This document shows, piece by piece, positions 1 through 64,000 of a DNA stretch of 64,000 nt (position 1 is its first letter; the number at the start of each line of letters is the position of its first letter). This stretch comes from a virus. The stretch lies in IMG/VR virus record IMGVR_UViG_3300049002_000006, positions 18,147-82,146 of that record; one strand, given 5' to 3'. The notes under the pieces are model-generated. The model saw nothing but the letters and a program-made list of their open reading frames with translations, was not told where the DNA came from and ran no database searches. The translations under genes were made by a program, and so were the position numbers.

Positions 1-2205
1 TTGGACGGGTTCGTGAACGGGGTGATTCGGAACAATGTCATCTATAATTGCTACTCGGCCGGAATCGCCCTGTTTAACGGAGACACGCCCCAGCCGTCTA
101 CCGGAAACGTTGTTTGCAACAATTCGATTCACTTGGCGGCAACTTCCCCGGAGGCCAAGGGGGTGATCTACCTGACCGGGGCGGCGACGGGGAACAAGGT
201 CTTCAACAACGTCGTCTGGTGTGCGAACACGGTCAATGGGGACAGCGGGCAGGGCGGGTATACAGTCCTCGTCAGCCAAGCCGCGATCAGCGGCGACGAC
301 CCGAGCCAATTCGATTACAACGCCTATGCGGACGAGGGTGACAACCAGATTGCGGTCAATACCGGTCTAGAGGCCGGTCCGGTCCGGCTGACGCTTGCCC
401 AATGGCAGTTCAGCGGGTTCGACGCCCACGGCATCACAGTGGACGCCGACGATGCCTTCCTGGACTCGGCAACTCCGAATTTGGAGCCGAAGTCCGGAAG
501 TGATTTGATTGATGCTGGGATTGACACGTTCGCAGGAGAGGATGCACCGGACGATGACGTGAACGGGGCAGACCGGCCGTCCGGTACCTTGTTCGACATC
601 GGGGCGTTTGAGTACGACGCGAATGCCGTCCATATCACGGCGACGTCCCCCGTCGGGAATTCAGTCGGAGTTAAATCCGGGGTAGTTGCTTGGACGTATG
701 ACCGGGCAATCAGTTCCGCTAGTATCGTGTTCACTCTAGTCGATGAGGACGACGTGGCAGTTGCAGGATCGGTCGGATACAACTCGGGCAGTCATGTTGC
801 CACGTTCACCCCGACCGATCCTGACGATATTAACCCACTGACCGAGTACACTGCGACTGTGTCCGTGACGACTACTGTCGGTGGCGGACAGACGATGCCG
901 AGGCCGGCTATTTGGTCGTTCACTACCGCGGCAGCGCCTAGTGTAGGTCCGTTTAGCCTGTTCGGGCAGTCGGTTCCGTCTATCGCGGACTTTGACGATC
1001 CGACTCCTGTCGAACTCGGTACACGGATTAAAGCGTCCTACAACGGCTACGTCATCGGTGTTCGCTTTTATAAAGCCCTCCTGAACACGGGCACACACGC
1101 GGCCCACTTCTGGACTGTGAGCGGATCGCTTTCCGCCACTAAAAACTTCGCCGGAGAAACCTCGTCCGGTTGGCAGGAGCAAGAATTCGATACACCGATC
1201 GGAGTTACGGCCAACGTCGCGTTCATCGTCAGCTACACCTGCCCGGTCGGACACTGGGGGGCCACCCGACCGTTCTTTACTACTGATTTCGTAAATGGTT
1301 TATTGACCGGGCCGGTGGACGATCCGGAAGGCTCCCCGAACGGCCCGTTTCACGCCTACGGCGGTTTTCCTGATACTTCCGTCGGGGCTACTTGGTACGG
1401 TGTCGATTGTCTGTTCACAGGACAAGATCCGTACCCTGACAAGACTGGGGTTAGCATCTTCTCGGCCCTGACGTGGGTGTTTGCAGACGCGGTAGATCCG
1501 GTGTCGGTGACGTTCAGTCTAGTCGATTCCGGAGACACTCCTGTAGACGGGACGTTGACGAACGACGGTCCGAAGAAGAGGTTCACTTTCACTCCGGACG
1601 ACGTACTGGAACTTAGTGAGACTTACACGGCTTCGGTGTCGGGGGCCACACTGGACGGTGGGACAATCACTCAACCGACCGAACAGACATGGTCGTTTAC
1701 GACGGAAGCTGTCGCCAGCCCGGTGAATATCTTCGGAACAACAGTTCCTGGTACTATCGACGCGACGGACTCCCAGCCGTTCGAGGGGGGCGTCAAGTTC
1801 CGGTCCACAGTAGGTGGGAACGCCGTCGGAGTCCGATTTTACAAGGGGCCGCTAGATACCGGGACGCACGTCGGCCGACTGTACACGGTCCTCGGCGTCC
1901 TACTCGCCGAAGTCGCGTTCACCGGAGAGTCGGCGTCCGGCTGGCAAGAGATGAATTTCGCCAGCCCGGTCGCCCTGACGGCCGGTGTGACCTATGTCGT
2001 CAGTGTCTACCACGCCTCTGGGTTCTTCCCGATCAACGCGAACTACTTCACGGCTTCGGGGCACACCAACAATCCGTTGACGGCTTTGCAGACCGGAGTG
2101 GACGGAGGGAATGGTGTGTTCCTTGAAGGTCTAGGCGGAGGATTCCCGACGACGACGGTGAACGGCGGCAACTACTGGTCTGACATCATCTTCCAGGTGA
2201 CTTGA
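1..2205 (+). CDS. Partial tail fibre/adhesin: beta-helix, Ig-like and DUF4082 repeats
   Basis: The reading frame is open from the first base, so the true start lies upstream. Residues about 1-130 look like the end of a right-handed parallel beta-helix (Asn-rich rungs with NNV and NNS turns). They are followed near residues 168-207 by the D-x-D-x-x-G-x-x-R-P...D-I-G-A-F-E-Y pattern that closes many such helices. Then come two copies of a unit: a Big_5-type Ig-like domain (about 208-312 and 485-575) and a DUF4082-type jelly roll (about 318-475 and 580-734). The jelly rolls share the V-G-V-R-F-Y-K and S-G-W-Q-E motifs. These domains are typical of surface-binding proteins, so a receptor-binding or tail fibre role is inferred. 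It overlaps the next gene by one base (TGATG). Confidence 0.75.
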   Translation: MDGFVNGVIRNNVIYNCYSAGIALFNGDTPQPSTGNVVCNNSIHLAATSPEAKGVIYLTGAATGNKVFNNVVWCANTVNGDSGQGGYTVLVSQAAISGDDPSQFDYNAYADEGDNQIAVNTGLEAGPVRLTLAQWQFSGFDAHGITVDADDAFLDSATPNLEPKSGSDLIDAGIDTFAGEDAPDDDVNGADRPSGTLFDIGAFEYDANAVHITATSPVGNSVGVKSGVVAWTYDRAISSASIVFTLVDEDDVAVAGSVGYNSGSHVATFTPTDPDDINPLTEYTATVSVTTTVGGGQTMPRPAIWSFTTAAAPSVGPFSLFGQSVPSIADFDDPTPVELGTRIKASYNGYVIGVRFYKALLNTGTHAAHFWTVSGSLSATKNFAGETSSGWQEQEFDTPIGVTANVAFIVSYTCPVGHWGATRPFFTTDFVNGLLTGPVDDPEGSPNGPFHAYGGFPDTSVGATWYGVDCLFTGQDPYPDKTGVSIFSALTWVFADAVDPVSVTFSLVDSGDTPVDGTLTNDGPKKRFTFTPDDVLELSETYTASVSGATLDGGTITQPTEQTWSFTTEAVASPVNIFGTTVPGTIDATDSQPFEGGVKFRSTVGGNAVGVRFYKGPLDTGTHVGRLYTVLGVLLAEVAFTGESASGWQEMNFASPVALTAGVTYVVSVYHASGFFPINANYFTASGHTNNPLTALQTGVDGGNGVFLEGLGGGFPTTTVNGGNYWSDIIFQVT

Positions 2206-2645
2206 TGGCAAATGAGTTCCAAGTCGATTATATTCCTGGGGCAACTGTCTACTTCCTGGTTCGAGACTACCTAGGACGGATATGGTCTACTGTTGCGTCG
2301 TCGTTCGGGACGTATGCTACGGTGACCTTGGCGAATTACGACGTGTCGGCCACCGAACAAGGAACGGCAAGTGGGTATTATGTGGCCGACGCCCCGGCCG
2401 GGTTACCGAAAGGTGTGTATAACGTCGTGGCGAAGGTCCAGGCAGGAGGGTCCCCGTCTGAGGTAGACTTGACTATCGGGTTTGGGACCCTAGAATTTCC
2501 GCCGGCCTGGTTCGAATACGGCGGGCAGACGATCAAGAACGATGGGGCTGGGACGATTGTCCGAAAAGATCGGGACGGGAATACAGTGTCGAGTCAGACG
2601 TTCACTAGTGCTTCCGGGGTGGACACCATTAACGCGGCGTCCTAA
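2205..2645 (+). CDS. Small virion protein, fibre-associated
   Basis: The ATG at 2205 overlaps the stop of the fibre gene (TGATG); an in-frame TTG one codon earlier is less likely. The 146-residue product is beta-rich, with an immunoglobulin-like N-terminal part (Y-I-P-G-A-T-V-Y-F-L-V-R-D) and a C-terminal strand pair around T-I-V-R-K-D-R-D-G-N-T. Tight coupling to the fibre gene suggests a structural or fibre-accessory role. I do not recognise a named family. Confidence 0.7.
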   Translation: MANEFQVDYIPGATVYFLVRDYLGRIWSTVASSFGTYATVTLANYDVSATEQGTASGYYVADAPAGLPKGVYNVVAKVQAGGSPSEVDLTIGFGTLEFPPAWFEYGGQTIKNDGAGTIVRKDRDGNTVSSQTFTSASGVDTINAAS

Positions 2646-3178
2646 TGATCGACGTACTCGACTTCTTGACGGTTGCCTACCCCTTTTCTTTTGGGGCTTC
2701 CGTTGGGCCGCCGGACCAGGATGAAGGATGGATATTCGACACTCCTAAAGGAGTCCACGTTCGGGTATTTTTGCCCACGGACGAGTCTCAGTTTCTCACA
2801 GGAGAGTCGATGCCGACCGCACAATTCGCCGTAGGGACTTTGATCCTGATTAAAGGGGAAATTAAGACCTTCGGTTTTGACTATTCCAAGTTTGGGGCGG
2901 TCCGGGCCGGGGACACAATTCAGAACCCGGTCGTGTCGTTCGTCACGGGGGGCAGCGGAGTTACTGTGGGCACGGCCGAAGTGAACACCGAAGAGTTCTT
3001 CGATTTTGGCACTAGAAAGGCCATTCCCGCGAACAAGGGCGTTATTGTGGCGTTTGATGCCTCTGGCACAATAACGCCAGGGAAATACGTTGTCAGTTGC
3101 GTTGCGCAAGTAGGTGACGATCCTGCCGTGAAGATTCTTGGGAAAGTTCTAGTCACAGACACGTCGGGGGGTATCTAG
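2645..3178 (+). CDS. Hypothetical beta-rich virion protein
   Basis: The ATG overlaps the TAA of the previous gene (TAATG). The product has 177 residues. Residues about 55-177 read as an Ig or fibronectin-like beta sandwich: T-I-Q-N-P-V-V-S-F-V-T-G-G-S-G-V-T-V-G-T is typical of phage structural linkers, and the end is a regular strand pattern (Y-V-V-S-C-V-A-Q-V-G-D-D). No catalytic motif is visible. It ends the fibre cluster, and a non-coding gap with hairpins follows. Confidence 0.65.
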   Translation: MIDVLDFLTVAYPFSFGASVGPPDQDEGWIFDTPKGVHVRVFLPTDESQFLTGESMPTAQFAVGTLILIKGEIKTFGFDYSKFGAVRAGDTIQNPVVSFVTGGSGVTVGTAEVNTEEFFDFGTRKAIPANKGVIVAFDASGTITPGKYVVSCVAQVGDDPAVKILGKVLVTDTSGGI

Positions 3179-3204
3179 GACCACTGCAAGGTGGCGGCTC
3201 CGGT

Positions 3205-3229
3205 AGAAGTAGTTGCGAGTCCTACTTCT
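3205..3229. repeat. Hairpin, 8-bp stem
   Basis: AGAAGTAG (3205-3212) pairs with CTACTTCT (3222-3229) across a 9-nt loop, in the gap between the fibre cluster and the portal unit. There is no T-run after it, so it is not a classical intrinsic terminator. It may act with the second hairpin downstream. Confidence 0.5.
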
Positions 3230-3237
3230 GGTAAGTT

Positions 3238-3266
3238 GATGTTGTAAGATCGGACCTTACAACATC
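3238..3266. promoter_or_regulatory. 11-bp inverted repeat upstream of the portal unit
   Basis: GATGTTGTAAG (3238-3248) and CTTACAACATC (3256-3266) form a perfect 11-bp inverted repeat with a 7-nt centre. The right arm overlaps a possible -35 box (CTTACA, 3256-3261). That would suit an operator, or an RNA hairpin at the start of the head-gene transcript. No T-tract follows. Confidence 0.55.
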
Positions 3267-3285
3267 AAGCCGGGGCTGATATATT
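3256..3285 (+). promoter_or_regulatory. Possible promoter for the portal unit
   Basis: CTTACA (3256-3261) and TATATT (3280-3285) are separated by 18 nt, a plausible sigma70-like spacing, ahead of the ribosome site AAGGA and the start at 3299. The match is moderate and overlaps the inverted repeat. Confidence 0.35.
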
Positions 3286-3298
3286 AAGGAATACTAAA

Positions 3299-3397
3299 AT
3301 GGTTTCGTTCGACAGGTCTTGGTGGAAGGGACCGGCCCCGTGGTGGGGCGGGCTACTGGTCGTCGCCGTAACCCTACTGTTCTGGATTTTCTCATGA
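3299..3397 (+). CDS. 32-residue Trp-rich single-span membrane protein
   Basis: ATG at 3299 follows an AAGGA ribosome site at 3287-3291. The product has a short Trp-rich amphipathic start (R-S-W-W-K-G-P-A-P-W-W-G-G) and one hydrophobic segment (L-L-V-V-A-V-T-L-L-F-W-I-F). Its stop overlaps the portal ATG (ATGA, 3394-3397), so the two are translationally coupled. The composition suits a small membrane peptide with the N-terminus outside or at the interface. A role in portal assembly at the membrane, or in lysis, is only a guess. Confidence 0.6.
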   Translation: MVSFDRSWWKGPAPWWGGLLVVAVTLLFWIFS

Positions 3398-4980
3398 AGG
3401 GTATGCCAAAGGTCACTTTCGACCAGGCCGAGCGGATCCTCGATCAGAAAATCGAAGAACTCCTTCGTCACGGCAACGTCCGGAACGAATCCAGTCTGCA
3501 CGGTCGGCCGTCCCGGTCCGATCTTGCTGCCACGTCTGTGGACGAAGATCCGGAAAGGGACTTGTACACGGAGTGCGGGTATCCGAGGACGATCACCGCC
3601 TTCAAGTATAAAGCCCTGATCGAACGGGAAGGACACGCCCGCCGGGCGAACGAAATCTACCCGGACGAAACGTGGGCCGAGGAGCCCGAGATTTTCGAGT
3701 CGGACGATGAGACGGTCGAGACTCCACTGGAAAAGTCGTGGTTGGAGTACGCCGCGAAGACCAGGGCTTTGAGGTACATGTACCTCGGAGACATCGCGTC
3801 GGGCATCGGCCGGATCGGCGGACTTTTATTCGGCTTTAACGACCTATCTGGAAGCCGGAAGCCGGAAAAACCAGTTCTAGGTTTGAAGGACGACGGGACG
3901 CGAGCCCCCGGCCGCCCGCCCGAAGACCGTCAACACCTGTTCACGCGGGTGTTTGACGAGACGCTCATCCAGATCGTTGACGTTGACAACAGTTACGGGC
4001 CACGACACGGCCAGCCGACGATGTACCGGCTGACGCTCACGACACCTGACGGCATCATCAACTCCGCGACCGAGGGCACGCAACGACCGATCAGCAAGAA
4101 GGCGGCAACGGACGAGACGCTACTAGTTCATTGGACTAGGTTCTTGCCCCTGGCCGACGGGAAGACGACACACCCGATTTTCGGCACGCCCCGACTCGAA
4201 AGCAACTATAACCGGTTGCTCGATCTTCGGAAGCTGTATTCGGCCTCGCCCGAGATGTTCTACAACGGAGCGTTTCCTGGGTATTCTCTCGAAGCCCTGC
4301 CGGACGTGACCAGTGACGACGACATCGACGTGGAGGCGACTCAACTCCAGCTGAGTCGGTACCGGAAGAAACTGCAACGGTTTGTCATGCTCGTTGGCAT
4401 GACCATGAAGCCGCTGACACCACAAATTGCCGACCCGTCTAAGCACGTCGAAGTCTTGTTGGCGGCCGTCGCTATGGCGATGGGTATTCCGCTACGAATC
4501 TTCCTGGGCTCGGAGTCAGGGCATCTGGCGTCCACACAAGACGTAGCCACATGGAACAAGCGACTGGCAAAGCGGCAGCATACCTACGTCACCCCCGAGA
4601 TTATCATTCCGTACATCGAACGGATGCAACTCGTCGGGTGTCTGCCGCAGTCGAAGCAGGTCAAGGTGGCGTGGGCCGACTTAAACAGTTCGTCGGACGA
4701 GACGCAGGCGGACGTGGCGTTGAAGACCACGCAAGCCTTGTTGCAGTACGCCAAGTCCGGGGCCGAGGAATTCTTCCCGTTGCCGTTCTTCCTGGCTCAC
4801 GTCCTGAAGTATAACAGGAAGTTGGTGTCGGCTATTGTCAAGGAGGCTCAGAAGCGAGGTCGGTTGAAGCTGACGAGGAAGGTTTGGGAACAAGAAAAGG
4901 CCGCTCCGATCGGCGGGACAGGGAAGAAGCAGACCGGAGCTAAGACTGGTCGCAAGAGGAATGCGACCAGTAGTAAGTGA
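3394..4980 (+). CDS. Portal protein
   Basis: The product, 528 residues from the ATG at 3394, is predicted to form the dodecameric DNA-packaging channel at one head vertex. I chose this ATG because it overlaps the stop of the small membrane protein; a TTG at 3319 is also in frame. The central part (R-Y-R-K-K-L-Q-R-F-V-M-L-V-G, then V-A-M-A-M-G-I-P-L-R-I-F-L-G-S-E-S-G) and the following A-T-W-N-K-R-L-A-K-R-Q helix match the core of phage portals of the DUF1073 type, with the late wing and clip order and a basic C-terminal tail (G-K-K-Q-T-G-A-K-T-G-R-K-R). Length is normal for portals. The capsid genes do not follow directly: a membrane/envelope module lies between. Confidence 0.75.
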   Translation: MKGMPKVTFDQAERILDQKIEELLRHGNVRNESSLHGRPSRSDLAATSVDEDPERDLYTECGYPRTITAFKYKALIEREGHARRANEIYPDETWAEEPEIFESDDETVETPLEKSWLEYAAKTRALRYMYLGDIASGIGRIGGLLFGFNDLSGSRKPEKPVLGLKDDGTRAPGRPPEDRQHLFTRVFDETLIQIVDVDNSYGPRHGQPTMYRLTLTTPDGIINSATEGTQRPISKKAATDETLLVHWTRFLPLADGKTTHPIFGTPRLESNYNRLLDLRKLYSASPEMFYNGAFPGYSLEALPDVTSDDDIDVEATQLQLSRYRKKLQRFVMLVGMTMKPLTPQIADPSKHVEVLLAAVAMAMGIPLRIFLGSESGHLASTQDVATWNKRLAKRQHTYVTPEIIIPYIERMQLVGCLPQSKQVKVAWADLNSSSDETQADVALKTTQALLQYAKSGAEEFFPLPFFLAHVLKYNRKLVSAIVKEAQKRGRLKLTRKVWEQEKAAPIGGTGKKQTGAKTGRKRNATSSK

Positions 4981-5005
4981 TCGCCTTCGCCTATCGGGAG
5001 TTAGG

Positions 5006-5656
5006 ATGTGGTGGTTTGAAACAACAGACTGGCCCGCCCGCTGGCAGTGCGGTATTTGGCCGTGGTGGCTAGGATGGGGGACGATTTGTAGTAACCTGAT
5101 GATCACGGGAGCTTACTACCTGATTCCTGGTTTGATGCTTTATTTAATCAGGAAGAAGCCGGAGCTAGTCCATAGTCACAAGAAACTGGCAATTTGGTTT
5201 GCTATGTTCGTCATCATGTGTGGAACGACTCACGCGATGGACGCTCTGTCGTACTGGTGGCCGGCTTATCGATTTAATCTTTTGGTCCGTTTCGGAACGG
5301 CAGTCGTCTCCGTGTACACTCTGGCTTTGTTGTGGGCCAGTCGCTTATCACTCTTGAATTACTGCGGGCCGGAGGCCGTGCAGAAGTTACTAGACGAGCG
5401 CAACGAAGCTGTCCGGAAGTTACAGGCGACCAATAGGCTCCTCGAAGCGCAGGCGGCCAGAGACCACAGGCAATTACAGGAATTCGAGAAGGACTTGTCT
5501 GACGTCCGAGTTCAAGCCGTCAAATTAGAGCAAATGGACGATGACGGGTTAAGAGCCATCGGAGACCAAATCCGGAAGAAGATCCATGAGATTCGAGGGC
5601 ACACTCCGATCTCCCTCGCCCACGTGATAGCCAAAGCCGGAGAAGAAATACCGTGA
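5006..5656 (+). CDS. Ethylene-receptor-like (ETR1-type) sensor domain protein
   Basis: The ATG at 5006 follows GGGAG at 4996-5000. The 216-residue product has three membrane helices (about 21-49, 61-85 and 90-115) and then a long coiled coil (about 120-185). Helix 1 carries N30, Y37 and P41, and helix 2 carries C72-G-T-T-H76. The spacing matches Asp25, Tyr32, Pro36, Cys65 and His69 of the Arabidopsis ETR1 ethylene-binding domain, in which Cys65 and His69 hold copper. The Asp25 position is Asn here. No histidine kinase, GAF or receiver domain follows, unlike known receptors. It sits between the portal gene and another membrane/coiled-coil gene (GTGA overlap). A membrane sensor or lysis-timing role is inferred; a chance likeness of a Trp-rich three-helix protein cannot be excluded. 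Confidence 0.65.
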   Translation: MWWFETTDWPARWQCGIWPWWLGWGTICSNLMITGAYYLIPGLMLYLIRKKPELVHSHKKLAIWFAMFVIMCGTTHAMDALSYWWPAYRFNLLVRFGTAVVSVYTLALLWASRLSLLNYCGPEAVQKLLDERNEAVRKLQATNRLLEAQAARDHRQLQEFEKDLSDVRVQAVKLEQMDDDGLRAIGDQIRKKIHEIRGHTPISLAHVIAKAGEEIP

Positions 5657-6129
5657 TTACGCCTATCGTGTTCGCCGACACTGACTGGAGTACAGTCGTG
5701 ACAGCAGCGGTGGCAGCTTTCTTAACTGTGGCAACTACCATAGGAGGCGGAATAGGGTGGTTGCTGAATTGGCGGTCTAAGCAGGAAGACAAAGAAAGGA
5801 AATATTCGACCGAAATGATGACCAGGTTCGAAGCCCTGGTCGGTAAGGTCGAAAGCATATCGACCGAATTTCGGACGGCAAACCGGGACATGGCCAAGGA
5901 CTTCCAAGGCACGGCGACCTCTTTGGCGAAGGAGGCCAGAACGGAAAGCCGGGAAGTGATGAAGACTCTGCTGAACATCCAGAGTGAGGCGGTCGAAGCC
6001 GTCGGCGGATTGGCCACCGAGGTCAGAGCCCTCGGGATGGCCCTCAACGAGTTGAGACTGGAGTTAGACAGGAAGCAAGACAAGCACCCGTCGCTAGTGC
6101 TTCCTGCCGGGGTGACAGGAGGGAGTTGA
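5653..6129 (+). CDS. Single-span membrane protein with coiled coil
   Basis: The GTG start overlaps the previous stop (GTGA). Residues about 12-40 form one hydrophobic segment (T-V-V-T-A-A-V-A-A-F-L-T-V-A-T-T-I-G-G). They are followed by a charged alpha-helical coiled coil to about residue 145 and a short flexible end. The arrangement (short outside end, one span, long coil) is seen in spanins and in some holin-like or cell-envelope phage proteins, but no diagnostic motif is present. Its neighbours are both membrane proteins. Confidence 0.65.
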   Translation: MITPIVFADTDWSTVVTAAVAAFLTVATTIGGGIGWLLNWRSKQEDKERKYSTEMMTRFEALVGKVESISTEFRTANRDMAKDFQGTATSLAKEARTESREVMKTLLNIQSEAVEAVGGLATEVRALGMALNELRLELDRKQDKHPSLVLPAGVTGGS

Positions 6130-6341
6130 TGATGCCAGAAGAACTCCATAGCGGACAGTCACTATTCTGGTATCGAGTTTTCGTGATCGTCGTCAGCCTC
6201 GCCATCGTCCAATACGTCGTCGGCCGTATTTCGACCAAAGATTCGACACGCGAAGACGTGGCCTCGTCTATGGTACGGGAAAACGAGGCTAGAACGTGGG
6301 CATGGTGGGTGGCGGTCCGATCTGACAATCAACAACCGTGA
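6129..6341 (+). CDS. Small single-span membrane protein
   Basis: The start is the ATG at 6129, overlapping the previous TGA, with AGGAGG at 6117-6122; a second ATG at 6132 is equally possible. The 70-residue product has one span (Y-R-V-F-V-I-V-V-S-L-A-I-V-Q-Y-V-V) and a charged tail ending in a Trp-rich patch. It is the third membrane gene in a row. The function is unknown; a holin-like role fits the size but is not shown. Its 3' end overlaps the opposite-strand lipoprotein gene by 53 nt. Confidence 0.55.
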   Translation: MMPEELHSGQSLFWYRVFVIVVSLAIVQYVVGRISTKDSTREDVASSMVRENEARTWAWWVAVRSDNQQP

Positions 6342-6705
6342 CGAAGAATCGATAGTCGGACGTACCTCTGATTTTCCCGTCCCAAGTCCGGCCCACACAC
6401 TTGCCATAGATCCAGATGATCCCAGTCAGGTCCTTCGGCTTCTCGAGGAATCGAAATACCAAGACGGCCGGTTCTGACAGTGGGCCGACGTGGACCAGAA
6501 TGTCGTCGCCCGAGATGGTGTAAGTTGTTACTGCAACGACCACTCGCCGGTCGTTGTAAGCGATGGTTGCATTAGTTGGGTCAGATTTGTACGCTTGAAC
6601 TAGATAATCGAATCGGACGACTGCCGGCGAATCGTCCTTAACTCCGGCACACGAGGACAACATGACGATTAAGAAGCCGGCGACGACACGGAAAAAAGAG
6701 GTCAC
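6289..6705 (-). CDS. Putative lipoprotein with OB-fold (tRNA_anti-like)
   Basis: This gene runs against the late operon. I chose the GTG at 6705 because AGGAGG lies 7 nt upstream. The 138-residue product starts with a signal peptide ending in the lipobox L-S-S-C. The rest follows the order of the tRNA_anti-like OB-fold family: D-Y-L-V-Q-A-Y, a strand with R-R-V-V-V-A-V-T, a glycine-rich region, then G-K-C-V-G and V-T-V-V-D-C-Q-I. These are exported or lipid-anchored proteins of unknown role, common in bacteria. Both ends overlap + strand genes (53 and 44 nt). It is probably a cargo gene expressed separately from the virion genes. Confidence 0.65.
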   Translation of the reverse strand: MTSFFRVVAGFLIVMLSSCAGVKDDSPAVVRFDYLVQAYKSDPTNATIAYNDRRVVVAVTTYTISGDDILVHVGPLSEPAVLVFRFLEKPKDLTGIIWIYGKCVGRTWDGKIRGTSDYRFFVTVVDCQIGPPPTMPTF

Positions 6706-6892
6706 TGGGAAGCCTCCTAAGGTAAGAATCAAGACCGATGCTCCTGTCTGTTCCGGTCCTCCTCAGGGGGCCGGCGGAGTTTGGGTCCATGACGGCATTA
6801 GCTGGACCCAAAAACAAGTCCCAACAGGAAGCGGTACTTGGCGTCTGATCTGGACGTCAGCCCACGGTTGGGATTGGGAGCCCGTCAACTAA
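6662..6892 (+). CDS. Small hypothetical protein, Trp-rich C-terminus
   Basis: The ATG at 6662 follows GAGGA. The product has 76 residues: a basic N-terminus and a Gly/Trp-rich beta segment (G-G-V-W-V-H-D-G-I-S-W-T-Q and W-R-L-I-W-T-S). The first 44 nt lie antisense to the signal-peptide region of the lipoprotein gene, so one of the two starts may be wrong. I do not recognise the family. Confidence 0.5.
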   Translation: MTIKKPATTRKKEVTGKPPKVRIKTDAPVCSGPPQGAGGVWVHDGISWTQKQVPTGSGTWRLIWTSAHGWDWEPVN

Positions 6893-6898
6893 TATAAT
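6868..6898 (+). promoter_or_regulatory. Possible promoter, consensus TATAAT box
   Basis: A perfect TATAAT lies at 6893-6898, overlapping the stop of the small gene and 62 nt before the lipoprotein start at 6960. TTGGGA at 6868-6873 is the best -35, but its spacing of 19 nt is long. Together they suggest a weak internal promoter for the envelope module. Confidence 0.35.
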
Positions 6899-6959
6899 CG
6901 AGATTCGCCTCAGGAACCTGTCAAAAATCTTTCGCCCTTTTAAAACGCAGGAGATTTGA

Positions 6960-7673
6960 ATGCGACGACTCGCAATCGTTGGCATGTTCGTCCTGGTGAC
7001 GGCGTGCCAAGCTGCCGACTTGAAACTGGTCGGTGAGCGGCAAGTGTCGGCGGACAAATTCGCCGACTTCATGGTCGAAGGTCACACCGAAAACGTAGAC
7101 TACTTCGTCTATCCGATCCCGCCAATGTCAGTAGAGCGGGGCGGCGGGATATCGTTCAGCCGCGATCCGAAGGTTGCCGTCTACGTCATCAAAGCGACCG
7201 TGGTAGATTTCAACGCCAAAAAGGTTTTGAAGAGTGATCTAGTTCCGGTGACATTCGGGATTCCGATCCCACCAGGTCCTCCGGACCCACCTGAACCGCC
7301 CCCACTGCCGGAAGATCCCTTCATCAAAGGGTTGAGAGAGGAAGTTGCGAAAATCTCTCCCGCGGAAGACAAAGCCCGGGTCACGGCTTTGTCGGAAATG
7401 TACCGGGCCGGGGCCAAAGCCGTCGAGGACAAGATCGTCAAATCATGGACCGGGCTCCGGGCAAAGTTGGGGGACGAAGCGGCCAGTCGTCAAATTTCAG
7501 GTCGTCTAGCAAACGTCCAGAAGTACATCATCGAAACCAAGCTGAGTAAGGCGATGCCGAAAACCATCGATCCTCTGGACGACGTGTTTACGGCAGATAA
7601 AGGGAGGGCCGCTCAGCAGGTGTTGACCGAGGCGGCGGATGCTTTGGACAAGGTGGCCAGGAACGGAAAGTAA
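6960..7673 (+). CDS. Putative lipoprotein with proline-rich linker
   Basis: The ATG at 6960 is preceded by CAGGAG. The first 19 residues form a signal peptide with the lipobox V-T-A-C, so membrane anchoring through a lipid-modified Cys is expected. A beta-rich domain (about 20-100), a linker of Pro-Gly, Pro-Asp and Pro-Glu repeats (about 101-120), and an all-alpha C-terminal half follow. The all-alpha half contains D-K-A-R-V-T-A-L-S-E-M-Y. It belongs to the cluster of exported proteins at 5006-9586. No enzyme motif is seen. Confidence 0.65.
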   Translation: MRRLAIVGMFVLVTACQAADLKLVGERQVSADKFADFMVEGHTENVDYFVYPIPPMSVERGGGISFSRDPKVAVYVIKATVVDFNAKKVLKSDLVPVTFGIPIPPGPPDPPEPPPLPEDPFIKGLREEVAKISPAEDKARVTALSEMYRAGAKAVEDKIVKSWTGLRAKLGDEAASRQISGRLANVQKYIIETKLSKAMPKTIDPLDDVFTADKGRAAQQVLTEAADALDKVARNGK

Positions 7674-7688
7674 CCAGGAGAACTCGCG

Positions 7689-8708
7689 ATGGACGAACAT
7701 GAAATCTTCCGGCAGGTCGGTGGTCGCCCAATGCTTCCTGTAGGAGCCAAGTTCGCCGACTTCGCTCCCGCAGACGTTCCGTGGAACTTCGGGCTTCTGC
7801 CACAGACGCCTCCGGTCCTGGACATGATCCGGGCCACGCCGTCCTTGGCCCAACGGTTTCCTAGACTTGTCGGGTCATGGGACGGCAAGACCGAAATCAA
7901 CCTGCTTGATTCGGTTCGGAAGATTGGTGTGGACCCGATCAGTCTCGTACAGTACCAGCCCCGCGGGACTTGTGGCGGCCGGGCGGGGAGTCTCGGCCTC
8001 GACCTGATCCAGGCTTCCGTGATCGCGTCGGGCAGGTCTGATAAGAAGACTAAGTTCCGGCGGGCCTCGCACGCGGCCGTCTACTACTTCGCCCGGCAGA
8101 AGTACGGCATGGACCGGGGCGGGAATAACGAAAACAATGACGGCGTGGCGGGCGGGGCCGTGCCCGAGATCCTAGCCGACCCCTTATTCGGTGTCGTATT
8201 CCGGGACGAGATCGGGGACACGAACTACTACGGTGAAGGGTCGGACGATCTGGCGTGTACGATTGGTGGCGGTCAAATCAGTGCGGACATGAAGAAGAAG
8301 ATTCACGAATTAGGTAGCGACAACACCATCGTGAAGGTCCGGTGCAAGTCTGCGCAAGACGTGGCCGACGTCCTGTTCAATCGAGGAGTCATCGTTCAGT
8401 CCGACAGTCAGGGCTACACGATGCAGCGGGACAAGGACGGATTTTGCCGTCCTTCTGGAACGTGGGCTCATTACCAAGTTCGCGGGGGGATTATAATCCG
8501 GAACGGCCGAAAAGGGTTTGTATACTACCAGTCGTGGAACAGGGACACACCGTCGGGGGACGTGATTCCGGGTTATACCGGAAACTGCTTCGGCGTAGAT
8601 TGGGACGTCGAAGACAAGCTGTGCCGGACCGGCGAAGTGGATGGACTACTGGACCTGGCTCTGTGGGATTACGATAAAGGACCGATCGAACTCAACTGGT
8701 TATTCTAA
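7689..8708 (+). CDS. Putative papain-fold cysteine peptidase
   Basis: The ATG at 7689 has AGGAG about 9 nt upstream. In the 339-residue product Q90-P-R-G-T-C95-G-G resembles the oxyanion Gln and nucleophile Cys of papain-like (C1) enzymes. W-A-H261-Y-Q-V-R-G-G and Y-Y-Q-S-W-N284 fall where the catalytic His and the Asn-Ser-Trp motif would be. Neither a propeptide nor a signal peptide is obvious. Placed among envelope proteins in a late operon, it could cleave cell-wall peptides or host proteins at lysis or entry. The match rests on motif order alone. Confidence 0.45.
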   Translation: MDEHEIFRQVGGRPMLPVGAKFADFAPADVPWNFGLLPQTPPVLDMIRATPSLAQRFPRLVGSWDGKTEINLLDSVRKIGVDPISLVQYQPRGTCGGRAGSLGLDLIQASVIASGRSDKKTKFRRASHAAVYYFARQKYGMDRGGNNENNDGVAGGAVPEILADPLFGVVFRDEIGDTNYYGEGSDDLACTIGGGQISADMKKKIHELGSDNTIVKVRCKSAQDVADVLFNRGVIVQSDSQGYTMQRDKDGFCRPSGTWAHYQVRGGIIIRNGRKGFVYYQSWNRDTPSGDVIPGYTGNCFGVDWDVEDKLCRTGEVDGLLDLALWDYDKGPIELNWLF

Positions 8709-8727
8709 CTAACAAAGGAAGTGTGTC

Positions 8728-8991
8728 ATGCCAAAATTCAGAAGCAGGCCGGTCGATTTCGAGGCCGTCCAATGGAAAGGAGATATGTACGGCACGCCAG
8801 GAGTCATTCAAGAACCCAATCCGGACTATCGGCCAGGAGGGACACTACCTGATTATAAGTATTACGTGATGACAGCCCACAAACAAAAGGTGTACTTAGA
8901 AATCGGAGATTGGGTCCGAGCCGAGCCGGATGGCAGAGGACACTACCCGATCAAGCCGGACATCTTCGTGACCATTTGTGACCCGATATAA
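8728..8991 (+). CDS. Conserved small phage protein (PGDYG-like)
   Basis: The ATG at 8728 follows AAAGGAAG. The product has 87 residues and the familiar plan of a widespread small phage protein: an N-terminal F-R-S-R-P-V-D-F-E-A-V-Q-W strand, a variable middle, then G-D-W-V-R-A and Y-P-I-K-P-D-I-F at the end. The molecular role of this family is not known to me. The stop lies 13 nt before the next ATG. Confidence 0.7.
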   Translation: MPKFRSRPVDFEAVQWKGDMYGTPGVIQEPNPDYRPGGTLPDYKYYVMTAHKQKVYLEIGDWVRAEPDGRGHYPIKPDIFVTICDPI

Positions 8992-9004
8992 AGAGGAGTG
9001 TGCT

Positions 9005-9586
9005 ATGCGCTCGTTGTTCGTCGTTCTGGTGTTCGTTTTGCCCCTCGCCGCAGACGACAGCCCGTGGGACTTTTCGAGGCGTGTGGACGACATAGAAAAG
9101 AAGCAGAAAGAGTTTGACCGTAAGTTAACGGATCTGAACTCGAAGGTCGATGCCACAATGGTGTTGATCGACCAGATCAAAGCGAAGTTCGCCGAACCGA
9201 TGAAAGTCGCTTCGCCTACCGAGACGGAAATCATTCCGGTCCCGAAGACCACTCTCCCTCCTGGTGTAGGAGGCGGGTGGGTGCCGATGTCGGATGGTAC
9301 TTACGAGCGGACGATTAAAGTGAAGTACAATCCGGTAATGCCGACTTCGGTCATGATCTATGGAACTCCTGTAGTCGAACCAGCCGTGCCGGTGTATGCT
9401 CAGTCTACTCCCGTTTATACTCAACCGTATGTCGGTACTTATCAGACCATTGGAGGGTACACCGTCAGTCCTTCTTGGTACGGGAGTGTGGGGGCCGACG
9501 GCGGCGGGACGTGTGTAGGCGGGGATTGCGGAAACACAACCATCAACTACGGGCGGCCCGGCTTGTTCGGCCGGTACCGGAGGTAA
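9005..9586 (+). CDS. Secreted protein with coiled coil and Tyr/Gly-rich tail
   Basis: I chose the ATG at 9005 because GAGGAG lies just upstream and the product then begins with a clean signal peptide (M-R-S-L-F-V-V-L-V-F-V-L-P-L-A-A). Residues about 25-65 form a coiled coil. The C-terminal half is low-complexity and rich in Tyr, Val, Pro and Gly (V-Y-T-Q-P-Y-V-G-T-Y), ending in two Cys within a Gly-rich stretch. It is probably exported. The function is unknown. Confidence 0.6.
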   Translation: MRSLFVVLVFVLPLAADDSPWDFSRRVDDIEKKQKEFDRKLTDLNSKVDATMVLIDQIKAKFAEPMKVASPTETEIIPVPKTTLPPGVGGGWVPMSDGTYERTIKVKYNPVMPTSVMIYGTPVVEPAVPVYAQSTPVYTQPYVGTYQTIGGYTVSPSWYGSVGADGGGTCVGGDCGNTTINYGRPGLFGRYRR

Positions 9587-9587
9587 C

Positions 9588-9914
9588 ATGACGACCAAGC
9601 AACTGTGTGCCAAGCTGAACGACCGGATGGAATCTGTCCCGGCAGAAGTGTGGGGGGCGATCCTTGCGGCCGTCATGAAACTGATTCAAGGGTGTAAGGA
9701 CACTCCTCAAGAAGCCCTCGACTACGTCCGCGAAGCACGAGGTAACTTGCGTCACCGGGTAGTCGTGGCGGCGATGTTTCGGCGGGCGTGGGTGAATCAA
9801 GGACTCCCTCGCCGGAAAATGGATGACGGACTAGAAGCCCTCCTCGAAGAGGCGGACTTCGTTGATGTTAAGGACGTCAAGCGCATGTTTAAGGAGGCGG
9901 CATATGAGTCCTGA
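9588..9914 (+). CDS. Hypothetical helical protein
   Basis: The ATG at 9588 directly follows the previous stop with GGAGG as ribosome site. The product is 108 residues, alpha-helical and mixed-charge (K-D-T-P-Q-E-A-L-D-Y-V-R-E-A-R), with no recognised motif. It overlaps the next start by 11 nt and belongs to the run of genes before the capsid block. Confidence 0.6.
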   Translation: MTTKQLCAKLNDRMESVPAEVWGAILAAVMKLIQGCKDTPQEALDYVREARGNLRHRVVVAAMFRRAWVNQGLPRRKMDDGLEALLEEADFVDVKDVKRMFKEAAYES

Positions 9915-10365
9915 CGAATTTCTGGAAAAGTCTCTGGCCGTTCACGACGCACTGAGCAGACCGGTTGAGGACGAGGTAGTGACTATCCTCAAAGTCATGT
10001 CGGACGTGGCAGAACTGTTCCAATCCGACGAAGCCGAGTACACACCCGGCCAGCAGAAGCAGTTGGAGGTCCTCGAGAACGACGTCCACATGATCGCGGT
10101 TAAACCGGTCAGTCTGATTCACGCCAAGCGGAAGACCGTGGATCGGAAGATCGATCCCGCCGCCGAGAAAGGTCTTTGGATGGTCTTCCGGCACGCCCTG
10201 CGGACGATGCTCGGCAAGATCAAAGTAGTCGAGCCCCCGGCCGAAGAAACGCCGGCCCCCGAGAGTGCCGAAGGAAGCGAGCCAGAAGCCGTTTTCCCGG
10301 CCGATCAGCCGCCCGACGTAGAAAGTGACGCCCCGCCCGACAGCAAGCGAAGGAGAAAGAAATAG
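9904..10365 (+). CDS. Hypothetical protein with acidic/proline tail
   Basis: The ATG at 9904 has AAGGAGG 6 nt upstream. The product is 153 residues: a helical first 105 residues and then a disordered Pro/Glu-rich tail ending in S-K-R-R-R-K-K. It precedes the capsid protease-scaffold gene and could be an assembly factor, but nothing in the sequence shows this. Confidence 0.6.
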   Translation: MSPDEFLEKSLAVHDALSRPVEDEVVTILKVMSDVAELFQSDEAEYTPGQQKQLEVLENDVHMIAVKPVSLIHAKRKTVDRKIDPAAEKGLWMVFRHALRTMLGKIKVVEPPAEETPAPESAEGSEPEAVFPADQPPDVESDAPPDSKRRRKK

Positions 10366-10376
10366 GGCCTTTGCCG

Positions 10377-10405
10377 TTGACGCTCGCCCGGCATCCGGCT
10401 ATAAC
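10377..10405 (+). promoter_or_regulatory. Sigma70-type promoter ahead of the capsid operon
   Basis: TTGACG (10377-10382) and TATAAC (10400-10405) are separated by exactly 17 nt, 30 nt before the protease-scaffold start at 10435. This is the best host-type promoter match found in the + strand block, and it suits high expression of the capsid genes. Confidence 0.6.
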
Positions 10406-10434
10406 TTCGAGGAACATCAGACCAACCTACCTGT

Positions 10435-11862
10435 ATGAATGAACTAGTCCAATACTCAGTGCTGAATATGGACGGCGTGAGCCGGACCGAATACTTGCAC
10501 GGCCGCAAGTATTTGGTCCGGATGGCCGCCTGTGGTACCGAAGGAGTCATGGCCGGGGTCGATCCGGACGGGAACCCTATCGAGATTTTCTACCCCGAGA
10601 AAGTCTGGAAGGATACTCTGCATTCATGGTCGAACAAGCCGATCATGAACCAGCACCCGGGCGGCGACGACATGGCCGACGACCAAACGGCCCTCGAAAA
10701 GCAGAGTATGGGGTTTTTGCTCAAGCCGAGTTACGACAACAAGTTCCGGACGGAATGCTGGTTCGACGCAGACCGGACGCAGAAACTCGACCCGGCCATC
10801 TACAAAGCGGTCCTTAACAATCAGCCCATCGAATGCTCGACCGGGCAGAAAATGGCCATCCGGAAGGAGGACGGGGAACACAACGGAGTCCCGTACAAGT
10901 ACGTCGCCGTCCGGATCAACCCGAACCATCTCGCCATTCTCACCAAGCGTCGGGGGGCGTACTCGATATCGAAAGGAGGGGGCATTAACGTCCTGAACGA
11001 AGACGGCCATTCGTTGGTCGCAGTAACCAACGAAGCGTCCTATTCCGACATCATGCGAAATCTGGACGTGGCCCTGCGGCAGAAGTTCATGAAGCCCGGG
11101 TACGACTGGTTCGGGTGCATCTGCGACGTGTACAAGGACGGCTATCTGATCTACAGCAGTGCCGGGAAGTTGTGGCGGCTCGATTACGAAGCGGCCGACG
11201 ACGGGACCGTTACGCTGTCCGGCAAGCCGGAGGAAGTGCAACGAACGACCGTCTATGTGACGGTGAGTAACGAGGAGGCGGTCGTGGGCATCGCCTCGGG
11301 GAAGTATCTCACACAAGCGGAGGCGGAAGAAATGGCGAAGGTACTGACTAAGGAACAACTGATCGACACGATCATCGGGAACGGCGGGGCGTGGGAAGAG
11401 ACGGATCGGGAACACCTCGGCAAGAAGAACGAAGACCAACTCAAGAAGCTCCTGCCCATCGGGGCACCGAAGACGACCGAAGTCCCGGTCCTAAACATGG
11501 CCGCCGAAGTCAAGCCCGGGACTTACATCCTGACGGCCGACCAAGCTGCCGCCCTGAGCCGGATGGCCGCCCACGAGAAGCAGGCCAAGGAGGAGATCAT
11601 CACGGCGGTCATGAATATGGAAGGGAACCAGTTCAAGAAGGAGTGGCTGGAAGAGCAGAAGCTGGACGTGCTGCAAGGACTCCAGGCCCTCGCCGTCGCC
11701 CCGAAGAAGGAAGAGGAGGTCGCCGTTCTGAACCAGGCCGGCGGGGCCCTCCAACCGAAGTATTACGGGGCCGGCGGGTATATTCCGTCCGTCCAGCCGC
11801 AAGAAATCGTTCCGCTGCCGTTGTCGGCTTCCCGAAAGAAGAAGGAAACGGCCGCGGTGTAA
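10435..11862 (+). CDS. Prohead protease fused to scaffold (DUF2213-like)
   Basis: The product of 475 residues has an N-terminal domain (about 1-200) resembling phage DUF2213 proteins. It has E-G-V-M-A-G-V-D near residue 40, W-S-N-K-P-I-M-N-Q-H-P near 75, and the segment R-I-N-P-N-H-L-A-I-L that carries a likely catalytic His, followed by R-G-A-Y-S. The C-terminal half (about 280-475) is charged and helical with M-A-K-V-L-T-K-E-Q-L and ends disordered, as expected for a scaffold. Scaffold and maturation protease would then be one polypeptide, cleaved during head assembly. It lies directly before the decoration and major capsid genes. Confidence 0.65.
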   Translation: MNELVQYSVLNMDGVSRTEYLHGRKYLVRMAACGTEGVMAGVDPDGNPIEIFYPEKVWKDTLHSWSNKPIMNQHPGGDDMADDQTALEKQSMGFLLKPSYDNKFRTECWFDADRTQKLDPAIYKAVLNNQPIECSTGQKMAIRKEDGEHNGVPYKYVAVRINPNHLAILTKRRGAYSISKGGGINVLNEDGHSLVAVTNEASYSDIMRNLDVALRQKFMKPGYDWFGCICDVYKDGYLIYSSAGKLWRLDYEAADDGTVTLSGKPEEVQRTTVYVTVSNEEAVVGIASGKYLTQAEAEEMAKVLTKEQLIDTIIGNGGAWEETDREHLGKKNEDQLKKLLPIGAPKTTEVPVLNMAAEVKPGTYILTADQAAALSRMAAHEKQAKEEIITAVMNMEGNQFKKEWLEEQKLDVLQGLQALAVAPKKEEEVAVLNQAGGALQPKYYGAGGYIPSVQPQEIVPLPLSASRKKKETAAV

Positions 11863-11901
11863 TCCAAATTCAATTCGACCAACTCTCAGGAGAAATAAGG
11901 A

Positions 11902-12858
11902 ATGAGCGCAAGCGACAACGTGATCGTGCTCCGGGGTGACATGAGCAAGCGGCACATGGAAGCCAAAGCCGGGGAGGCGAGCATCTACCCCGGGGACCTG
12001 CTCGAAACGTACCGGGCTTCAGGAGAAGAGAAGTTCCGGAAGGCTACGGTATACGGAGCCCGGATCGGCGAGAAGATTTTCGCCAAAGAAAACTACGTCC
12101 TCGGAAAGACGAAGGCCACGGCCTACGACAGTGGGTCGAACGTCCTGGCTCACCGGGCGACACCGGGCGACTGCATCAACGCCCGGATCCCGGCCAACGC
12201 CGCGGCCATCCTGATTGACGATTATCTGATCTCCAACGGGGATGGGACGCTTGTCAAGTCGGTGTACGGCGAAGGACAGAGTCTCGGGAACGCGGTGGCC
12301 GCTTCCACGGCCGTCACGAACACGACGACGGAAGCGGCCTTCGACAACGCGAACGTGACCATCGCGGCGAACACGCTCCGGGCCGGTGACGTTATCCGGT
12401 TGCGTGGCCAAGGGATCGCAACCGCGACTAACTCGACCGACACTCTGACCGTTCAGGTGTATGTCGGGTCTACGTCCATCGCCACGACTGGTGCAGTGGA
12501 CGTAGCCAACAACGACATCTTCCGGTACGACATCCGAGTGATCTTCCGGACCGTCGGGGCGTCCGGAACGATGGTCGTGGAAGGGACGGTGGCCCTCGGG
12601 GCGGCTGCGACCGTTACCGACAAGAACGTGTTCAAGGCTTCCACAGCCGTGGACACGACGGCGGCTATCGTGCTGTCGGTCAAGGCGACCTGGTCCGTGG
12701 CGAACGCGGGCAACAGTGTCCGACAAGACGTGGCAACGGTCGAGAAGTCGCAGGCGACGGGGGCGGCCGGAGACGGGATGCTGGCCCGGGCCGAGGAAGA
12801 CCTTGACAACTCGGCGGTTGCCACCATTACTTGGTGTGCCGTCCGAATCCTTGACTAA
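11902..12858 (+). CDS. Putative capsid decoration/head protein
   Basis: The ATG at 11902 has AAGGA just upstream. The product is 318 residues. The first 100 residues (Y-P-G-D-L-L-E, G-D-C-I-N-A-R-I-P-A-N) look like a small beta domain of the kind found in capsid decoration proteins encoded just before the major capsid protein. From about residue 130 a Thr/Ala-rich beta sandwich follows. Position and composition point to an external head protein. Function is inferred from context. Confidence 0.55.
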   Translation: MSASDNVIVLRGDMSKRHMEAKAGEASIYPGDLLETYRASGEEKFRKATVYGARIGEKIFAKENYVLGKTKATAYDSGSNVLAHRATPGDCINARIPANAAAILIDDYLISNGDGTLVKSVYGEGQSLGNAVAASTAVTNTTTEAAFDNANVTIAANTLRAGDVIRLRGQGIATATNSTDTLTVQVYVGSTSIATTGAVDVANNDIFRYDIRVIFRTVGASGTMVVEGTVALGAAATVTDKNVFKASTAVDTTAAIVLSVKATWSVANAGNSVRQDVATVEKSQATGAAGDGMLARAEEDLDNSAVATITWCAVRILD

Positions 12859-12888
12859 CAAAACCAACCACAGAGGAGGAGATCAGAA

Positions 12889-13971
12889 ATGGGACAGCCG
12901 AAAGTGATGGGCGGACATTACGAGTCCAGTCACCCCATCATGTCGATGGTCCGGGACCCCGGATACTACCAGCCCTTCTTCGAGAACGGCCGGTCGTGGC
13001 GGTCGAAGATCCGGCGGGACCGGCACGGATATCCGATCGAGGACGGACAGGGCAACATCATCGAGGACGTGGTAGTCTCGAACGAGGAGGCCCTGTACAC
13101 CCGCGATCAGTGGGTCGAGTTCGAGACCGCCATTCTCGAAGTCGCCCAGGAACCGCTCGTGTTCTTTGACGACGTGGCCGGGATGGGGAAGGTCACAATC
13201 CCGGCCGGCCTCGGGAAGACGATGTACGAATATCGGAATCGGTCGTTCTCGGCGTCGGCCACTACCAGCATGGACGGCCTCCGGGAATCGAACCGCGGTC
13301 GGTTCACGGTAGATACGGCCCAGCTGCCACTACACATCTACCACGGCGAACTGTCTTTCCCGTCTCGCGACCTAGACATCGCCGCCGGGAGTGCGTTGCC
13401 GCTCGATACGGAACAGGGGCAGGACGTCACTCGGGCGATTCAGGAACTGAAAGAGGACGCGACTCTCGGCTTGTACACGCCGAATCCGGTCGGCGGTACC
13501 TCGGTCGAAGGGGCGTTGAACTTCACCGGCCGGAACACTTACACCATCCGTTCGCCAGCCACGGTCGGCTGGACGCCTAACGATTTGGTTGATGACCTGA
13601 TCGGCATGAGGACGATGCTCGAGGACGACAACCAGAAGGGACCGTTCCGAGTATGGTACGGTCGTGGTTGGTCGTCCTACCTCGACAAGGACTATTCCCA
13701 GGCGAAAGGGGATAACACCGTCCGGGCTCGCGTCCAAGCCCTCGACAACATGGGGTCTTTCAAGCAGGTGCGGCGGTTGTCTGGGTACACAATCATCATG
13801 ATGGCTCCGAACTCCACGACGGCGAAGATCGTTGAGGCGTCCGGCTTCAAGACGGTGACCTGGTCTGAGCGGGGCGGAATGCTCCGTCGCTGGCTGATCT
13901 ACTGGGCCGGCAACCCGCTGTTCCGGGCGGACGACGAAGGGCAGTGCGGTCTGGTCGTCGGGACGGTCTAA
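12889..13971 (+). CDS. Major capsid protein (HK97-fold candidate)
   Basis: It starts at the ATG at 12889 after GGAGGAG. The 360-residue product has the size and composition of an HK97-fold capsid protein. It has an N-terminal arm, a long helix around Y-T-R-D-Q-W-V-E-F-E-T-A-I, a P-domain-like region with E-L-S-F-P-S-R-D-L-D, and a C-terminal A-domain with W-Y-G-R-G-W-S and M-M-A-P-N-S. The order protease-scaffold, decoration protein, capsid protein supports the call. There is no obvious delta domain, in line with the separate scaffold. Confidence 0.75.
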   Translation: MGQPKVMGGHYESSHPIMSMVRDPGYYQPFFENGRSWRSKIRRDRHGYPIEDGQGNIIEDVVVSNEEALYTRDQWVEFETAILEVAQEPLVFFDDVAGMGKVTIPAGLGKTMYEYRNRSFSASATTSMDGLRESNRGRFTVDTAQLPLHIYHGELSFPSRDLDIAAGSALPLDTEQGQDVTRAIQELKEDATLGLYTPNPVGGTSVEGALNFTGRNTYTIRSPATVGWTPNDLVDDLIGMRTMLEDDNQKGPFRVWYGRGWSSYLDKDYSQAKGDNTVRARVQALDNMGSFKQVRRLSGYTIIMMAPNSTTAKIVEASGFKTVTWSERGGMLRRWLIYWAGNPLFRADDEGQCGLVVGTV

Positions 13972-14003
13972 CTCCAACTCATCGAACGAAAGAGAACCAC
14001 CAA

Positions 14004-14567
14004 ATGTCGCGTAAGACACAGAGGAAGCAGGCGGAGGTTCCGAAAGGCCCGGCCGTGCGAAAATTCCGTCTAAAGGAGAACGCCGGACGGGCCGCCGTCC
14101 GGATCGCCGAGGGTCCGAACCACGAGGGCATCAAAGTCATCGAGCCGGGGCAGGTGTACGCCACGACGCGGGACATGTGTAAGAAGGACCTGAACAAGTG
14201 GGAGGAAGTGACCCACACGAACGCGAAGCCCATCGCGTCCGAGGATATGACTCCGCTCGTTAAGGACGATCTGCCCGAGGTCGTAGACGTGCCTAACCCG
14301 CCGACGCCGATGAACCCGAAGAAGTCTCGCGTTCATCCGATCGAGATGGAGGATACGCCGGAAGACGATCATGTCGATCTGGAAGACACCGAGTCGAAGA
14401 TCGAAACTTCCGACGAGGAAGAAGAGAGCGAGGAGTCCGAAGACGAAGAGGTCTTTGAGGCTTCCGACGAGAACGAGGACGAAGAAGAGTCTGAGGACGA
14501 GAAGGAAAAACCGAAGGCCAAGGTCAAGATGAAGACGGCACCGAAGACCAAGGCCAAGAAGAAGTAA
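14004..14567 (+). CDS. Head-region protein with long acidic tail
   Basis: The ATG at 14004 follows AAAGAGA; an in-frame ATG at 13944 lies inside the capsid gene and is unlikely. The first 90 residues form a basic beta-containing domain (K-V-I-E-P-G-Q-V-Y-A-T). The rest is a Glu/Asp/Ser-rich stretch, then a Lys-rich end (K-A-K-V-K-M-K-T-A-P-K-T-K-A-K-K-K). Similar acidic-linker plus Lys-tail designs recur in the - strand block (32337 and 49036 genes). A head accessory role is inferred. Confidence 0.6.
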   Translation: MSRKTQRKQAEVPKGPAVRKFRLKENAGRAAVRIAEGPNHEGIKVIEPGQVYATTRDMCKKDLNKWEEVTHTNAKPIASEDMTPLVKDDLPEVVDVPNPPTPMNPKKSRVHPIEMEDTPEDDHVDLEDTESKIETSDEEEESEESEDEEVFEASDENEDEEESEDEKEKPKAKVKMKTAPKTKAKKK

Positions 14568-14588
14568 GTCCGTCTTGGAGGGCTTTCG

Positions 14589-15008
14589 ATGGCTCGCACG
14601 ACGGCAACGCGGGTCGAGGGTATCATTGAGGTCGATCCTGATGATACCTTGACCCCGTTCATCAATTCTGCCAACCGGGTAGTTACCAGGATCTGTGAAG
14701 ACACCGACGATGCCTACACGACCGACGAACTGGAAGATATCGAGTGCTGGTTGGCCGCCCACTTCTACGCCGTCCTTCGACCGGCCTTCGTCGTGGAAAG
14801 TGTAGACGTGATGACGACCAGGATCGAGTCGAAAGTGGACTTGGGGCTGTCAAACACCAGATGGGGCATCGCCGCTATGGCGATTGACACGTTCGGGAAT
14901 TTGGCAAATTGGAATAACGAGATGGTTAACAGGAAGCCGACTGACGGCAGACGGACGCCATCTCTCAGCTGGTTGGGCATTGACCAGTCGCCCAACAACG
15001 TTCCTTGA
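14589..15008 (+). CDS. Head-tail connector (adaptor-like)
   Basis: The product of 139 residues follows the capsid genes where the first connector normally lies. The helical plan (F-I-N-S-A-N-R-V-V-T-R-I, D-I-E-C-W-L-A-A-H-F-Y-A-V) is that of gp6/gp15-like adaptors that bind under the portal. The W-L-A-A-H helix is common in this family. The ribosome site is GGAGG upstream of the ATG. Confidence 0.6.
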   Translation: MARTTATRVEGIIEVDPDDTLTPFINSANRVVTRICEDTDDAYTTDELEDIECWLAAHFYAVLRPAFVVESVDVMTTRIESKVDLGLSNTRWGIAAMAIDTFGNLANWNNEMVNRKPTDGRRTPSLSWLGIDQSPNNVP

Positions 15009-15022
15009 GAGGAGATTGACTA

Positions 15023-15382
15023 ATGGCCGCCGCGAACGATAACACACGAATCCCGCGGCGTAAACAGAAGGCCGTGTATTGGGTCGCCCAGCCCAAAGAC
15101 AGCGACGGGAGAACGACGTATGCGGCCCCCGTCGAAATCGATTGCCGGTGGTCAGACGTGACAGAGGAACTCGTAGGACCGTCCGGGGCCGCTGTGACTA
15201 TCAAATCGAAAGTATACCCGGACCGAGACTTAGAAAAGGACTCTGTCCTGTGGCTCGGCGGGTTGAATGATCTAACGGACTTTACAAACCCGTTTAAGAA
15301 TCCGGCCGCCGCTCGCATTCAAGGATGGACTAAGATCCCAGACGCCAGGGCGAAAAGGTTTTTGAGGATTGCCTTCCTGTGA
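15023..15382 (+). CDS. Head closure protein (putative)
   Basis: It has 119 residues, a size and gene position typical of SPP1 gp16-like stoppers. The beta-rich sequence includes V-E-I-D-C-R-W-S-D-V and a loop G-G-L-N-D-L. It sits between the connector and the gp10-like gene and overlaps the latter by 4 nt (GTGA). Confidence 0.55.
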   Translation: MAAANDNTRIPRRKQKAVYWVAQPKDSDGRTTYAAPVEIDCRWSDVTEELVGPSGAAVTIKSKVYPDRDLEKDSVLWLGGLNDLTDFTNPFKNPAAARIQGWTKIPDARAKRFLRIAFL

Positions 15383-15870
15383 GTACGGTAATCAGGACGA
15401 CCGGAATCGAAGCAACCCTCCGGGCGTTGACCGACAAGAAACGGGACACGGTCAAAGCCGTCAACGAAGGACTGCATCTGGTGGCTAGGATGATTCTGAA
15501 CCGGGCGTTGTACTTGTGTCCGGTCGAGACGGGGGCCATGCGGGCGACCGGGGAAGTCGGTGAGCCGACCGGAACAGGTGTCGGACTCGGGACGAGAACG
15601 TCAGTTAGTTTCGGCGGTCAGTCCGCTCCGTACACAATTTTCGTCCATGAAAATCTGAACGCGAGTCACCTGGCCCCGACGATTGCCAAATGGCTGGAGG
15701 TGGCCGTCATGCAAACCCGCGGCCCGGCGACTAGAGTCCTCGAGCGGGCGTTTAAGTACCAAATCGTCAGTCACGAAGAGGGGGCCGCCGACCGATTCGT
15801 TCGAGGGTCTAAAGGTTTCCGAACCGCCACTGACCGGAGGGCCGGTCCTGCCCCCAGGAGAGGTCGATGA
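15379..15870 (+). CDS. Neck/tail completion protein (HK97 gp10-like)
   Basis: It starts at a GTG overlapping the previous stop. Residues 1-105 match the HK97 gp10 plan: an N-terminal strand with G-I-E-A-T-L-R-A-L, a helix L-V-A-R-M-I-L-N-R-A, the hallmark P-V-E-T-G-A-M-R-A, then Y-T-I-F-V-H-E. The C-terminus is Arg-rich. It joins head and tail. Confidence 0.7.
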   Translation: MSTVIRTTGIEATLRALTDKKRDTVKAVNEGLHLVARMILNRALYLCPVETGAMRATGEVGEPTGTGVGLGTRTSVSFGGQSAPYTIFVHENLNASHLAPTIAKWLEVAVMQTRGPATRVLERAFKYQIVSHEEGAADRFVRGSKGFRTATDRRAGPAPRRGR

Positions 15871-16322
15871 TTTCCGCCTCGCCGGCCCGCGTCTTGCAAT
15901 ATTACCTGGTCGCCGCCGGAAAAGCCGTCCTGCCGGCCGCAGGCACGGAAGACAACTGGCCGATCACCCGCGGCTTCCTTCCGTCCGGGGAAGAAGACCC
16001 GGACAACTACCTTGCCACCTACGACTACGGGGCAGATCAGGAATTCGGAGTCACGAACGATTCCCGTAACGACCATCCTGCCGTCCAAGTCAGGATTCGT
16101 TCCAGAACTTATGAAGAAGGGTGGGCGAAGGCCGTCGATATACTGGAAGCATTGAAGGTGATCGCCCAAGATCAGATTTGGACTTCTGTGACGGTCTTGA
16201 CCGAGACGATCCTCATTCAAGGGTGTATGATCCAGGCGGGTATCATGCACATAGGACGAGAGGAGAAGGAGACGCGGGAGAATTTCACGATCAACCTGCG
16301 GTTAACCATTTCGGAGGGGTGA
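15867..16322 (+). CDS. Tail terminator protein (putative)
   Basis: It starts at an ATG that overlaps the previous stop (ATGA). The 151 residues contain an alternating alpha/beta pattern with Y-E-E-G-W-A-K-A-V-D-I-L-E-A-L and a C-terminal strand E-N-F-T-I-N-L-R-L-T-I. This is typical of the ring that caps the tail tube. The position between the gp10-like protein and the tail tube supports this. Confidence 0.6.
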   Translation: MISASPARVLQYYLVAAGKAVLPAAGTEDNWPITRGFLPSGEEDPDNYLATYDYGADQEFGVTNDSRNDHPAVQVRIRSRTYEEGWAKAVDILEALKVIAQDQIWTSVTVLTETILIQGCMIQAGIMHIGREEKETRENFTINLRLTISEG

Positions 16323-16323
16323 T

Positions 16324-16941
16324 ATGAGCGGAGTCTCTACGGCAGTCAGGAGCAGCATCAGTTTTCTAGGAAAGAATTTCAAACAGGCCAAGGCACAAAC
16401 ACCGGATCAGGTCGGCTACTACGGCGAGAAGGACTTGGCTGCGGCAAAAGTCGGGCAGTTGACGACCAGGACGGATAATGACACCGGCACGTTGACGATG
16501 GTCACCGGTCACGGGATTACGACAGGAGCCATTCTCGACGTGTACTGGGACGGCGGTTACCGGGCGAACATGGTCGTTGGGACGGTTGCCACGAATAGTG
16601 TACCGATCGACGGCGGGTCCGGAGACAACTTGCCGACCAACCTGACGGCCATCACGGCAATGGTTCCTAGTGTCGAGACCGTCGTGATCGTCGGCAACAA
16701 TCTGAACAATCTGGTCGCAGACGTGACGGACAAGACGGTCCGGGGGCTCGTGACGTACACGGACGGATCGGATGTCGTCCAAGCCGCCTTAGAAATCGAC
16801 CCGCTGATCGGGGCATATCTGTGGGAGAGTACGAGCGGGGTGACGAATCCGCTGTCCGGAGCTACGACCGCAAAGATCAAATACTCGCACGCCTCGTCGG
16901 TCGGGACCAAGAAGGTCAGGGCCGGGGCACTCCGTTCCTAA
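16324..16941 (+). CDS. Virion protein near tail tube
   Basis: The ATG at 16324 follows GGAGG. The product is 205 residues. It contains a beta segment T-L-T-M-V-T-G-H-G-I-T-T-G followed by D-V-Y-W-D-G-G, a domain that recurs in phage virion proteins. It is Val/Thr/Gly-rich with no enzyme motif. It may be a tail-tube decoration or a second tube protein. Confidence 0.5.
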   Translation: MSGVSTAVRSSISFLGKNFKQAKAQTPDQVGYYGEKDLAAAKVGQLTTRTDNDTGTLTMVTGHGITTGAILDVYWDGGYRANMVVGTVATNSVPIDGGSGDNLPTNLTAITAMVPSVETVVIVGNNLNNLVADVTDKTVRGLVTYTDGSDVVQAALEIDPLIGAYLWESTSGVTNPLSGATTAKIKYSHASSVGTKKVRAGALRS

Positions 16942-16973
16942 TTCGAACCATCTACTAAAAGGAGGCCCCGGAC

Positions 16974-17405
16974 ATGTCTCGTCTACGCGACGGATTTAGT
17001 ACCCAGATCAGCTTCGCGGAAAATCCAACGGTCAAATTTTTCGAGATTACCGTCCAGCCTCCGGGCATCGACGGCGGCGGGGCGAACGACACGACGACGA
17101 TGCGGAACACAGCCCTCCGCACGATGCAGCCGAAACAGTTGAAGTCCCTGACGCCGATGACCTTCTCCGCGTCCTACGACTCGGAAGTCTTCGACGTGGA
17201 CGAAGTGTTCGCGATGATTAACGTCAACCAGTTAATCACAATCCTGATGCCGGACGGGAGTGAGTACGCCTTTTGGGGCTTCCTCAACTCGTTCATCCCC
17301 GGGGCTCATCAGGAAGGCAGTCAGCCGGTCGCGACACTCAACATCATCCCGACGAACCAAGACGACGACTACGTCGAGACGGACCCGGTCTACACGCCGG
17401 CGTAA
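16974..17405 (+). CDS. Major tail tube protein (putative)
   Basis: AGGAGG lies 8 nt before the ATG. The product is 143 residues. It has V-K-F-F-E-I-T-V-Q-P-P-G-I-D-G-G-G, an exposed loop T-T-T-M-R-N-T-A, and a C-terminal F-I-P-G-A-H-Q-E-G. This matches the compact tube proteins of siphoviruses, in which the PPGIDGG loop is common. It is directly upstream of the chaperone pair, as usual. Confidence 0.65.
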   Translation: MSRLRDGFSTQISFAENPTVKFFEITVQPPGIDGGGANDTTTMRNTALRTMQPKQLKSLTPMTFSASYDSEVFDVDEVFAMINVNQLITILMPDGSEYAFWGFLNSFIPGAHQEGSQPVATLNIIPTNQDDDYVETDPVYTPA

Positions 17406-17417
17406 GTGCTGTGAGTC

Positions 17418-17483
17418 GTTTTCCCGAGTCGCCGAATCGTCGGCGTGTCGAAACATGCCGGGCGGCTTATAACGTGGGAAAAC
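17418..17483. repeat. Nested inverted repeats in the tube-chaperone gap
   Basis: GTTTTCCC (17418-17425) pairs with GGGAAAAC (17476-17483). Inside, CGCCGA (17430-17435) and TCGGCG (17440-17445) form a 6-bp stem with a 4-nt loop. The segment also holds CTTATAAC (17466-17473), like the -10 at 10400. It could dampen transcription from the tail tube gene into the chaperones, or carry an internal promoter. Confidence 0.4.
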
Positions 17484-17510
17484 TAGCTCTAATATCAAAG
17501 GAAGCGTATC

Positions 17511-17936
17511 GTGAGTAGTGAAGTAGCAGAAGCGGCAACGCCCGAAACAGAAACGCCTGTCCCGGCTCCTGTCGGCCTAACCAAACTCCGATTCACCGTC
17601 AGCCTCCGGGAAGAGAAGTTCGACATCGAAATCGACGGTCAGGAAAAGGAGTACACACTCAAACAAGTCCCGTCGAACGTATTCGCCAAGTGGCAGTCCG
17701 ACACGGCCGACAGGTATCGGAAGGATAAAGACGGTCGGGTGATCGGCGGAATCAGTAAGTTCGACGGTTGGTACACGAGCCTCCTGTGCAAGGCGGTGTT
17801 CGATGAAAGTGGTCAACCGGTCGGGCAGAAGACTTTGGACACATGGCCGGCCGGAGTGATCGACGGGCTGTACGAACGGCTGGGCGAACTCCAGCTGATG
17901 ACCAAGAACGCAATCGACCAAGCAAAAAAAGCATAA
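17511..17936 (+). CDS. Tail assembly chaperone (G-like)
   Basis: It starts at the GTG at 17511, with AAAGGAAG upstream. The 141-residue product has a disordered Pro/Thr N-terminus, a beta domain (F-T-V-S-L-R-E-E-K-F-D-I-E-I-D-G) and helices to the end. Position between tube and tape measure, plus the slippery heptamer six codons before its stop region (17924-17930), identify it as the short chaperone of a G/GT pair. It coats the tape measure during tail assembly and is absent from the mature virion in known systems. Confidence 0.75.
   Translation: MSSEVAEAATPETETPVPAPVGLTKLRFTVSLREEKFDIEIDGQEKEYTLKQVPSNVFAKWQSDTADRYRKDKDGRVIGGISKFDGWYTSLLCKAVFDESGQPVGQKTLDTWPAGVIDGLYERLGELQLMTKNAIDQAKKA
17924..17930 (+). 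promoter_or_regulatory. Programmed -1 frameshift site (A AAA AAA)
   Basis: Seven A residues sit in the correct phase (GCA AAA AAA GCA TAA in frame 0), just before the stop at 17934-17936. Slipping one base back gives AAA AAA AGC ATA ACG and opens a frame that runs to 18520. The slippery site, its place at the end of the chaperone gene and the conserved gene order make programmed frameshifting very likely. Confidence 0.85.
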
Positions 17937-18520
17937 CGCCGGAGTTGAGGGCCTGGTCGAAAATAGCCAAGCGGCAACACAGGTCGATATCGGAGGCGAT
18001 GTGCGCGACATCGCCGACCGAGTTCGTTCAAACCGTCCAGATGATGGAGGACGAACTCGAGGACCCGGACCTACATTGCATGTACCAGGCTCAGACGGCT
18101 TATCAGCTGTACCTGCTCCGGCGGACGGTTCAAAACGTGCTTCGCACAACTCCGGACACGACGCCCCCTTTAGGTCTTAAGGACTTCATCCTGAAGTTCT
18201 ACAAGAAGACCGACGTTGTCTTGGACGAAGAGACCAAGAAGAAGGCGCTCGAAGCGTTGAAGAGGAATCTGTTCGCGGCTACCGGCTTTACCGGCAAGAA
18301 AGCGGACGACGGCGGGCGGCGGGGGACGCGCAAACGACTACCAGGTAGGGTGATCCGTGGCAACCTTCGACAAACTGATTCAGGAACTGGAAGCGAAGAC
18401 GGACAAGTTCGAGCAGGGGTACGCGGTAGCAGAAAGGTCGGTCAAGGCTTTCGGAGCGGCGGTCGAGAAGGCGATGACCCGGCTGGCGGCGGACGAAGCG
18501 AAGGCGGAGGCGGCGACTAA
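17930..18520 (+). CDS. Chaperone frameshift extension (T-like), GT product
   Basis: Reached by -1 frameshifting at 17924-17930, this gives a fused chaperone of about 336 residues (17511-18520). The extension starts S-I-T-P-E-L-R-A-W-S-K-I-A-K-R and is helical through F-I-L-K-F-Y-K-K-T-D. The last about 54 residues (Arg/Gly-rich) run inside the tape measure gene in another frame. They may be a by-product of a late stop codon rather than a folded part. No independent start with a good ribosome site is seen. Confidence 0.7.
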   Translation, partial: SITPELRAWSKIAKRQHRSISEAMCATSPTEFVQTVQMMEDELEDPDLHCMYQAQTAYQLYLLRRTVQNVLRTTPDTTPPLGLKDFILKFYKKTDVVLDEETKKKALEALKRNLFAATGFTGKKADDGGRRGTRKRLPGRVIRGNLRQTDSGTGSEDGQVRAGVRGSRKVGQGFRSGGREGDDPAGGGRSEGGGGD

Positions 18521-21356
18521 AGGAGTTTCGGAAGCCTTAGAACGGATGAGTCAGGTCGCGGCTCGGGCCGCCGCCGTTAACACGGAACTAGGAGCCGCCG
18601 CCCAATCGGCAATGGACCGAGTCAGGTCGTCAACCGTCGGGGCAATGGCAGCAGCGTCCGCCAGTATGAGTTCGACCGCCGGCCACGCCAAGATGCTCGA
18701 GGATGCTTTACGGCAACTCGGGGCGACTGCGGACGCCACGATGGCCAAGGTTCGGGTTGCCGCTCCAGGAATCCATTATCAGTCTACGTCTACCGGAACA
18801 GGCGGTGGGGTAGTCGGTGCTCCTGGTGTTCGGTTTCCTTCGATGCCTGCGTCCGGTGGTGGGGGCGTTGCCCCTCCGGGGCTTCGATTTCCGACGGTCA
18901 TGTCGGACCCTGGTCGAGGCCCGGCTATAGGGGCACCGGGCCTCAGGTGGCCGATTCAGGAACAGCAACGGATAGTCGGGGCTCCGGGACTTCGTTGGTC
19001 TAATCAAGAACAGCCGGCCGCTTCCGAACCTTGGCGATGGAATTGGGGGGCGGCGGCCGGCGGCGGGTTCTTCGGCCGGGCGATTGGCGGAATGCCCGGC
19101 GGGATTGGCGGGGCACTAGGTGGTGGTATCTTTGGCGTCCCGGGGGCCGTCGGTGGGGCGTTGGGTGGGGCCGGACTAGATTGGCTGGTCGTCAAGCCGT
19201 TATCCATAGCAGCGGATTTGGCTTCGACGGCACTCCATAAGCTGGCCGAAGGTGTTCATTTCCTGGTCGAGAAAGTCTTCACGCTCGGTATCGAATTCGA
19301 GAAGACTAGGACTGAATTCAGCATCATGGCCGGGTCCCCTGAGAAGGGGTTGAATCTTCTCGGCCGCATCCAAGAACTTGCCGTCAAGTCGCCATACACG
19401 ACCAGAGAGTTGGCCCCGACTGGTCGGATGCTCTTGAGCATGGGCGTCGATCCGGAGGATGTTCCGTCCGTCTTGAGTCGCATCGGTGACGTGGCCGGCG
19501 GAAGTCGAGACCGGCTTAACCGGCTGACGTTGGCCTACGGCCAAGTGGTTGCGGCCGGTCGGTTTCGGGCCACCGAGCTTCGCCAGTTCACGGAAGCCGG
19601 TGTCGGTGTTTCGGATTTCGCCAGGGCGGCCGGAGTTAGTCCTCGCCGCCTGCGGGAGATGATGGAAGGCGGCGAGGCCGGGGCCGACATCGTTGGTCGG
19701 ACGTTCAACCAAATCACCGGTCCGGGTGGCCGATTCTTCAACATGTCGGCCGGCGTTAACCGGACCGTCGGCGGGCAGTTGAACACTCTACAGGAGTCAC
19801 TGGAGATCGCCGGGCAGAAGGCCGGGGTGAGCGCCTTCGCCAGGTATGACGTGTCCGGTCGTATTGACCGGCTGACCGCGAGCATTGAGGATATTATCAA
19901 GGCGGCCGAGAAGGGCGGACCGGCCCTGGACGAAGTAGTCAAGATGCTCGATTCTGTTTATGAGGGCGTCCAGAAATCTATCGGTAGCTCTAATTTGACC
20001 TGGGAAAGTCTGACTAGCACTTTGGCAGACTTCGGTAAGAACGATCTTCCGGGGTTGATAACCGGAATCATTGAACTGTCCGGGGCGTTCATGGAACTGA
20101 CAGCCTTCTCCTTGAGGGCCGCGCGGGAGATCGCAGCCGTCGTCCTTGCCGTTCCGGATACTGTGTCCTGGGCGTATCACGGATTCAATTCCAACACGAC
20201 CGGAACATATCAGAAGTCCAGGGAAGCATTTGTCAATTCGACTACTGCACTAGCGGACGCCGCAAGCCGTGGCGGTGGTTTCCTGCTGGACAGAGGACAA
20301 GGCGTTGGAGATCGGGTCGCTACGGCTTACGCCCTCGGCGGGATGCGAGGGGCCGGGCTACCGGAACCGGAACCCGGCCAGATGGTCAACGGTCGTTGGC
20401 TACCACACAGCACTGTAACGCTGGCCGGCGGTCGTACAGTATCGGCACTGTCTCCGGAAGGTAGGGCGGCGTTGCTGTCCGCCGGCATTCCTATTACCTA
20501 TGGGTACTCTGCCGGCGGGCAACAGCAACTCACCAGGGCGTTACAACCTTTTGGTGTCGCGGGAGGACAAGTTCCTTTCTTGCAAAACTTCTTCGGGGCC
20601 TTCGGAGCAGTCCCTCGTCAAGGATTTGTTTCACCTAACATTCCGATAGCCCCTAACGCACCGAGATGGAGTGGAGAAGACCAGCAGCTGATTGACGCCA
20701 TGAAGAAGAAGTTCCTAGAACGTGATCCGGTAACGACGCTCCTGAATCAATTCTCTCTGGCCAGCAGGTTGCAGAATCCCTTAGTTGCAAGGAACTTTAA
20801 CCAACTTCTATTCGGCGAAGGATTTGTTCCGGGCATCAACCAGCAGCAAGGGAACTTCGCCAGGGAACAGGCGATGACGGAATTCAAAAAGGATATGGGA
20901 ATTCCTGTCAGTCCGTGGGAACAGTTCCAAAAATCAATGGATCAGATTAACACTGGGATAGGGGCAGATTTCACCAGTAGGTTTGCTCAAGGCTTCGGCG
21001 GCGGGATGGCCGGTACCGGCCTGACGACGGCGATGGCAGCGGCCCGCGCGGCGGCCGGGGCGCAAGGCGGGCCGCTACAGAACGCCCTCAGGATGGCTCG
21101 GGTCGGAGCCTTCGACAAGCTAACTCAGGTGCGGCCGTGGGACAGTTTACCTACGGCCATGCAACTCGGATCGAGTCAGGCCCAGGAGACGATCAATCGG
21201 AGCATGATGATGCAGCAAGTAGGGGGCGGTGTCCAGGATCGAATAGACGAAGCCCTCCAGGAGCATAAGGAAATGCAACAGAAACAATTGAAAAAACTGG
21301 AAGACATCGAGAAAGCAATCAAGGACAGACCAGGCGTCGAAGTGGTAGGAGGGTAA
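18357..21356 (+). CDS. Tape measure protein
   Basis: The protein of 999 residues sets tail length. The GTG at 18357 follows AGGTAGGG. A coiled coil (1-110) is followed by a Gly/Pro-rich linker (about 130-290) that holds five P-G-x-R/H-aromatic repeats, then hydrophobic Gly-rich segments (G-G-I-G-G-A-L-G-G-G-I-F-G). The tape-measure N-terminal domain comes next (about 305-450: I-E-F-E-K-T-R-T-E-F-S-I-M-A-G-S, then S-P-Y-T-T-R-E-L, G-R-F-R-A-T-E-L-R-Q-F). A helical C-terminal coil ends it. The first 164 nt overlap the chaperone extension frame, so the start could lie a little downstream. Confidence 0.85.
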   Translation: MATFDKLIQELEAKTDKFEQGYAVAERSVKAFGAAVEKAMTRLAADEAKAEAATKGVSEALERMSQVAARAAAVNTELGAAAQSAMDRVRSSTVGAMAAASASMSSTAGHAKMLEDALRQLGATADATMAKVRVAAPGIHYQSTSTGTGGGVVGAPGVRFPSMPASGGGGVAPPGLRFPTVMSDPGRGPAIGAPGLRWPIQEQQRIVGAPGLRWSNQEQPAASEPWRWNWGAAAGGGFFGRAIGGMPGGIGGALGGGIFGVPGAVGGALGGAGLDWLVVKPLSIAADLASTALHKLAEGVHFLVEKVFTLGIEFEKTRTEFSIMAGSPEKGLNLLGRIQELAVKSPYTTRELAPTGRMLLSMGVDPEDVPSVLSRIGDVAGGSRDRLNRLTLAYGQVVAAGRFRATELRQFTEAGVGVSDFARAAGVSPRRLREMMEGGEAGADIVGRTFNQITGPGGRFFNMSAGVNRTVGGQLNTLQESLEIAGQKAGVSAFARYDVSGRIDRLTASIEDIIKAAEKGGPALDEVVKMLDSVYEGVQKSIGSSNLTWESLTSTLADFGKNDLPGLITGIIELSGAFMELTAFSLRAAREIAAVVLAVPDTVSWAYHGFNSNTTGTYQKSREAFVNSTTALADAASRGGGFLLDRGQGVGDRVATAYALGGMRGAGLPEPEPGQMVNGRWLPHSTVTLAGGRTVSALSPEGRAALLSAGIPITYGYSAGGQQQLTRALQPFGVAGGQVPFLQNFFGAFGAVPRQGFVSPNIPIAPNAPRWSGEDQQLIDAMKKKFLERDPVTTLLNQFSLASRLQNPLVARNFNQLLFGEGFVPGINQQQGNFAREQAMTEFKKDMGIPVSPWEQFQKSMDQINTGIGADFTSRFAQGFGGGMAGTGLTTAMAAARAAAGAQGGPLQNALRMARVGAFDKLTQVRPWDSLPTAMQLGSSQAQETINRSMMMQQVGGGVQDRIDEALQEHKEMQQKQLKKLEDIEKAIKDRPGVEVVGG
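18760..19003 (+). repeat. Five APG-[ILV]-[RH]-aromatic coding repeats in the tape measure
   Basis: Within the tape measure linker the motif Ala/Pro-Pro-Gly-Ile/Val/Leu-His/Arg-Tyr/Phe/Trp(-Pro) occurs five times at intervals of about 50-65 nt. The DNA is not identical between copies, so selection acts on the peptide. Confidence 0.6.
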
Positions 21357-21379
21357 CGTGATTTTCGACAGGAGGGAGT

Positions 21380-22405
21380 ATGCCCGCGTATCCGGATAGT
21401 CCTGTTTGGGCATTTGCCGACGAGTTGGATGTCGGCAAAAAAGGCACTCCATTCTCGGCCGGCACGGATCAAGTTCGAGAACACTTCAGGAAGTTTCGTG
21501 TCATCCTGCGAGACAAGCGAGGGGGGGACGTGGCCGCGTGTTCGGCCCCGATCATCCCAAAACCGTATGCGTTCTATATGTCACAGGATGGGTATGAGTT
21601 TGACGAACTGGCTTTGTGCGTCAAGATCAGTGCCGAACAGGAACACCAGGACGATTGGAAGTCGTGGATCGTTTCGTGTGACTATTCGACGGACATCCCA
21701 AAGAACGGAATTCCGAATAACTTCGGGTCTGTCGGAAACGGGCAAGGGAGGCAACAGAATCCGGAACTAGAACCACCGACCCTCCGATGGGACTTCACAG
21801 ACATCCAGAAGAACCGGCCAGGAGACTTGAATCAGGACCCGTTCCTTATGTCAAACGGCCGTCCTATAACTGCCCCGCAGAACGTCGCCCGTGCCAGGTT
21901 GACTTATACCAGGAACGAACGGGCGTTCAGCCGGGTAGTGGCGACCAAGTATGCCAATTCGACCAACTCTCTCCCGTTCGCCGGGGTTGGGAAGTACATG
22001 GTGTCGATGCCCGGTCCGGTTGCCGAAATGCGGCAGATGGGAAAGATCAATTACTTCCGAGTTACTTACGTTTTCATATTTCATGAAAACTGCGACGAGA
22101 AAAGACAAATCCCAATTTCTAGCGGCGGGATCAGGGCTGTTGCGGCCGTAGACATGCGTATCGAGGACTGGCAAGGATACTATCTAGATCAGGACACGAT
22201 GTTCTGGGACCCAGTCGCTTTGAAACTACGGAAAATCCTGTCTGGGATGCCAAACAACCGGGACGGAGATCCTGTGAGTTCTCCGGTCTGCCTAGACGGG
22301 AATGGGCGTGTTCTTGATTTAGCTCTGTCCCCTCCGGTCTACCGATTTTTCTTAGAAAAGAAGAGGGTAGACTACAACCAACTCTTACTAAACGGGATCG
22401 GATAA
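21380..22405 (+). CDS. Tail-tip associated protein
   Basis: The ATG at 21380 follows GGAGGGAG. The product is 341 residues. It is beta-rich with K-F-R-V-I-L-R-D-K-R near residue 38, C-D-Y-S-T-D-I-P near 103, and F-R-V-T-Y-V-F-I-F-H-E near 225, and it ends in a basic loop. Its place right after the tape measure is that of the distal tail protein, hub or adaptor. No hydrolase motif is visible. Exact role unknown. Confidence 0.6.
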   Translation: MPAYPDSPVWAFADELDVGKKGTPFSAGTDQVREHFRKFRVILRDKRGGDVAACSAPIIPKPYAFYMSQDGYEFDELALCVKISAEQEHQDDWKSWIVSCDYSTDIPKNGIPNNFGSVGNGQGRQQNPELEPPTLRWDFTDIQKNRPGDLNQDPFLMSNGRPITAPQNVARARLTYTRNERAFSRVVATKYANSTNSLPFAGVGKYMVSMPGPVAEMRQMGKINYFRVTYVFIFHENCDEKRQIPISSGGIRAVAAVDMRIEDWQGYYLDQDTMFWDPVALKLRKILSGMPNNRDGDPVSSPVCLDGNGRVLDLALSPPVYRFFLEKKRVDYNQLLLNGIG

Positions 22406-22408
22406 CTC

Positions 22409-22909
22409 ATGGCTTCCGTTATCGAAGGGGATCTGATCGTAACTGGGAGTATCGTCCCTGCGGGTATGAACATCCCGGTAGATAGCGTCGGGGCGGCGCA
22501 AATGAACCCGGCCGACCTGCCTACTGTGGATCAGATTCACCATCTGCTGCCCGGCGTGTTTGCCGACACCTTTGCGACCACAACGGCCGCCGTCCGAAAG
22601 CTGATCTATTGTGCGAAGAACGCTGGGGTGGTTAAGGGATTCAAGGTCGGCGTTACGGTGGCGGCTGTTGGGGATTCGACTATTACTCTCGATCTATTCA
22701 AGAACGGCACGACTGTCCTGAGCGCGGCAAAGACGGTCAATGCCGGGCACGGCACGACGGCCCAGGACGCCTCACTGTCAGGAACGCCGGCCACGCTGAT
22801 CTATGCGGCCGGCGACAGGTTCGAGGCGAGCGTGACGATCAGCGCCGGGACAGGGACGCTGCCGAAGGGGGCTTACGGGGTCGCTTTCTTCGATGAGGTG
22901 TTCATCTAA
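22409..22909 (+). CDS. Virion beta-sandwich protein
   Basis: The product has 166 residues. It starts with the short repeat I-E-G-D-L-I-V-T-G-S-I-V-P often found at the start of phage tail fibre proteins, then D-S-V-G-A-A-Q-M. A beta sandwich of about 110 residues follows, with T-V-L-S-A-A-K-T-V-N-A-G and S-A-G-T-G-T-L-P-K-G. It overlaps the next gene by one base (TAATG). A tail-tip or fibre-base role is inferred. Confidence 0.6.
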   Translation: MASVIEGDLIVTGSIVPAGMNIPVDSVGAAQMNPADLPTVDQIHHLLPGVFADTFATTTAAVRKLIYCAKNAGVVKGFKVGVTVAAVGDSTITLDLFKNGTTVLSAAKTVNAGHGTTAQDASLSGTPATLIYAAGDRFEASVTISAGTGTLPKGAYGVAFFDEVFI

Positions 22910-23706
22910 TGTTCGGCGACCCGGTGATGTTTAGTCCGACTATCGCCGCCCGCATTATGCGGATGCTCGCGTGGGCGGAGCGGCAAGCGGCCAAGCCGGA
23001 CTTACCTGAGTTAGAGAACCCGCCGTTCGAGGTAATGGTCAAGGTTACGAACGGGACGCCGGACGACGACGGGTTGTACGAGGCGACCTACGTCCTTCTA
23101 AATCCGATCACGATGGTCCTGGAAGAACTGGACGAATGCCTAGCTTATGGAATAAATGCCGAAACACTGACCGTAGATACGGTGTACAAAGGGTACACCG
23201 TTAGGTACATGGAAGAGGACGATCTAGACTTCCCGAGTTGGGCTGTGGTTGAACTTATCGTGCCTGGTGGCGACAGCGGTGGGTCGGTCACGATCACCCA
23301 AGTCTCAGACTTGTTGTCGGGCAACGTCCGGGGCACGTCGGTAAACCTCACTGCGTTGTCTATCGGGCCACCCGGGATGTACCTCGTCACGGCCCACGTC
23401 GTATCGCAACTATTTGACCTGACGGCGGAAACTTACTCGTCTAACATGACCGGCACGTTTTCTGTGACCGGTGGGACCGGGACGATTGTAAACCAAGCGA
23501 CTAGTGGCCTACTCATCGCCGCGAGCGGATTCGGCGGCTCGGGCGGGGCTGCATTCACGTTCTGGGAAATGGCTTCTCTGTCGGCCCAGGTAGAGATCAC
23601 GGCCGGGACTGGCCAGGTCACGCTCCAGGTCACCGAAGCCGGAACCGGGGCCGCCAGAGTAGTGTCTTGCACGGCAACGATCAACGCTATTGGCACTTTG
23701 TATTAG
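22909..23706 (+). CDS. Putative tail fibre/tip protein
   Basis: It has 265 residues. The N-terminal 115 residues are mixed alpha/beta (F-E-V-M-V-K-V-T-N-G-T-P-D-D-D-G-L-Y). The remainder is a Gly/Thr/Ser-rich beta fold with a regular strand pattern and no Cys pairs. It is the last clear virion gene; the following gene is on the other strand, and their stop codons overlap. Confidence 0.55.
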   Translation: MFGDPVMFSPTIAARIMRMLAWAERQAAKPDLPELENPPFEVMVKVTNGTPDDDGLYEATYVLLNPITMVLEELDECLAYGINAETLTVDTVYKGYTVRYMEEDDLDFPSWAVVELIVPGGDSGGSVTITQVSDLLSGNVRGTSVNLTALSIGPPGMYLVTAHVVSQLFDLTAETYSSNMTGTFSVTGGTGTIVNQATSGLLIAASGFGGSGGAAFTFWEMASLSAQVEITAGTGQVTLQVTEAGTGAARVVSCTATINAIGTLY

Positions 23707-24047
23707 CGGACCGTGAAGTCGTACCAGTGAGAGGATTTTGCCCCCACCGTTCCATACCACCCCTGTCCCTTAACGAAGAGTCCGGTGGGGGAGGTACTCC
23801 CCCACCCGGCCCCGATCCCTTCCTCGGCTCCGGACGTAGAGACCCGGACCTCGACTACGCCGGGCTTCAGGAATGTCATCACCACGGTGTAGGTGCCCCC
23901 GAACTGCATCACGCCTACGAAGCCGAGTGGTGTCGGGGCGAGCGGAGTTGATCCGCCTCGGGCATAGAACGTGGGTACTCCTTGGGCCGAAGCGAGAGTG
24001 GGCAGGAGTAAAGCGACGGCAAGTGTAAGGAGTTTAATCGCGTGCAT
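23703..24047 (-). CDS. Secreted protein with signal peptide, antisense to tail block
   Basis: I chose the ATG at 24047 because AAAGG lies 8 nt upstream; an in-frame ATG at 24062 is possible. The first 20 residues form a strong signal peptide (M-H-A-I-K-L-L-T-L-A-V-A-L-L-L-P-T-L-A-S-A). The mature part of about 94 residues is beta-rich with several Gly-Gly and Tyr/Trp positions. It lies against the direction of the tail genes, like the lipoprotein at 6289-6705, and is probably a cargo gene. The family is not recognised. Confidence 0.6.
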   Translation of the reverse strand: MHAIKLLTLAVALLLPTLASAQGVPTFYARGGSTPLAPTPLGFVGVMQFGGTYTVVMTFLKPGVVEVRVSTSGAEEGIGAGWGSTSPTGLFVKGQGWYGTVGAKSSHWYDFTVR

Positions 24048-24151
24048 GGCTCGACCTTTCATGAAGTCTCGGGCGATGAATTCAGCTTACGCCCCCGGGC
24101 CGCCAGGAGACAAGAGGGAATTTTTTCGCCCGCTTTTAAGAGGAATTCGCA

Positions 24152-24454
24152 ATGGCCGACGACAACGAAACCCCAAAGTGGGGTGTGAATTGGTTGCTAA
24201 GCCCGACCGGCATGTCTCAGGTCGGGCAACTCATCATCTTGTTGATCGCGCTGGTGAAGGCTTTCCAGAACGGCGAGAAGGCCGACAAGGCGAAGGACGC
24301 GGCTGACGACGCCCGGGGCCACGCCGCCGTAACCGCAACCAGGATCGAAGACGTGAAGAAAGACGTGCAAGAAGTTCGTGTGGACGTGGAGCAGGTGAAT
24401 AAGAACCAGCAGAAAGTTCTTATGAACCAGTTGAAGCCGAAGAAGGGCGATTAA
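24152..24454 (+). CDS. Small membrane protein with coiled coil (holin-like candidate)
   Basis: The ATG at 24152 follows AAGAGGA. The 100-residue product has one hydrophobic segment (residues about 21-42, V-G-Q-L-I-I-L-L-I-A-L-V-K-A-F), then a charged coiled coil with D-V-K-K-D-V-Q-E-V-R-V-D-V. It ends the + strand block; its TAA overlaps the stop of the convergent - strand gene by 3 nt. A holin or tail/membrane role is possible but not shown. Confidence 0.5.
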   Translation: MADDNETPKWGVNWLLSPTGMSQVGQLIILLIALVKAFQNGEKADKAKDAADDARGHAAVTATRIEDVKKDVQEVRVDVEQVNKNQQKVLMNQLKPKKGD

Positions 24455-25116
24455 ACCTTAATCACGTTTCCGACGTGCAGCCAATCGTCATCAGAGACCA
24501 CGATCAACTGCACGTCCATTTCTTCTGCTAGTTGTACCAGGAGCCCGGCAACTCTTTCCTGGTATTCGGACCCATTTACGTTCTTGAACGGTTCGTCCAA
24601 AATTAGCAGTCTCCTCTTCTTCGGACGGAGCATCATCAGGCAGGCGAGCCGCAACCCGAAAGCGGCGACCTCGATCTGCCCGCCGGCTTTCTCCTCCGTC
24701 AAATCCGTGTACTCCTCCCCGTCCGCCGTGAACACGAATACGGCTTCCGTCTTCCCTCGCTTCTGTTCGAACCGAATCTTAAAGCCGTAGGCGTCTTCCC
24801 CGAAGACCGCTTTCAGGCATTTCGTCACGACGGCGACCAGTTGCTTGTGGACTACTTCTTGTGTCGCCACGGCAATTGACTGGAGGAGCTTCTGCGCCGA
24901 GATGCTGTTCCTGTGTTTGGCCGTCGCCACCTTGACGGCGATATTCTCCTTCGACCTTTCGTGTGCGGCCAGCAGGTAATCATGCTTGACACTAGTCGCG
25001 TACCGGATCAGCTGGCGTAGCTCTCCAGTATCTTTAACAACTCCTGATCGGGCTCCTCTTTGGCCTTTTCCTTTTCTAGTAGTTCCTGCCACATTTGGTT
25101 GTACTTTCGGAGCCAT
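24451..25116 (-). CDS. Rad50/SbcC C-terminal ATPase lobe
   Basis: The product ends in the C-terminal half of a Rad50/SbcC ATPase. It has G-E-D-A-Y-G-F-K-I-R-F-E, the signature-like A-G-G-Q-I-E-V-A-A-F-G-L-R-L-A, and Walker B with D-loop R-L-L-I-L-D-E-P-F-K-N-V, then a switch strand Q-L-I-V-V-S-D-D-D. The other half, with Walker A, is encoded 1.3 kb earlier in the transcript (26436-27491). The start is uncertain. The ATG at 25116 has GAGGAG upstream but makes a 109-nt overlap with the coiled-coil gene in another frame. A start near 25000 with a non-standard codon, or a -1 frameshift, are alternatives. Partner of SbcD in end resection. Confidence 0.7.
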   Translation of the reverse strand: MAPKVQPNVAGTTRKGKGQRGARSGVVKDTGELRQLIRYATSVKHDYLLAAHERSKENIAVKVATAKHRNSISAQKLLQSIAVATQEVVHKQLVAVVTKCLKAVFGEDAYGFKIRFEQKRGKTEAVFVFTADGEEYTDLTEEKAGGQIEVAAFGLRLACLMMLRPKKRRLLILDEPFKNVNGSEYQERVAGLLVQLAEEMDVQLIVVSDDDWLHVGNVIKV

Positions 25117-25295
25117 GCTATCTCCTCGTCTTGCTGCTTCCGGAGCAGGCTTTCGGCCTCCCGGAGTTCTTTGCACCCGAAGCTTGTCCGGATGCGATTC
25201 ATTCGTTCCTTGTAAACCCCGTCGGCTTCCGCCTTTTCTCTTTTCCTCTTTTCGACGTGTCGTTCGAGTTCAGGTAGCCGGTCGAGCATAATCAT
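25008..25295 (-). CDS. Coiled-coil protein next to the split Rad50
   Basis: The ATG at 25295 overlaps the previous stop (ATGA). The 95 residues are almost entirely coiled coil, rich in Lys, Glu and Arg (E-R-H-V-E-K-R-K-R-E-K-A-E, A-E-S-L-L-R-K-Q-Q). It may supply the descending coil that the Rad50 C-terminal lobe otherwise lacks. Its stop lies inside the lobe gene in another frame. Confidence 0.55.
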   Translation of the reverse strand: MIMLDRLPELERHVEKRKREKAEADGVYKERMNRIRTSFGCKELREAESLLRKQQDEEIAWLRKYNQMWQELLEKEKAKEEPDQELLKILESYAS

Positions 25296-25504
25296 TCCAA
25301 CCCTTCCTGAATTCCTTGGAAGTGGAAGATGTGTTCTTTTCCTACTTCTCGGCTCGCCGAGTATTTCCAGTATTGAATTGGTTTTCCTGTTGGCTGGTCG
25401 TCGCACGGCCGCATGAAGTCGTAAGTCCTTTTCGGAAAATGGAATTGTTGGCCGTCGAACGGGCCACCGACTATGTCAGTCAGCATGTCTTCCGGTTCGG
25501 TCAT
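25292..25504 (-). CDS. Small conserved phage protein
   Basis: The product has 70 residues. The strand L-T-D-I-V-G-G-P-F-D-G-Q-Q-F-H-F-P is a familiar opening of small phage proteins of unknown function, and F-H-F-Q-G ends it. It is coupled at both ends by 4-nt overlaps inside the SbcCD operon. Confidence 0.6.
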   Translation of the reverse strand: MTEPEDMLTDIVGGPFDGQQFHFPKRTYDFMRPCDDQPTGKPIQYWKYSASREVGKEHIFHFQGIQEGLE

Positions 25505-26502
25505 TTCTTTCCCTCCACGGTCGATAGAAGCTCTAAAATAAGTTTCCTGAGTGTCTTACTTTCCAGTCCTTCTACCTTTCTTTTTACCGCGTCGAAGAAG
25601 TTGGCAGTTTCGTCCTGAAGACCTGATAAGGCTTGGATGAATTCGATGGAGTCTTCTGACTCTTCCACTTCTTTCGATACCGTCTCGCTGAACACGTCTC
25701 TTGATATGTCCAGATAATGCCGCTCGACGGAGCCGTCTGACATGACCAGTCCTACACTTGGCCGCAAGTCCTTCTCGTCCGATCGCCGCCGCATGAACCC
25801 GCCGCCGTTGAAGGCGTATTGGTATTTATCGTCTCTCAGGTGCTTGACCGTCTCGAATGGCTTGTGGTTATCTCCGATCAGGATAGTGTCATAGCCGGTC
25901 AGCTTGTCCATCAGAACCGTGACATGATCTTCTTCCTTAGCCCCCGGGTGTTTGTGACCGCCCATCCATGTGTATTTATGGACGACAGCAACGTCCAATG
26001 CTCCTTGTGATTTGTCACTCGATTTTGACCAGACAGTGCCTCCTTCGTCTAGTCCGTGTAATTCTGCTCCATATGGAAAAGCGTGCAATCGAACATGACG
26101 TCCATCTGATAGGAATACCCATCCTGGCGGTCCGTCCTCTTGCAAATGTTCAATCGCGTCAGAGTTGCGAAGCGTCCAGTAAGCCGTTTGGTTAATATTC
26201 GCCAGGTTATGATAAGCCAGGTCGTGGTTACCTGGGATGGTCCGCATGGACCGCGGAATGGTTTCTAAGACCAGGTTGATTAGTCGGGCAGTGCTGTTCC
26301 ACTTGTCGAAGATGTCACCCGTGCAGACGATGTCTGCTTTGTGTTTGTGCCGGAGGGCTGCTAGTTGTCCTAGGTAGCCGACCTGAGTGGCGAGCCAGTC
26401 CTTCTCCTCCGCCCGACACGCCGGGGCCTTCTCACTCAGGTGAAGGTCGCCGCAGGAAATGAGGACGACCTTCTTTTCATTGGCTGACCACACTTTGGAC
26501 AT
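25501..26502 (-). CDS. sbcD: SbcD/Mre11-like nuclease
   Basis: A calcineurin-like metallophosphoesterase of 333 residues with the motif order of SbcD: G-D-L-H-L-S (motif 1), C-T-G-D-I-F-D-K (2), P-G-N-H-D-L-A (3), and I-L-I-G-D-N-H-K-P (late motif). It trims DNA ends and hairpins with its SbcC ATPase partner. The ATG at 26502 follows AAGGAAG; it lies 67 nt inside the end of the SbcC N-terminal gene, so the two are made from the same message. Confidence 0.85.
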   Translation of the reverse strand: MSKVWSANEKKVVLISCGDLHLSEKAPACRAEEKDWLATQVGYLGQLAALRHKHKADIVCTGDIFDKWNSTARLINLVLETIPRSMRTIPGNHDLAYHNLANINQTAYWTLRNSDAIEHLQEDGPPGWVFLSDGRHVRLHAFPYGAELHGLDEGGTVWSKSSDKSQGALDVAVVHKYTWMGGHKHPGAKEEDHVTVLMDKLTGYDTILIGDNHKPFETVKHLRDDKYQYAFNGGGFMRRRSDEKDLRPSVGLVMSDGSVERHYLDISRDVFSETVSKEVEESEDSIEFIQALSGLQDETANFFDAVKRKVEGLESKTLRKLILELLSTVEGKK

Positions 26503-27491
26503 GTCTTTATCTTCCTTTTTTCCTTACTGAGTTTCTCTTCCGCCCCTTGCACTTCTTTACCTAGCCTATTTGACCTGTTCAAGGCTTCCTTAGCTTCTTC
26601 GACCAACGATTCTAGCTCCCGTCGGTGCTCCGCTATTCTGTCTGCCTCGGCCCGGCACAACAACAGTTCGGACAGGTTAGGGACTTCCTGCTTCGCCAGC
26701 TTCTTGGCGGTCTTTGCTTCCTGGATGAGTTTTTTGAGCGCTCGGGCTGTCGTTCGGGCCGCAAACGCCCCTCGCCCTGCCACGACGACGCCAGAAGCGT
26801 CTACAATTGCTTTTCCTGCACGTTCTATCGCCCGGCGTGCCGATTTGCAGTCTGAGATTAAAGAGGCCAAGGAAACGATTTTATGCGATTTGCGGGCAAG
26901 GGCTTCGCCGGCCTTTTCGAGCCGGGCAACGTCCTTCAAGAATTCGGGCACCCACGCTAGTGTTTCCAGCTGTTTCTCGGCGGCTTTCAACCGGGCCCGA
27001 CTTACTTCTTTCTCCGTTCCGGACTTACGGACTAGCTTACCAGCTTCTTTCAGCACCTGGTCGATAGCGTCGAGGTTAACTACCTGGTTGAGTTCTTTGC
27101 TGACTTGACCTGGAGTTTTTGTGAAGAGATAAGGTGGGTCGAGTTGGCCCTGAAAATTGGGGTCACAGGTGTTCAGAAGTTCTTGAACCTCGGCGGGAAT
27201 TCCGCCTTTGCCGAGAGCGTTGAGAGACTTACCGTCGAGGATGTAAGCATTCTTTCTTTTGCCACGAACACGTCGTAAGGTACGCCCATCGACTCTTGCA
27301 GATATTCGGTAAGACTTTGCCCCTCTTTTAATAACAGAAGCTGTGGCCCGGTTGAGACAGAGGGTTTTGATAGCCCGGAGAACGGAAGACTTTCCACGAC
27401 CAGTACTCCCGATGAAGACGGTGATCTTACCTAATTTGAAAGACTTGTATTTGTGTTTTTGGAAGTTCTCAATGATAAGACGGTCGATCAT
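26436..27491 (-). CDS. SbcC/Rad50 N-terminal half, ends at zinc hook
   Basis: From the ATG at 27491 the product begins I-D-R-L-I-I-E-N-F-Q-K-H, followed by Walker A F-I-G-S-T-G-R-G-K-S-S. It continues as an ascending coiled coil to residue about 325 and then the zinc hook C-P-K-C-G-Q-P. The protein ends about 14 residues later, so the descending coil and Walker B half are missing here. They are found in the genes at 25008-25295 and 24451-25116. Such a split at the hook is unusual; T4 gp46 and SbcC are single chains. It starts the SbcCD segment. Confidence 0.8.
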   Translation of the reverse strand: MIDRLIIENFQKHKYKSFKLGKITVFIGSTGRGKSSVLRAIKTLCLNRATASVIKRGAKSYRISARVDGRTLRRVRGKRKNAYILDGKSLNALGKGGIPAEVQELLNTCDPNFQGQLDPPYLFTKTPGQVSKELNQVVNLDAIDQVLKEAGKLVRKSGTEKEVSRARLKAAEKQLETLAWVPEFLKDVARLEKAGEALARKSHKIVSLASLISDCKSARRAIERAGKAIVDASGVVVAGRGAFAARTTARALKKLIQEAKTAKKLAKQEVPNLSELLLCRAEADRIAEHRRELESLVEEAKEALNRSNRLGKEVQGAEEKLSKEKRKIKTCPKCGQPMKRRSSSFPAATFT

Positions 27492-27673
27492 TTGACTTTT
27501 TGGTAAGGACAATCGTGAGTCTCGATTTCGATCCACTTCAAAAGACCTTGTGAGCATTCGTACATCGGGGCCTTGCCGCAGTCAGGACATCTTCCAATGA
27601 ATTGTTTCTTCTTCGCCTTGTCCGGACGTATCACTTCTCCGGTCGTTGATTTCGGCGGTTCCGGATGTGTCAT
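27488..27673 (-). CDS. Small zinc-ribbon protein
   Basis: From the ATG at 27673 (GGAG 5 nt upstream, 4-nt overlap with the previous gene) the 61-residue product holds G-R-C-P-D-C-G-K and later E-C and D-C-P, enough for one zinc site. It ends with a 4-nt overlap at the SbcC N-terminal gene. Function unknown; possibly nucleic-acid binding. Confidence 0.55.
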   Translation of the reverse strand: MTHPEPPKSTTGEVIRPDKAKKKQFIGRCPDCGKAPMYECSQGLLKWIEIETHDCPYQKVK

Positions 27674-27945
27674 TTCGTCTCCGGTTGCGGTGTTCCTTCT
27701 TGAGATTTTCCGAGTAGTCGCAGGATGGCATTTCCGCAAGCGATCATATCCTCAGCATGGTGCTTGAGCGTTTGTCGGTTCGGTTCGTCCATTACGGTTT
27801 GGGCAGACGTGGTACAGGCTGCGGCCGATTCCCCGATTCTGATTCGGTCTTTGGCGGCTCGGCCCAACGACATCATTTCTGACAGGATGCGATCCGTCCG
27901 TCCAATCGTCAGATCGAAATTTCGTTGAAGTTCATCCATCATCAT
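27670..27945 (-). CDS. Small helical hypothetical protein
   Basis: The product has 91 residues, starts at an ATG that overlaps the previous TGA, and is helical (L-Q-R-N-F-D-L-T-I-G-R-T-D-R-I-L-S-E). It has no recognised motif. It links the nuclease gene to the zinc-ribbon gene in one tightly coupled operon. Confidence 0.55.
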   Translation of the reverse strand: MMMDELQRNFDLTIGRTDRILSEMMSLGRAAKDRIRIGESAAACTTSAQTVMDEPNRQTLKHHAEDMIACGNAILRLLGKSQEGTPQPETK

Positions 27946-28556
27946 AGTCCGTGTTGGGCGAGCGTGCGAATGTGGTCCGGCGTGACGTTGGCCAAAAACT
28001 TCCTGAGAGTCGTTCCGACAATTAACTCCCGAACCTTCACCGTCTTGTTGTTTTGCTTCTCCCGGAAGATCGTATCAACGGTGAAGAACGGGGCCGGCGG
28101 GTGCTGAAACGCCCCGACGTTGACGAGCCCGAGCATGAGCAGGTGCGGGTAGAACACGATAGGAACTCGTCCGTTGGCCTGGTAGATCAGCATCCAGGAA
28201 TGTGATCCGGAGTTCTTGTGGCCTTCCCGGGCTTGTTGCAGGAACGCCTCGACCACGGTCTGTCCTTGCCGCTTCGTCTTGTTGACCAAATCGTTCAACT
28301 TGAAGTTCGGGTAGCCCCGCTTGGCTTCGATGGACAGCAAGTCGATTAGAGGTTGGGCGTCCGGCCGAATGGCACAAATGTCGCCGCAGTGGAGGTTGGC
28401 CTTCTGCATCCTCTTTCGCCGCATTGTGGACCTGGCTCCGCTCGCCGACGTCCTCCAGAAGATTGGTTCCTCGTGTCGATCTCCTGTCCACCAGAATGTG
28501 AAAACTCGACAGAGCGATCTCTCGAAGGTACTCCCTTTTGCGTGACCTCGCGGCAT
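27942..28556 (-). CDS. PD-(D/E)XK nuclease-like protein
   Basis: The 204-residue product has G-S-T-F-E-R (conserved Glu at the first helix), F-W-R-T-S-A-S-G-A-R, then C-G-D-I-C-A-I and L-S-I-E-A-K-R-G-Y. Together these give the E...D...E-x-K pattern of PD-(D/E)XK nucleases such as phage Holliday-junction resolvases. It lies beside the FEN-type nuclease and the SbcCD genes, so a role in recombination or debranching of replication products is likely. Confidence 0.6.
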   Translation of the reverse strand: MPRGHAKGSTFERSLCRVFTFWWTGDRHEEPIFWRTSASGARSTMRRKRMQKANLHCGDICAIRPDAQPLIDLLSIEAKRGYPNFKLNDLVNKTKRQGQTVVEAFLQQAREGHKNSGSHSWMLIYQANGRVPIVFYPHLLMLGLVNVGAFQHPPAPFFTVDTIFREKQNNKTVKVRELIVGTTLRKFLANVTPDHIRTLAQHGL

Positions 28557-28565
28557 TTTATTCTT

Positions 28566-29459
28566 TTACTCGAAGATGGATTGTTTGGCGTTCTTCCTTT
28601 GTGGCAGCAAGGACTTCATACCGTACCGGTCGCATAGTTTCCTGAAAGCCATCTTATCGAGTTTCGTCGGTCCGTCAACGATGCTCCGTTTGAAGTCATG
28701 GAGTGGAAAACCCTCGAACGGGATAGTCACCAGTCGCTTGAACAGCTTGAACTCCTCGGACTTGAAGAAGGCCCGGATCTTTTCAATCTTTACCGACCCG
28801 GGCTTTAGTTGGTTGCTGTAGAACAGACACGCGGTCGCTTCACCGATGCCCTTGCACCCTGGGATGTTGTCGGACGAGCATCCGGCCAGGGCTTTGACGG
28901 ATTTCCACCTGACGGGCAGGACTCCTTTGGACGAGATGAAAGAGGATGCCGTGACCATCTGTTCCTTGCTCGGGTGCCAGACCCCAACGTGGCCGTCGGC
29001 GAGTAATTGGTACATGTCCTCGTCGCCGCTGACGACCACAGCCTCGTCTAGTGGGTCCATCATTTTGCAGAATGCCCCGATCACGTCGTCGGCCTCGAAC
29101 CCGTCATAGGCGTAGATGTTTTCGTAGCCGAGATTCGGCAGGATCTGTCTTCTCAGGGTCGTTGTTGTCGCCCGGACCTCTTCAAGCTGTTGAGTTAGTT
29201 CCGGATCGGCCTCGGCCCGGTCGCGGCGGGCTTGCTTGTACCCTGGGTAGATGTCGAGCCGCTTCGGCTTGCCGTGGTCGAAACAGAATACGAAGCGGTT
29301 GCTATTGAACTTCCTTTCTAGCGTTTGCAGGTCTCGCAGGAAGCCGAACATGACACCGGTCTTGACGTGTTCGTACTCCAACCCTTTCATGGCGTGATAC
29401 GCACGGTAGGACAAATAGTTCACGTCCAGCAGAAGCCATACCTTTTTACTTCTGCTCAT
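28566..29459 (-). CDS. 5'-3' exonuclease / flap endonuclease (FEN-like)
   Basis: The 297-residue product matches T4 RNase H / PolA N-domain nucleases. It has L-L-D-V-N-Y-L-S-Y-R-A-Y (first acidic cluster), F-D-H-G-K-P-K-R, G-F-E-A-D-D-V-I-G-A, V-S-G-D-E-D-M-Y-Q-L, and a helix-hairpin-helix P-G-C-K-G-I-G-E. It would remove primers and flaps during replication. It complements the polymerase core at 36556-37965, which lacks this domain. Confidence 0.8.
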   Translation of the reverse strand: MSRSKKVWLLLDVNYLSYRAYHAMKGLEYEHVKTGVMFGFLRDLQTLERKFNSNRFVFCFDHGKPKRLDIYPGYKQARRDRAEADPELTQQLEEVRATTTTLRRQILPNLGYENIYAYDGFEADDVIGAFCKMMDPLDEAVVVSGDEDMYQLLADGHVGVWHPSKEQMVTASSFISSKGVLPVRWKSVKALAGCSSDNIPGCKGIGEATACLFYSNQLKPGSVKIEKIRAFFKSEEFKLFKRLVTIPFEGFPLHDFKRSIVDGPTKLDKMAFRKLCDRYGMKSLLPQRKNAKQSIFE

Positions 29460-29704
29460 GCTCCACTTCCTTTCATTCGCGTACCGGCAACCCTAGGTAT
29501 AGGTTCTTCCGGCTTGAGGCAGATGACCAGAGTTGGCGGGCCGGCGAACTTCTTTTTACCGTCCACCTCTTCGACTAACGGAATAATGTTCCGTTCCGTT
29601 ATCGTCAACCGACGGCCGTCGGGCAGGACGAATACGACTGGTGAATTGGCTGCCAGGTCTTTAGTCACGATCTGTCGGAACTCGGCAGCGGTTAAGATGC
29701 TCAT
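29456..29704 (-). CDS. Small hypothetical protein
   Basis: From the ATG at 29704 (GGGAGGGACC upstream, 4-nt overlap with thyX) the product has 82 residues. A helix S-I-L-T-A-A-E-F-R-Q-I-V is followed by strands P-V-V-F-V-L-P-D-G-R-R-L. No motif is recognised. It is coupled to the exonuclease gene by a 4-nt overlap. Confidence 0.55.
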   Translation of the reverse strand: MSILTAAEFRQIVTKDLAANSPVVFVLPDGRRLTITERNIIPLVEEVDGKKKFAGPPTLVICLKPEEPIPRVAGTRMKGSGA

Positions 29705-30465
29705 GGTCCCTCCCGTCCGTTGTCCACGAACGCCTTGTAGGTGATAGGCCATCCTTGTTTCAAGAAGTCTTCGACCATCCGAGCGGCGACCTCTATCTCG
29801 TGCAGTGGATAGCTGACGTGATTGGCCGTCTCGTCGTGCGTTCGGAGTGACAGGAAGGCCATCAGTGACCGTGGGTTGCATGTTACCCAGCAGGACGAGT
29901 AGATGCCGACGGGTAGGCAGTCGCGGGCGAGACCAGGGTCGAAACCCATGGACAGGTTATCCTCATAAATTCGGTAGCTGTGTTCGTAAGACGATTTTAG
30001 ATTCTCGACCAACTGTCCATACTGTCTTTCGGTTTGTCCGTTGTCAGTGCTACCTAATAGTTCTTTTCGTTGTTCGATGGTCAAGAACTTCGGCCGCCCA
30101 GGTTTCCAGGAATCGACTTTGAACATCGCACGATCTTTGGACGGAACATAGAAGACAGGATCGAGTTGCTTGTAACGCCCGCTCTCTTCGTTATAACTAA
30201 ATCCAATTCGGTGCCGGTGCCACTCTCGCCACACGAATATTGGAGCATGGACGAAGAACGTGATGGCAGAATGCTCAAATACCGAACCGTGTCTGTGCTT
30301 CATCACGTAATTAATGAGTCCTGGAACCTTAGTCGGGTCGGCTTTTGCTTTTGTTAAAGCCTCTGCCCCGTTTGTGCTGACCCAGGCCGCTCCGGCGATG
30401 ATGGCGTCCTCACCCATCGACTGGATGATTTTGACAGTAATTTCGGAAGTCAGTTTAATTTCCAT
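29701..30465 (-). CDS. thyX: Flavin-dependent thymidylate synthase
   Basis: The 254-residue product carries the ThyX signature R-H-R-I-G-F-S-Y-N-E-E-S-G-R-Y (RHRxxSxxxxSxR with a slightly expanded spacing), and H-R-H-G-S-V-F-E-H and S-L-R-T-H-D-E-T-A in their usual order. It converts dUMP to dTMP with methylenetetrahydrofolate, FAD and NADPH. It supplies dTTP during infection and sits among replication genes. Confidence 0.9.
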   Translation of the reverse strand: MEIKLTSEITVKIIQSMGEDAIIAGAAWVSTNGAEALTKAKADPTKVPGLINYVMKHRHGSVFEHSAITFFVHAPIFVWREWHRHRIGFSYNEESGRYKQLDPVFYVPSKDRAMFKVDSWKPGRPKFLTIEQRKELLGSTDNGQTERQYGQLVENLKSSYEHSYRIYEDNLSMGFDPGLARDCLPVGIYSSCWVTCNPRSLMAFLSLRTHDETANHVSYPLHEIEVAARMVEDFLKQGWPITYKAFVDNGREGP

Positions 30466-30727
30466 TTGATTCTTCCTGTTCTACTATGTGAATAGCTCGA
30501 TCCAATGCGACACGAGCTTCCTTCAGGTCTTGTAGCTTGTTTCCCTTGCCACGAATTCCGGCACACAAGACCTTTTTGGCGCAATGGTCAAGGGCCGGAC
30601 TGGCAGTCGGGAATGCTTTCAGCACGCTATATACGTCTACTGTAATTGACGCATGATCGTCCGGAAGGCATGAGAATATCGTCCTGTGGTATTTACTCTT
30701 TCCGTGGTCGTTCGGTTGTTCAGCCAT
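30455..30727 (-). CDS. Small hypothetical protein
   Basis: The product has 90 residues. It starts within the end of the RecA-like gene and overlaps thyX by 11 nt. It is helical in the second half (D-L-K-E-A-R-V-A-L-D-R-A-I-H-I-V-E) and contains two Cys (H-C-A-K-K-V-L-C-A-G). The function is unknown. Confidence 0.5.
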   Translation of the reverse strand: MAEQPNDHGKSKYHRTIFSCLPDDHASITVDVYSVLKAFPTASPALDHCAKKVLCAGIRGKGNKLQDLKEARVALDRAIHIVEQEESNGN

Positions 30728-31811
30728 ATCGATTTTTCCTTTTTACGATACACTGGTCTTCGATATCCCTCCAGGTCTTCGCTACGATTTGCTGGAGTTC
30801 GTCTTCTCTGCCTTGGAACTGGATCATTTCGACTAAGTCTTCCTTCGAACCTTTCGGAAAGTCGAACTCGGGGGCGATGACCTGATTCTCAGTGCCTTTC
30901 CAGTGTCCCTCGTCAATCAAGTAATTAATCATCCCGCCAATGTCGTCCACTCCGGCCGAATGATAGATCGGGATTTCCACCTGCCGCTTGCGGCCCGTCA
31001 ACCTATTCTTCTTGACCTTGACGACGGCCCGAATGCCCAACTCCCGGAACTTGCCGTTGACCTTGCCGGGCGTCTTGATCGTCTCTTTCGTTCCGGTCCA
31101 GATGACTGTATGAGCGTAGAACTTCAACGCCTTTCCACCACTTACGGACTTCTTGTTGTCACCCATGAGCATCGGACTACCGCCTACCACGTCATGGAGT
31201 TGGGCGATGATGATGAGGATAGACTTGGACTTGGCGATTTGAGTGGTGGCTAACACCCGCAACCGGTTGGCGTTCATCTTCGCCTTAGCCGTCCCGTAAC
31301 TGCCGGCCGCTTCTTCTTGTTCGCGACGGGCCTTCCTCTGTTTCTTGATCTTGGCGGCGTCCTCTCTCGGCAGCAGAGCGTCCATCGAGTCGAGGACTTT
31401 AATGAACGGACGACCGTCCTCAATATCCTCGTCCGTGCTGTCGTAGAAATCGTCCAGGAAAGACGAGTGGCGTTCCTCCACTCGCTTCGCCAAACTCGGG
31501 AAGAGTCGGCGAATGTCCATCAGGGCCGTACCGTATTCCGGGTCATCGTAGATTAGCCGGTAGTTTTTGAATTCAGGGTTGATACTCGCCTCGGCCAGAA
31601 TGGAGCGAGCTATGACGCTCTTTCCCGAGTCTGAATCGCCGGCCGCGAGTAAGTACGTGCCTTTGGCGATGCCCCCCGAAGGAGAGCCGCTGAGGGCCAT
31701 GTTAAGGCAGGTCGAAGACGTTGACAGCAAGTCTTTGTCTTTGAGTTTTGAAGGACGGTTTTTAACCTGCGGGGCCAGGAGTTGTTTACGAATCGTTTTG
31801 GTCTGAATCAT
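30720..31811 (-). CDS. RecA/UvsX-like recombinase
   Basis: The 363-residue product has Walker A L-A-A-G-D-S-D-S-G-K-S (residues 55-65), R-L-I-Y-D-D-P-E after it, Walker B-like F-I-K-V-L-D-S-M-D-A-L, and S-I-L-I-I-I-A-Q-L as motif 3. This is the plan of phage UvsX/RecA-type strand exchange proteins. A long basic C-terminal region binds DNA or partners. With the UvsY-like (33928) and gp32-like (32337) genes it completes a T4-like recombination set. Confidence 0.8.
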   Translation of the reverse strand: MIQTKTIRKQLLAPQVKNRPSKLKDKDLLSTSSTCLNMALSGSPSGGIAKGTYLLAAGDSDSGKSVIARSILAEASINPEFKNYRLIYDDPEYGTALMDIRRLFPSLAKRVEERHSSFLDDFYDSTDEDIEDGRPFIKVLDSMDALLPREDAAKIKKQRKARREQEEAAGSYGTAKAKMNANRLRVLATTQIAKSKSILIIIAQLHDVVGGSPMLMGDNKKSVSGGKALKFYAHTVIWTGTKETIKTPGKVNGKFRELGIRAVVKVKKNRLTGRKRQVEIPIYHSAGVDDIGGMINYLIDEGHWKGTENQVIAPEFDFPKGSKEDLVEMIQFQGREDELQQIVAKTWRDIEDQCIVKRKNRYG

Positions 31812-31831
31812 GGTGACTCTAGAAGTGGAGC

Positions 31832-31860
31832 GAAGGGTCCCTCAATTTGAGGGACCCTTC
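31832..31860. terminator. Perfect 12-bp hairpin between genes
   Basis: GAAGGGTCCCTC and GAGGGACCCTTC form a perfect stem with AATTT as loop. On the - strand it follows the stop of the gene at 31868 and precedes the recombinase start. A T-tract is missing, so it may be an attenuator or processing site rather than a full terminator. Confidence 0.5.
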
Positions 31861-31867
31861 TAGATGA

Positions 31868-32266
31868 CTACCGAATCTTCTTCACACCGCCCGCACCGGA
31901 CGATCCGGACTTCGCCCGCGCGGCCGCAGTCATACCTGACACGACACCTTCCGGCGGCGGAGGGGTTTCCTCTTCCCGGATGTCAAAGAAGCTGACGCCG
32001 AGATTGGTCGCCGGCAGCGGGGCCTCGAAACTCGGGGCCGTGATGGAAAAACCCATCGACATCGTGGACTGTCCGTCCGCCCCGTACACGGTCACGTTGA
32101 ACGACAAGGACGTGAACGGCTCGACCCGCTCGATGGTAAACTCGGACATCTCCGACGGCAGTTCCCAGCTACTCGGGACGCCGTTGACCGTGTAGTCCAG
32201 GACCTGCTTCGTGACTTCGCCCGTCAGGGACCTGTTCCAAGTCAGCTTGGCCGATGCTACCTTCAT
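31868..32266 (-). CDS. Hypothetical fibronectin-like protein
   Basis: The product has 132 residues. Residues 1-90 look like one fibronectin type III or Ig-like domain (A-K-L-T-W-N-R-S, D-Y-T-V-N-G, L-S-F-N-V-T-V-Y-G-A-D-G). A Ser/Gly/Ala-rich tail follows (A-R-A-K-S-G-S-S-G-A-G-G-V-K-K-I-R). It is flanked by two hairpins, so it may be transcribed as its own unit between the SSB and recombinase genes. Why such a domain lies here is unclear. Confidence 0.55.
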   Translation of the reverse strand: MKVASAKLTWNRSLTGEVTKQVLDYTVNGVPSSWELPSEMSEFTIERVEPFTSLSFNVTVYGADGQSTMSMGFSITAPSFEAPLPATNLGVSFFDIREEETPPPPEGVVSGMTAAARAKSGSSGAGGVKKIR

Positions 32267-32290
32267 ACCACAACCCTCTTAGTGTTTTGG

Positions 32291-32327
32291 GCGAAAACGG
32301 CTAGACAGGAATCGCACCTGCCTAGCC
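32291..32327 (-). terminator. Intrinsic terminator after the SSB gene
   Basis: Read on the - strand, GGCTAGGCAGG (32327-32317) pairs with CCTGTCTAGCC (32309-32299), one wobble, 7-nt loop, and is followed by GTTTTCGC. It lies 10 nt after the stop of the gp32-like gene, as expected of a rho-independent terminator that limits read-through of a highly expressed SSB. Confidence 0.65.
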
Positions 32328-32336
32328 GGGGACTAA

Positions 32337-33740
32337 CTACTTCTTCACGACCTTCTTTTTCTTGGTCGGGGCCGGCTCTTCGACCTTCTTCACTTTCTTC
32401 TTGGGCTTCTTCTCTTCTTCCTCTTCGACCTCTTCCTCGTCATCGAAGGACGGGCCGTCGTCTTCCATATCGAGGTCGTCGTCCTCGGTGTCTTCCGAAG
32501 CAGCGTCGTCCTCGTCCTCTTCTGGGAATGGCGAATCATCTTCTTCCTCGGCCTCTTCTTCGACTTCTTCCTCTTCGATCAGTTTGGTCAGGTCCTCCAG
32601 GCGAAGCTGGAGTGTCTTGCCCTTGCTCTTGCCCTCCGTGACCTTGACCGTCGCAACGCCCTTCTTGACCTCCTTGACGATGCCCTTACCGCCCTTAGAG
32701 ACCTCCCACTCGACCTCGTCCTTCGGTTCGAGTTCTACTTCTTCGGACTCCTCGTCCGAATCATCCTCGGTTTCCTCTTCGCTGTCGTCAGTGTCTTCGG
32801 ACTCTTCACTTTCTTCCTCGTCCTCGGAATCCCCACTATCAGCGTCTTCGTCCGAATCTGCTTCGCTGTCGTCATCGGCTTCCTCCTCTTCTTCGATTTC
32901 TTCCTCTACCTCTTCGTCGTCTTTCGGCTTCTTCTTTTTGTCGGCTTTCTTGTCCTTCTTTCCGTCAGCGGGCTTGTCTTCCTGGCCCTTCTTCGGTGTG
33001 GCCAGGAACAGATCCATCAACTCATCATACTCCAAAGCCCCTTGTTCGACCAGATCATCGAGACACGGAGCGGTTTTGTACAGCTTCATGTCCAGGTCGT
33101 TCCGTTCCGCCGTTTCGATCTTGTCGGCCCGCAGGTAGGTAATCGATCCTCCGTCCGATGCGAAACTGTCTTTCACGAACCGGACCTTGAGTGTCCGACC
33201 TCCCTTCGGATGGAAGAACTTGTGGATCGGCGAATCCTCATCGGCCGATTCAAGTTCCGTCTTGAGCAGGGCTCCGAAGGACTTGTAATGAGCCGAGTCG
33301 AACAACTGGAGGCCGGCTTCTTTGTTCTGTCGGTCCCGGACGAGAAAAGCTTGCTGCACCTTGGGCTCTTGCTCCTTCAGAACGGCTTCGGAAACCCCGC
33401 TCCGGCGGGCCTTGGCAACCTCCTCACACACCGGACACGGCTTACCGAAGTTTTCCTTGAGGCAGACGACCTTTCTCTTCCTAGGTCCTACGTTCTTGTG
33501 GATCATGTACGTCCGCTCGAAGTGCCACGACCCTTCGTCGGCCTTCGGGTTGCCCTTACCGACCTTGAACGCGATGAAGTCGAGTTGGTAGACTTTCGCC
33601 TCTTTCGGTCGGAATACTGACATGCCTTCCGGGACCGCGATTGCCGGCGGCGAGGAGTCGTCGTACTGACTGGCCCACTTCTTGGTGTCTGTGAAGTTCA
33701 TCACTTCTTCGGTCTTCTGGACTTTCTTCTTGTCGGCCAT
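32337..33740 (-). CDS. gp32-like ssDNA-binding protein with very long acidic tail
   Basis: From the ATG at 33740 the product has 467 residues. A zinc motif H81-x11-C93-x8-C102-x2-C105 fits T4 gp32 (H64-x12-C77-x9-C87-x2-C90) and lies in an OB-fold-like region (H-F-E-R-T-Y-M-I-H-K-N). After residue about 250 the chain becomes extremely acidic (Glu/Asp/Ser) with a KOW/Tudor-like island W-E-V-S-K-G-G-K-G-I-V-K-E-V, and ends Lys-rich. It would coat single strands and recruit replisome partners through the tail. The tail is far longer than that of T4 gp32. A terminator follows. Confidence 0.75.
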   Translation of the reverse strand: MADKKKVQKTEEVMNFTDTKKWASQYDDSSPPAIAVPEGMSVFRPKEAKVYQLDFIAFKVGKGNPKADEGSWHFERTYMIHKNVGPRKRKVVCLKENFGKPCPVCEEVAKARRSGVSEAVLKEQEPKVQQAFLVRDRQNKEAGLQLFDSAHYKSFGALLKTELESADEDSPIHKFFHPKGGRTLKVRFVKDSFASDGGSITYLRADKIETAERNDLDMKLYKTAPCLDDLVEQGALEYDELMDLFLATPKKGQEDKPADGKKDKKADKKKKPKDDEEVEEEIEEEEEADDDSEADSDEDADSGDSEDEEESEESEDTDDSEEETEDDSDEESEEVELEPKDEVEWEVSKGGKGIVKEVKKGVATVKVTEGKSKGKTLQLRLEDLTKLIEEEEVEEEAEEEDDSPFPEEDEDDAASEDTEDDDLDMEDDGPSFDDEEEVEEEEEKKPKKKVKKVEEPAPTKKKKVVKK

Positions 33741-33745
33741 GCGAA

Positions 33746-33931
33746 TCATTCCTTATGGTCGGGCGATTTTAGGACCTTGTTGAGTTCCCGGTAATAAGAC
33801 AGACGAGTCCCGAACCAGGCTTGGGCGATTGCCGACGTTACGGCGTATACGAGGACGTATACGCTGATGACTCCGGCACACAATCCTGCCAATGACAGGA
33901 CGGCAGCTAGAGCGTATTCCCAGGTCGTCAT
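33746..33931 (-). CDS. Small membrane protein
   Basis: The product has 61 residues and one or two hydrophobic segments (Y-A-L-A-A-V-L-S-L-A-G-L-C-A-G-V-I and V-Y-V-L-V-Y-A-V), then a charged end. It is coupled to the UvsY-like gene by a 4-nt overlap. Function unknown. Confidence 0.55.
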   Translation of the reverse strand: MTTWEYALAAVLSLAGLCAGVISVYVLVYAVTSAIAQAWFGTRLSYYRELNKVLKSPDHKE

Positions 33932-34431
33932 TCCTCCATCCTGCCTTTCAGGTACAGCTTCTTTTCCTTTTTGGTTTCGAGCCTCCTTTTCACTTTCCGG
34001 TCCTCTGACGAGTTTTGGGCAACTCTCACACGCGGTTCGGCAAAGTAGTCTCTGGCCTCTAACTTCACCAGATTTTCCAGGGCGGTCTTTCTTTGCTCGA
34101 ACCCGTTCACTAGTGCTTCCAACATTTCGACTTTGTATTTTGCCTGGTTGTAGGCTTTTGTGGCCACTCGGACGCGTTTGTCTCTGGCGACGGCCGCTTC
34201 CGCCGTCTTCTCGGTCAACTTAGGAAGACGGTATCTAGTTGTCGGATTAGAATACACGTCCAGTGTCACGTCGGCCCTGACCACTTCTAAAGCCGCCTTT
34301 CTCTCGTCCCTCCGAAACTTGGCCAGGGCTAACTGGACCGCTGCATTATGGAACTGCTCTGCCTGGTCGAGCCATTCTTCGTCTAATTTATTCTGGTCAA
34401 TCGCCAGAGGCGATGTTAGTTGTTCGGCCAT
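33928..34431 (-). CDS. UvsY-like recombination mediator (putative)
   Basis: The 167-residue product is helical. The pattern L-A-L-A-K-F-R-R-D-E-R-K-A-A-L-E, a helix Y-N-Q-A-K-Y-K-V-E-M-L-E-A-L-V-N-G, and R-K-T-A-L-E-N-L-V-K-L-E-A-R resemble UvsY-family mediators that load UvsX on gp32-coated DNA. Gene context (gp32-like and UvsX-like genes next in the transcript) supports this. The product starts close downstream of an inverted-repeat promoter element. Confidence 0.5.
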   Translation of the reverse strand: MAEQLTSPLAIDQNKLDEEWLDQAEQFHNAAVQLALAKFRRDERKAALEVVRADVTLDVYSNPTTRYRLPKLTEKTAEAAVARDKRVRVATKAYNQAKYKVEMLEALVNGFEQRKTALENLVKLEARDYFAEPRVRVAQNSSEDRKVKRRLETKKEKKLYLKGRMEE

Positions 34432-34440
34432 ACGTTTCCT

Positions 34441-34520
34441 TTAACGTCTAGAACGGCTTTAAACGGCCGATCATACGTCGGCCGGGCAAAATCATTGTCG
34501 CCGTAGCAAAGGCCGGGAAA
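34441..34520 (-). promoter_or_regulatory. Inverted-repeat promoter element, copy 1 (partly degenerate)
   Basis: CGGCCGATC at 34464-34472 lies 10 nt from TTCTAG on the - strand (34453-34448), 17 nt before the UvsY-like start. The distal arm is degenerate (GGCCGGG at 34511-34517). A central AAAATCATTGTCG is present. It belongs to a family of such elements at 46094, 48873, 55360 and 57110. Confidence 0.5.
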
Positions 34521-34536
34521 TCGACGTATACGCAAT

Positions 34537-35499
34537 CTATTTGCCCTTGCTCGAAAGGGCTTGCGATGCCTCAAAGGCTGCAAGAACGAGACCGGCTTTG
34601 GCCGTGTCGAACAGATTGAACTGAAAAAACCTCATGATTAGAGCCGCTTTGCCCGATGAATGATCCGCTTTCAAACAGATAGTCGAGGCGATGGTCATAA
34701 CCGCCCGGCGAATGCCTTCCGGATCTTCATCGAACTTCTGGACTACAGGAGCGACGTTCGGCCACGTCGGAATGATCTTGTCCCAGCCCATTAGTCTACG
34801 GAACAGAGCGAAGGCGTTGGAGTTTTCTTCTTCTATGGTAATGACTGAAGATTGTTCTTTGCTCGGAAGTTCTCGGACTTTATCGAGAATGACCAGAGCC
34901 TGCCGGGCCGACCCTCTACTGGCTTCCGCAATTTGCTTTAGCACGTCTTCGGACACTTTTGCCTTTTCGGCCTTGACCACCTTCTTCATCAAAGACACCA
35001 GATCGTCCTGACTGATCGACTGAAATCGAACCGTCGTGCATCTGGTTTTGATAGCGTCGATCACCTTAGACGGATCGGACGCGGCCAGGAAAAAGTAAAC
35101 TCCTTTCGGAGTGTCTTCTAGAATCTTTAGGATGGCTTGCTGGGCGAAGCCGGCTTTCGACCACGCCTGAATCTCGTCCAGGTAATAGATTTTCGTTTTT
35201 CCGACTAACGGCTTCATGCCCATCTGCCGTTCGATCTTCCTGATCGTATCGATAGGACTGTCCACAATGGCGCAGTTGAGTTCCGTGTAGGCCGATTCAG
35301 AACATCCTAACATCTTTTTCAGAATCCTAGCTACCGTAGTCTTTCCAGTTCCGCTTGGGCCGGTGAGTAGAATTACTTGCGGTATTCGATTCTTGTTCGC
35401 CATAGACTGGAGGGCTTTCACGGCGGCCTGTTGGCCGGTCAATTCTGCCAAGGTCTTGGGCCGGTGCTTATGATATAGTCCGCCGGCTTCTTCTGCCAT
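34537..35499 (-). CDS. Sliding clamp loader ATPase
   Basis: The 320-residue product is an AAA+ clamp loader like DnaX/T4 gp44. It has the entry motif L-Y-H-K-H-R-P-K-T-L-A-E-L-T-G-Q, Walker A G-P-S-G-T-G-K-T-T, Walker B I-Y-Y-L-D-E-I-Q-A-W, and sensor 1 F-F-L-A-A-S-D. An arginine finger Thr-Arg-Cys follows. It loads the DnaN-like clamp (41987-43033) in an ATP-dependent way. A separate small subunit was not recognised. Confidence 0.85.
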   Translation of the reverse strand: MAEEAGGLYHKHRPKTLAELTGQQAAVKALQSMANKNRIPQVILLTGPSGTGKTTVARILKKMLGCSESAYTELNCAIVDSPIDTIRKIERQMGMKPLVGKTKIYYLDEIQAWSKAGFAQQAILKILEDTPKGVYFFLAASDPSKVIDAIKTRCTTVRFQSISQDDLVSLMKKVVKAEKAKVSEDVLKQIAEASRGSARQALVILDKVRELPSKEQSSVITIEEENSNAFALFRRLMGWDKIIPTWPNVAPVVQKFDEDPEGIRRAVMTIASTICLKADHSSGKAALIMRFFQFNLFDTAKAGLVLAAFEASQALSSKGK

Positions 35500-35687
35500 T
35501 ACTTATGCTCCTTTGTCCAGTCCTTCTTATCGGTGAATACGAACACCGAATACTGACACTGCTTACACCTGGCCGCCTTGTCTAGTTCCGATTCGTTCGT
35601 GGCGTGACACGACGGACACGTCCAAGTGAATAGCCAGGTCTCTAACTCACGGTCGTAGCACCGGATTTGACCTTCGACACGTTTCAC
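35499..35687 (-). CDS. Small zinc-ribbon protein
   Basis: From the GTG at 35687 (overlapping the previous stop, GTGA) the 62-residue product has W-T-C-P-S-C-H and A-R-C-K-Q-C, a CxxC-CxxC zinc ribbon. It overlaps the clamp loader start by one base. Nucleic-acid or protein binding is likely. Confidence 0.6.
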   Translation of the reverse strand: MKRVEGQIRCYDRELETWLFTWTCPSCHATNESELDKAARCKQCQYSVFVFTDKKDWTKEHK

Positions 35688-35980
35688 GGCCAGTCCTTGT
35701 AAAAGACGCCCCCGGCCTTCGTCGTCGGCTCGACAATCTCCAGGGCCGCCATGCCGGGCAAGTCGCGGAGAACGGCCCATATCTCACTCGGCTTGATCTT
35801 GTCGGCCGTGTCGCGCTCGACTTGTGCTAGTATCCGGAAAGTGTCGATGATGTCGGCATCCGGAATCATCTTGACTAAGTCGATCCAGGACGCCCGATTG
35901 ACGTTCCGCCAGACCCGCATTTCGTACCCGAGGGCCTTGTACGGTCGAATGGTTTCGTAGGCGTCACCTTCGTGCTTCAC
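35684..35980 (-). CDS. Hypothetical protein
   Basis: From the GTG at 35980 (GTGA overlap) the product has 98 residues, mixed alpha/beta, with W-I-D-L-V-K-M-I-P-D-A-D and I-K-P-S-E-I-W-A-V-L. A helical wHTH-like pattern is possible, but no family is recognised. It is placed between the SLOG-like and zinc-ribbon genes. Confidence 0.5.
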   Translation of the reverse strand: MKHEGDAYETIRPYKALGYEMRVWRNVNRASWIDLVKMIPDADIIDTFRILAQVERDTADKIKPSEIWAVLRDLPGMAALEIVEPTTKAGGVFYKDWP

Positions 35981-36375
35981 TCCGGTTCCGGTACGGCGTA
36001 AGTCTTGCAGGACACTTTGGACTCTTGGGCCATCCGGATCATCTTTCCGGTGCTCTTGCACTTTCCATTCGTGAACGCCACTAGGTAGTCCGCTCGGCAT
36101 ATCATTTCCTCGTTCCGTTGTTTGGCCGGGTAGTCCTCGGCCGTGTGCCAGACTTGGACTAGATACCAGTTCCGCCCCGCCCACTTCATGACTAGTTTGT
36201 TCGTGCCGACACTCGACCGGATCATGATAATTGGGTCGGCCAGTTTCGACAGGGCGTGATCCAGTTTCTGTCTCAGGTAGCTGTACGTCGGCCCCGGCTC
36301 CTGGCTAATTACTATTACCTTCTTTCTCGTCTCTTCCGGCCACCTGATTGTCGGTGGTGAAGGTCTTTCGTTCAT
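35977..36375 (-). CDS. SLOG/DUF2493-like nucleotide-binding protein
   Basis: The 132-residue product shows the SLOG (YspA/DUF2493) order. It has a strand with K-K-V-I-V-I-S-Q-E, I-M-I-R-S-S-V-G, the A-R-N-like segment W-Y-L-V-Q-V-W near residue 71, and A-D-Y-L-V-A-F-T-N-G-K with G-K-M-I-R-M-A. These proteins bind nucleotides or nucleotide-like ligands and often sense or process them in phages. The substrate is unknown. Confidence 0.6.
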   Translation of the reverse strand: MNERPSPPTIRWPEETRKKVIVISQEPGPTYSYLRQKLDHALSKLADPIIMIRSSVGTNKLVMKWAGRNWYLVQVWHTAEDYPAKQRNEEMICRADYLVAFTNGKCKSTGKMIRMAQESKVSCKTYAVPEPE

Positions 36376-36559
36376 TGTCTTTACCGGTTTCTAGTGCGAG
36401 TTCCAATAGAGGGATGATACTTTCTTTTCCGCACGTCTCGACAATGTGAACTCCTTCTAGTCCGAATACTAGAGCGATGACAACGTGTTCTTCGATCGCT
36501 TCTTTGTCCAGGTCTTTAATCAAAGCTGACAGGGCTTTTGTGTATTCCTGATTTTTCAC
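36305..36559 (-). CDS. Small hypothetical protein
   Basis: It starts at a GTG at 36559 that overlaps the polymerase stop (GTGA). The 84 residues are helical (K-A-L-S-A-L-I-K-D-L-D-K) with a strand V-V-I-A-L-V-F-G-L-E-G. The end overlaps the SLOG-like gene by 71 nt in another frame. It is unrecognised; polymerase accessory function would be a guess. Confidence 0.45.
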   Translation of the reverse strand: MKNQEYTKALSALIKDLDKEAIEEHVVIALVFGLEGVHIVETCGKESIIPLLELALETGKDNERKTFTTDNQVAGRDEKEGNSN

Positions 36560-37965
36560 GCCGCGATCTCCATGGGGGCCTTCTCGTGCCACGACCTGCC
36601 CCGGGGGGCCACGTCCGCCTCGATTTCTAACGGGACGATAATCCAGCTGAAATGTTTACGGACTTCTTCGACCATTACTTTGTGACAGATCGCCAGCAGC
36701 TTCTTAACTTCGTCCTTGTGACAGTCGAACAGAATGGAATCGTGAATCTCTCCGACCATCAAGCACCGTTTCAGCCCGGCCTTCTCTAACTCTTCCAGAA
36801 TTCTGGGCATCGACCACAGGGCTAGATGGAAGGCCGACCCCTGGACCGGGATGTTGATGACTTGGTTGCGACGCATCGGGCTGTCACAACGAAACCCTGT
36901 CAGCAGGTCGAAGTAGCCACGTTCCAGATATTTATTATACCATTCCTTCTTCCATTTCGAGTAGACGGCGAAGCGTTCGTTCCAGAACTTCTTCTCCACT
37001 TGCTTGATATGGTATTCAAACGTGCCGGGCCGCGGGTCGCAATCTTCGAGGCACGCCCCCATAGATTTGATTCCGTTGCGAGCCAGGTGCTTTTCTAGAG
37101 GCACACCGCTATTGGTCGTGAGTTTGAGCTGGTCGATGGCGTGCCAAAGTGCTTTGGCACAGTCCACATAATAGCTTCCGTAGAACTGTGGGAAGACGTA
37201 CTTGTTTTTTGCGCAATATCTGGAATCTTTGCTAACTTCTTCCTTACTAAGCAGGTAGCACTCCATCGCCATGTCTCGGTGCATATCCGTCGTCTTGTCT
37301 TTGATGTATTTCAACAGGACCGGGTCCTTGTTGTAGCACGCCGAGACCTTGACCTCGATTCCGCCGTAATCGACTTCAACGATACAGTGATCCGGATGGC
37401 GTGGCTTGTAGCATCGCCGAACCATCTCGGCCAGTTTCTTATTTCTTACCGGCTGGTTCTGGAAGTTAGGCCGGCTACATCCGGACCTGTGGCTGAGAGA
37501 CAAATTGAGACTGTAGCCCGGATGCACGAACCCGTCGATCATTTCCCGCTTCAAGCCGTCGAGGTAAGTGGACTTGATCTTTAGGAGCTTTCGCAGGTCC
37601 TGGTATTTTTTCAGGAAAGGTAAGTCCGACGAGTCGAGTCTCGACAAGACCTCTTCTGTCATCTTCGGCTGGCCCGTCTTCGTCAACTCTCTCTGGTCGA
37701 TCTTAAATCCGAGGACGCCGTACAGGAGCTTACCGAATTGGGGCAGGCTGTTCAGGTTGGCCTTCTGCCCGAAGCGCTTCTTCCATTCTAACCAGACAGG
37801 ACTTCCTTTCAGAATGGCTTGCCTGATTTCAATCTTGTGGGCCATGCCCTTGATCGCTGATTCCAGGTAGTCCACGTCTACGGCGACTCCATTAAACTCT
37901 ATCTCGGCGAGAGCCCGTTGCCCACGATACAGGAGCTTGATCGCTTCTTTAGTATTCGGTTTCAC
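36556..37965 (-). CDS. Family A DNA polymerase core (no proofreading domain)
   Basis: The 469-residue product contains only the polymerase half of PolA. Motif A is E-V-D199-Y-G-G-I-E (normally DYSQIE). The O-helix reads R249-Y-C-A-K253-N-K-Y-V-F-P-Q-F-Y-G, with the sugar-selectivity site likely Phe258. Motif C is G-E-I-H-D-S-I-L-F (usually VHDE). The 3'-5' exonuclease is encoded separately at 40579-41796, fused to uracil-DNA glycosylase. The two proteins could form a bipartite replicase like the single-chain SPO1 polymerase. Confidence 0.85.
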   Translation of the reverse strand: MKPNTKEAIKLLYRGQRALAEIEFNGVAVDVDYLESAIKGMAHKIEIRQAILKGSPVWLEWKKRFGQKANLNSLPQFGKLLYGVLGFKIDQRELTKTGQPKMTEEVLSRLDSSDLPFLKKYQDLRKLLKIKSTYLDGLKREMIDGFVHPGYSLNLSLSHRSGCSRPNFQNQPVRNKKLAEMVRRCYKPRHPDHCIVEVDYGGIEVKVSACYNKDPVLLKYIKDKTTDMHRDMAMECYLLSKEEVSKDSRYCAKNKYVFPQFYGSYYVDCAKALWHAIDQLKLTTNSGVPLEKHLARNGIKSMGACLEDCDPRPGTFEYHIKQVEKKFWNERFAVYSKWKKEWYNKYLERGYFDLLTGFRCDSPMRRNQVINIPVQGSAFHLALWSMPRILEELEKAGLKRCLMVGEIHDSILFDCHKDEVKKLLAICHKVMVEEVRKHFSWIIVPLEIEADVAPRGRSWHEKAPMEIAA

Positions 37966-38588
37966 GAGAGTCGATTCCTGTGAAGGTGTTTATAGGTCTC
38001 GACCGCCGCTTTGATTTCGTTCCACTCCTTCGCAGACAGGGTCCTTCCTGTTTTCTGACTGCCCTGACGGTTGTTACCGCTTTTCGCGGTAAGTTCTATA
38101 AAGACCCGGTCGGACAGCATCTTGTCGATGTTCGCCACGAATCCGTTCGTGTTATACGTGTTGAGGAATGTCTGCACGTCTGACATCTTTGCCATATTCG
38201 GAATACCGGACCTGGCCCGGATGTATGCCGGGTTATCAAGGATCTTGGTGACGATCATCATGTCGATGGTGTCTGACGGGTTGTGTTCCTTTATGTTCTG
38301 CTTGACCTCACCGTTCGTCCTCTTGCCCTTGTCCGTCAAGGCGTACACTTTTGGCCGGACCTTATCCAGAAATCCTTGGTTGTGAAGTCCTCTTTCCCCC
38401 ATGACGTAAGACAGGACTTTATTATTGTCAGGATGTTCTTCTTCGTATCCGCGAAGACCTAGCAGTTTTTTGTTGTGCTGCCAGCTAGTCACTACCAGTT
38501 GCTCGGCGGTGAACGTGAGTAGCCCTTGACTGGTCAGGAGTTTTGCAGCCGACAGGATGTTTTGCTTGATGGTAGTCGAGTCAGACAC
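37962..38588 (-). CDS. Hypothetical DNA-metabolism protein
   Basis: The product has 208 residues. It overlaps the polymerase gene by 4 nt. The N-terminal 85 residues look like a winged helix (L-L-T-S-Q-G-L-L-T-F-T-A-E-Q-L-V, L-T-D-K-G-K-R). The rest is helical with no known signature. Co-transcription with the polymerase suggests a replication role. Confidence 0.5.
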   Translation of the reverse strand: MSDSTTIKQNILSAAKLLTSQGLLTFTAEQLVVTSWQHNKKLLGLRGYEEEHPDNNKVLSYVMGERGLHNQGFLDKVRPKVYALTDKGKRTNGEVKQNIKEHNPSDTIDMMIVTKILDNPAYIRARSGIPNMAKMSDVQTFLNTYNTNGFVANIDKMLSDRVFIELTAKSGNNRQGSQKTGRTLSAKEWNEIKAAVETYKHLHRNRLS

Positions 38589-38591
38589 TTA

Positions 38592-39164
38592 TCAGCCTCC
38601 GTTTTCCTTGAGGACTTCTTCTTGGATGCGATTCAGGTACACTGTCGGACCTATTCGCCTTTGGCAGTTTAGAACGTGGTTATGATCCGGAGCCTGCCAT
38701 CCTTCTGGTTTGAGATACTTCCCTGTCTCAGGGTTGATGATCGCCTTGCCATCCGGGAACTTGGAGTTGTTTGCCCGGCAGACTTCGGCCAGGTGGGGCA
38801 GGTCCGGAACGCCGCAGGCGACCAGGGCTCCGGTGGCGACGTAAATCAGGTCACATGCCCCGTCGATGATCTCTTCCAGAGTGTGCCATTCGTTATCAAT
38901 ACCATCATGGGACAATAGTTCGTAGTTGGGCTGACACGGCACTTCCTCCGGATCGCCCTTCATCGGCATAACTAGGAAGCCTAATGCGTGAATAGTTTCC
39001 ATGGTTTCTTCAAGGATCAGTTGGGCGGACAGCCGCCGGATAGCTTCATCCGGAACGCCCGGCATGGCCCGGATCGCCTGCCGCGGATCGTACTTAACGG
39101 CGACTCCTTTCGTGAAAAGATTCGAGAGGGCGACCTGGCTGAGCAGCGGATGAGTCTTCATCAT
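38592..39164 (-). CDS. MazG-like nucleotide pyrophosphohydrolase
   Basis: The 190-residue product has the all-alpha MazG motif L-I-L-E-E-T-M-E-T-I-H-A followed by L-E-E-I-I-D-G-A-C-D-L, i.e. E-E-x-x-E and E-x-x-D metal ligands, then L-I-Y-V-A-T-G. A C-terminal segment C-R-A-N-N-S-K-F-P-D-G-K-A is typical of related phage enzymes. It probably hydrolyses non-canonical or excess (d)NTPs to monophosphates. Confidence 0.7.
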   Translation of the reverse strand: MMKTHPLLSQVALSNLFTKGVAVKYDPRQAIRAMPGVPDEAIRRLSAQLILEETMETIHALGFLVMPMKGDPEEVPCQPNYELLSHDGIDNEWHTLEEIIDGACDLIYVATGALVACGVPDLPHLAEVCRANNSKFPDGKAIINPETGKYLKPEGWQAPDHNHVLNCQRRIGPTVYLNRIQEEVLKENGG

Positions 39165-39478
39165 GTTCCTTTCTTGACTACTCGGTACCGAACCTTAGCA
39201 CAGTTGTCATGGTGTAGGCGAGTCTTTTGGAAGGCTTTGATCCACTTCTGGACCTTGTTAGCAGCGTCCAGATACGCCCGACTCGGCCGCATGTCCTTTT
39301 CTTGCCCCGGCCGGTACGTAGACCAGATCAGGTCTCGGAGTTCTTTCGGGAGTTGGAACCAGTGAGCGGCACAGCCCCACTTGGCCGGAGGCACTTGTTG
39401 CTTGCAGCCGGGCCAATGACAGCTGTGAGGCCGGTCCTGCTTCTGCCTTTGGACATAATCAGCCTTCCGATTCGCCAT
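39161..39478 (-). CDS. Conserved small zinc-binding phage protein
   Basis: From the ATG at 39478 (AGGAG 8 nt upstream) the 105-residue product reads S-C-H-W-P-G-C, P-A-K-W-G-C-A-A-H-W, L-P-K-E-L-R-D-L-I-W, and Y-R-P-G-Q-E, a familiar phage protein pattern with a C-C-C-H zinc site. The role is unknown. It overlaps the MazG-like gene by 4 nt. Confidence 0.6.
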   Translation of the reverse strand: MANRKADYVQRQKQDRPHSCHWPGCKQQVPPAKWGCAAHWFQLPKELRDLIWSTYRPGQEKDMRPSRAYLDAANKVQKWIKAFQKTRLHHDNCAKVRYRVVKKGT

Positions 39479-39529
39479 CTTCCGGCTCCTGATTGTTTGT
39501 ATTCTAGGCGGACGAGGGAACGAAGAGGC

Positions 39530-39564
39530 GGGGCGGTTATTTTCTGGACGTTTATAACCGCCCC
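39530..39564. terminator. 11-bp hairpin
   Basis: GGGGCGGTTAT (39530-39540) and ATAACCGCCCC (39554-39564) form a perfect stem with a 13-nt loop, 16 nt after the stop of the gene at 39580 on the - strand. A T-tract is lacking, so termination efficiency is uncertain; an RNA processing or translation role is also possible. Confidence 0.5.
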
Positions 39565-39579
39565 TGGAACGACTGCCCA

Positions 39580-40203
39580 TCAGCCGTCGTACTCTTCGTC
39601 TTGATCTTCCTGATCTTCCTCGTCGTCGTCCTCTTCTGACCTGCGAATCCTTTCCTTCGCCGCTAGGACCTTTTTGTCAGGGCCGATCACTTCGTGAGGG
39701 ACGAACGGAGTCTCTTCCGAGACGATTTCGAGTTTCGACACCGTGATATTCAGGAATTCGACCTCAATCGAGACGAGTGCCCCGTTCGGGACGTCTTTCG
39801 GACTAAGCCCCCAATGGGCTAGGCCAGCCTCGCAGATGGTCTTCTCCACCTCCGGATTGACGTACTTGCCTAATTCTACGGTCGGCTTAGTCCCGGAGCA
39901 GTAGACGGTTCCGAACCAGTCTTTTCTCTTGATCTGACCAGGAGTCCTTCTCGACAGAGGTTCCAACCGCCAGAAGTAGAACTTCTTCCTGATCCGTTTC
40001 GGTTCTTCCGGCGGCTGATCGTGTTCGTGTGTCTGAGCCGCCGGAGCTTTGACGTGAGTTCCGTTTCTTTGGACGAAAAGCGTCGAGTGTCCGTTTACTT
40101 CGGAAGCGACAGTTAGCGCTCTGGCCGCTAGGACCTTGAACGCTTCTCGTTCCTGTTCAGTTAAGGGAGCTTTCATATCGCGACTGAAAGTCAGTTGATC
40201 CAT
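39580..40203 (-). CDS. Hypothetical protein with acidic C-terminus
   Basis: The product has 207 residues. A helical start (P-L-T-E-Q-E-R-E-A-F-K-V-L-A) is followed by a beta domain (K-F-Y-F-W-R-L-E-P-L, F-G-T-V-Y-C-S-G-T-K) and an acidic end (E-E-D-D-D-E-E-D-Q-E-D). No motif is recognised. Acidic tails of this kind recur in this phage. Confidence 0.55.
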   Translation of the reverse strand: MDQLTFSRDMKAPLTEQEREAFKVLAARALTVASEVNGHSTLFVQRNGTHVKAPAAQTHEHDQPPEEPKRIRKKFYFWRLEPLSRRTPGQIKRKDWFGTVYCSGTKPTVELGKYVNPEVEKTICEAGLAHWGLSPKDVPNGALVSIEVEFLNITVSKLEIVSEETPFVPHEVIGPDKKVLAAKERIRRSEEDDDEEDQEDQDEEYDG

Positions 40204-40234
40204 TGTTTAATCCTCCTTTCTTTTGGTATTTGAA

Positions 40235-40582
40235 TCAGGCCCCAGGAGGCAGTTCCGTACCAGGAGTCGGAACGTCTTGTTGATCGCCGGCCTTCGCCAA
40301 AGGAACAGTTGTCTCTGCCCCTAGCGTGGCAGGAACTTCCGTCGGGACCGGAGGCGTCACGCTCGCCCTGGCCTGGTCCATCATTGCCGAGAACTTCGCC
40401 TCTAGCCGGTTGAAGCATAGCCCGATGTCCTTCACCTTACCCTCGGCCCGGTTGCTATACAAGCTTTGGGCGATGCCGACGAACTCCTGGCCTGTCCGAT
40501 AGTTGCCGAACAGCTTTCGCAGGGTATCTACTTCCTTCTGCACGACTTCCAACGATTCGATACTGACGGTTGCGTTAATCAT
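40235..40582 (-). CDS. Small hypothetical protein
   Basis: The product has 115 residues: a helical first 75 residues (S-L-E-V-V-Q-K-E-V-D-T-L-R-K-L-F) and a Pro/Thr-rich disordered tail. It overlaps the UDG-exonuclease stop by 4 nt. Function unknown. Confidence 0.5.
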   Translation of the reverse strand: MINATVSIESLEVVQKEVDTLRKLFGNYRTGQEFVGIAQSLYSNRAEGKVKDIGLCFNRLEAKFSAMMDQARASVTPPVPTEVPATLGAETTVPLAKAGDQQDVPTPGTELPPGA

Positions 40583-41796
40583 CCGATCTCCTTGAGTTGT
40601 TCCTTAGCGACGTGCCACGTCAATAAGGAATCTAGGGCGTTATAACGGAGGACCGTACTCAGGTCGCATTCCGTTATTCGGTTGAGCCCCGGCCCGGATT
40701 CGTCTTTCGGTACCAGGTACGGGGCTACTGTATCGTTGTATTGTGGTTGCCCTAGTTTCACGAACGCCTGGAATTTCAGGCCACTAACCCCGCGTCTATG
40801 GTCTAGGGCGTGGGCGACTAGCATTCCGTCATGTCTCCAGTTGTTGACGAACTTGCCCCATTGAAACCTGGTCCATAAATCTTCGTGTTTCGTGTTCCAA
40901 CCGATCTTCGGGCGAGGCCCTAAAACGATTTCCTTCGCGGCTTCGATCACGGGGCCGACGAAAGGGCAAGCGACAGACGAAAGGCCGTCGGAAACGCTTA
41001 TAGAGAAGATGCGGCTATGGACGTGCGGCACTAAAGAGCAAGTCTCATAGTCGAAGGATAAAGACCGTTTATTCGCGTGCATCTTTCGTAGTAATGCCGC
41101 CCCTTCGGTCGGGGCTATTTCGACCACGCATCTAGCGTCCAAGTCATCGACTGGTTCTTTATGTGGCCGTCCGTTTAACTCGAAAGCCGCTTTCAGGTGC
41201 TTGTCGAATAGAATACCTTCTATCGGTTTGTTCTCGTCTTCGTTCCGGTTGACATGACTCGGATGAAACGTCGGGCAGACCCAAGTGTTCGGCTTCCGGC
41301 AAGGAATCTTCCAGCCGGCCCACTTCGTGATGCCCCCGACGTCCTTATCGAACAGCCAACCGATTACCGACTCGACGGCCCTGGCCCCGAGGACGATAAT
41401 TGTTGACGGCTTTAACTCCTTGATCGTATTGGTCACGTTCGGACGACACCATTCGATCATTTCGTCCTTGGTGATCTTATTCCGTGGCGGCCTGCACCAA
41501 AGACTGTTGATGGTCCAGCAATCCCGCTCCAGGTCGATTTTTAGCTTCCTGAGAGTCTTATGGAGTCTGGCCCCGGCCGGGGCTCCTGGAAAGAACGGCC
41601 GCCCGTGCAAGTCTTCCTGTTCTCCGGGGGCCTCGCCGACGATCAGGACACCCCGCTTGCCCTTACCGAAGACCTTCATCTTCGGCGTCCGACACCCGCT
41701 CTTGTCGAGCCGGCACATGGAGCACTTCGGGCTGATCGGGTCCGGCGGCCGAAACATCTCTAAGGCGGTCCGCGAGAACAGAGGACTTTCTAACAT
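40579..41796 (-). CDS. Uracil-DNA glycosylase fused to 3'-5' exonuclease
   Basis: Residues 1-215 are a family 4-type uracil-DNA glycosylase: C25-S-M-C28, G-E-A-P-G-E-Q-E-D (54-62), G-R-P-F-F-P-G-A-P-A-G, S-L-W-C101-R-P-P, E-W-C117-R-P, and F-H-P-S (177-180). The four Cys would hold an iron-sulfur cluster. Residues about 240-405 are a DnaQ/PolA-type exonuclease: S-F-D249-Y-E251-T (Exo I), W-N-T-K-H-E-D (Exo II), Y-N-A-L-D-S (Exo III). It may be the proofreading subunit of the separate polymerase core and help exclude uracil. In SPO1-like phages UDG, exonuclease and polymerase are one chain. Confidence 0.8.
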   Translation of the reverse strand: MLESPLFSRTALEMFRPPDPISPKCSMCRLDKSGCRTPKMKVFGKGKRGVLIVGEAPGEQEDLHGRPFFPGAPAGARLHKTLRKLKIDLERDCWTINSLWCRPPRNKITKDEMIEWCRPNVTNTIKELKPSTIIVLGARAVESVIGWLFDKDVGGITKWAGWKIPCRKPNTWVCPTFHPSHVNRNEDENKPIEGILFDKHLKAAFELNGRPHKEPVDDLDARCVVEIAPTEGAALLRKMHANKRSLSFDYETCSLVPHVHSRIFSISVSDGLSSVACPFVGPVIEAAKEIVLGPRPKIGWNTKHEDLWTRFQWGKFVNNWRHDGMLVAHALDHRRGVSGLKFQAFVKLGQPQYNDTVAPYLVPKDESGPGLNRITECDLSTVLRYNALDSLLTWHVAKEQLKEIG

Positions 41797-41987
41797 CACT
41801 GTTCCTTGCTAGGCGGGCCGTCGTACAGACAAATATTTCCGGAATCTTTCCATTGTTTAACTATTCGGTCGAAGTCTTTTTCGCAGTCGGCGAACGCCCG
41901 AAGGCTGATCTGCCCTCTGGCGAGGAAGGCACCGTCTACGAACACGACGATTCGCTTGACGGTACCTATTGTGATCGGAACTTCCAT
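41796..41987 (-). CDS. Small hypothetical protein
   Basis: The product has 63 residues, starts at an ATG near the clamp stop and ends in a TGATG overlap with the UDG-exonuclease start. A strand V-K-R-I-V-V-F-V-D-G-A-F is followed by a helix. No motif is recognised. Confidence 0.5.
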   Translation of the reverse strand: MEVPITIGTVKRIVVFVDGAFLARGQISLRAFADCEKDFDRIVKQWKDSGNICLYDGPPSKEQ

Positions 41988-43033
41988 TAGTCCTCCAGAC
42001 TTTCGGTTTCCGCCTTCTTGTAGTCGTACAAGCCGGCGACGTAGGTAAACTTCCCACCGTCTACGATGATCCGGCGTTCCGGACTGACTTGACAGTCCGT
42101 GTGTCGTTTGACGAGTTCGATCAGGAGTTTCGGGGACACGGCAAACTTGAGTGGCTTTCCAATATACTTAACCTTCTTGAACTCGGTATGCTTCCCGTTC
42201 GGCCCGTGCCCAACGATTTTGAGGGCGTCGTTGGTTAGTTCGACCACTACGATGTTGTCGTCATTCTCGTCCGAGAACACTTGGGCCCGGTCGGCAGCGT
42301 CGCCTAGTCCCGGAGGCAAAACCGTCGGCACGCCCGTGACCTGAAGGGCTTTGTCCATGTCCTTAATGAATTCTGAGATCCACTTCTTCACACTATATAC
42401 CAACTTCGATCTGGTGTAGAAGTGAACGAAGTTTTCGTCCTCGGCAATGTAGACAGGGGCAATGACTTGGACGTGCTTGACCGACTCTCCTCGGACCATA
42501 AACGGCTCCTTCACGCCCGTTTGGAGCCTATATCGAGTAAGTTGCACACTGTCACAGGACTCAATATGCTTCGGGGTGATATGGACGCAGACCGTGTAGA
42601 ACATCGACACGTCCTTACCTACGCAGGTCATGGCGATGCCGATTGCGTCCGTGAAATCAGTATGGATTCGATTCCAGTCTTCTTTCTTCGGCAGCTTGAT
42701 CTTATCTACCGGAAGCAGGATCTCGCGGGCCGCCGGGAGTTCAGTCTTTCTTCCTTTACCTTTGATCACCAGATCGTTCCCGGACAGGCCCACGTCGATT
42801 TCTTCGTCCGGGAGTTTCGATAGAATCCGGAGTAGTGGGTCGGCTTGTACAGCACACACTAGGTCCTTTGGTAGGCCGCTTGGCGTTCGGCAAGCCACTT
42901 CCTCGTTGTAGGTGTAAATCCAACCGTTCTGAAATATGAAGTGCGTCGATTGCTCCACGATCGGCTGGTGCGAAAGCCCCGGCTTAACTTCGTCCAGTCG
43001 TTGCAGCAGGTATTCACGGTTGATTCGGGCCAT
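41987..43033 (-). CDS. Sliding clamp (DnaN-like)
   Basis: From the ATG at 43033 (TAATG overlap) the 348-residue product has three similar units of alternating strands and helices as in beta clamps: R-E-Y-L-L-Q-R-L-D-E-V, D-P-L-L-R-I-L-S-K-L-P, and a late P-K-L-L-I-E-L-V-K-R-H. The size and position between polymerase and other replisome genes fit a dimeric bacterial-type clamp. The clamp loader is the gene at 34537-35499. Confidence 0.7.
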   Translation of the reverse strand: MARINREYLLQRLDEVKPGLSHQPIVEQSTHFIFQNGWIYTYNEEVACRTPSGLPKDLVCAVQADPLLRILSKLPDEEIDVGLSGNDLVIKGKGRKTELPAAREILLPVDKIKLPKKEDWNRIHTDFTDAIGIAMTCVGKDVSMFYTVCVHITPKHIESCDSVQLTRYRLQTGVKEPFMVRGESVKHVQVIAPVYIAEDENFVHFYTRSKLVYSVKKWISEFIKDMDKALQVTGVPTVLPPGLGDAADRAQVFSDENDDNIVVVELTNDALKIVGHGPNGKHTEFKKVKYIGKPLKFAVSPKLLIELVKRHTDCQVSPERRIIVDGGKFTYVAGLYDYKKAETESLED

Positions 43034-43203
43034 TACTTGTTGTCCTCGGCAAGTGAGTCGATACAGGTCGAAATCAGCCGACGCCGGGTAAAGTCTTCCT
43101 CGAGATTGAGAACGACTGTGTAGGCGTTCATCAACTCTTCGTACCTGCGTTGTTCTTCGTGTTGCTGGCGAGCCCATTCTTCGTTTGTTGCTGGCTTCGA
43201 CAT
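43033..43203 (-). CDS. Small coiled protein
   Basis: The ATG at 43203 has GGAG upstream and gives 56 residues (E-E-W-A-R-Q-Q-H-E-E-Q-R-R-Y-E-E-L). The alternative ATG at 43131 overlaps the stop of the previous gene exactly (ATGA) and would give 32 residues. Both ends couple to neighbours. Function unknown. Confidence 0.45.
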   Translation of the reverse strand: MSKPATNEEWARQQHEEQRRYEELMNAYTVVLNLEEDFTRRRLISTCIDSLAEDNK

Positions 43204-43364
43204 TCGCTGGCTCCTTTCTTCCATCGGTACTTGATAGCTCGTTTCAACCGGGCGTTGATCTTCTTCTTCCGCATGTAGCAGCACACGTACCAGCTGAGCA
43301 TGATTGGTGGGTCTTTTAGACCCGTTTCGGCAATCTCTGAACCGCCGCTCAGATATACGATCAT
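43131..43364 (-). CDS. Small protein resembling a DpdA/TGT N-terminus
   Basis: The ATG at 43364 overlaps the previous stop (ATGA). The 77-residue product starts with a strand and Gly loop (M-I-V-Y-L-S-G-G-S-E-I-A-E) and then P-P-I-M-L-S-W-Y-V-C-C-Y, followed by a basic helix. This looks like the opening beta strand and first helix of phage DpdA-type transglycosylases, which the main gene at 43603-44544 appears to lack. The last 24 residues are low-complexity and overlap the next gene. The assignment is tentative. Confidence 0.4.
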   Translation of the reverse strand: MIVYLSGGSEIAETGLKDPPIMLSWYVCCYMRKKKINARLKRAIKYRWKKGASECRSQQQTKNGLASNTKNNAGTKS

Positions 43365-43606
43365 GTTTTCGTGATTTCTTTAAAGTGATTCGTTCTGAGC
43401 CAGTACACGAAGTCCTCAAATAGTGTCATCAGCTTTGGATCTTTGAAACAGAAGCTCGCAAGCTCTCGCATTGTCTCAGTAGGTCCGCCGTCATGCTTCC
43501 ATGGAAAATCGTAATCGACGGTTAGACCAAAGTCTAAAATCATCTGGTTCGACTTGTTCATATGGGCGATTAATGCCTCGAATTTTTCGTTTTTTGGTCG
43601 GCTCAT
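43361..43606 (-). CDS. Small hypothetical protein in the DpdA cluster
   Basis: The product has 81 residues, helical with D-F-G-L-T-V-D-Y-D-F-P-W-K and E-D-F-V-Y-W-L-R-T. It overlaps its neighbours by 4 nt on both sides, so it is translated together with the transglycosylase. No family is recognised. Confidence 0.5.
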   Translation of the reverse strand: MSRPKNEKFEALIAHMNKSNQMILDFGLTVDYDFPWKHDGGPTETMRELASFCFKDPKLMTLFEDFVYWLRTNHFKEITKT

Positions 43607-44544
43607 TGGAATATCCTTCCGTAATTAGTTTTCGGTTTGAAGGCCCACGGCCATTTAGGCAACCATTCACACAGCTTCTCGAAGAACCTGGCGTTCGCCA
43701 GGGCTCGCGGGTTGTACGTCGATAACGCCCCAGGAACTTTCACCGTTCCGTCTTTGTTGAAAGTCCCGAGCGGCACGTCGATGATCTTCAACCACTCTAA
43801 GACTATTGCCCTTGCCCCGGAAGTCAGATGGTAGAAATGCTTCCAGTTCTTGCCGATTGTTTTACTCCGGTGACTCATGCCGATCTGGTATGGGGCCACG
43901 CCGAACGTAAACGCCCCGTTCCGCTTGTGTGGCACGAACAGGCTCCCGAAGCCGGCCGCTTTCGCCCACGACGAGGAATCGACGCTATAAAAAGGGTAGC
44001 GAATCATCAAGTCGTAGGACGTGACTGCGAACCCGTGTGTTTTGATCCTCGGCTTTCGGTCCGGAAAGCTACACAGCCTGTCGAACACCGAATCAGTCCA
44101 TTTCTTGTACGATTGCTTGGTCGAGTCCTGTCCCATGCCACCGATACCAATGAAGTCGTACCCGGCCTCTATGTGCTTGTCGAGCCACTTTAACGGAGTC
44201 TTATCGTGTATGACAGGAACAGGACTGAGCCCGTGCTTCTCTTCTAAATACTTGAGTGACTTCCAGCTTAGTTCCGGATTGAAGATTACGTCCACAGTGA
44301 CGTAGAAGTCGATGCCCTGACCGTATCTTTTCAGGAAGGCCGCGTACTGATCCAGGTACGCCTTGAACTCGGAAGTTTTGAACCAGTCGTACCGGGCTTG
44401 CCCTTTTCCTAGGACGTGCATGTTGAACAGACTATGCGCTCCTGAGTCCAGAAATAAAGAACCACACGTTGATTTGGAGTGATCGACGTAGACACGGTTC
44501 AAACTCATGAACTTTCTTTTCAACCCTAATCGACCGGAGCCCAT
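43603..44544 (-). CDS. DpdA-like DNA/tRNA-guanine transglycosylase
   Basis: The 313-residue product has the TGT/DpdA barrel order: F-L-D-S-G-A-H-S-L-F (substrate pocket Asp-Ser-Gly), V-T-V-D-V-I near residue 96, P-V-P-V-I-H-D, F-I-G-I-G-G-M-G-Q, and Y-S-V-D-S-S-S-W near residue 188. Such phage enzymes exchange guanine in DNA for a 7-deazaguanine base. The sequence starts close to the DSG motif, so the usual first strand is short or missing. QueD, QueE and FolE genes in the same strand block supply the base precursor. Confidence 0.7.
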   Translation of the reverse strand: MGSGRLGLKRKFMSLNRVYVDHSKSTCGSLFLDSGAHSLFNMHVLGKGQARYDWFKTSEFKAYLDQYAAFLKRYGQGIDFYVTVDVIFNPELSWKSLKYLEEKHGLSPVPVIHDKTPLKWLDKHIEAGYDFIGIGGMGQDSTKQSYKKWTDSVFDRLCSFPDRKPRIKTHGFAVTSYDLMIRYPFYSVDSSSWAKAAGFGSLFVPHKRNGAFTFGVAPYQIGMSHRSKTIGKNWKHFYHLTSGARAIVLEWLKIIDVPLGTFNKDGTVKVPGALSTYNPRALANARFFEKLCEWLPKWPWAFKPKTNYGRIFQ

Positions 44545-44545
44545 G

Positions 44546-45724
44546 TCAACTCTCCGGGTATAGCGGTTCGAGGACGTAGTTCGTCAGGCCCATTACGTTT
44601 GTCATCCGTTTCCAGGTGTCGTCGTATCGTTTGTGAATCCAAGACCTTTTCTTGATGCTGGCCGGTCCGAAAGATACAATATCTAGTGCGACCAGGACAC
44701 TAGACACAGCGTCCCCGACTGACCAAGGATTGTACATGAACACACCGTCCTTCTCATAGTTCAAGGTCTCGGGGAAGGACCTGAACTTAGGATAGATTGG
44801 GTAGCATCCGGCTACCGATGCTTCGAGAAGGGTAAAACTGACCCAGTCTTGCAGGGCACAGTTGAACTGGATCTTTGACTCGCATAAGGTCGCGTAGTAT
44901 TGCTCCTTCGTCTGATTTTCCCGGAGTTCTACTACACCGTCGGCCAGGGCTTGGTTGAGCAGGGTCAGAAGGTGCTTGCCGTTACTTCTGATCTTCCGAG
45001 CAGAGGTTGTTACGACGAAGTTCACGTCCGGCCTGAACTTTTTGACCTCCCTGGCGACTTGCAGGAAGAACTCCGGCTGCTTCTCGACGTCCCACCGTGA
45101 CGAGAACACGACTTGATTCTTGCGACTGACGGCTCCGGCATATCCGAGGACTGGAAATCCCTTCGTCTCGTTGACGTACCCAGCAGGCATCCGATCCATA
45201 ACTTCGGTCGAGTCAAACGGCAAGCCGACTACATGGATTTTGTCTTCATCGACTTCGTACTCCTCAATCATAAGGTTTTTAAGGAGGGAATTGGCTACAA
45301 ACACTCCTTCACACAGGTCGAGAACCATGTTCTCATAAGTCCACATCCACACATCCATCTTCGCCGTGAAGTCATATTCGTCTACCGACTGTGCCCACCA
45401 GTAGCAGTAGATTTTCGGCTTGATCCCGAGTTGATGGAAGGTGTACGGTAGGGCCTCGATTCCAGGTGTCCACGCGTCGTCTATCAGGATCACGTCCTTG
45501 TCTGTTAACTTCCAGTCTAGCAGCTGACTGATTTGTCTAAAGGAGTTCCCAGTTCTGGCATACGGATTTACGACTTGCCCGATGCCTACCGAGCCTTCTT
45601 GCTGAATAGTTCCTTCTATCTCCTGGAACAGAATACCTGCTTTCCGCCAGTTGTTGTGATACCAGAGTCGTAACTGGTCCGTATATCTTTCCTTGTACCC
45701 TTCGAGCGGCAGGTGAAAAAGCAT
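44546..45724 (-). CDS. GT-B glycosyltransferase (GT4-like)
   Basis: The 392-residue product has two Rossmann-like halves. The C-terminal half contains F-S-S-R-W-D-V-E-K-Q-P-E-F-F-L, N-F-V-V-T-T-S-A-R, and the donor-binding S-F-T-L-L-E-A-S-V-A-G-C-Y-P-I. The chain thus fits a GT4-type enzyme using a nucleotide sugar. Placed beside the transglycosylase, it could glycosylate modified DNA bases; a wall or tail target is also possible. Confidence 0.65.
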   Translation of the reverse strand: MLFHLPLEGYKERYTDQLRLWYHNNWRKAGILFQEIEGTIQQEGSVGIGQVVNPYARTGNSFRQISQLLDWKLTDKDVILIDDAWTPGIEALPYTFHQLGIKPKIYCYWWAQSVDEYDFTAKMDVWMWTYENMVLDLCEGVFVANSLLKNLMIEEYEVDEDKIHVVGLPFDSTEVMDRMPAGYVNETKGFPVLGYAGAVSRKNQVVFSSRWDVEKQPEFFLQVAREVKKFRPDVNFVVTTSARKIRSNGKHLLTLLNQALADGVVELRENQTKEQYYATLCESKIQFNCALQDWVSFTLLEASVAGCYPIYPKFRSFPETLNYEKDGVFMYNPWSVGDAVSSVLVALDIVSFGPASIKKRSWIHKRYDDTWKRMTNVMGLTNYVLEPLYPES

Positions 45725-45726
45725 AG

Positions 45727-46077
45727 TTATACCTTACTCAGAGGAAGATAAATGGCCCCGTTCTCGTCGTCCTCGTTCACGGTCACGGAACCAACTGTGA
45801 ATCCGGTACTTGCGAGGAAAGCGGCGGTATTTCTGGCGATCATTTCACACGATTCCTCGAAATACTTTCCAGCGTATTCGATTGCCAGGAAGGCATCGAT
45901 TTTGTGCTTCAACTGGATGAATTCTACTTGGCGGTTATCATTCGTGACAATGATAACCGCCAAGACGTGGAAGATGTGCCGGTGCCAGTTGCGTAAGAAG
46001 TCCACTTCAAGGGGGGCATCTTTCCATCTGTGGAAGCCCTCGAAGGTAGTCTTGGCGTAGATGGTCATTAAGGGCAT
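45727..46077 (-). CDS. T-fold-like protein, possible degenerate QueD relative
   Basis: The 116-residue product reads F-L-R-N-W-H-R-H-I-F-H-V, V-E-F-I-Q-L-K-H, and E-M-I-A-R-N-T-A-A-F-L...V-G-S-V-T-V-N-E-D-D-E-N. Strand and helix order resembles the tunnelling fold of QueD (compare L-H-G-H-S-Y and A-I-A-R-L-I...V-S-V-I-E-T-E-N in 48358-48861). The full set of three zinc His is not conserved. It follows an inverted-repeat promoter element, and the glycosyltransferase is next in the transcript. Role unknown. Confidence 0.5.
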   Translation of the reverse strand: MPLMTIYAKTTFEGFHRWKDAPLEVDFLRNWHRHIFHVLAVIIVTNDNRQVEFIQLKHKIDAFLAIEYAGKYFEESCEMIARNTAAFLASTGFTVGSVTVNEDDENGAIYLPLSKV

Positions 46078-46093
46078 GGCAGTTTCCTTTGGC

Positions 46094-46170
46094 GTCTAGA
46101 ACATCGTTTGCGGGCCGATCTTGCCCGGGGCGTCACTTTTGTACGTCTGACACTAGATCGGGGCTTAGAA
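46094..46170 (-). promoter_or_regulatory. Inverted-repeat promoter element, copy 2
   Basis: GGGCCGATCT (46112-46121) and AGATCGGG (46155-46162) face each other across about 33 nt with a central CACTTTTGTACG. On the - strand TTCTAG (46101-46096) lies 10 nt downstream of the proximal arm, followed by CGCCAAAGGAAA and the start at 46077. The right half reads GATCTAGTGTCAGACGT on the - strand, the same as the half-sites in copies 3 and 5. Confidence 0.6.
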
Positions 46171-46204
46171 TCGATTGTAGCGCGTCTGGCGGGCAGGATA
46201 TCGG

Positions 46205-46843
46205 CTAGGCTTGTCGGCCGATCATGCGATAGAACTCCGCCCTCGTTGCGGGGTCCGTCTTGAACGCCCCCCGCAGGCTGGCTGTTACGGTCACTGATCC
46301 GGGCGTGTTCACACCACGACACGCAATGCAACTGTGAGACGCTTCGATGACACACGCGGCCCCGTTCGGCAAAAGAATTGAGTCCATCAGCAAGTCCGTG
46401 ACTTGTGTCGTCAGTCGTTCCTGGACTTGTAGTCGGCGAGCGAAGGCATGGACGATCCGCACCATCTTCGACAGGCCGATGATCTTGCCGGCCGGTAGGT
46501 AGGCTACATGGGCTACTCCGGAGAATTGGAGTAAATGATGTTCGCACAACGACACGAATGGAATGTCACGCTGGACGACCATCTCGTTGTATTGCTGCGG
46601 TCCTTCCTCCTCGAATGTTTTCAGGTATTGCCTTGGGTCGATGGTGTAGCCGGAAGTCATTTCCTGGAGGGCTTTGACAAAGCGGGCCGGCGTCTCTACT
46701 AGACCGGCCCGCTTAGGGTTCTCGCCGACGAACGACACGAGCAGCTTGACGGCGTTCTCGGCTTCCAATTGCCTGGTCGCCTCTTCTATGGCAGAGCCGA
46801 CCCAGGTCGGTAGTCCGCTGCCCGGCTTGTGTCCTTTATTCAT
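46205..46843 (-). CDS. folE: GTP cyclohydrolase I
   Basis: The 212-residue product has the FolE landmarks: E-T-P-A-R-F-V-K-A, F-V-S-L-C-E-H-H-L-L (zinc Cys/His), G-L-S-K-M-V-R-I-V-H, Q-E-R-L-T-T-Q, and H-S-C-I-A-C-R-G-V. It makes dihydroneopterin triphosphate, the entry point of 7-deazaguanine synthesis. QueD and QueE follow in the pathway and lie upstream in the same transcript direction. Confidence 0.9.
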   Translation of the reverse strand: MNKGHKPGSGLPTWVGSAIEEATRQLEAENAVKLLVSFVGENPKRAGLVETPARFVKALQEMTSGYTIDPRQYLKTFEEEGPQQYNEMVVQRDIPFVSLCEHHLLQFSGVAHVAYLPAGKIIGLSKMVRIVHAFARRLQVQERLTTQVTDLLMDSILLPNGAACVIEASHSCIACRGVNTPGSVTVTASLRGAFKTDPATRAEFYRMIGRQA

Positions 46844-47630
46844 CTTCGTTTATCTCCTCGTCCTCGAAGTCTTCTTTAACTCCGACTTGTCCGCGTTCGT
46901 CTACTTCCTGTCCTTCTTGCAGGTCTGTCAGGGCGGCGTCAGCCTGCCTCCATGTGCTCCACTCTTTTGCTTGTGCGATGTCTGTCGTCCATACCTTCTT
47001 TTGTAAAGTGGACTTTTTCGACAGGAATTCAAGTCCTGGCTTGGCGTCAGGGTCTCGAACTGTCGGATCGAACAGAATGATGAACGGGCCTTGACTAGAC
47101 CTAAGGATCTCACGACGACTCTCGTCATCTACCTCCATCCTCTCATCTTCTTCGTCTTGTTCTTCCTCGTAGTCACTGAGGAGCTTTGTCTCGACTTCTT
47201 CGTCGGTTCTCTCCAGGACTTCAATATCTTCCTGGCAGCTGTCCTTGCCAAGGTAGGCAGACGCCTCTTCTACGTTGTCAGTCCAGATCGGAAACGATTC
47301 GATCCCTTGTTCCGATTCGATAATCCGCCAGCCGGCCAGGAATTCCTTGAACTTCTGTTTGTTCGGGTATCTAACCCCCTTTTGCGGTTGACGCACGATA
47401 ACGTAGGATCTTTCGTCCTTCTCTTTTTTTGGATGATCTTCTTGAATTAGATCGCCGATCTGCTCCGAAATTTTCTGCATCCAGGCGGCACAGCCCTCCT
47501 CGAAGGACGTGAGTCGTGTATTCAGAGCATCGACACACGTCGAGTGGTTGTGTAGTGCTTTCTGGATGTCTCGTAGAGCGTCCGACACCGAAGGCGACCG
47601 CTTCACGGTAGTTTTCTTCTTCTTGGTCAT
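46836..47630 (-). CDS. Hypothetical protein with two similar domains
   Basis: From the ATG at 47630 (ATGA overlap with queE) the product has 264 residues. Two related segments are seen: about 75-135 (S-Y-V-I-V-R-Q-P...P-I-W-T-D-N-V-E-E-A-S-A-Y) and about 180-240 (P-F-I-I-L-F-D-P...V-W-T-T-D-I-A-Q-A-K-E-W). Each holds an initial beta strand and a W-T-D/T-x-x-x-E/Q-A motif. Glu-rich linkers surround them. The duplicated domain is common in phages, but its role is unknown. Confidence 0.5.
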   Translation of the reverse strand: MTKKKKTTVKRSPSVSDALRDIQKALHNHSTCVDALNTRLTSFEEGCAAWMQKISEQIGDLIQEDHPKKEKDERSYVIVRQPQKGVRYPNKQKFKEFLAGWRIIESEQGIESFPIWTDNVEEASAYLGKDSCQEDIEVLERTDEEVETKLLSDYEEEQDEEDERMEVDDESRREILRSSQGPFIILFDPTVRDPDAKPGLEFLSKKSTLQKKVWTTDIAQAKEWSTWRQADAALTDLQEGQEVDERGQVGVKEDFEDEEINEDE

Positions 47631-48349
47631 AGAAGTCCCCATCGTTTGTGGTTTTGTTCCGACAGGATGTATCCGTGTTTCATACACGACGCGATGCAGG
47701 CGTCCAGGTTCGCCTTGTTCTTTGCCTCGTCTTGTTCGTCACACGGTTGCACGTATATTGGCCTGTCGTTACCTAGCGGCGGCCGTGCCGGGTATTGTCC
47801 TAGGATTGATTTGGTCGGAAGGCCGTCGTCCAAACTGACCTCACCCGCCCGCATGACGTACTTGTACGCCAGCGTCAGAGGCTTCATCCCTGGATTGATG
47901 CCGGGCGTCTTCGGCGACACGACGACGGTCGAGGTCAGCCAAGAATCGTTATCGAAAGTAGGCAGAACTAAGGTTCCGTTAGATTCGATTTGCAGGTTAT
48001 ACTCATTTTGGCAGAGCAGGGCCGCCAGGGGTCCGATATTTTGCAGAAACGGTTCTCCTCCTGTCAGGACGACTAGAGGATAAGGATACTTGAACGATCT
48101 GGTCGGGGTCAGTCTCTCGATTCGTGTAATGATCCTATCCAGATATAGTGTTCCTTCTTTATTCGAGTAGTCGGTGTCGCAGGCCGGGCATTGCAAGTTG
48201 CAGGACGCGAGTCGGACGAACACAGCCGGATGACCGGTATACGGACCTTCTCCTTGGATTGTGTACCAAATATCGTGTATTTTTAGTCGCCCGTACGGAT
48301 CATACCAGGGCTTCTCGGGCTTCTGCTTGTTGATCTGTTTGAGTTCCAT
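47627..48349 (-). CDS. queE: 7-carboxy-7-deazaguanine synthase
   Basis: The 240-residue radical-SAM protein has C-N-L-Q-C-P-A-C (CX3CX2C cluster), T-I-Q-G-E-G-P-Y-T-G before it, L-T-G-G-E-P-F-L (SAM-binding GGE), and I-E-S-N-G-T-L. The product of QueD, 6-carboxytetrahydropterin, is converted to 7-carboxy-7-deazaguanine. It is next to queD. Confidence 0.9.
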   Translation of the reverse strand: MELKQINKQKPEKPWYDPYGRLKIHDIWYTIQGEGPYTGHPAVFVRLASCNLQCPACDTDYSNKEGTLYLDRIITRIERLTPTRSFKYPYPLVVLTGGEPFLQNIGPLAALLCQNEYNLQIESNGTLVLPTFDNDSWLTSTVVVSPKTPGINPGMKPLTLAYKYVMRAGEVSLDDGLPTKSILGQYPARPPLGNDRPIYVQPCDEQDEAKNKANLDACIASCMKHGYILSEQNHKRWGLL

Positions 48350-48357
48350 GTTCTCCT

Positions 48358-48861
48358 CTAGTAGGCGTGGGCACAGCAGTTTTCAGTCTCTATCACACTT
48401 ACGGACCGGATTTTCATCCCCGGCAGGTTGAAAACCGCCTCGGCCTTTTCCTTGATGAGCCGGGCAATGGCTTCCGCCGTCGGTTGGCAGTCCAGAATCA
48501 TCGGCTCGTGATACCCGAAGATCGGGTCTACGTTTGTGCACCCTTGAACCTTTCTGTCTCCTTTGTTTGGGAAGTCGTCCTTCCAATTCAACTGGAGCCA
48601 TTCGCAGTTGAGTAGTTGGGCCAGAGGGTCTTTTTCCCACAGGATGATGTTGTGGTCGAGTCGGTCGTCAATCCAGGCTCCTAACGTCCTTTTCATCTCT
48701 CCGAAGTCAACGACCATTTCGTTGACATTCAGGTTTTCGGAAATGACAGTGACTTCCGTCTTGTACGAATGACCGTGAAGCCTGGAACATTTGCCCGGGT
48801 GGCCGACTAACCTGTGTGCTGCTTCAAACGAGAACTTCCTGGTTACGCCGAACATACTCAT
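48358..48861 (-). CDS. queD: 6-carboxytetrahydropterin synthase
   Basis: The 167-residue product has F-S-F-E-A-A-H-R-L (first zinc His), R-L-H-G-H-S-Y (second and third), V-V-D-F-G-E-M-K, L-D-H-N-I-I-L, and P-T-A-E-A-I-A-R, as in QueD. It is the first gene of the 7-deazaguanine operon and starts 12 nt after the SD-like AAAGGAAA of an inverted-repeat promoter element. Confidence 0.9.
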   Translation of the reverse strand: MSMFGVTRKFSFEAAHRLVGHPGKCSRLHGHSYKTEVTVISENLNVNEMVVDFGEMKRTLGAWIDDRLDHNIILWEKDPLAQLLNCEWLQLNWKDDFPNKGDRKVQGCTNVDPIFGYHEPMILDCQPTAEAIARLIKEKAEAVFNLPGMKIRSVSVIETENCCAHAY

Positions 48862-48872
48862 TTCCTTTGGCG

Positions 48873-48947
48873 TGTTAAACGACGAATGCGGGCCGATCTA
48901 GTGTCAGCCGGGCAAAACGTCGCCGGGTGTGTGATCGGCCGTTAGAA
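48873..48947 (-). promoter_or_regulatory. Inverted-repeat promoter element, copy 3 (queD operon)
   Basis: GGGCCGATC (48890-48898) and GATCGGCC (48933-48940) are separated by about 34 nt with a central CAAAACG. On the - strand a GTTTAA box (48880-48875) lies 9 nt downstream of the proximal arm, followed by ACGCCAAAGGAAA and the queD start. A hairpin terminator lies just upstream, so this element starts a new transcription unit. Confidence 0.65.
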
Positions 48948-48978
48948 GCGTGATAATGTGATTTGTGGGCGAAGCCGT

Positions 48979-49020
48979 GAGAGACGGCCGAGTGGCGTGA
49001 GATGCCCCCGGCCGTCTTTC
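48979..49020 (-). terminator. Hairpin terminator after the gene at 49036
   Basis: GAGAGACGGCCG (48979-48990) pairs with CGGCCGTCTTTC (49009-49020), 11 of 12 bases, across an 18-nt loop. On the - strand it lies 15 nt after the stop of the preceding gene and directly before inverted-repeat element 3. The following bases are TCTCTC rather than a T-run. Confidence 0.55.
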
Positions 49021-49035
49021 ACTTAGACGATTCCG

Positions 49036-49848
49036 TTACTTCTTTGCCGGCTTGAACTTCTTCCCAGTCTCGACGTAGCCCTTGCCGGCCGACTCGCCGT
49101 CCTTGTTCTTCATCTTCACGACCTTGACGTAGCCGAGGCCGACCAGCTTCGACAGGTGCGAGTGGATCCCGCGGGCCGCCGCGACCTCCATGATCTTCGT
49201 CGCCGTCCTGGGCTTGTCGATAATCGCCATGTTGATCCGGTGCGTCCGGGTGCCCTTACCCGGCCCCTTACGGTTACCGAACTTGTCGATCTCGACCGGG
49301 GCCTTCGGCTCCTTCTTCGCCTTGGGTTCTTTGGCTTCCGCCTTACCTTTGCCGGCCTTCGCACCCTTCTTCGTCGGCTTGGCGGCCGGCTCTTCGTCCT
49401 CTTCTTCGGATTCCTCCTCGTCATCGCTCTCGTCAGCTTCCTCATCAGCCTCTTCTTCGGTCTCTTCCTCGTCATCCCCGTCGCTGTCGTCGTCCTGCTC
49501 GACGACTTCCTCTTCGTTTTCGGTCTCTTCTTCCTCTTCTTCCTCGGGCTCTTCGACCTTAGCCGCCTTGCCCTTCTTCCCGGCCGGAGCGGCGACCGCC
49601 TTCGCGGGGGCGGCCTTCTCGACCTCGGCGATTGTGACCTTCTTCTTGTTCCCGAGTTCGGTCACAATCGCCTTGAACAGTTCGCCCAGTTTCTTGTTCC
49701 CCTTGACCTTCTTGAGGATTTGATCTGGGATCTTCTCCGTCCCCAGCTTCGTCAGATTCTCTTCCAGCTTGGCGTTGTCCCACGTCGGGGCCTTCGCCAT
49801 GCCCATTGCGACCATCAGTTCCACTGCATCGGACTTCTTGACCTTCAT
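49036..49848 (-). CDS. Acidic-linker protein with C-terminal wHTH
   Basis: From the ATG at 49848 the product has 270 residues. The N-terminal helical domain (1-80) is followed by a long Glu/Asp-rich stretch, then a Lys/Ala-rich linker. The C-terminal winged helix (about 205-270) reads R-I-N-M-A-I-I-D, S-H-L-S-K-L-V-G-L-G-Y-V-K-V. The C-terminal part resembles the end of the protein at 50475-51263. It is probably DNA-binding, perhaps a phage regulator. A hairpin terminator follows. Confidence 0.6.
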   Translation of the reverse strand: MKVKKSDAVELMVAMGMAKAPTWDNAKLEENLTKLGTEKIPDQILKKVKGNKKLGELFKAIVTELGNKKKVTIAEVEKAAPAKAVAAPAGKKGKAAKVEEPEEEEEEETENEEEVVEQDDDSDGDDEEETEEEADEEADESDDEEESEEEDEEPAAKPTKKGAKAGKGKAEAKEPKAKKEPKAPVEIDKFGNRKGPGKGTRTHRINMAIIDKPRTATKIMEVAAARGIHSHLSKLVGLGYVKVVKMKNKDGESAGKGYVETGKKFKPAKK

Positions 49849-49959
49849 CGCTTGTCCCTTTCGAGTCTCGGGCGATCTTATCGCAGGACCCCGCCGGAAA
49901 CACTCTGGCAGACGGGCCTCCGAAATCAATTGTAGCGGGCGAGGAGTTTGGAGTCGAAT

Positions 49960-50478
49960 TTATTTCGACGGCGGGTAATTCACGCTGCTATATACGGTGC
50001 CATCCATTGTGACGTGCTTCGTGAATCGCCTCTTCTCGCGGCCAAGGAGGGCTTTGAGTCCGTTGATCGAAATGGTCACTTGGCAAGAGGTTGCGTCGAG
50101 GTCGTATTGAATTTGCTCTGCCGTCAGGCGCTTGTCCACCAAGACGTATTCGATCCAGTCTGTCATCTTGTCGTCTGGGTTCGGAACTGGATGGAGGATT
50201 TCGTTTCCGGTAATGCCCTTCGGCTCGGTCATTCCGCCCATGCTCCGGACTAGCTTGCCCAGGTCCTCTTCGACGTTCTTCGCCTCCTCGAGCGCTTTCG
50301 TGTCCTCGTCCAGAGCCGACTTCGAGTTGTCGTACTTCTCCTGAGCCTCGGTTACGTCCTGGATTGCCGCGTCGTACAGGAACTTGAGTCGTTCGATGGC
50401 TTGCTCCCGGAGCGGCCTTCGGTTGAGCGGTTCCTTCGGCTCGAATCCGCCGATACCTGCGAGTCCTTCTTCACTCAT
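49960..50478 (-). CDS. Hypothetical protein, coiled coil plus possible HTH
   Basis: The product has 172 residues. A coiled coil (about 35-80, D-V-T-E-A-Q-E-K-Y-D-N-S-K) is followed by a C-terminal helical segment L-T-A-E-Q-I-Q-Y-D-L-D-A-T and a beta wing (R-R-F-T-K-H-V-T). This suggests a wHTH. It overlaps the previous gene by 4 nt. The 112-nt gap before the next gene (49849-49959) holds only a degenerate relative of the inverted-repeat element. Confidence 0.5.
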   Translation of the reverse strand: MSEEGLAGIGGFEPKEPLNRRPLREQAIERLKFLYDAAIQDVTEAQEKYDNSKSALDEDTKALEEAKNVEEDLGKLVRSMGGMTEPKGITGNEILHPVPNPDDKMTDWIEYVLVDKRLTAEQIQYDLDATSCQVTISINGLKALLGREKRRFTKHVTMDGTVYSSVNYPPSK

Positions 50479-51263
50479 TTCTTCCCCTTGAGTTTGAACA
50501 CCTTGGTTCCGTCTTTCAGCTTGCCCCGGACGATTAGTCCTTTAGTTTTCAGGGCCGACAAGTGCGAGCTACTCGTCCTTCCGCACTGCGATTCCTTCTC
50601 GATCTGCCCGGCCGTCTTCCACTTGCTCGTCAGGACCGAGTTGATCTTCGCCGCCCCCGTCCCGATCCGGTAGCCCCACTCGTCTACTTCTTTGGAAGCA
50701 GGTTGTCGATCCGACGACTTCTTGGAGTTCACTCCAGAACTTTTCGCAGGCCGGGCATCGGCAGAAAGGGTCGTCTCTATTGTGTTCCAAAAGTCCTCCT
50801 CTTCGTTCGGGTTGCTGATCTTCGACACCACGGCCCCGGGGGACAGATTCACATACGGATTCGTTGTGCAGTCCTGGTAGCCGCTGATTAGACGGACGTA
50901 AGTCGCACTGCCATACTGATTCAGGACTTCCCCTTGCATATTCCCGGAAGCGAAGAAGGCCCCGATCTTCAACGCCCCGAGGATCGTGCCGATCACCCGA
51001 TGAGTAGGACTTGTGTTACGTTCCGTTTTCGTGTGCAGTACGTCCTGTTCGATGTTGACCTTATCAGGCACGTTTTGCCGGAGTCTGAGTATTTGGGCTA
51101 ACTCGGATTCGTTTGGGAACTTGGGGCTCCGCTTGGCATATTGCCACTCGTTTCCGGACGGCGGGATGCAATACCTGATATTGTTTCGCCACTCGAATCG
51201 AGGTTTCCTTTCTCCTGAAGACTTGACCTTCTTCTTGACCTTCACTTTCAGCTTGGTCTTCAC
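50475..51263 (-). CDS. wHTH protein with C-terminal domain shared with 49036 gene
   Basis: From the GTG at 51263 (GTGA overlap) the product has 262 residues. It has a Lys-rich start, a region R-F-E-W-R-N-N-I-R-Y-C-I-P, and G-T-I-L-G-A-L-K-I-G-A-F. The C-terminal winged helix reads A-A-K-I-N-S-V-L, S-S-H-L-S-A-L-K-T-K-G-L-I. Its end matches the C-terminus of the gene at 49036, so the two are paralogous in that domain. DNA binding and regulation are likely, the target unknown. Confidence 0.55.
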   Translation of the reverse strand: MKTKLKVKVKKKVKSSGERKPRFEWRNNIRYCIPPSGNEWQYAKRSPKFPNESELAQILRLRQNVPDKVNIEQDVLHTKTERNTSPTHRVIGTILGALKIGAFFASGNMQGEVLNQYGSATYVRLISGYQDCTTNPYVNLSPGAVVSKISNPNEEEDFWNTIETTLSADARPAKSSGVNSKKSSDRQPASKEVDEWGYRIGTGAAKINSVLTSKWKTAGQIEKESQCGRTSSSHLSALKTKGLIVRGKLKDGTKVFKLKGKK

Positions 51264-51574
51264 GCCGGCCCCCTCCACAAAGAGGCCATGAATCGCGGGT
51301 TCCGTCGCATCGCTTCGGCCACGGACTTCTTCGCCCGTTCTTCGGGGATGAGGTCGATCAGTAGTCGGTGCAGATCGAGTGAGAAGTCGAAGTCCCGGCG
51401 GGCCGTCATGAGCCGGATGCGGGCCAGGAGTTTCCTCCGCTCCCTTACTTCCATTGTGACTATTTGACCTTCGGTATAGTATTGGCCGTAGACGTGAAGG
51501 TTATCAAGCCGGACGCCGTCGGGCGTTTTGATTTCGATACTGGCGAACGGAATGTCGTGTTCTACGCGGATCAC
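51260..51574 (-). CDS. Hypothetical protein
   Basis: From the GTG at 51574, which overlaps the stop of the mini zinc-ribbon gene, the product has 104 residues. Strands V-I-R-V-E-H-D-I-P-F-A-S and G-Q-I-V-T-M-E-V-R-E are followed by a helical basic end with M-R-R-N-P-R-F. It overlaps the next gene by 4 nt. No motif is recognised. Confidence 0.5.
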   Translation of the reverse strand: MIRVEHDIPFASIEIKTPDGVRLDNLHVYGQYYTEGQIVTMEVRERRKLLARIRLMTARRDFDFSLDLHRLLIDLIPEERAKKSVAEAMRRNPRFMASLWRGPA

Positions 51575-51735
51575 GGCTTGCCCCCCTTCACGGTGCGAGT
51601 TGTCTTGCAGGTGTAACACTTTAGCTTGAGTGTGTTGTTTGTCTGGAAGCCGTTGTGCCAGCATAAGCGTCGGCACTTCCGGCAGTAGAGTTTCGCCGAG
51701 GCCGGTGTTGGAACGGCCGCCTCAGTTACGGTCAT
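51571..51735 (-). CDS. 54-residue zinc-ribbon protein
   Basis: The ATG at 51735 has AAAGGGG about 7 nt upstream. The product holds L-Y-C-R-K-C-R-R and L-K-C-Y-T-C-K, a CxxC-CxxC ribbon. Its TGA overlaps the GTG of the next gene (CCGTGATC). The frame, ribosome site and coupling all support a real gene despite its size. Nucleic-acid or protein binding is expected. Confidence 0.65.
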   Translation of the reverse strand: MTVTEAAVPTPASAKLYCRKCRRLCWHNGFQTNNTLKLKCYTCKTTRTVKGGKP

Positions 51736-51748
51736 GATTATGCCCCTT

Positions 51749-51967
51749 TCAGGTTAGAGGACGATTTTGAATCTCGTTCAGGACATCGGGCACGATCTTT
51801 TTGTGGAACAAAGCCACCGCCCGCTTGCGGACCATGTCCCAGATGTCAGTCGGTTTGACTCCTTTCTTCATGTCGGTCCAGACTTCCTGGACGAGTAAAT
51901 CAACTAACTCCTTCCGAATCAGTTGATAGACTTGCCCGTCGGTCGGGGCCGGTAAGTTACGGCCCAC
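51749..51967 (-). CDS. Small helical protein
   Basis: The GTG at 51967 has GGAGG about 9 nt upstream and overlaps the end of the previous gene by 11 nt. The 72-residue product is helical (L-I-R-K-E-L-V-D-L-L-V-Q-E-V-W) and basic at the end. Function unknown. Confidence 0.5.
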   Translation of the reverse strand: MGRNLPAPTDGQVYQLIRKELVDLLVQEVWTDMKKGVKPTDIWDMVRKRAVALFHKKIVPDVLNEIQNRPLT

Positions 51968-52442
51968 TGGACTTCACCTCCAAGCCATGTACCAGTCCCT
52001 TGGCGATGGCTTTGATGTATCGTTTGACGTTGGCGAGGCGTTCCGGTCTGCATTGGGACTGGAGGCGTTCGAGTACGAGTATCTGGAGTTGTTGTTTCCG
52101 GACGGCTTCGGAGTGTCGCTTCTGCATGACGAGCCGGATGACGACGTGTTCGTCCTGGAGTAGTCGCTTGGCTTGTTCGATCTGCTTGGCTTGCGCCGCG
52201 GCTAGCTGCTCGTGGTTCTTTTTGACGTACACAATATACTGTTCGGCATGGCCCATGATGTCGGCGAAGGTCGCACTGAGTTGAAGGACGTGTTGATGGA
52301 GTTCTTGCGTTTTGCCGGACTCGCAGGCGACGCAGGTCAGGAGTTTGTAGTTGCTCAGGTTGTCTGGCGAGAAGAACAGGACTGCCTGGTTGAAATCGTC
52401 GCAGTCGTCGTCGTTCAGGACGAGTTTCGGGAATTCAGACAC
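51957..52442 (-). CDS. Coiled-coil hypothetical protein
   Basis: The product has 161 residues. Residues 70-110 form a coiled coil (K-K-N-H-E-Q-L-A-A-A-Q-A-K-Q-I-E-Q); C-V-A-C-E-S-G is seen near residue 37. The gene follows a G+C-rich gap of 160 nt (52443-52605). Function unknown. Confidence 0.5.
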   Translation of the reverse strand: MSEFPKLVLNDDDCDDFNQAVLFFSPDNLSNYKLLTCVACESGKTQELHQHVLQLSATFADIMGHAEQYIVYVKKNHEQLAAAQAKQIEQAKRLLQDEHVVIRLVMQKRHSEAVRKQQLQILVLERLQSQCRPERLANVKRYIKAIAKGLVHGLEVKSSGP

Positions 52443-52473
52443 GGTTTAGGCCCCTTTCAGGTTTTTGTCGTTT

Positions 52474-52548
52474 CGGCCCCCGGCCCGCGACGACGGGCGC
52501 AAGTCGGCCACTTTTCACGTTAGCGGCCCCCGGCCGCCCCGTCGCGGG
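52474..52548. repeat. G+C-rich intergenic segment with direct and inverted repeats
   Basis: CGGCCCCCGGCC occurs at 52474-52485 and 52524-52535. CCCGCGACG (52484-52492) and CGTCGCGGG (52540-52548) are inverted. Between them lies CACTTTTCACGTTAG. It does not share the GGCCGATC half-site of the other elements, but sits in the same position, upstream of a - strand operon. Confidence 0.45.
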
Positions 52549-52605
52549 TGTTTCTCGGCATTTTTTCAAGTTTCTTGCCAGGACATTTGCCGTTTCCTGA
52601 GCGAT

Positions 52606-52794
52606 CTACTCTCCGGCGTGACTTTCTACGCCCCGAACTAGATCGTGCGAAGGAGAGCGTTTAATGCGTTTCCTTTTACCGGATTTGAACTGGTCTAGTA
52701 ACTTGTCAGGTGGAGGACACCAATCATACCACGCCAGCGTCGATCCGTCAGGGAGTTCTATCTCATTCCATTCTTCGTAAATGTCCTCGTCCAC
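52606..52794 (-). CDS. Small acidic/basic hypothetical protein
   Basis: The GTG at 52794 follows GGAGGGG. The 62-residue product has an acidic start (D-E-D-I-Y-E-E-W-N-E-I), L-A-W-Y-D-W-C-P-P-P, and a basic region K-R-K-R-I-K-R. It directly follows the gene at 52795. Function unknown. Confidence 0.5.
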   Translation of the reverse strand: MDEDIYEEWNEIELPDGSTLAWYDWCPPPDKLLDQFKSGKRKRIKRSPSHDLVRGVESHAGE

Positions 52795-53046
52795 TTACCC
52801 CTCCTTTACTTCTTCTGCGAATGGGATGTTTTCTAGGTTCTTTTTCAGAACTGCGAACCCGTTTAATAGACGGAACACGTCTATGTACGACCAGTTCCCT
52901 TTCACCCTCAAACTTCCTGAGACATCCATTATGATGTTGTCTTCCAGTCTAGCAAAAGCCTCCTCCGCCTCTTTGACGTGCCAATCTTCTACTTCCTGCT
53001 TAGTCATCTCTTGAAACTTTTTGTAATTGGTTTGGATGATTGTCAT
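52795..53046 (-). CDS. Small hypothetical protein
   Basis: It has 83 residues and overlaps the helicase gene by 4 nt. A helical first half (K-K-F-Q-E-M-T-K-Q-E-V-E-D-W) is followed by a beta segment (I-I-M-D-V-S-G-S-L-R-V). No motif is recognised; a helicase partner role is only suggested by position. Confidence 0.5.
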   Translation of the reverse strand: MTIIQTNYKKFQEMTKQEVEDWHVKEAEEAFARLEDNIIMDVSGSLRVKGNWSYIDVFRLLNGFAVLKKNLENIPFAEEVKEG

Positions 53047-54476
53047 TCTTGCTCCTTTTCAGTGTAAGTCCGCCAGCACGACCGGACGATCGGCTGATAA
53101 AGGTCTAGGCATTGGGCGACGTACAGCATTCTCCTGGACGAGAACTTGGCGGTCCTAAGGACGGACCAACTCAGCCGGCAGATACTCTCGTCCCGTTCCT
53201 CGTCCTTTTGATTGATACTGACCATCCCATCCACATGAGCATTCTTTCTTTTATCCTCCGAGAAGTTACTCCGGTCGATGACGTCCGCCTTGTACGCGGC
53301 GGCGTTGGTCTGCGTGGCCGTGACCGTCAAGTTATGAAACTCCTGCGACAGGGCCCGGAGCTTCTTCCAGTTGGCATTGATGCCGTCCCGTGATTCACTG
53401 TATCCAGGACTCGGGGCCAAGATGTCGGCGTAGTCAACAATTACCAGGTCTGGGACCCAGCCGCCCCGGCTCAGCGTGGCAACGGTTGATCGGATGTCGG
53501 AAACACCGAGACTGCTATTCGGATGGACGCTTAATTTGAAGTACGAGTCCTTTGATTTGACGGTATCGCCCTTGAATAGTCGAAACGCCTTCCAGGCTTC
53601 CAGTGGGCTGAGGCCGGTCGTGAACTTCTTCCTTTCCCATGTAATCTCCGGAGTTGCCACCTTCTCTTCGCCTTCCACTACGATCTTCGTAGGCCATTGG
53701 ACTTCTTTCGCGTCGAGAGGTTTACGAGCGGTTCGGACTTTGAACCTATCTATTACCTGGTCTCGACTCAGGTCGCCGGCCTCGAAGTACAAGACCCGCC
53801 GCCTCTGGCTGACGGCCCGGTAAGCCAGGTCTTGCAAGAAGAACGATTTCCCGGTCTTATCGGGGGCCTGAAAAGCTATGAAACGGTCCCGGCAAAACGC
53901 TTTCTTGAAAAACTCCCCCGCGGCCCCAGGATACTCGACCAACACCTTACTCTGGTTGACGAAGGACTGGTTGAGTGCAACTCGGTCCTCGAACAAGTCG
54001 ATCAACCCGCCGCTGCCTATTTCGATTCGACTGAACTGGTCTACTCTTTTATGGAAGGCAGCACTATCACCGCCGTCTCGGTCTCCTTGCAGGGCGTCAA
54101 TGAACTTGGCTTCTCGGACTTCGTTGAAGTGTTCGCCGGCCCGGTCGATCACGTAGTCCGGATTGATCTCCTTCTTGAGTCGGACGAATTTGTCGGATAG
54201 GCTACCTAAGTACCTTTCTACGATCTTGACGGTTGCTTGGTCCGATTCTGGCTTTTGTGACCAACTCACGAACAGGCCAGTCACGCTCCTGCCCGGGGCC
54301 TTGCCATACTTGTTGTGGAAGTTAACTGCCCAGCCGCCGACGACGTTGGCCCACGGATTCCGGAATAAGCCGGTTTTGTCCCATTTCGGGGCGATGCGGG
54401 CGACGACGTGATCGTGAGTAATCATTCCGGTCAGGATCTCGTTCTCGACCGATCCGTCGCGTTTACTTACTTTCAT
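53043..54476 (-). CDS. DnaB-like replicative helicase
   Basis: The 477-residue product has a RecA-type core from about residue 195: Q-A-P-D-K-T-G-K-S (Walker A, 203-211), R-V-L-Y-F-E-A-G-D near 230, D-L-V-I-V-D-Y-A-D-I-L (Walker B), and T-V-T-A-T-Q-T-N (the place of the S-Q-x-N sensor). The N-terminal 190 residues differ from DnaB. It unwinds DNA at forks and probably works with the primase at 58278-59150. Confidence 0.75.
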   Translation of the reverse strand: MKVSKRDGSVENEILTGMITHDHVVARIAPKWDKTGLFRNPWANVVGGWAVNFHNKYGKAPGRSVTGLFVSWSQKPESDQATVKIVERYLGSLSDKFVRLKKEINPDYVIDRAGEHFNEVREAKFIDALQGDRDGGDSAAFHKRVDQFSRIEIGSGGLIDLFEDRVALNQSFVNQSKVLVEYPGAAGEFFKKAFCRDRFIAFQAPDKTGKSFFLQDLAYRAVSQRRRVLYFEAGDLSRDQVIDRFKVRTARKPLDAKEVQWPTKIVVEGEEKVATPEITWERKKFTTGLSPLEAWKAFRLFKGDTVKSKDSYFKLSVHPNSSLGVSDIRSTVATLSRGGWVPDLVIVDYADILAPSPGYSESRDGINANWKKLRALSQEFHNLTVTATQTNAAAYKADVIDRSNFSEDKRKNAHVDGMVSINQKDEERDESICRLSWSVLRTAKFSSRRMLYVAQCLDLYQPIVRSCWRTYTEKEQE

Positions 54477-54779
54477 TCAAAAGATCCTGTCTTGGTTGTC
54501 GATTCGGGCGAACAGCATTACGGTCTTTTCTTCTACGACCAGGAATCTGGCCAGCCCCCGGTATAACTTCCCAGAACCGCTTTCAACGAAGTAGACACTA
54601 TTCTCGTCTTCCGAAGGTTGCCATTCAACGCCGAAGGTCCAATTGTTGTCGGCGGCTTGCCCCGGGGCACCTGGGCAAATTCGCTGGTAGATCGTGCCGG
54701 ATAGGTTGTCAGCAAATCGGAAGTACGCCCCGACGGCAATCTCCCCTAGGCGGACGGCAGGTTCGATGTTTCTAGGCAC
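54477..54779 (-). CDS. Small beta-rich hypothetical protein
   Basis: From the GTG at 54779 (GGAG 8 nt upstream) the product has 100 residues, beta-rich with V-G-A-Y-F-R-F-A-D-N-L and L-Y-R-G-L-A-R-F. It overlaps the preceding gene by 34 nt and ends right before the helicase. Function unknown. Confidence 0.5.
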   Translation of the reverse strand: MPRNIEPAVRLGEIAVGAYFRFADNLSGTIYQRICPGAPGQAADNNWTFGVEWQPSEDENSVYFVESGSGKLYRGLARFLVVEEKTVMLFARIDNQDRIF

Positions 54780-55348
54780 GGTTGACGCTCCTTTTCTTTC
54801 AGGGCCAGGTGTTTTCTGATGGTTTCCACCGTGATCGGACACAGGTTATTCTCTTCCAGATAATCGACTAGCACGGCGATGACTGCTTCGTCCTGAGGAT
54901 TTTCTCGGGATTGTCGGACGAACTCGAAAGCCCGCTCCTTTAAGACCTTCGCCTCCTCGCACCAGGTGATGTAGTCCACTCTAGGTTTTAACATACTAGG
55001 ACTATAAGTCAGTAGGAGCTTCACACGGTTATTGACGGCTATCATCCAATCAGTTTGATTCCGGCATATTGAAATATAGTTGTCTCGTAGAAATCCAAAT
55101 CGGACAGATCCTTCTACTTTGAGGGCCAGGGCCAAACTTCTATAAAAAGGACTATCATTCCATCTTAAAGTCCTTATATCTATTCGTGCTCCTTCGTTAC
55201 TGTATTCTTCCACGGCCGAGAACAAGGAACACAAGTCACGGTCACAATGCAACTCCATTACCCTAGCTGTGTCGTCGGATTTCTGATTCGTCCGGACTTT
55301 TAATTCTTCGCCGCAGACCGGACACGGGTACATTATGTTAACTGACAT
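54746..55348 (-). CDS. Zinc-finger hypothetical protein
   Basis: The product has 200 residues. An N-terminal ribbon Y-P-C-P-V-C-G-E is followed by H-C-D-R-D-L-C, enough for one zinc site. The rest is helical with L-R-D-N-Y-I-S-I-C-R. It is first in the helicase operon, 12 nt after the inverted-repeat element's SD (GAAGGAAACA). DNA binding is likely. Confidence 0.55.
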   Translation of the reverse strand: MSVNIMYPCPVCGEELKVRTNQKSDDTARVMELHCDRDLCSLFSAVEEYSNEGARIDIRTLRWNDSPFYRSLALALKVEGSVRFGFLRDNYISICRNQTDWMIAVNNRVKLLLTYSPSMLKPRVDYITWCEEAKVLKERAFEFVRQSRENPQDEAVIAVLVDYLEENNLCPITVETIRKHLALKEKERQPCLETSNLPSA

Positions 55349-55359
55349 TGTTTCCTTCG

Positions 55360-55430
55360 CATTAAATCGATTCTCCCGGCCGATCTATGTCGGGGCGTGA
55401 TTTTGTACGACTAAGACTAGATCGGCTGTC
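55360..55430 (-). promoter_or_regulatory. Inverted-repeat promoter element, copy 4 (helicase operon)
   Basis: GGCCGATCTA (55378-55387) and TAGATCGGC (55417-55425) flank a centre with GTGATTTTGTACG. On the - strand TTTAAT (55366-55361) lies 11 nt downstream of the proximal arm, followed by GCGAAGGAAACA and the start at 55348. Confidence 0.6.
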
Positions 55431-55480
55431 GGAGAGGCATTTAATCACGATTGTCCAGCATCTACGTGGGCTCACTCGAA

Positions 55481-56251
55481 TCACTTCTCGCCCGTTTTTT
55501 GCTTCATCAGATTCCACAATTCATTCGGATTAGTCAGACTGTGCATCCAGCTTTGTAGAGGATGTGTGGCCGAATCGTGTTGTGGTGTCCAGATCATGAA
55601 TGTCATACTTCCGTATTTCTCTAACTGAGCCACACGTAGCAGGAGTTCTAACCAACACTGAAAACTGAACCCGCTATAGTCGAGTTGATTCATGCAATCG
55701 TGCAGCACGTACCTGATTTGGCGGGCGAACAGCTTGTCTGTCTTTGCTGCTTCCTCGACTCTACAAACGAAAGCCTGATAATTGTCCAAGGACTTTTGCA
55801 TGATCTTACTTGCCTGGTCGAAAGAACCTGCCGGCCAGCCCCAATGATCGAAGTAGCTGAGGGTCTTTTTTAACCGGTCCGACACTTTTACTTGAGAAAG
55901 GTCTTTAGTCGATTGTTCGGTGTATCGGACGAAGGCGTCCTTGATCTGGACATACTTGTCCGTAAATGCTCCGGTACTGCGAACTACCGGAGCATAATCC
56001 CAGGTCAGCATCTTGATAAGGTTTTCCAACGTCTCGTTGATGTCTTCTCGGGTGTAGTGTTTGTCTAACTTCATCAGGTTCGTAGCCCACTTAGTCCTGC
56101 TAACCTTCTTTGGGGGCATCAGGCCCCGAGTCCGCAGAACTTCCATTAGCCTGTCTGTAGCGTCGAAATGCCATTGGTCCGGCTGCGCCTCGCGTGCGTG
56201 CGTGTGCGTGTGCGTGTGCGTGTCGGATTCATTTTGGAATATGGGTCGCAT
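55481..56251 (-). CDS. Hypothetical protein with Thr-His repeat start
   Basis: The ATG at 56251 follows AGGAGAG. The 256-residue product opens with T-H-T-H-T-H-T-H, coded by a CACACG repeat. The rest is helical with a possible wHTH (L-M-K-L-D-K-H-Y-T-R-E-D-I-N-E-T-L) and no enzyme motif. It could be a replication initiator or helicase-loader type protein given its place between operator sites and the helicase operon, but this is a guess. Confidence 0.5.
   Translation of the reverse strand: MRPIFQNESDTHTHTHTHAREAQPDQWHFDATDRLMEVLRTRGLMPPKKVSRTKWATNLMKLDKHYTREDINETLENLIKMLTWDYAPVVRSTGAFTDKYVQIKDAFVRYTEQSTKDLSQVKVSDRLKKTLSYFDHWGWPAGSFDQASKIMQKSLDNYQAFVCRVEEAAKTDKLFARQIRYVLHDCMNQLDYSGFSFQCWLELLLRVAQLEKYGSMTFMIWTPQHDSATHPLQSWMHSLTNPNELWNLMKQKTGEK
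56191..56224. repeat. CGTGTG microsatellite within a coding region
   Basis: A run of CGTGCG/TGTGCG repeats codes for alternating Thr and His near the N-terminus of the gene at 55481. Hexamer units keep the frame, so length change would alter repeat number and not the reading frame. Confidence 0.6.
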
Positions 56252-56448
56252 TGAACTCTCCTGATATTCGTTTGATAATTAGAACGAGGTTCCCTCTTCC
56301 ACTTCCTGCGCACGGCACTACCTTTTTCGCAATGTAGAATGCCCCCTCCTATTCACCAAATGGTAGATAGATCCATCTGGCATACTCCGTCGTCCGCAGA
56401 CCGCGCCAGCGGTTGCGGCGACACTGTTTTGTGATCGAAAGAGTTTTT

Positions 56449-56500
56449 GCTTATATATAGTTCCTGCAGAATTTGCAGATTGTGTCTGCAACGTTTGCAG
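56449..56500 (-). promoter_or_regulatory. Tandem palindromic operator and promoter
   Basis: Two copies of CTGCA-N5-TGCAG lie at 56464-56478 and 56486-56500, 22 nt apart start to start (two helical turns). On the - strand they are followed within 4 nt by CTATATATAAGC, a strong -10-like box. The gap from 56252 to 56448, about 200 nt, holds an untranslated leader with no convincing gene. A dimeric repressor or activator bound to both palindromes would block or help the promoter of the gene at 55481. Confidence 0.6.
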
Positions 56501-56516
56501 ATTTGACATTCTACGG

Positions 56517-56960
56517 TCAGCCGTTTTTGAACTCTTCCCATTTCTTTCGGAGTCGTTCTTCTTTGCTAATTTGTAGTGCTTCCATGATCTTTAACACGTT
56601 GATTTGGACAAATCTTTTAGGCGGTGATCCTTTTAGTCTGGTTCGTAGAAATTCTCTCTTTTTAAGGTCAGAAATCACATAGTATTGGGAGCGTTTTGAC
56701 ATGAAAGGAAAGGCTTCTGATATGAAGGTTTCCGAAGCCCAAAACCAGCCATGGAATCGCTTCCCTTTGTTCTCCCGAAGTCGTCCTATGAACTCTTCTC
56801 GGTCCATTAAATGTGACAGGAGCAACACGGAGGATTCCGGCATTATCTGGAATAATTCCTTAAAAATAGGCATATAGCTGTTCCCAGGAGCAAGGAGTTT
56901 TCGAGCTATACCAGAGTATTCGTCGGCAGAGAAGGTGCGTGAAGAATCTGGACGCGACAT
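56517..56960 (-). CDS. wHTH-type replication/regulatory protein
   Basis: From the ATG at 56960 (GGGGAAC upstream) the product has 147 residues. A segment F-I-S-E-A-F-P-F-M-S-K-R-S-Q-Y-Y-V-I-S-D-L-K-K-R-E-F-L has the pattern of a winged helix with wing, and the end is a basic helix (E-E-R-L-R-K-K-W-E-E-F-K). This resembles phage replication initiator or loader N-domains. It lies directly before the tandem operators in the transcript, so it is also a candidate for the protein that binds them. Confidence 0.55.
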   Translation of the reverse strand: MSRPDSSRTFSADEYSGIARKLLAPGNSYMPIFKELFQIMPESSVLLLSHLMDREEFIGRLRENKGKRFHGWFWASETFISEAFPFMSKRSQYYVISDLKKREFLRTRLKGSPPKRFVQINVLKIMEALQISKEERLRKKWEEFKNG

Positions 56961-56991
56961 TGAAGGTTCCCCTTTTCCCCGTGTGGAAGTA

Positions 56992-57054
56992 AGGCGGGGG
57001 GAAGATGCCCCGGGGAAGGAAGACATCGACAGATAGCTAGTCTGCCCCCCGCCT
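56992..57054 (-). promoter_or_regulatory. Leader RNA hairpin upstream of the wHTH gene
   Basis: AGGCGGGGGG (56992-57001) and CCCCCCGCCT (57045-57054) form a perfect 10-bp stem around a 43-nt loop containing CCCCGGGG. It lies in the 5' leader of the gene at 56517-56960, 32 nt before the start codon, whose G-rich ribosome site could pair with the C-runs. A translation control role is inferred. Confidence 0.45.
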
Positions 57055-57109
57055 ATTCGTCATTGTATCAAGAGTCGTTCACGGAGTTTTGCCGTCGCCC
57101 GTCAGATTG

Positions 57110-57190
57110 CATTATCGCCCGTTTGCGGGCCGATCTAGTGTCAGACGTGATTTAGCCCGCCCGCTACTAGATCGGCCCTTAGACGACGTT
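57110..57190 (-). promoter_or_regulatory. Inverted-repeat promoter element, copy 5 (best)
   Basis: GGGCCGATCTAGT (57127-57139) and ACTAGATCGGCCC (57166-57178) are a perfect 13-bp inverted repeat across 26 nt with a centre GTGATTTAGCCC. On the - strand GATAAT (57116-57111) lies 10 nt downstream of the proximal arm. It directs transcription toward the leader and gene at 56517-56960 and begins 4 nt after the stop of the gene at 57191. Confidence 0.65.
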
Positions 57191-57520
57191 CTAGGCCCCT
57201 TGGGATTTGGGCCTAATTTCGTACACCTCGATTCGGTCCACACCTTGTAAAACCAGTGCGTTGAGGTCTTCTCCTCCGTTGACCCATTGCAGTAGACTGT
57301 TTCTGATCGATTCCATGTCAACCTCCTCGTCTACCTGAAGATCTTTCATGAAGACGAAGAATCGCAGGTTGTCCACGTCTTCTATGTGGCCTTTACGGAT
57401 TGGCGGAATGTAAGTGCCGTCCCGGAGCCTACCGACCACTTCGTCCGCCAGAGCCGCAGCCGCCCCCATGTCCCCTTTCAGGACGGCCACGGCCATCATT
57501 TCCATGTCAGTTAGAGCCAT
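57191..57520 (-). CDS. Small hypothetical protein
   Basis: From the ATG at 57520 (TAATG overlap) the product has 109 residues, helical at the start (A-V-A-V-L-K-G-D-M-G-A-A-A-A-L-A), then alpha/beta with F-F-V-F-M-K-D-L-Q-V. No motif is recognised. The stop abuts inverted-repeat element 5. Confidence 0.5.
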   Translation of the reverse strand: MALTDMEMMAVAVLKGDMGAAAALADEVVGRLRDGTYIPPIRKGHIEDVDNLRFFVFMKDLQVDEEVDMESIRNSLLQWVNGGEDLNALVLQGVDRIEVYEIRPKSQGA

Positions 57521-58041
57521 TATTCCGGCCACCAGGGGTTAGAAGATTCGTCCGTCCAGACCCAGAGGGATTCGGTCGTGCAAACGAGCGGGCCCAGGAC
57601 CCCGCCGGCCCGCCACTCGTAAACCTGCACCTTGACGTAATATCCGTCTACGGCAATCGGGAACTGTGGATAGGTTTGTCCTCCTGACGTCGAAGGTAGA
57701 TGATTTGACCACACCGACATCGGCTGGTTGGTCTTCGCCCCGCCCGGACCGGGCACCACCATCATCTGGTACGTCAGGTAGGTCGTTGCGAGTGTACTGT
57801 CGGGCTGAACGTACATAACGACCCAGTAGGTCGCGTTCACGTCGAGGCCGCTCACGCCGTACAGCAGGTTGATCCACTGATCGACTCGGCCTAGACTGGA
57901 TAGTTCTGCCCGGCCGCCTTCCATCCAGGACACGGTGACTGTGGGCAGGGGCGGCGGAGGTGGTGCAGGCGGACCGCCCATCGGCTGACCGAACACAGCG
58001 CTGCCGAGGGCAGCGACCGTCAGACACAGAAACTTCTTCAT
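57520..58041 (-). CDS. Secreted hypothetical protein
   Basis: The 173-residue product has a signal peptide (M-K-K-F-L-C-L-T-V-A-A-L-G-S-A-V-F-G), a run of Pro (P-P-A-P-P-P-P-P), and a beta-rich domain with many Trp and Tyr. It is exported in an early/replication-type block, which is unusual. A superinfection or envelope-modifying role is possible. Confidence 0.55.
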   Translation of the reverse strand: MKKFLCLTVAALGSAVFGQPMGGPPAPPPPPLPTVTVSWMEGGRAELSSLGRVDQWINLLYGVSGLDVNATYWVVMYVQPDSTLATTYLTYQMMVVPGPGGAKTNQPMSVWSNHLPSTSGGQTYPQFPIAVDGYYVKVQVYEWRAGGVLGPLVCTTESLWVWTDESSNPWWPE

Positions 58042-58068
58042 ATCGACTCTCCTAATGGAGTTGGGGCG

Positions 58069-58281
58069 CTAATTACCGTCCGGCACTGTCTGCCCTGGGG
58101 CGATCTGTTCGCCGTTCATCAATCTGACGATAGGGTTATTATCCCTATTGCTTCCTTTTGCCCACGCCAAGGCCGATACCATACCCATGATGCAGATTCT
58201 TTGGTCCTTCGATAATCCAGGATAAACAATTTCTTGTGCAAGTCGGTCGATTACTGATTGAACCTCTTCTAAGGGTCTCAT
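58069..58281 (-). CDS. Small hypothetical protein
   Basis: The product has 70 residues with a helical start (L-E-E-V-Q-S-V-I-D-R-L-A) and a helix I-C-I-M-G-M-V-S-A-L-A-W-A. It overlaps the primase gene by 4 nt. Function unknown. Confidence 0.5.
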   Translation of the reverse strand: MRPLEEVQSVIDRLAQEIVYPGLSKDQRICIMGMVSALAWAKGSNRDNNPIVRLMNGEQIAPGQTVPDGN

Positions 58282-59150
58282 ACTAAGAACCTCTTTCGCA
58301 AGGCGATTATTTCCTTCTTTGGGGCGGACGCTGGGTCCTTCCCCCCGATCCGGACTAGATAAGTCTCGCCTTCTAATCCTTCTAGTTCGGAGCAGAGTCG
58401 TTCGGCCCGCCGCTGGGCCCGTGGTTCGTTGTCCAGACAGATCGCTCGTATCGGGTACGACGCGATGCAGTCTATTTGGTTTTTGGTGTACGTTACGCCC
58501 ATCGTGGCGACGGCTCCAGGTCCGACTTTCATGGCGTCGAACGGGCCTTCATGAACCACCACAGAGTGTCCGGCCAGGTGCCCCCCAAATAAGTAGTCTT
58601 TAGCAGGATAGACCTCTGCTCCGGGCTCAGCGTTTCGGTATCTAAGTACCACTTGAGGGTCGATAGATCGAGTAGTCCAGGACACCTGAAGTCCTGTTTG
58701 GTCGTAGATTGGGATGTAAATTCGCCATGCGAGGTCCCCGGCGAATGGCCCCAAGCCCTGGACATCGTATCTCCTTTGCAGTAAAGCGGGCGAGAAGCCC
58801 CGATCTATCAGATAGCACTTGTGAGCCCGGAGAAGCGGGCCTAAGCCCTTTGGAACGACTAGTGTGCCCTTCGGCCTGACTACTTTCGGAATCCAGCCCT
58901 TGTCGAGGTCTTTGGTAAGAGTCAGGATTTCCTTGATCGGCCTGGTCGCTGCCTCGGCCAGGGTGTCGCCTAGTCGGTGTCCACCGCAGACCCAACAAGC
59001 ACAATAGCTGCCTCGCAGATTAATTCCTAGATGCCATTTGCCAGTTCGACACCAGATACATTTGATTTGAGCCCAGCCCGGCCGGCAGTGGTGGTCGCCT
59101 TCCGTCTTGTAGTCGATCCCGAGGGCTTTTAGGACGTCAATGATCGTCAT
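58278..59150 (-). CDS. DnaG-like primase (zinc ribbon plus Toprim)
   Basis: The 290-residue product has a zinc ribbon at C31-I-W-C34 and C52-W-V-C55. A basic region follows, and then a Toprim domain: V-V-V-H-E201-G-P-F-D-A and I-C-L-D240-N-E242-P (the D-x-D-like metal site). Length is short for DnaG; a helicase-binding C-terminal domain is absent. It makes primers for the family A polymerase and probably works with the DnaB-like helicase. Confidence 0.75.
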   Translation of the reverse strand: MTIIDVLKALGIDYKTEGDHHCRPGWAQIKCIWCRTGKWHLGINLRGSYCACWVCGGHRLGDTLAEAATRPIKEILTLTKDLDKGWIPKVVRPKGTLVVPKGLGPLLRAHKCYLIDRGFSPALLQRRYDVQGLGPFAGDLAWRIYIPIYDQTGLQVSWTTRSIDPQVVLRYRNAEPGAEVYPAKDYLFGGHLAGHSVVVHEGPFDAMKVGPGAVATMGVTYTKNQIDCIASYPIRAICLDNEPRAQRRAERLCSELEGLEGETYLVRIGGKDPASAPKKEIIALRKRFLV

Positions 59151-59320
59151 TTGGTTTCCAATACTGCGTCCTTCTTGGCGTATTCTTCCATGAACTTACG
59201 GAGTTCCTTCGTCATGTCTGTCCCTCGTCGGGCACAGGCGGCTTTGAACCTTTCCCGCAAGATTTTTGGGACGTTCTTCAGGAACAGACAACAGGTGTTG
59301 GGTTTAGGCTTGTTCGTCAT
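59147..59320 (-). CDS. Ribbon-helix-helix-like small protein
   Basis: From the ATG at 59320 the product has 57 residues. L-F-L-K-N-V-P-K-I-L-R-E-R-F-K-A and G-T-D-M-T-K-E-L-R-K-F-M-E-E form the strand, helix, helix plan of Arc/MetJ-type repressors. It overlaps the primase gene by 4 nt. A DNA-binding regulator is likely. Confidence 0.6.
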   Translation of the reverse strand: MTNKPKPNTCCLFLKNVPKILRERFKAACARRGTDMTKELRKFMEEYAKKDAVLETK

Positions 59321-59519
59321 TGATTTCCCTGCGGGTTCGGAGGGCAACGTTCAACATGTATAATTGGTTGGCTTCTGTCTTAGGAAGACCTTCTATGAGT
59401 TTCCGATAGCTCTCTTCCCAGAACCAGGCTAGTTTCTCGTATCTATAAGCGAGCCGGATAAAACCAAGACACAGGAGCATCTCCACTAGACACGCTATCT
59501 GAAGGAATTCAATCATCAT
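59304..59519 (-). CDS. Small single-span membrane protein
   Basis: The product has 71 residues. The first 25 residues are hydrophobic (I-A-C-L-V-E-M-L-L-C-L-G-F-I-R-L-A), followed by an amphipathic helix with Trp. It overlaps the helicase stop (ATGATG) and the RHH gene by 17 nt. Role unknown. Confidence 0.5.
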   Translation of the reverse strand: MMIEFLQIACLVEMLLCLGFIRLAYRYEKLAWFWEESYRKLIEGLPKTEANQLYMLNVALRTRREINDEQA

Positions 59520-60880
59520 TTCCCTTTGTTGACGAGGTAATTTTCTAAAGCGTCGAACATCTTGATTTCTTCCTTCTCAACCTTGCCGTCGAACGTCATG
59601 CTGAGCACCTTCCTTTTTGTCGTGAGAGTCCTGCACATAAATTCGTCTATTGTTCCGACTGCTGCCATCATGTAAATCATGGACGTTTTGCCCTCGACGC
59701 CCCGTCCCAGTCCGTGAATCCGGCCGGCGGCTTGATCCAACTCTCCGGGGGTCCATGGGAACTCACCGACCATGACGTGTTGAATGCCCAGACCGTTCCA
59801 ACCTACGCCGGCCGCCTGTGTGTTTCCGAATAGCAGTCTTGTGTGTTTGTTTTCCACGATGGCGTCGAACGCTGCTTGCCGTTTCTTTCCTGTCACCTGG
59901 CCGGTGACCTTTACGGCGATGTCACCGTAGTAGGTTGTGAGATGACCCAGGAAGTCTAAATGGTTGCCGAACGTAATCAGCTTTGACGGACTCTCTTCTA
60001 GAAAGTTGGAGATCCACTCTTTCAGAACAGGGAGTTTCAACTCGCCGACTAGCTTCCTGAGGTAGATCAGCTTGGCTAGTCGCTCCGCCCGTCTCGCCCG
60101 GTTGGCTCGTTCCATGCTCGTCGCTGCCAACCATTTAATGATGTCGCGTTCGGCCCGGTCGTATTCGTCCTTCCTGGGCAATTCGATTGGGAGTGTAATC
60201 CATTGAATCGCCGGCAAGTCTTTGAGGACGTCCTGTTTCCGTCTGCGCACCATTACGTTTTTCTTGAGGATTCGGTGTAGTTCTGGTATCCTTTCCGCCC
60301 CCGGGTATCTTGTGCCCCACTGCGACTTCTCTGGTGCACAGTATCGGTTACCGTAGAGCCAGAAGTTCGGCCACAGGTCGGGCCGAAGCATGTTCAAGAT
60401 CGGCCACAATTCAATAGGTCTGTTTGTCATAGGCGTCCCGGACAAAGACACCATCTTCTTTGCCAGTACGGAAAGGACTTTGGCGGCTTTAGTCCTTTTT
60501 ACGTTGCGAGTTTTACAATAATGGACTTCGTCAAGGACGAGCAAAGAGAAAATGTTTTTGGTCAGAAGCGGGAGCCAGGACCACAGGACGTCATAGTTGA
60601 TGATGTAGATTTGTCCAGGAGGTAGCACTGGCGGGTGCGTTCTGGAACCGAGTTGTACGGCCCGGGCCTTAATGTGCTTCCAGCATTCACGCTCCCAGTT
60701 GATTTTGATGGACTTCGGGCAGACGACGAGCATCCGGCCGGTCCGGACGAATATCTTATAATACCATAGGGCTTGGGCGGTTTTTCCAAGGCCCATTTCG
60801 TCCGCCAATAGCGCTCGGCCTCCGAACTTGTGTATCTTCCGGACGCCGATGCGTTGGTAGCCGTACAGTTTAGGACTCAT
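59516..60880 (-). CDS. SNF2-family DNA translocase/helicase
   Basis: The 454-residue product has the full SF2/SNF2 motif set. It has Y-Q-R-I-G-V-R-K-I (Q-like), A-D-E-M-G-L-G-K-T (I), L-D-E-V-H (II), S-L-S-G-T-P-M-T-N-R (III), and L-L-F-G-N-T-Q-A-A-G-V-G-W-N-G (V). Motif VI is Q-A-A-G-R-I-H-G-L-G-R. Such phage proteins act in replication start or repair (T4 UvsW/gp41 context). It overlaps the sigma-like gene by 4 nt. Confidence 0.8.
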   Translation of the reverse strand: MSPKLYGYQRIGVRKIHKFGGRALLADEMGLGKTAQALWYYKIFVRTGRMLVVCPKSIKINWERECWKHIKARAVQLGSRTHPPVLPPGQIYIINYDVLWSWLPLLTKNIFSLLVLDEVHYCKTRNVKRTKAAKVLSVLAKKMVSLSGTPMTNRPIELWPILNMLRPDLWPNFWLYGNRYCAPEKSQWGTRYPGAERIPELHRILKKNVMVRRRKQDVLKDLPAIQWITLPIELPRKDEYDRAERDIIKWLAATSMERANRARRAERLAKLIYLRKLVGELKLPVLKEWISNFLEESPSKLITFGNHLDFLGHLTTYYGDIAVKVTGQVTGKKRQAAFDAIVENKHTRLLFGNTQAAGVGWNGLGIQHVMVGEFPWTPGELDQAAGRIHGLGRGVEGKTSMIYMMAAVGTIDEFMCRTLTTKRKVLSMTFDGKVEKEEIKMFDALENYLVNKGK

Positions 60881-61383
60881 ACAGCGGCTTTCACTTCTTG
60901 GAAGGCGTTTCGGATGCGGGCCTGGGACCAGCCAGAGTCCTTCAGATACAACCAGATCGACGTTCGTACGGTTTCGGCGGTGACACCGAGCTTCCGGAGT
61001 TTATTGAGGACGTACTCCGGCGGCTCGAAGACGGTGTTGACCACTTGTTGACCGTCCACTGACAGTCTGTTCAGGACTTCTTTCAGGTCGGATAATGCCG
61101 GCCCGGCTGGTACCGGAAATCGAGTCAGGTCGAAGTCGCGGACGAGTCTCTTTCGGTCTCTGACTACTTGCCGGACTACTCGCGTCAGGCCCCCGAGGAC
61201 TTCCCACCAGACTTTCGTTGTCAGTGCTCCTTTGCTCTCATCGTACTCGCGCCACGCCTCGCAGAAGGCCAGGTTGGCTTCGGCTATCAGGTCTTCTTCC
61301 GGAATGCGGAATTGTCGCTTGACGGCGTTGACTTCTTTCAGGATCATGAGTCTTACGGATTCATATGCCTCTGTTTCGTCCAT
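60877..61383 (-). CDS. Sigma-factor-like protein
   Basis: The 168-residue product contains a region 2-like segment (about 25-75: E-D-L-I-A-E-A-N-L-A-F-C-E-A-W-R, Y-D-E-S-K-G-A, T-T-K-V-W-W-E-V). A C-terminal region 4-like helix set follows (L-S-V-D-G-Q-Q-V-V, then R-T-S-I-W-L-Y-L). This is the size of a phage or ECF-type sigma factor. It is a candidate to read the inverted-repeat promoter family or the late promoters. Region 2 residues are divergent. Confidence 0.6.
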   Translation of the reverse strand: MDETEAYESVRLMILKEVNAVKRQFRIPEEDLIAEANLAFCEAWREYDESKGALTTKVWWEVLGGLTRVVRQVVRDRKRLVRDFDLTRFPVPAGPALSDLKEVLNRLSVDGQQVVNTVFEPPEYVLNKLRKLGVTAETVRTSIWLYLKDSGWSQARIRNAFQEVKAAV

Positions 61384-61419
61384 GACGAGTCTCTTGAGGT
61401 ATAATCGGTCTAATCTTGT

Positions 61420-62184
61420 TTATACTACTGCCACCTCTGCCGGCAAGGCGTTCAGTAGAAGGTTTTTGAAGTTTAGTAGCCGCTTCGGCTGGGTCAGCGG
61501 ATCGTACTGATTGACGGTGACGCCGTAGGCGATCAGCAGGTCGAGGGCCGTTCTGCTTTTTGCCTCCCGCCGGAACTGGTAGTCACAGGCCCGGACCTTC
61601 TCGGGGGCGATCAGGTTCCGCCAACTCCCTTGCTGACGGGTGATGGTCATGAGGATGTGGTCCGACTCCTGTTCGTCTAATTGGATCTTTGTGAGGCTAT
61701 CGATCCATGTCGTGCAGTCGAATAGCCCCAGCTTGAACGAGTCGATCAACTGCTCCAGGTAGTCGTCTAGGTCCGGGCGGCTGTCGTCGGTCGATACGTC
61801 TAGCACGGACGACGTATGCCGCTTCTTATCCAATTCGCCGAAGCAGAATCCGGCCTTGACGTTCTCCGCAGTGAACCGTCCGCCGATGTACCCGACGACG
61901 GCCTTGCGGCGGGCGTTGCTAGACTGGACACACAGAGTCGGGACGAATAGCGTCTTTTCGGTCATGTTCAGGTCGAAAGCCGCGACCAAATCACTCCCGT
62001 CCTTATTCATCCAGAGTCGCTTGGCGATCAGCGGGATTTTCCTCCTTCGTAGTTCGGCTTCGACGGCCTCGACCAGAACGTCATGCGGTAGAGCCGTCCA
62101 TCGAAAGCCGGACCCTTCGGGGGCCTCGGGGGGCTTGACTTTTTTCAGGTCGCTTGGGTAGCATAGCTTGGTGTAGTGAATCAT
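61420..62184 (-). CDS. Hypothetical protein, DUF932-like pattern
   Basis: The product has 254 residues. It is alpha/beta with L-F-V-P-T-L-C-V-Q-S-S-N-A-R-R, Y-I-G-G-R-F-T-A-E-N-V-K-A-G-F-C-F and a helix-rich C-terminus ending A-L-P-A-E-V-A-V-V. The middle recalls DUF932 proteins of phages and plasmids (S-N...G-G...C motif order), whose role is unknown. It overlaps the gene at 62181 by 4 nt. Confidence 0.45.
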   Translation of the reverse strand: MIHYTKLCYPSDLKKVKPPEAPEGSGFRWTALPHDVLVEAVEAELRRRKIPLIAKRLWMNKDGSDLVAAFDLNMTEKTLFVPTLCVQSSNARRKAVVGYIGGRFTAENVKAGFCFGELDKKRHTSSVLDVSTDDSRPDLDDYLEQLIDSFKLGLFDCTTWIDSLTKIQLDEQESDHILMTITRQQGSWRNLIAPEKVRACDYQFRREAKSRTALDLLIAYGVTVNQYDPLTQPKRLLNFKNLLLNALPAEVAVV

Positions 62185-62396
62185 TTCTTCTCCTTAGGAA
62201 GGTTTTCGAGTAAAATTATCATTGTGCCCCACATGATCGGATGGATCTTGCCGTGAGTGTCTTTCGTCCTGAGTACGGTATTCGGACCTAGACGGTCGTC
62301 AGGCGACATGACTAGTTGGAAGTTATGCCGTGGGTCAGGGTCTGATGCCAGTACGAATCCTTTGTTGTAAGGAGTCCGTTCGATTAGTTGTTCCAT
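62181..62396 (-). CDS. Small hypothetical protein
   Basis: The product has 71 residues, with a start M-E-Q-L-I-E-R-T-P-Y-N-K-G. The same 5' DNA occurs in altered form upstream of 62886 (see the repeat feature). The chain is mixed, with W-G-T-M-I-I-L-L-E at the end. Function unknown. Confidence 0.5.
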   Translation of the reverse strand: MEQLIERTPYNKGFVLASDPDPRHNFQLVMSPDDRLGPNTVLRTKDTHGKIHPIMWGTMIILLENLPKEKK

Positions 62397-62406
62397 TTTC
62401 TTATCC

Positions 62407-62718
62407 TTAAATGAAGGCTCCGGGGACAGTTCCGATCAGTGGGGCGTACCGGTTATAGAATTCTCGGATAGACGTTTGGAACGCTTGTCCGCTCAGGTGT
62501 AGTTCGATGTGTGGGATCCACGTCTGCCCTTCGTATTCTACCGGCAGAAATTGCATGTATCGCCACCGGACGGCCACGACCGTTAAGTGCAGTTGGAATC
62601 CACTTTTCCATATTGTCGTAGATGCAATCTCGTGGCCGACTTGAGGAACTGCCGGCATCACTGTCGGCCAGAATTCGTTTCGCAGGTCGAGATTTGTGTG
62701 GCAGTGAACGCGGATCAT
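62407..62718 (-). CDS. Small hypothetical protein
   Basis: The product has 103 residues and is beta-rich: I-R-V-H-C-H-T-N-L-D, F-Q-L-H-L-T-V-V-A-V-R-W. A helical end follows (F-Y-N-R-Y-A-P-L). It resembles small phage proteins of unknown function. It is flanked by short gaps of 10 and 18 nt. Confidence 0.5.
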   Translation of the reverse strand: MIRVHCHTNLDLRNEFWPTVMPAVPQVGHEIASTTIWKSGFQLHLTVVAVRWRYMQFLPVEYEGQTWIPHIELHLSGQAFQTSIREFYNRYAPLIGTVPGAFI

Positions 62719-62736
62719 ATCTTCTCCTTAGGTAGA

Positions 62737-62886
62737 CTATCGGTGAAATCCCAGGCACAAACCGATCCCGGCTAACAGTAAAACCAACGACAGAATCAGG
62801 CAGATAAACCCGAGAATGAAAAAAACCAGACCCGCGTCTGCTGGGGGCAGGTCTGGCCAATCACGGTAGTCATCGTATTCGTTCAT
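62737..62886 (-). CDS. 49-residue membrane protein
   Basis: From the ATG at 62886 (AAGGA upstream) the product has a polar start (N-E-Y-D-D-Y-R-D-W-P-D-L) and one strong hydrophobic segment (V-F-F-I-L-G-F-I-C-L-I-L-S-L-V-L-L-L-A). An upstream in-frame ATG at 62976 overlaps the kinase gene and would add a relative of the 62181 gene's N-terminus. Function unknown. Confidence 0.5.
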   Translation of the reverse strand: MNEYDDYRDWPDLPPADAGLVFFILGFICLILSLVLLLAGIGLCLGFHR

Positions 62887-62944
62887 CGGCTGGGTTCCTT
62901 CATTGTAAGGAGTTTGTTTGATTAACTGTTCCGTCTTATTCTCT

Positions 62945-63589
62945 TTACGATTGATGGAATTGCACAACCCACTCATTCGGGAGCGAGTCCATTTCCTGGA
63001 ACATTCTTGCTATTGTGTGGTAGGATACTCCGTGAATGTTTCGCCTTGAGGCCACAGCAGGATCGCAGATTGCCTGGACGATACACACAGGTATTTCATA
63101 TGCTTTGGCTATCTGCCAATATGGTGCGATTTGCCACAATTTGATATTGGTGTTATCAACAATCAGAATGTGATTTTGGTCTTTCTGTTGGGATTGGATG
63201 TTTTCGATGTAGGCTCGGAGGCAGGCGGCGTGTGCTTCTTGGAGTTTGGCTGGATTAAATTCGTACTTATCTCCTTTCAGAAAGAAGTGGTCGGCCGATA
63301 TTATCTTCGCGACCGGGCTGAGTTTGCTGGCAAACGTGGTTTTGCCCGATCCGGGAATTCCGCGCATGATGTAGATGTTCATATCGTTTCTGGTCAGATG
63401 TGTGACTTTTTCACAAAACAGGAAATTGATGCAGTGCTGGTTAATCTGGTCAGTGCCGACTTCCGGAAATAATTCTCGGAGCCGCTTGATCGAACGGGAC
63501 CAGCTATGAACGACTCCGCTGAGGTTGCAGGAGTCTTGGACTTGGAGAGCCTCAGCGGCGAGTTGGGCGAGCGTTCGGTTGTCAGTCAC
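62945..63589 (-). CDS. P-loop polynucleotide-kinase-like protein
   Basis: The 214-residue product has two parts. Residues 1-68 form a small phage domain (A-A-E-A-L-Q-V-Q-D-S-C-N-L-S-G-V-V-H-S). Residues 72-214 form a P-loop kinase: M-R-G-I-P-G-S-G-K-T-T-F (Walker A), S-A-D-H-F-F (lid or substrate), I-L-I-V-D-N-T-N (Walker B). It resembles the kinase half of T4 Pnk and similar AAA_33 proteins, and would phosphorylate 5'-OH ends. No phosphatase domain is seen. Confidence 0.7.
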   Translation of the reverse strand: MTDNRTLAQLAAEALQVQDSCNLSGVVHSWSRSIKRLRELFPEVGTDQINQHCINFLFCEKVTHLTRNDMNIYIMRGIPGSGKTTFASKLSPVAKIISADHFFLKGDKYEFNPAKLQEAHAACLRAYIENIQSQQKDQNHILIVDNTNIKLWQIAPYWQIAKAYEIPVCIVQAICDPAVASRRNIHGVSYHTIARMFQEMDSLPNEWVVQFHQS

Positions 63590-63999
63590 TTGACGATCTC
63601 CAGTTGGAGTTTGTTGGCCTGGACTTTAACTTGCCGGCCCATCAGGACCGTTTCTACGGTGTAGTTCGTGCCGTCGATCTTCGTGACGGCCCCTTCGAGG
63701 AACTGGTAGATGCCTTCTTTGATGCGGACTTTCTCGCCGACGGCCGGGCCGACTTTCGCCGCGTCGTACGGATTTTCTTTGGTCTTCTTCGTGCCGGTGC
63801 CCCGGATCAGGATGATGGCCGCCTCGTAGGTCTCGATGGGCACCGGTTTCCAATTTCGGACTTGCTTGATTTCGTCGTGTTCGGTCATGATGACTTCGCC
63901 GGTTTCTTTGTCTCGACGGACGTAGAACATCTTGCCCCCCGTGTCTTTATCGACGACCACGCCCATCGCCGGTCGTAGTTCTTTCGGCGGTCTAGGCAT
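63586..63999 (-). CDS. KOW-domain protein (NusG-like end)
   Basis: The 137-residue product has a C-terminal KOW-type beta segment (V-G-E-K-V-R-I-K-E-G-I-Y-Q-F-L-E-G-A-V-T) typical of NusG and ribosomal proteins. The N-terminal 90 residues are alpha/beta with W-K-P-V-P-I-E-T-Y-E-A-A-I-I-L-I. It overlaps the kinase gene by 4 nt. A role in transcription elongation or antitermination of the - strand block is inferred. Confidence 0.6.
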   Translation of the reverse strand: MPRPPKELRPAMGVVVDKDTGGKMFYVRRDKETGEVIMTEHDEIKQVRNWKPVPIETYEAAIILIRGTGTKKTKENPYDAAKVGPAVGEKVRIKEGIYQFLEGAVTKIDGTNYTVETVLMGRQVKVQANKLQLEIVK

Positions 64000-64000
64000 G

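Follow-up and report, generated by a model that had tools for sequence, protein, structure and literature searches.

The closest described systems to the protein reported here are the ethylene receptors (ETR1 of Arabidopsis, SynEtr1 of Synechocystis and AzoEtr1 of Azospirillum), which carry the ETR1_N domain (PF25487), a membrane domain of three helices with a copper pair formed by Cys65 and His69. The residues concerned with ethylene binding in this domain are D25, Y32, I35, P36, I62, C65 and H69. Ethylene binding requires seven residues, and changing either Asp25 or Cys65 abolishes binding in ETR1 (PMC11819568), while I35, P36, I62, C65 and H69 are named among the residues for ethylene binding in a second study (PMC6586836). 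A split form of the receptor was observed in Bacteroidota (loci L031:3911-6327, L033, L037 and L059), where an ETR1_N domain with a short coiled coil, 159-174 aa in total (159 aa in Maribacter sedimenticola), is followed by a membrane histidine kinase and usually by a response regulator. ETR1_N can therefore exist as a separate chain. These stand-alone bacterial proteins retain Asp25. Class I holins such as lambda S105 are also relevant for comparison, as their topology consists of three helices with the N-terminus outside and the C-terminus inside (PMC9636201).

The window analyzed here is a stretch of 64,000 nucleotides representing positions 18,147-82,146 of an IMG/VR record of 82,146 bases (IMGVR_UViG_3300049002_000006). 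This record is a real tailed phage containing genes for the small and large terminase subunits, portal, maturation protease, decoration, head, neck, tape-measure and tail proteins, with DNA polymerase, UvsX and thymidylate synthase encoded on the opposite strand. The DNA polymerase appears to be split into two reading frames about 2.6 kb apart (36559-37965 and 40582-41799, both on the minus strand) that match different parts of one PHROG. No close relative of the phage came up in searches with the portal and neighboring genes; its shared genes and nearest ETR1_N domains point weakly to a planctomycetotal host.

The gene of interest (5006..5656, plus strand, as are all features given below between positions 3319 and 8708 of the window) encodes a protein of 216 aa, with a GGGAG ribosome-binding site at 4996..5000 preceding the ATG at 5006. 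It is located between the portal gene (3319..4980; PF06381 E=4e-17, PHROG 146 E=1e-40) and the maturation protease gene, in agreement with the virion operon that the original prediction had described. Residues 22-112 match the ETR1_N profile with E=2.1e-23 and 82.8 bits, well above the gathering score of 27, and the same profile had matches in none of 14 control genomes. The absence of a profile match, which the original prediction had named as refuting it, was therefore not observed. The AlphaFold2 model, built from a 54-sequence alignment, has a pLDDT of 87.7 overall and mostly above 90 in the membrane helices, and consists of three long helices in the ETR1 order and a further helix. Helix 1 (residues 20-50, 5063..5155) carries N30, Y37 and P41, helix 2 (residues 52-81, 5159..5248) carries C72 and H76 at the copper-ligand positions, and helix 3 (residues 88-111, 5267..5338) carries R95 and S102 at the Lys91 and Ser98 positions. 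As C72 and H76 are spaced i, i+4, they lie on one face of helix 2. The membrane domain is followed by a long helix or coiled coil (residues 122-175, 5369..5530), and no kinase was found either in the Pfam scan or in the model, in which only this long helix follows the domain. The gene product is thus supported as a genuine three-helix copper-site domain of the ETR1_N type that differs from the ethylene receptors in lacking the GAF, PAS, kinase and receiver domains and in being encoded in a late phage operon. The coiled coil and the missing kinase had both been anticipated from the sequence. No family of PHROGs and no holin family of Pfam or PHROGs matches the protein, a fold search of the PDB with the model gave no match, and a sequence search of the PDB found no chain for the ETR1 membrane domain. 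A fold search in a viral library gave a single convincing match, A0A8E4UZR7 (289 aa), which by its equal length is probably gp065 of the Maribacter phage Molly.

Phage copies were aligned with 80 bacterial domains and Arabidopsis ETR1. The window protein corresponds to ETR1 as N30=D25, Y37=Y32, I40=I35, P41=P36, V69=I62, C72=C65, H76=H69, R95=K91 and C15=Cys4 (C15 at 5048..5050), so that the residue spacing and the Asp-to-Asn change of the original prediction hold, whereas the substitution of Ile62 by Val had escaped it. Cys4, Tyr32, Ile35, Pro36, Cys65, Gly66, His69, Thr94 and Ser98 are all kept, the copper-ligand stretch reads CGTTH, and five of the seven ethylene-binding residues are present, the exceptions being N30 and V69. 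Ile62 is found in all 80 bacterial copies, whereas arginine at the Lys91 position is shared with 45 of them. Ethylene sensing is doubtful.

Stand-alone ETR1_N proteins were found in six other phage lineages, which gives seven lineages with the window. Two cultured isolates, the Maribacter phages Molly (gp065) and Colly (gp063), encode copies of 289 aa (60.9 bits to ETR1_N) that are annotated as "hypothetical protein". The other copies occur in a 54-kb contig with a Mu-type portal (L091, 103.9 bits), a 50-kb contig (L092, 36.7 bits), a contig in which the gene and its neighbor form a pair between terminase and portal (L093 and the near-identical L094, 75.2 bits), a 31-kb contig with the copy after a tail-spike-like gene (L100, 40.4 bits) and a contig from a Planctomycetota genome bin with the copy directly after tail genes (L123, detected by a profile of the phage copies with E=6e-16). 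All five of the other lineages scanned with Pfam (Molly, L091, L092, L093 and L100) exceed the ETR1_N cut-off, and the portal or head genes of the contigs belong to different families. Some copies are nearly bare domains (119, 128 and 130 aa) and are therefore too small for receptor output, while 100-170 aa lie beyond the membrane domain in the window and Molly copies and a signaling-type coil follows it in the window and L091 copies. One weak candidate (H1, E=0.05) was excluded, a kinase-bearing copy in a 278-kb IMG/VR contig (L090) was not counted as it may be host DNA, and a candidate in a Maribacter genome (L131) proved to be an unrelated five-helix protein. Such genes are rare in phages, since Mollyvirus alone has a convincing copy among 50,697 phage records, and in the alignment of the seven copies conservation was nowhere sufficient for a viral scan. 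A literature search found no paper linking the domain with phages and PHROGs contains no family of this type, consistent with the earlier statement that no phage case had been described; the recurrence in seven lineages and the partner gene described below are additions to that prediction.

The Cys/Gly/His positions of the copper site, Tyr32, Ser98 and the N-terminal Cys are kept in all seven phage copies, the last of these also in 79 of 80 bacterial copies. The Cys/Gly/His conservation is biased for L091, L092, L093 and L100, as the pattern used to find them, CGx(T/G)H, demanded it, and is free of this bias for the window, Molly and L123 copies. Asp25, on the other hand, is replaced in five of seven phage copies (N, N, N, A and G) versus four of 80 bacterial copies (Fisher p=7e-5) and Pro36 in three of seven versus none of 80 (p=3e-4), both p-values being rough because related rows in the alignment are not independent. 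Four kinases of bacteria likewise have asparagine at position 25; one belongs to Verrucomicrobiota and the other three to Acetobacteraceae or their relatives. The Molly and Colly proteins resemble the window protein in having ETR1_N, Asn at position 25, a single-helix coiled-coil neighbor and a place in the late operon, but differ in having Ser for Pro36, Asp for Lys91, a C-terminal part of 170 aa and a position directly upstream of an Amidase_3 endolysin gene.

By inspection, a small membrane-anchored protein, mostly with a single helix and a coiled coil, is encoded beside the ETR1_N gene in all seven lineages, whereas the stand-alone proteins of Bacteroidota adjoin a histidine kinase. The two genes overlap in six lineages and are 10 bases apart in the seventh (L093). 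In the window, the partner (5653..6129, 158 aa, one membrane helix followed by a charged coiled coil) begins with a GTG that overlaps the ETR1_N stop codon, and it is in turn overlapped by a gene for a 71-aa protein with one membrane helix (6126..6341). The equivalents are the coiled-coil protein gp064, upstream of gp065 in Molly, L091:8495-8986, L092:7561-7902 (upstream), L093:8209-8769 (downstream), L100:8353-8586 (coil first and helix last) and L123:9944-10261. A strict automatic test (one helix and a charged heptad stretch of 28 residues) was passed in four of the seven lineages; 1-6% of phage ORFs pass it, as against none of the neighbors at 80 bacterial ETR1_N loci. Four of seven would arise by chance with a probability of about 0.002 at 5% per gene, the true chance being higher because membrane genes cluster in phages. 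No homology was detectable among the coiled-coil partners of different lineages. Their charges suggest that the coil is cytoplasmic in most lineages, and the opposite orientation is also possible given weak matches to Rz-like spanins. Another small gene of the window (24152-24451), located where the tail module ends, likewise encodes one membrane helix and a coiled coil, and its product weakly resembles Rz-like spanins.

The best reading of these data is a late two-gene module that reuses a host sensor domain as a minimal three-helix membrane protein. As to its job, we tentatively favor lysis, either as a holin-like or as a holin-timing component working with the adjacent partner, at a level of confidence that stays somewhat below even. 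The proposal builds on observed features, namely the homology, the seven phage lineages, the loss of Asp25, the neighboring membrane gene and the endolysin next door in Molly. The gene order in Molly is gp064 (coil), gp065 (ETR1_N) and gp066 (Amidase_3 endolysin), and for several kb around the endolysin gp064 and gp065 are the sole membrane genes, gp065 being the sole multi-helix one. The region after the tail genes is a common place for lysis genes, and the L100 and L123 copies come after tail genes. Only an amidase was reported by the authors of the Molly genome as a lysis gene (PMC8776804). The ETR1_N proteins resemble class I holins in their three membrane helices, small size, predicted N-out/C-in orientation and, in Molly, a late gene beside a lysis gene, but differ in the copper-type Cys/His site and in having no sequence or profile match to holins. 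A lysis role is favored because of the bare-domain copies, the Molly gene order and this class I holin layout; more broadly, a repurposed, lysis-associated module is favored because small stand-alone copies occur in seven lineages with membrane-anchored neighbors and, in one, an endolysin neighbor.

According to this proposal, phages would have taken up the ETR1_N domain, perhaps repeatedly, to serve as a minimal membrane protein with its N-terminus outside and its C-terminus inside, an orientation suggested by loop charges and by ETR1. In the inner membrane, the protein may behave like a holin or help to time one, while the partner, which has a single-helix anchor and in most cases a coiled coil, may oligomerize with it or relay its state. 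The retained Cys/His site might serve either to bind Cu(I) or as a thiol switch. A more specific version appears unlikely in our estimate: here the ETR1_N trigger and its partner would form a previously unrecognized module for lysis or its timing, gated by Cu(I), thiol redox or a small ligand. Small stand-alone copies that retain the copper pair, have in most cases lost the Asp critical for ethylene and adjoin a membrane-anchored gene would represent a second use of the fold, and if the protein serves lysis it would be a new type of holin or a lysis timer with metal or redox input. As Molly and Colly are cultured and grow on a cultured host, a copper-site role separate from ethylene signaling is directly testable.

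Several observations argue against a lysis role. A recognizable endolysin is found next door in Molly only, terminase and portal flank the L093 pair, and no holin profiles of Pfam or PHROGs match in the phage contigs. The Cys/Tyr/His conservation exceeds what a pore former needs, although four of the seven copies were found by the CGx(T/G)H pattern, and 100-170 aa trail the membrane domain in the window and Molly copies. The partners have no detectable mutual homology and three of seven fail the strict test. The candidate for a lytic enzyme in the window is unproven and lies 2 kb away: it is a putative papain-like cysteine peptidase (7689..8708) with conserved Q90, C95, H261 and SW, a homologue of which adjoins terminase in a prophage-like locus of Planctomycetota. 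Its predicted structure (pLDDT 30) was given no weight. It is preceded by a gene for a lipoprotein-like protein of 237 aa with a Pro-rich stretch (6960..7673), which has no profile match in Pfam or PHROGs and is possibly an outer-membrane lysis partner. The Planctomycetota prophage-like locus L124:8423-13391 holds a papain-like gene along with a thioredoxin-like gene and a terminase.

Given the retained copper site, a role as a true small-molecule sensor, in which Cu(I) at C72 and H76 would detect ethylene, another gas or a redox cue and time lysis through the partner or a host kinase, is conceivable, although we consider it rather unlikely. The retained copper ligands, Tyr32, Ser98 and N-terminal Cys, the signaling-type coil in the window and L091 copies and the similar split receptor of Bacteroidota are consistent with sensing. 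However, Asp25, on which binding in ETR1 depends, is replaced in five of the seven phage copies and Pro36 in three, the Cys/His conservation was partly forced by the search pattern, and no kinase or regulator was found near the pair.

The varied positions of these small membrane gene pairs within late operons, and a weak match of one partner to a membrane protein of phages in the host-takeover class (E=0.001), would suit a membrane moron that serves superinfection exclusion or another takeover of the host envelope instead of lysis. The adjacency of the Molly pair to the endolysin, where gp065 is the only multi-helix membrane protein, makes this a quite improbable explanation.

A decoy, one of the readings proposed originally, would here dimerize with and silence an ethylene-receptor-type kinase of the host. 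It is the part of the earlier interpretation that found no support, while the domain, the Asn, the missing kinase, the coil, the operon and the novelty did. The window and L091 copies are shaped like a truncated receptor, the N-terminal Cys that forms a disulfide dimer in ETR1 (PMC6586836) is conserved in position, and planctomycetotal kinases are the nearest bacterial copies by tree path in a poorly resolved tree. Nevertheless, ETR1_N is scarce in candidate hosts, being carried by 28 of 294 genomes in Planctomycetota, 2 of 36 in Maribacter and 21 of 299 in Pseudomonadota, and several of the phage copies lack a coil through which pairing could take place, which leaves a decoy very unlikely. 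The copies in the 299 Pseudomonadota genomes are all in frames of at least 401 aa. The tree of 72 ETR1_N domains has too few columns to be resolved and its phage branches are long, so the number and source of the phage acquisitions cannot be read from it.

Chance resemblance or contaminating host DNA, for which the kinase-bearing L090 copy in its possibly bacterial contig might be cited, is rejected as practically negligible given the E-value of 2e-23, the intact frame with its ribosome-binding site between portal and maturation protease, and the homologues in the Molly and Colly isolate genomes.

Two further features were observed in the contigs with phage copies. A single ORF of 893 aa in L093 (8790-11468) combines a portal domain (aa 128-423) with an Acb1 anti-CBASS domain (aa 518-658, E=1e-32), and the gene after it matches an ADP-ribosyltransferase family. 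A staphylococcal-nuclease-type gene lies beside the ETR1_N pair in L100 (8600-8989, PF00565) and, as recognized by eye, in L092 (8408-8857).

Follow-up and report, generated by a model that had tools for sequence, protein, structure and literature searches.

A probable replication origin between the two halves of a split initiator in an uncultured phage

Introduction

The replication origin of phage lambda lies in the middle of its initiator gene and is composed of inverted-repeat iterons, with a pitch of 20-24 nt, and an AT-rich tract on one side of them (J02459 annotation). All four iterons are found inside the single O gene, which encodes a wHTH initiator. Lambda uses P and the host DnaB, and plasmids of the RepA_N type use the helicase and primase of the host. 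According to PMC7466680, the smallest piece of the lambda origin that unwinds consists of two iterons and the AT-rich region, and the two iterons adjacent to that region are enough for replication in vitro, whereas more iterons are required in related phages.

In RepA_N plasmids such as pSK41 and pTZ2162, Rep is one protein with a wHTH-type N-terminal domain (NTD), a linker encoded by the ori and a helical C-terminal domain (CTD), and the iterons are mostly semi-palindromic direct repeats around a poly-A tract (PMC5703833 and PMC7145576). For pSK41, the NTD of Rep binds boxes located midway in the rep gene itself, and what the ori encodes is the linker (PMC5703833). The replisome organizer gp38 of SPP1 acts at direct repeats with an AT-rich element, in an oriL located inside gene 38 (PMC6316719); it is the product of a single gene, with a separate loader, gp39, and the phage has a second origin (oriL/oriR). 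Lambda O, SPP1 gp38 and pSK41 Rep thus have in common that the origin sits in DNA that encodes the initiator. RepA of PLE, a Vibrio phage satellite, is also a RepA_N-like initiator, and the repeats of its origin are in non-coding DNA, but the protein is a single one with NTD and CTD, and no origin between gene halves is described in the portion consulted of PMC7145576.

We analyzed a 64,000-nt stretch (hereafter the window) of an 82,146-base IMG/VR contig (IMGVR_UViG_3300049002_000006, from position 18,147), in which two palindromes most likely mark the start point for copying the phage DNA. The site resembles the lambda origin in its inverted-repeat iterons (two copies, pitch of 22 nt), in the AT-rich DNA adjacent to them (a 20-mer with 80% AT) and in the wHTH initiator encoded beside them, as judged from leave-one-out HMMs and the predicted fold. 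However, the window has two iterons in non-coding DNA between two genes, and this phage, unlike lambda, carries its own DnaB-like helicase and primase. Compared with RepA_N plasmids, the site has the same position, between NTD and CTD, but the gene is split; with PLE, it shares the non-coding location. The origin type itself is known from phages and plasmids, and the variant part is the split initiator around it. In the literature searched, which covered few subscription journals, we recognized no O- or RepA-type initiator described as divided around its own origin.

Materials and Methods

No near DNA relatives of the window and no close relatives of its wHTH protein were found in the phage collection or in IMG/VR; tblastn with the wHTH protein returned five records, the best (E 0.01) being the O-like protein of Fusobacterium phage phiBB. 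As a query, the wHTH protein matched 3 of 46 records, the SNF2 helicase gave one locus and the terminase four, the DnaB-like helicase on its own gave no loci, and the full initiator of one relative (L105) found nothing in the phage collection. Relatives of the DnaB-like helicase were present in 24 of 46 records searched (46 of the 68 then collected). The family was reached through the DNA polymerase (63 loci) and then through a helicase alignment, by which 80 of 404 were kept in IMG/VR, with 36 loci in genomes.

Twenty stretches were fetched first and 14 of them tested, L110, L111, L113 and L115 being near copies and L118 and L123 short. Among 131 loci examined, 101 had a primase preceding a helicase, 82 of these were non-redundant, and 46 carried both halves of the initiator as recognized by iterated HMMs for the two halves (E<0.001). 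Tandem repeats were scored at lags of 15-30 nt with a 20-nt window (w=20). Pairs of equal-arm palindromes were counted with 5-nt arms, the same spacer and 12-40 nt between copies.

As a control, in a 3.1-kb stretch of lambda (J02459) the strongest repeat at w=20 was inside O, at the annotated iterons. A longer window (w=40) was also tried and set aside; it gave the same result as w=20 in the first relatives (12 of 14), but its top score in lambda corresponded to the operators and not to the iterons, and 96 outside positions of the present genome scored as high.

Results

Organization of the Site

The genes around the site form a replication module on the - strand. They run, in order, from an SNF2-type helicase (59516..60880; SNF2-rel_dom, E 1.3e-28), a further neighbor, through a ribbon-helix-helix (RHH) gene (59147..59347), a DNA primase (58278..59150; zinc-binding/Toprim, phrog_47, E 6.8e-30), three small ORFs, the wHTH gene (56517..57026), the gap with the palindromes, a 256-aa gene (55481..56251) and two small ORFs, to a DnaB-like replicative helicase (53043..54476; phrog_19, E 2.8e-22). 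Primase and DnaB-like helicase are the upstream and downstream borders of what we call the initiator interval. An ORF similar to the SNF2-type one starts upstream of the primase in L105, L106, L108, L109, L114 and L116, as judged by eye.

The gap (56252..56516, - strand) has 265 nt, with stops in all three frames. As a reading made from the sequence alone had stated, it contains two exact CTGCA-N5-TGCAG palindromes whose starts are 22 nt apart, next to TATATATAAG (56450-56459, read on the - strand). Iteron 1, the one farther from the AT-rich element, occupies 56486..56500 (window letters CTGCAACGTTTGCAG, 6-nt arms) and reads CTGCAAACGTTGCAG on the - strand, within the 17-nt TCTGCAAACGTTGCAGA; its arms reach 7 nt if the flanks are counted. 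Iteron 2, proximal to the AT-rich element, occupies 56464..56478 (window letters CTGCAGAATTTGCAG, 5-nt arms) and reads CTGCAAATTCTGCAG on the - strand. Being 22 nt apart, the two make a direct repeat of 22-nt units. The candidate DNA-unwinding element (56438..56459) includes TATATATAAG on the - strand, and its first 20 nt (56438-56457) reach 80% AT, a value found in only 0.15% of the windows of this size in the genome (mean 45%). Over the full 60 nt on each side of the array there is no AT excess downstream compared with upstream (0.55 v 0.55).

The same reading had called for a search of the palindrome elsewhere in the genome. CTGCAN5TGCAG occurs exactly at the two sites only, both in the window and on both strands of the contig, which thus holds no second exact copy of the iteron pattern, in contrast with the two origins of SPP1. 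With up to two mismatches, there are 28 matches in the window against 16.75 in shuffles (sd 4.47). As a plain tandem repeat the site is unexceptional, its score being equaled at 42 of 78,345 positions outside the primase-helicase interval (w=20), as would be expected if the palindromes were the product of chance or of a simple duplication without function. That explanation is highly improbable, however, given that the genome has two equal-arm palindrome pairs whereas 60 dinucleotide shuffles yielded 0.017 on average and never more than 1, and that the best repeat is in the same place in all the split loci described below. The array of the window is also palindromic compared with unit shuffles (p 0.02).

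The palindromes had been interpreted mainly as operators on a - strand promoter. A dimeric regulator bound there would control transcription from TATATATAAG of the 256-aa gene and of the genes that follow it. Their spacing of two helical turns beside an A/T hexamer, some 200 nt upstream of a - strand gene, agrees with such a role, and one site could serve as both operator and origin. On the other hand, a scan of 55400-57600 for sigma-70-like promoters, the only type covered, detected none on the - strand at the site; the two promoter-like sites of the region are both on the + strand (1.9 in shuffles). Moreover, in 24 of 39 relatives with a fused initiator the best repeat is within the initiator reading frame. 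The operator interpretation lost ground with these results, and we consider it unlikely.

One copy of the palindrome makes a weak terminator-like stem on the + strand (four such sites in the region, 2.2 in shuffles), which could suggest a transcription terminator or an RNA hairpin where the wHTH gene ends. But the strand is wrong for that gene, no T run follows on the - strand, and units with a pitch of 17-26 nt recur in relatives, often inside coding DNA, which makes a terminator very unlikely.

The cumulative GC skew has no turn at the site (contig ~74.6 kb), peaking at contig position 42,592 and being lowest at 143. Two other repeats were seen nearby. A GTGCGT-type microsatellite at 56193-56224 encodes a THTHTHTH run in the N terminus of the 256-aa protein, and an inverted repeat, AGGCGGGGGGAAGA / TCTGCCCCCCGCCT, at 56992-57054, lies upstream of an internal ATG of the wHTH gene (56960); the latter might serve in termination or in the control of the initiator.

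Homology of the Flanking Genes

The wHTH gene encodes 169 aa, the predicted DNA-binding N-terminal half of an initiator, and the 256-aa gene, with a Shine-Dalgarno-like AGGAG before its ATG, encodes the C-terminal half, a candidate helicase- or primosome-recruiting part. Because the window was itself part of the iterated models, the HMMs of both halves were rebuilt without it; the models from the initiators of relatives recognized the wHTH gene with E 6.2e-9 and the 256-aa gene with E 3e-30. Comparison of each single protein with small alignments of relatives by hhalign gave a probability of 80.9 (E 1.3e-5) for the wHTH protein and 95.1 (E 3.2e-8) for the 256-aa protein. In 39 of the 46 loci, both halves are found in one gene of about 230-445 aa between primase and helicase. 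Homology and position show that most relatives make a single protein out of the two halves that this phage encodes separately, as the wHTH and the 256-aa protein.

The wHTH protein of the window matched phrog_678, "replication initiation O-like", weakly (E 0.0065), with no PHROG match at E 0.001 and no match in Pfam. The NTDs of relatives match O-like PHROGs, phrog_678 in 16 of 31. Ten proteins from relatives were scanned against PHROGs; nine match PHROGs named replication initiation, including the 114-aa wHTH protein of L108, and the tenth, the C-terminal half from L108, matches a DnaD-like helicase loader (E 7e-4). The 31 NTDs matched 18 Pfam families at E 0.01, with DnaD_N found in six NTDs; neither the phage replication O family nor RepA_N (PF06970) was among the 18, and the window protein matched none.

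AlphaFold2 models had a mean pLDDT of 87.4 for the wHTH protein and 83.5 for the 256-aa protein (alignments of 31 and 30 sequences, respectively). With Foldseek, neither half had a PDB match at E up to 0.001; TFIIE and other regulators led the list for the wHTH protein, and RepA first appeared at rank 13 (4pql, E 0.058). In a second look with VIA-align, the top four rows for the wHTH model were 4pql, 4pt7 and 5kbj (Z 10.4-10.8) and 4pta (9.9), with rmsd of 4.1-5.8 over 106-122 aligned residues. Their titles name an initiator, a Rep-DNA complex or the N-terminal domain of a DNA-binding protein. We take 4pql and 5kbj to be RepA_N proteins; 4pt7 and 4pta are given as such in PMC7145576. The margin of this RepA-type fold match is small because other wHTH proteins follow at Z 9.8 and below (DnaD 2v79, 9.0). 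The 256-aa model is all-helical. VIA-align gave it one row above Z 5 (Z 5.2 over 79 aligned residues), a chain from the lambda P-DnaB entry; this score is below the trust level of the tool, and the likeness to lambda P-DnaB is only a hint.

At a cut-off of E 0.01, the 82 non-redundant loci, counted by eye, comprised 39 with a fused initiator, seven with a split one, 15 with the C-terminal half only, eight with the N-terminal half only and 13 with neither. The 15 loci, among them L159, L174, L183 and L197, carry a C-terminal half for which no wHTH half was recognized in the primase-helicase interval; the partner of this half could be an unrelated protein or have its gene elsewhere. In two other loci (L138:2924-3250 and L171:3486-3797), a second wHTH ORF stands in tandem with the N-terminal half of the initiator.

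Repeats in Related Phages

Among the 14 relatives of the first test, 12 had their strongest tandem repeat, taken over the whole stretch, between primase and helicase; the exceptions were L112 and L124. The same was true for 39 of the 82 non-redundant loci, where 15.3 are expected by length; the 11-kb stretch from the window is not among the 39, three positions outside the interval scoring as high.

Within the interval, the best short-lag repeat was at the join of the N- and C-terminal halves in 31 of 46 loci, against 4.7 expected by length (Poisson-binomial P 6e-22 under the assumption of evenly distributed repeats), and in 23 of 28 loci if only repeats with a score of 20 or more are considered. 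It was at the join in 7/7 split and 24/39 fused loci, inside the reading frame in the latter, and off the join in 15/46. Repeat-prone protein linkers may inflate the fused-locus count. Of the 29 join arrays scoring at least 15, 16 are more palindromic than unit shuffles (p<0.05), with a mean arm of 6.7 v 3.5, and the AT content is higher downstream of the arrays than upstream (0.607 and 0.549; p 0.004, n=29).

Iteron sequences vary between phages. In the 23 loci with a score of 20 or more, a set that leaves out the window (19.8), iteron similarity tracked the similarity of the wHTH half, both in a linear Mantel test (r 0.37, p 0.0005) and by rank (r 0.20, p 0.0015), and did not track that of the C-terminal half (r 0.04, p 0.29) or of the helicase. 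With 29 loci, the window included, the values were rank r 0.10, p 0.028 for the wHTH half and r 0.02, p 0.39 for the C-terminal half. The correlation between iterons and wHTH is suggestive only, because dropping two small clusters removes its significance (r 0.10, p 0.11). The wHTH protein, encoded next to the palindromes, had been proposed as a ligand for them; its identification as the N-terminal half of an initiator, by HMMs and fold, now adds to that proposal, while the covariation with the iterons rests on the two clusters.

The RHH protein was the other ligand proposed, and it might bind the palindromes as an operator or as a partition, centromere-like site. RHH proteins bind short repeats, and this one is weakly ParG-like (RHH_10, E 3.2e-4; ParG, E 6e-4, both below Pfam gathering scores). 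An HMM built from two seeds detected its gene, a conserved neighbor, in 35 of 46 loci (E<0.01), a count that includes both seeds. Nevertheless, in the 22 loci compared iteron similarity follows that of wHTH (r 0.13, p 0.027) and not that of RHH (rank r -0.005, p 0.53), which makes RHH less likely as the ligand. The repeats are located at the initiator join and not at the RHH gene, which was not seen in the fetched stretch of seven of 29 loci with join repeats, although these stretches are cut. Binding by RHH is, in our view, a distinctly unlikely explanation for the site.

Split Loci

The initiator gene is split in seven of the 46 loci (the window, L108, L138, L156, L164, L173 and L181), with 117-318 nt between the halves and stops in every frame of the gaps, except for one frame in L108. 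In all seven, the best repeat falls in the gap (P 8e-7 for the join), that of L138 beginning 3 nt inside the wHTH gene and that of L173 being weak and not palindromic. L108 (IMG/VR 3300037487_001247) has the layout of the window, with its wHTH gene followed by a 155-nt gap, a 247-aa gene and the helicase; its gap contains three GTGCTATRTATAGCAC palindromes and an AT-rich tract.

The splits require four changes on the helicase tree and five on each of the wHTH and C-terminal trees. Well-supported branches force only one of these changes, and a single origin of splitting would be compatible with the trees.

Discussion

We propose, with a probability of about 0.78, that the site is an origin of the lambda-O/RepA_N-like type, made up of two iterons and an adjacent AT-rich element, between the halves of a split initiator. 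The sequence-only reading had mentioned an origin as a secondary option, which is the one now favored by the homology of the half-genes and by the position of the repeat at their join. Points against it are the GC skew without a turn at the site, the low number of iterons and the lack of a Pfam match for the wHTH protein, together with the loci whose best repeat is off the join. By analogy with lambda and RepA_N systems, the wHTH protein would bind the two palindromic iterons, probably as dimers, and help melt the adjacent AT-rich TATATATA element; the 256-aa protein would then help bring the DnaB-like helicase and the primase of the phage to the opened DNA. In fused relatives, homology and position show that the DNA coding for the linker often carries the iterons. 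The gene is broken at the linker in this phage and six other sampled loci, which places the proposed origin in non-coding DNA between the halves.

More tentatively, and with somewhat less than even confidence, we suggest a two-protein initiator in which a small origin-recognizing protein works in trans with a separate replisome recruiter, the break at the linker having freed the origin from coding constraint in several lineages independently. Since the split loci naturally separate the origin from the coding of the initiator, two jobs of the same DNA in the known systems, they allow one to ask directly what the linker does and whether the DNA-binding and helicase-recruiting halves need to be joined, as well as how the specificity of origins changes. 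Origins in uncultured phages of this family can also be proposed by a simple rule, a repeat at the N-C join in the primase-helicase interval.

The first 127 bases of the contig (L003:1-127) recur exactly at its other end (window 63874-64000), and therefore the genome is probably complete at 82,019 bp, with a circular or terminally redundant map. The only other equal-arm palindrome pair of the genome (contig 915/947) is of a different sequence and belongs to a 32-bp GC-rich unit with the palindrome GCAATTTTTAGCTATTGC, tandemly duplicated at L003:915-965, at the 3' end of a - strand ORF (958-1173) and 8 kb from the proposed origin on the circle. Another inverted repeat, TTTTTGCGGACATAAACATATGTCCGCAAAAA, is found at L003:1642-1673, close to the 3' end of a - strand ORF (1634-1939).
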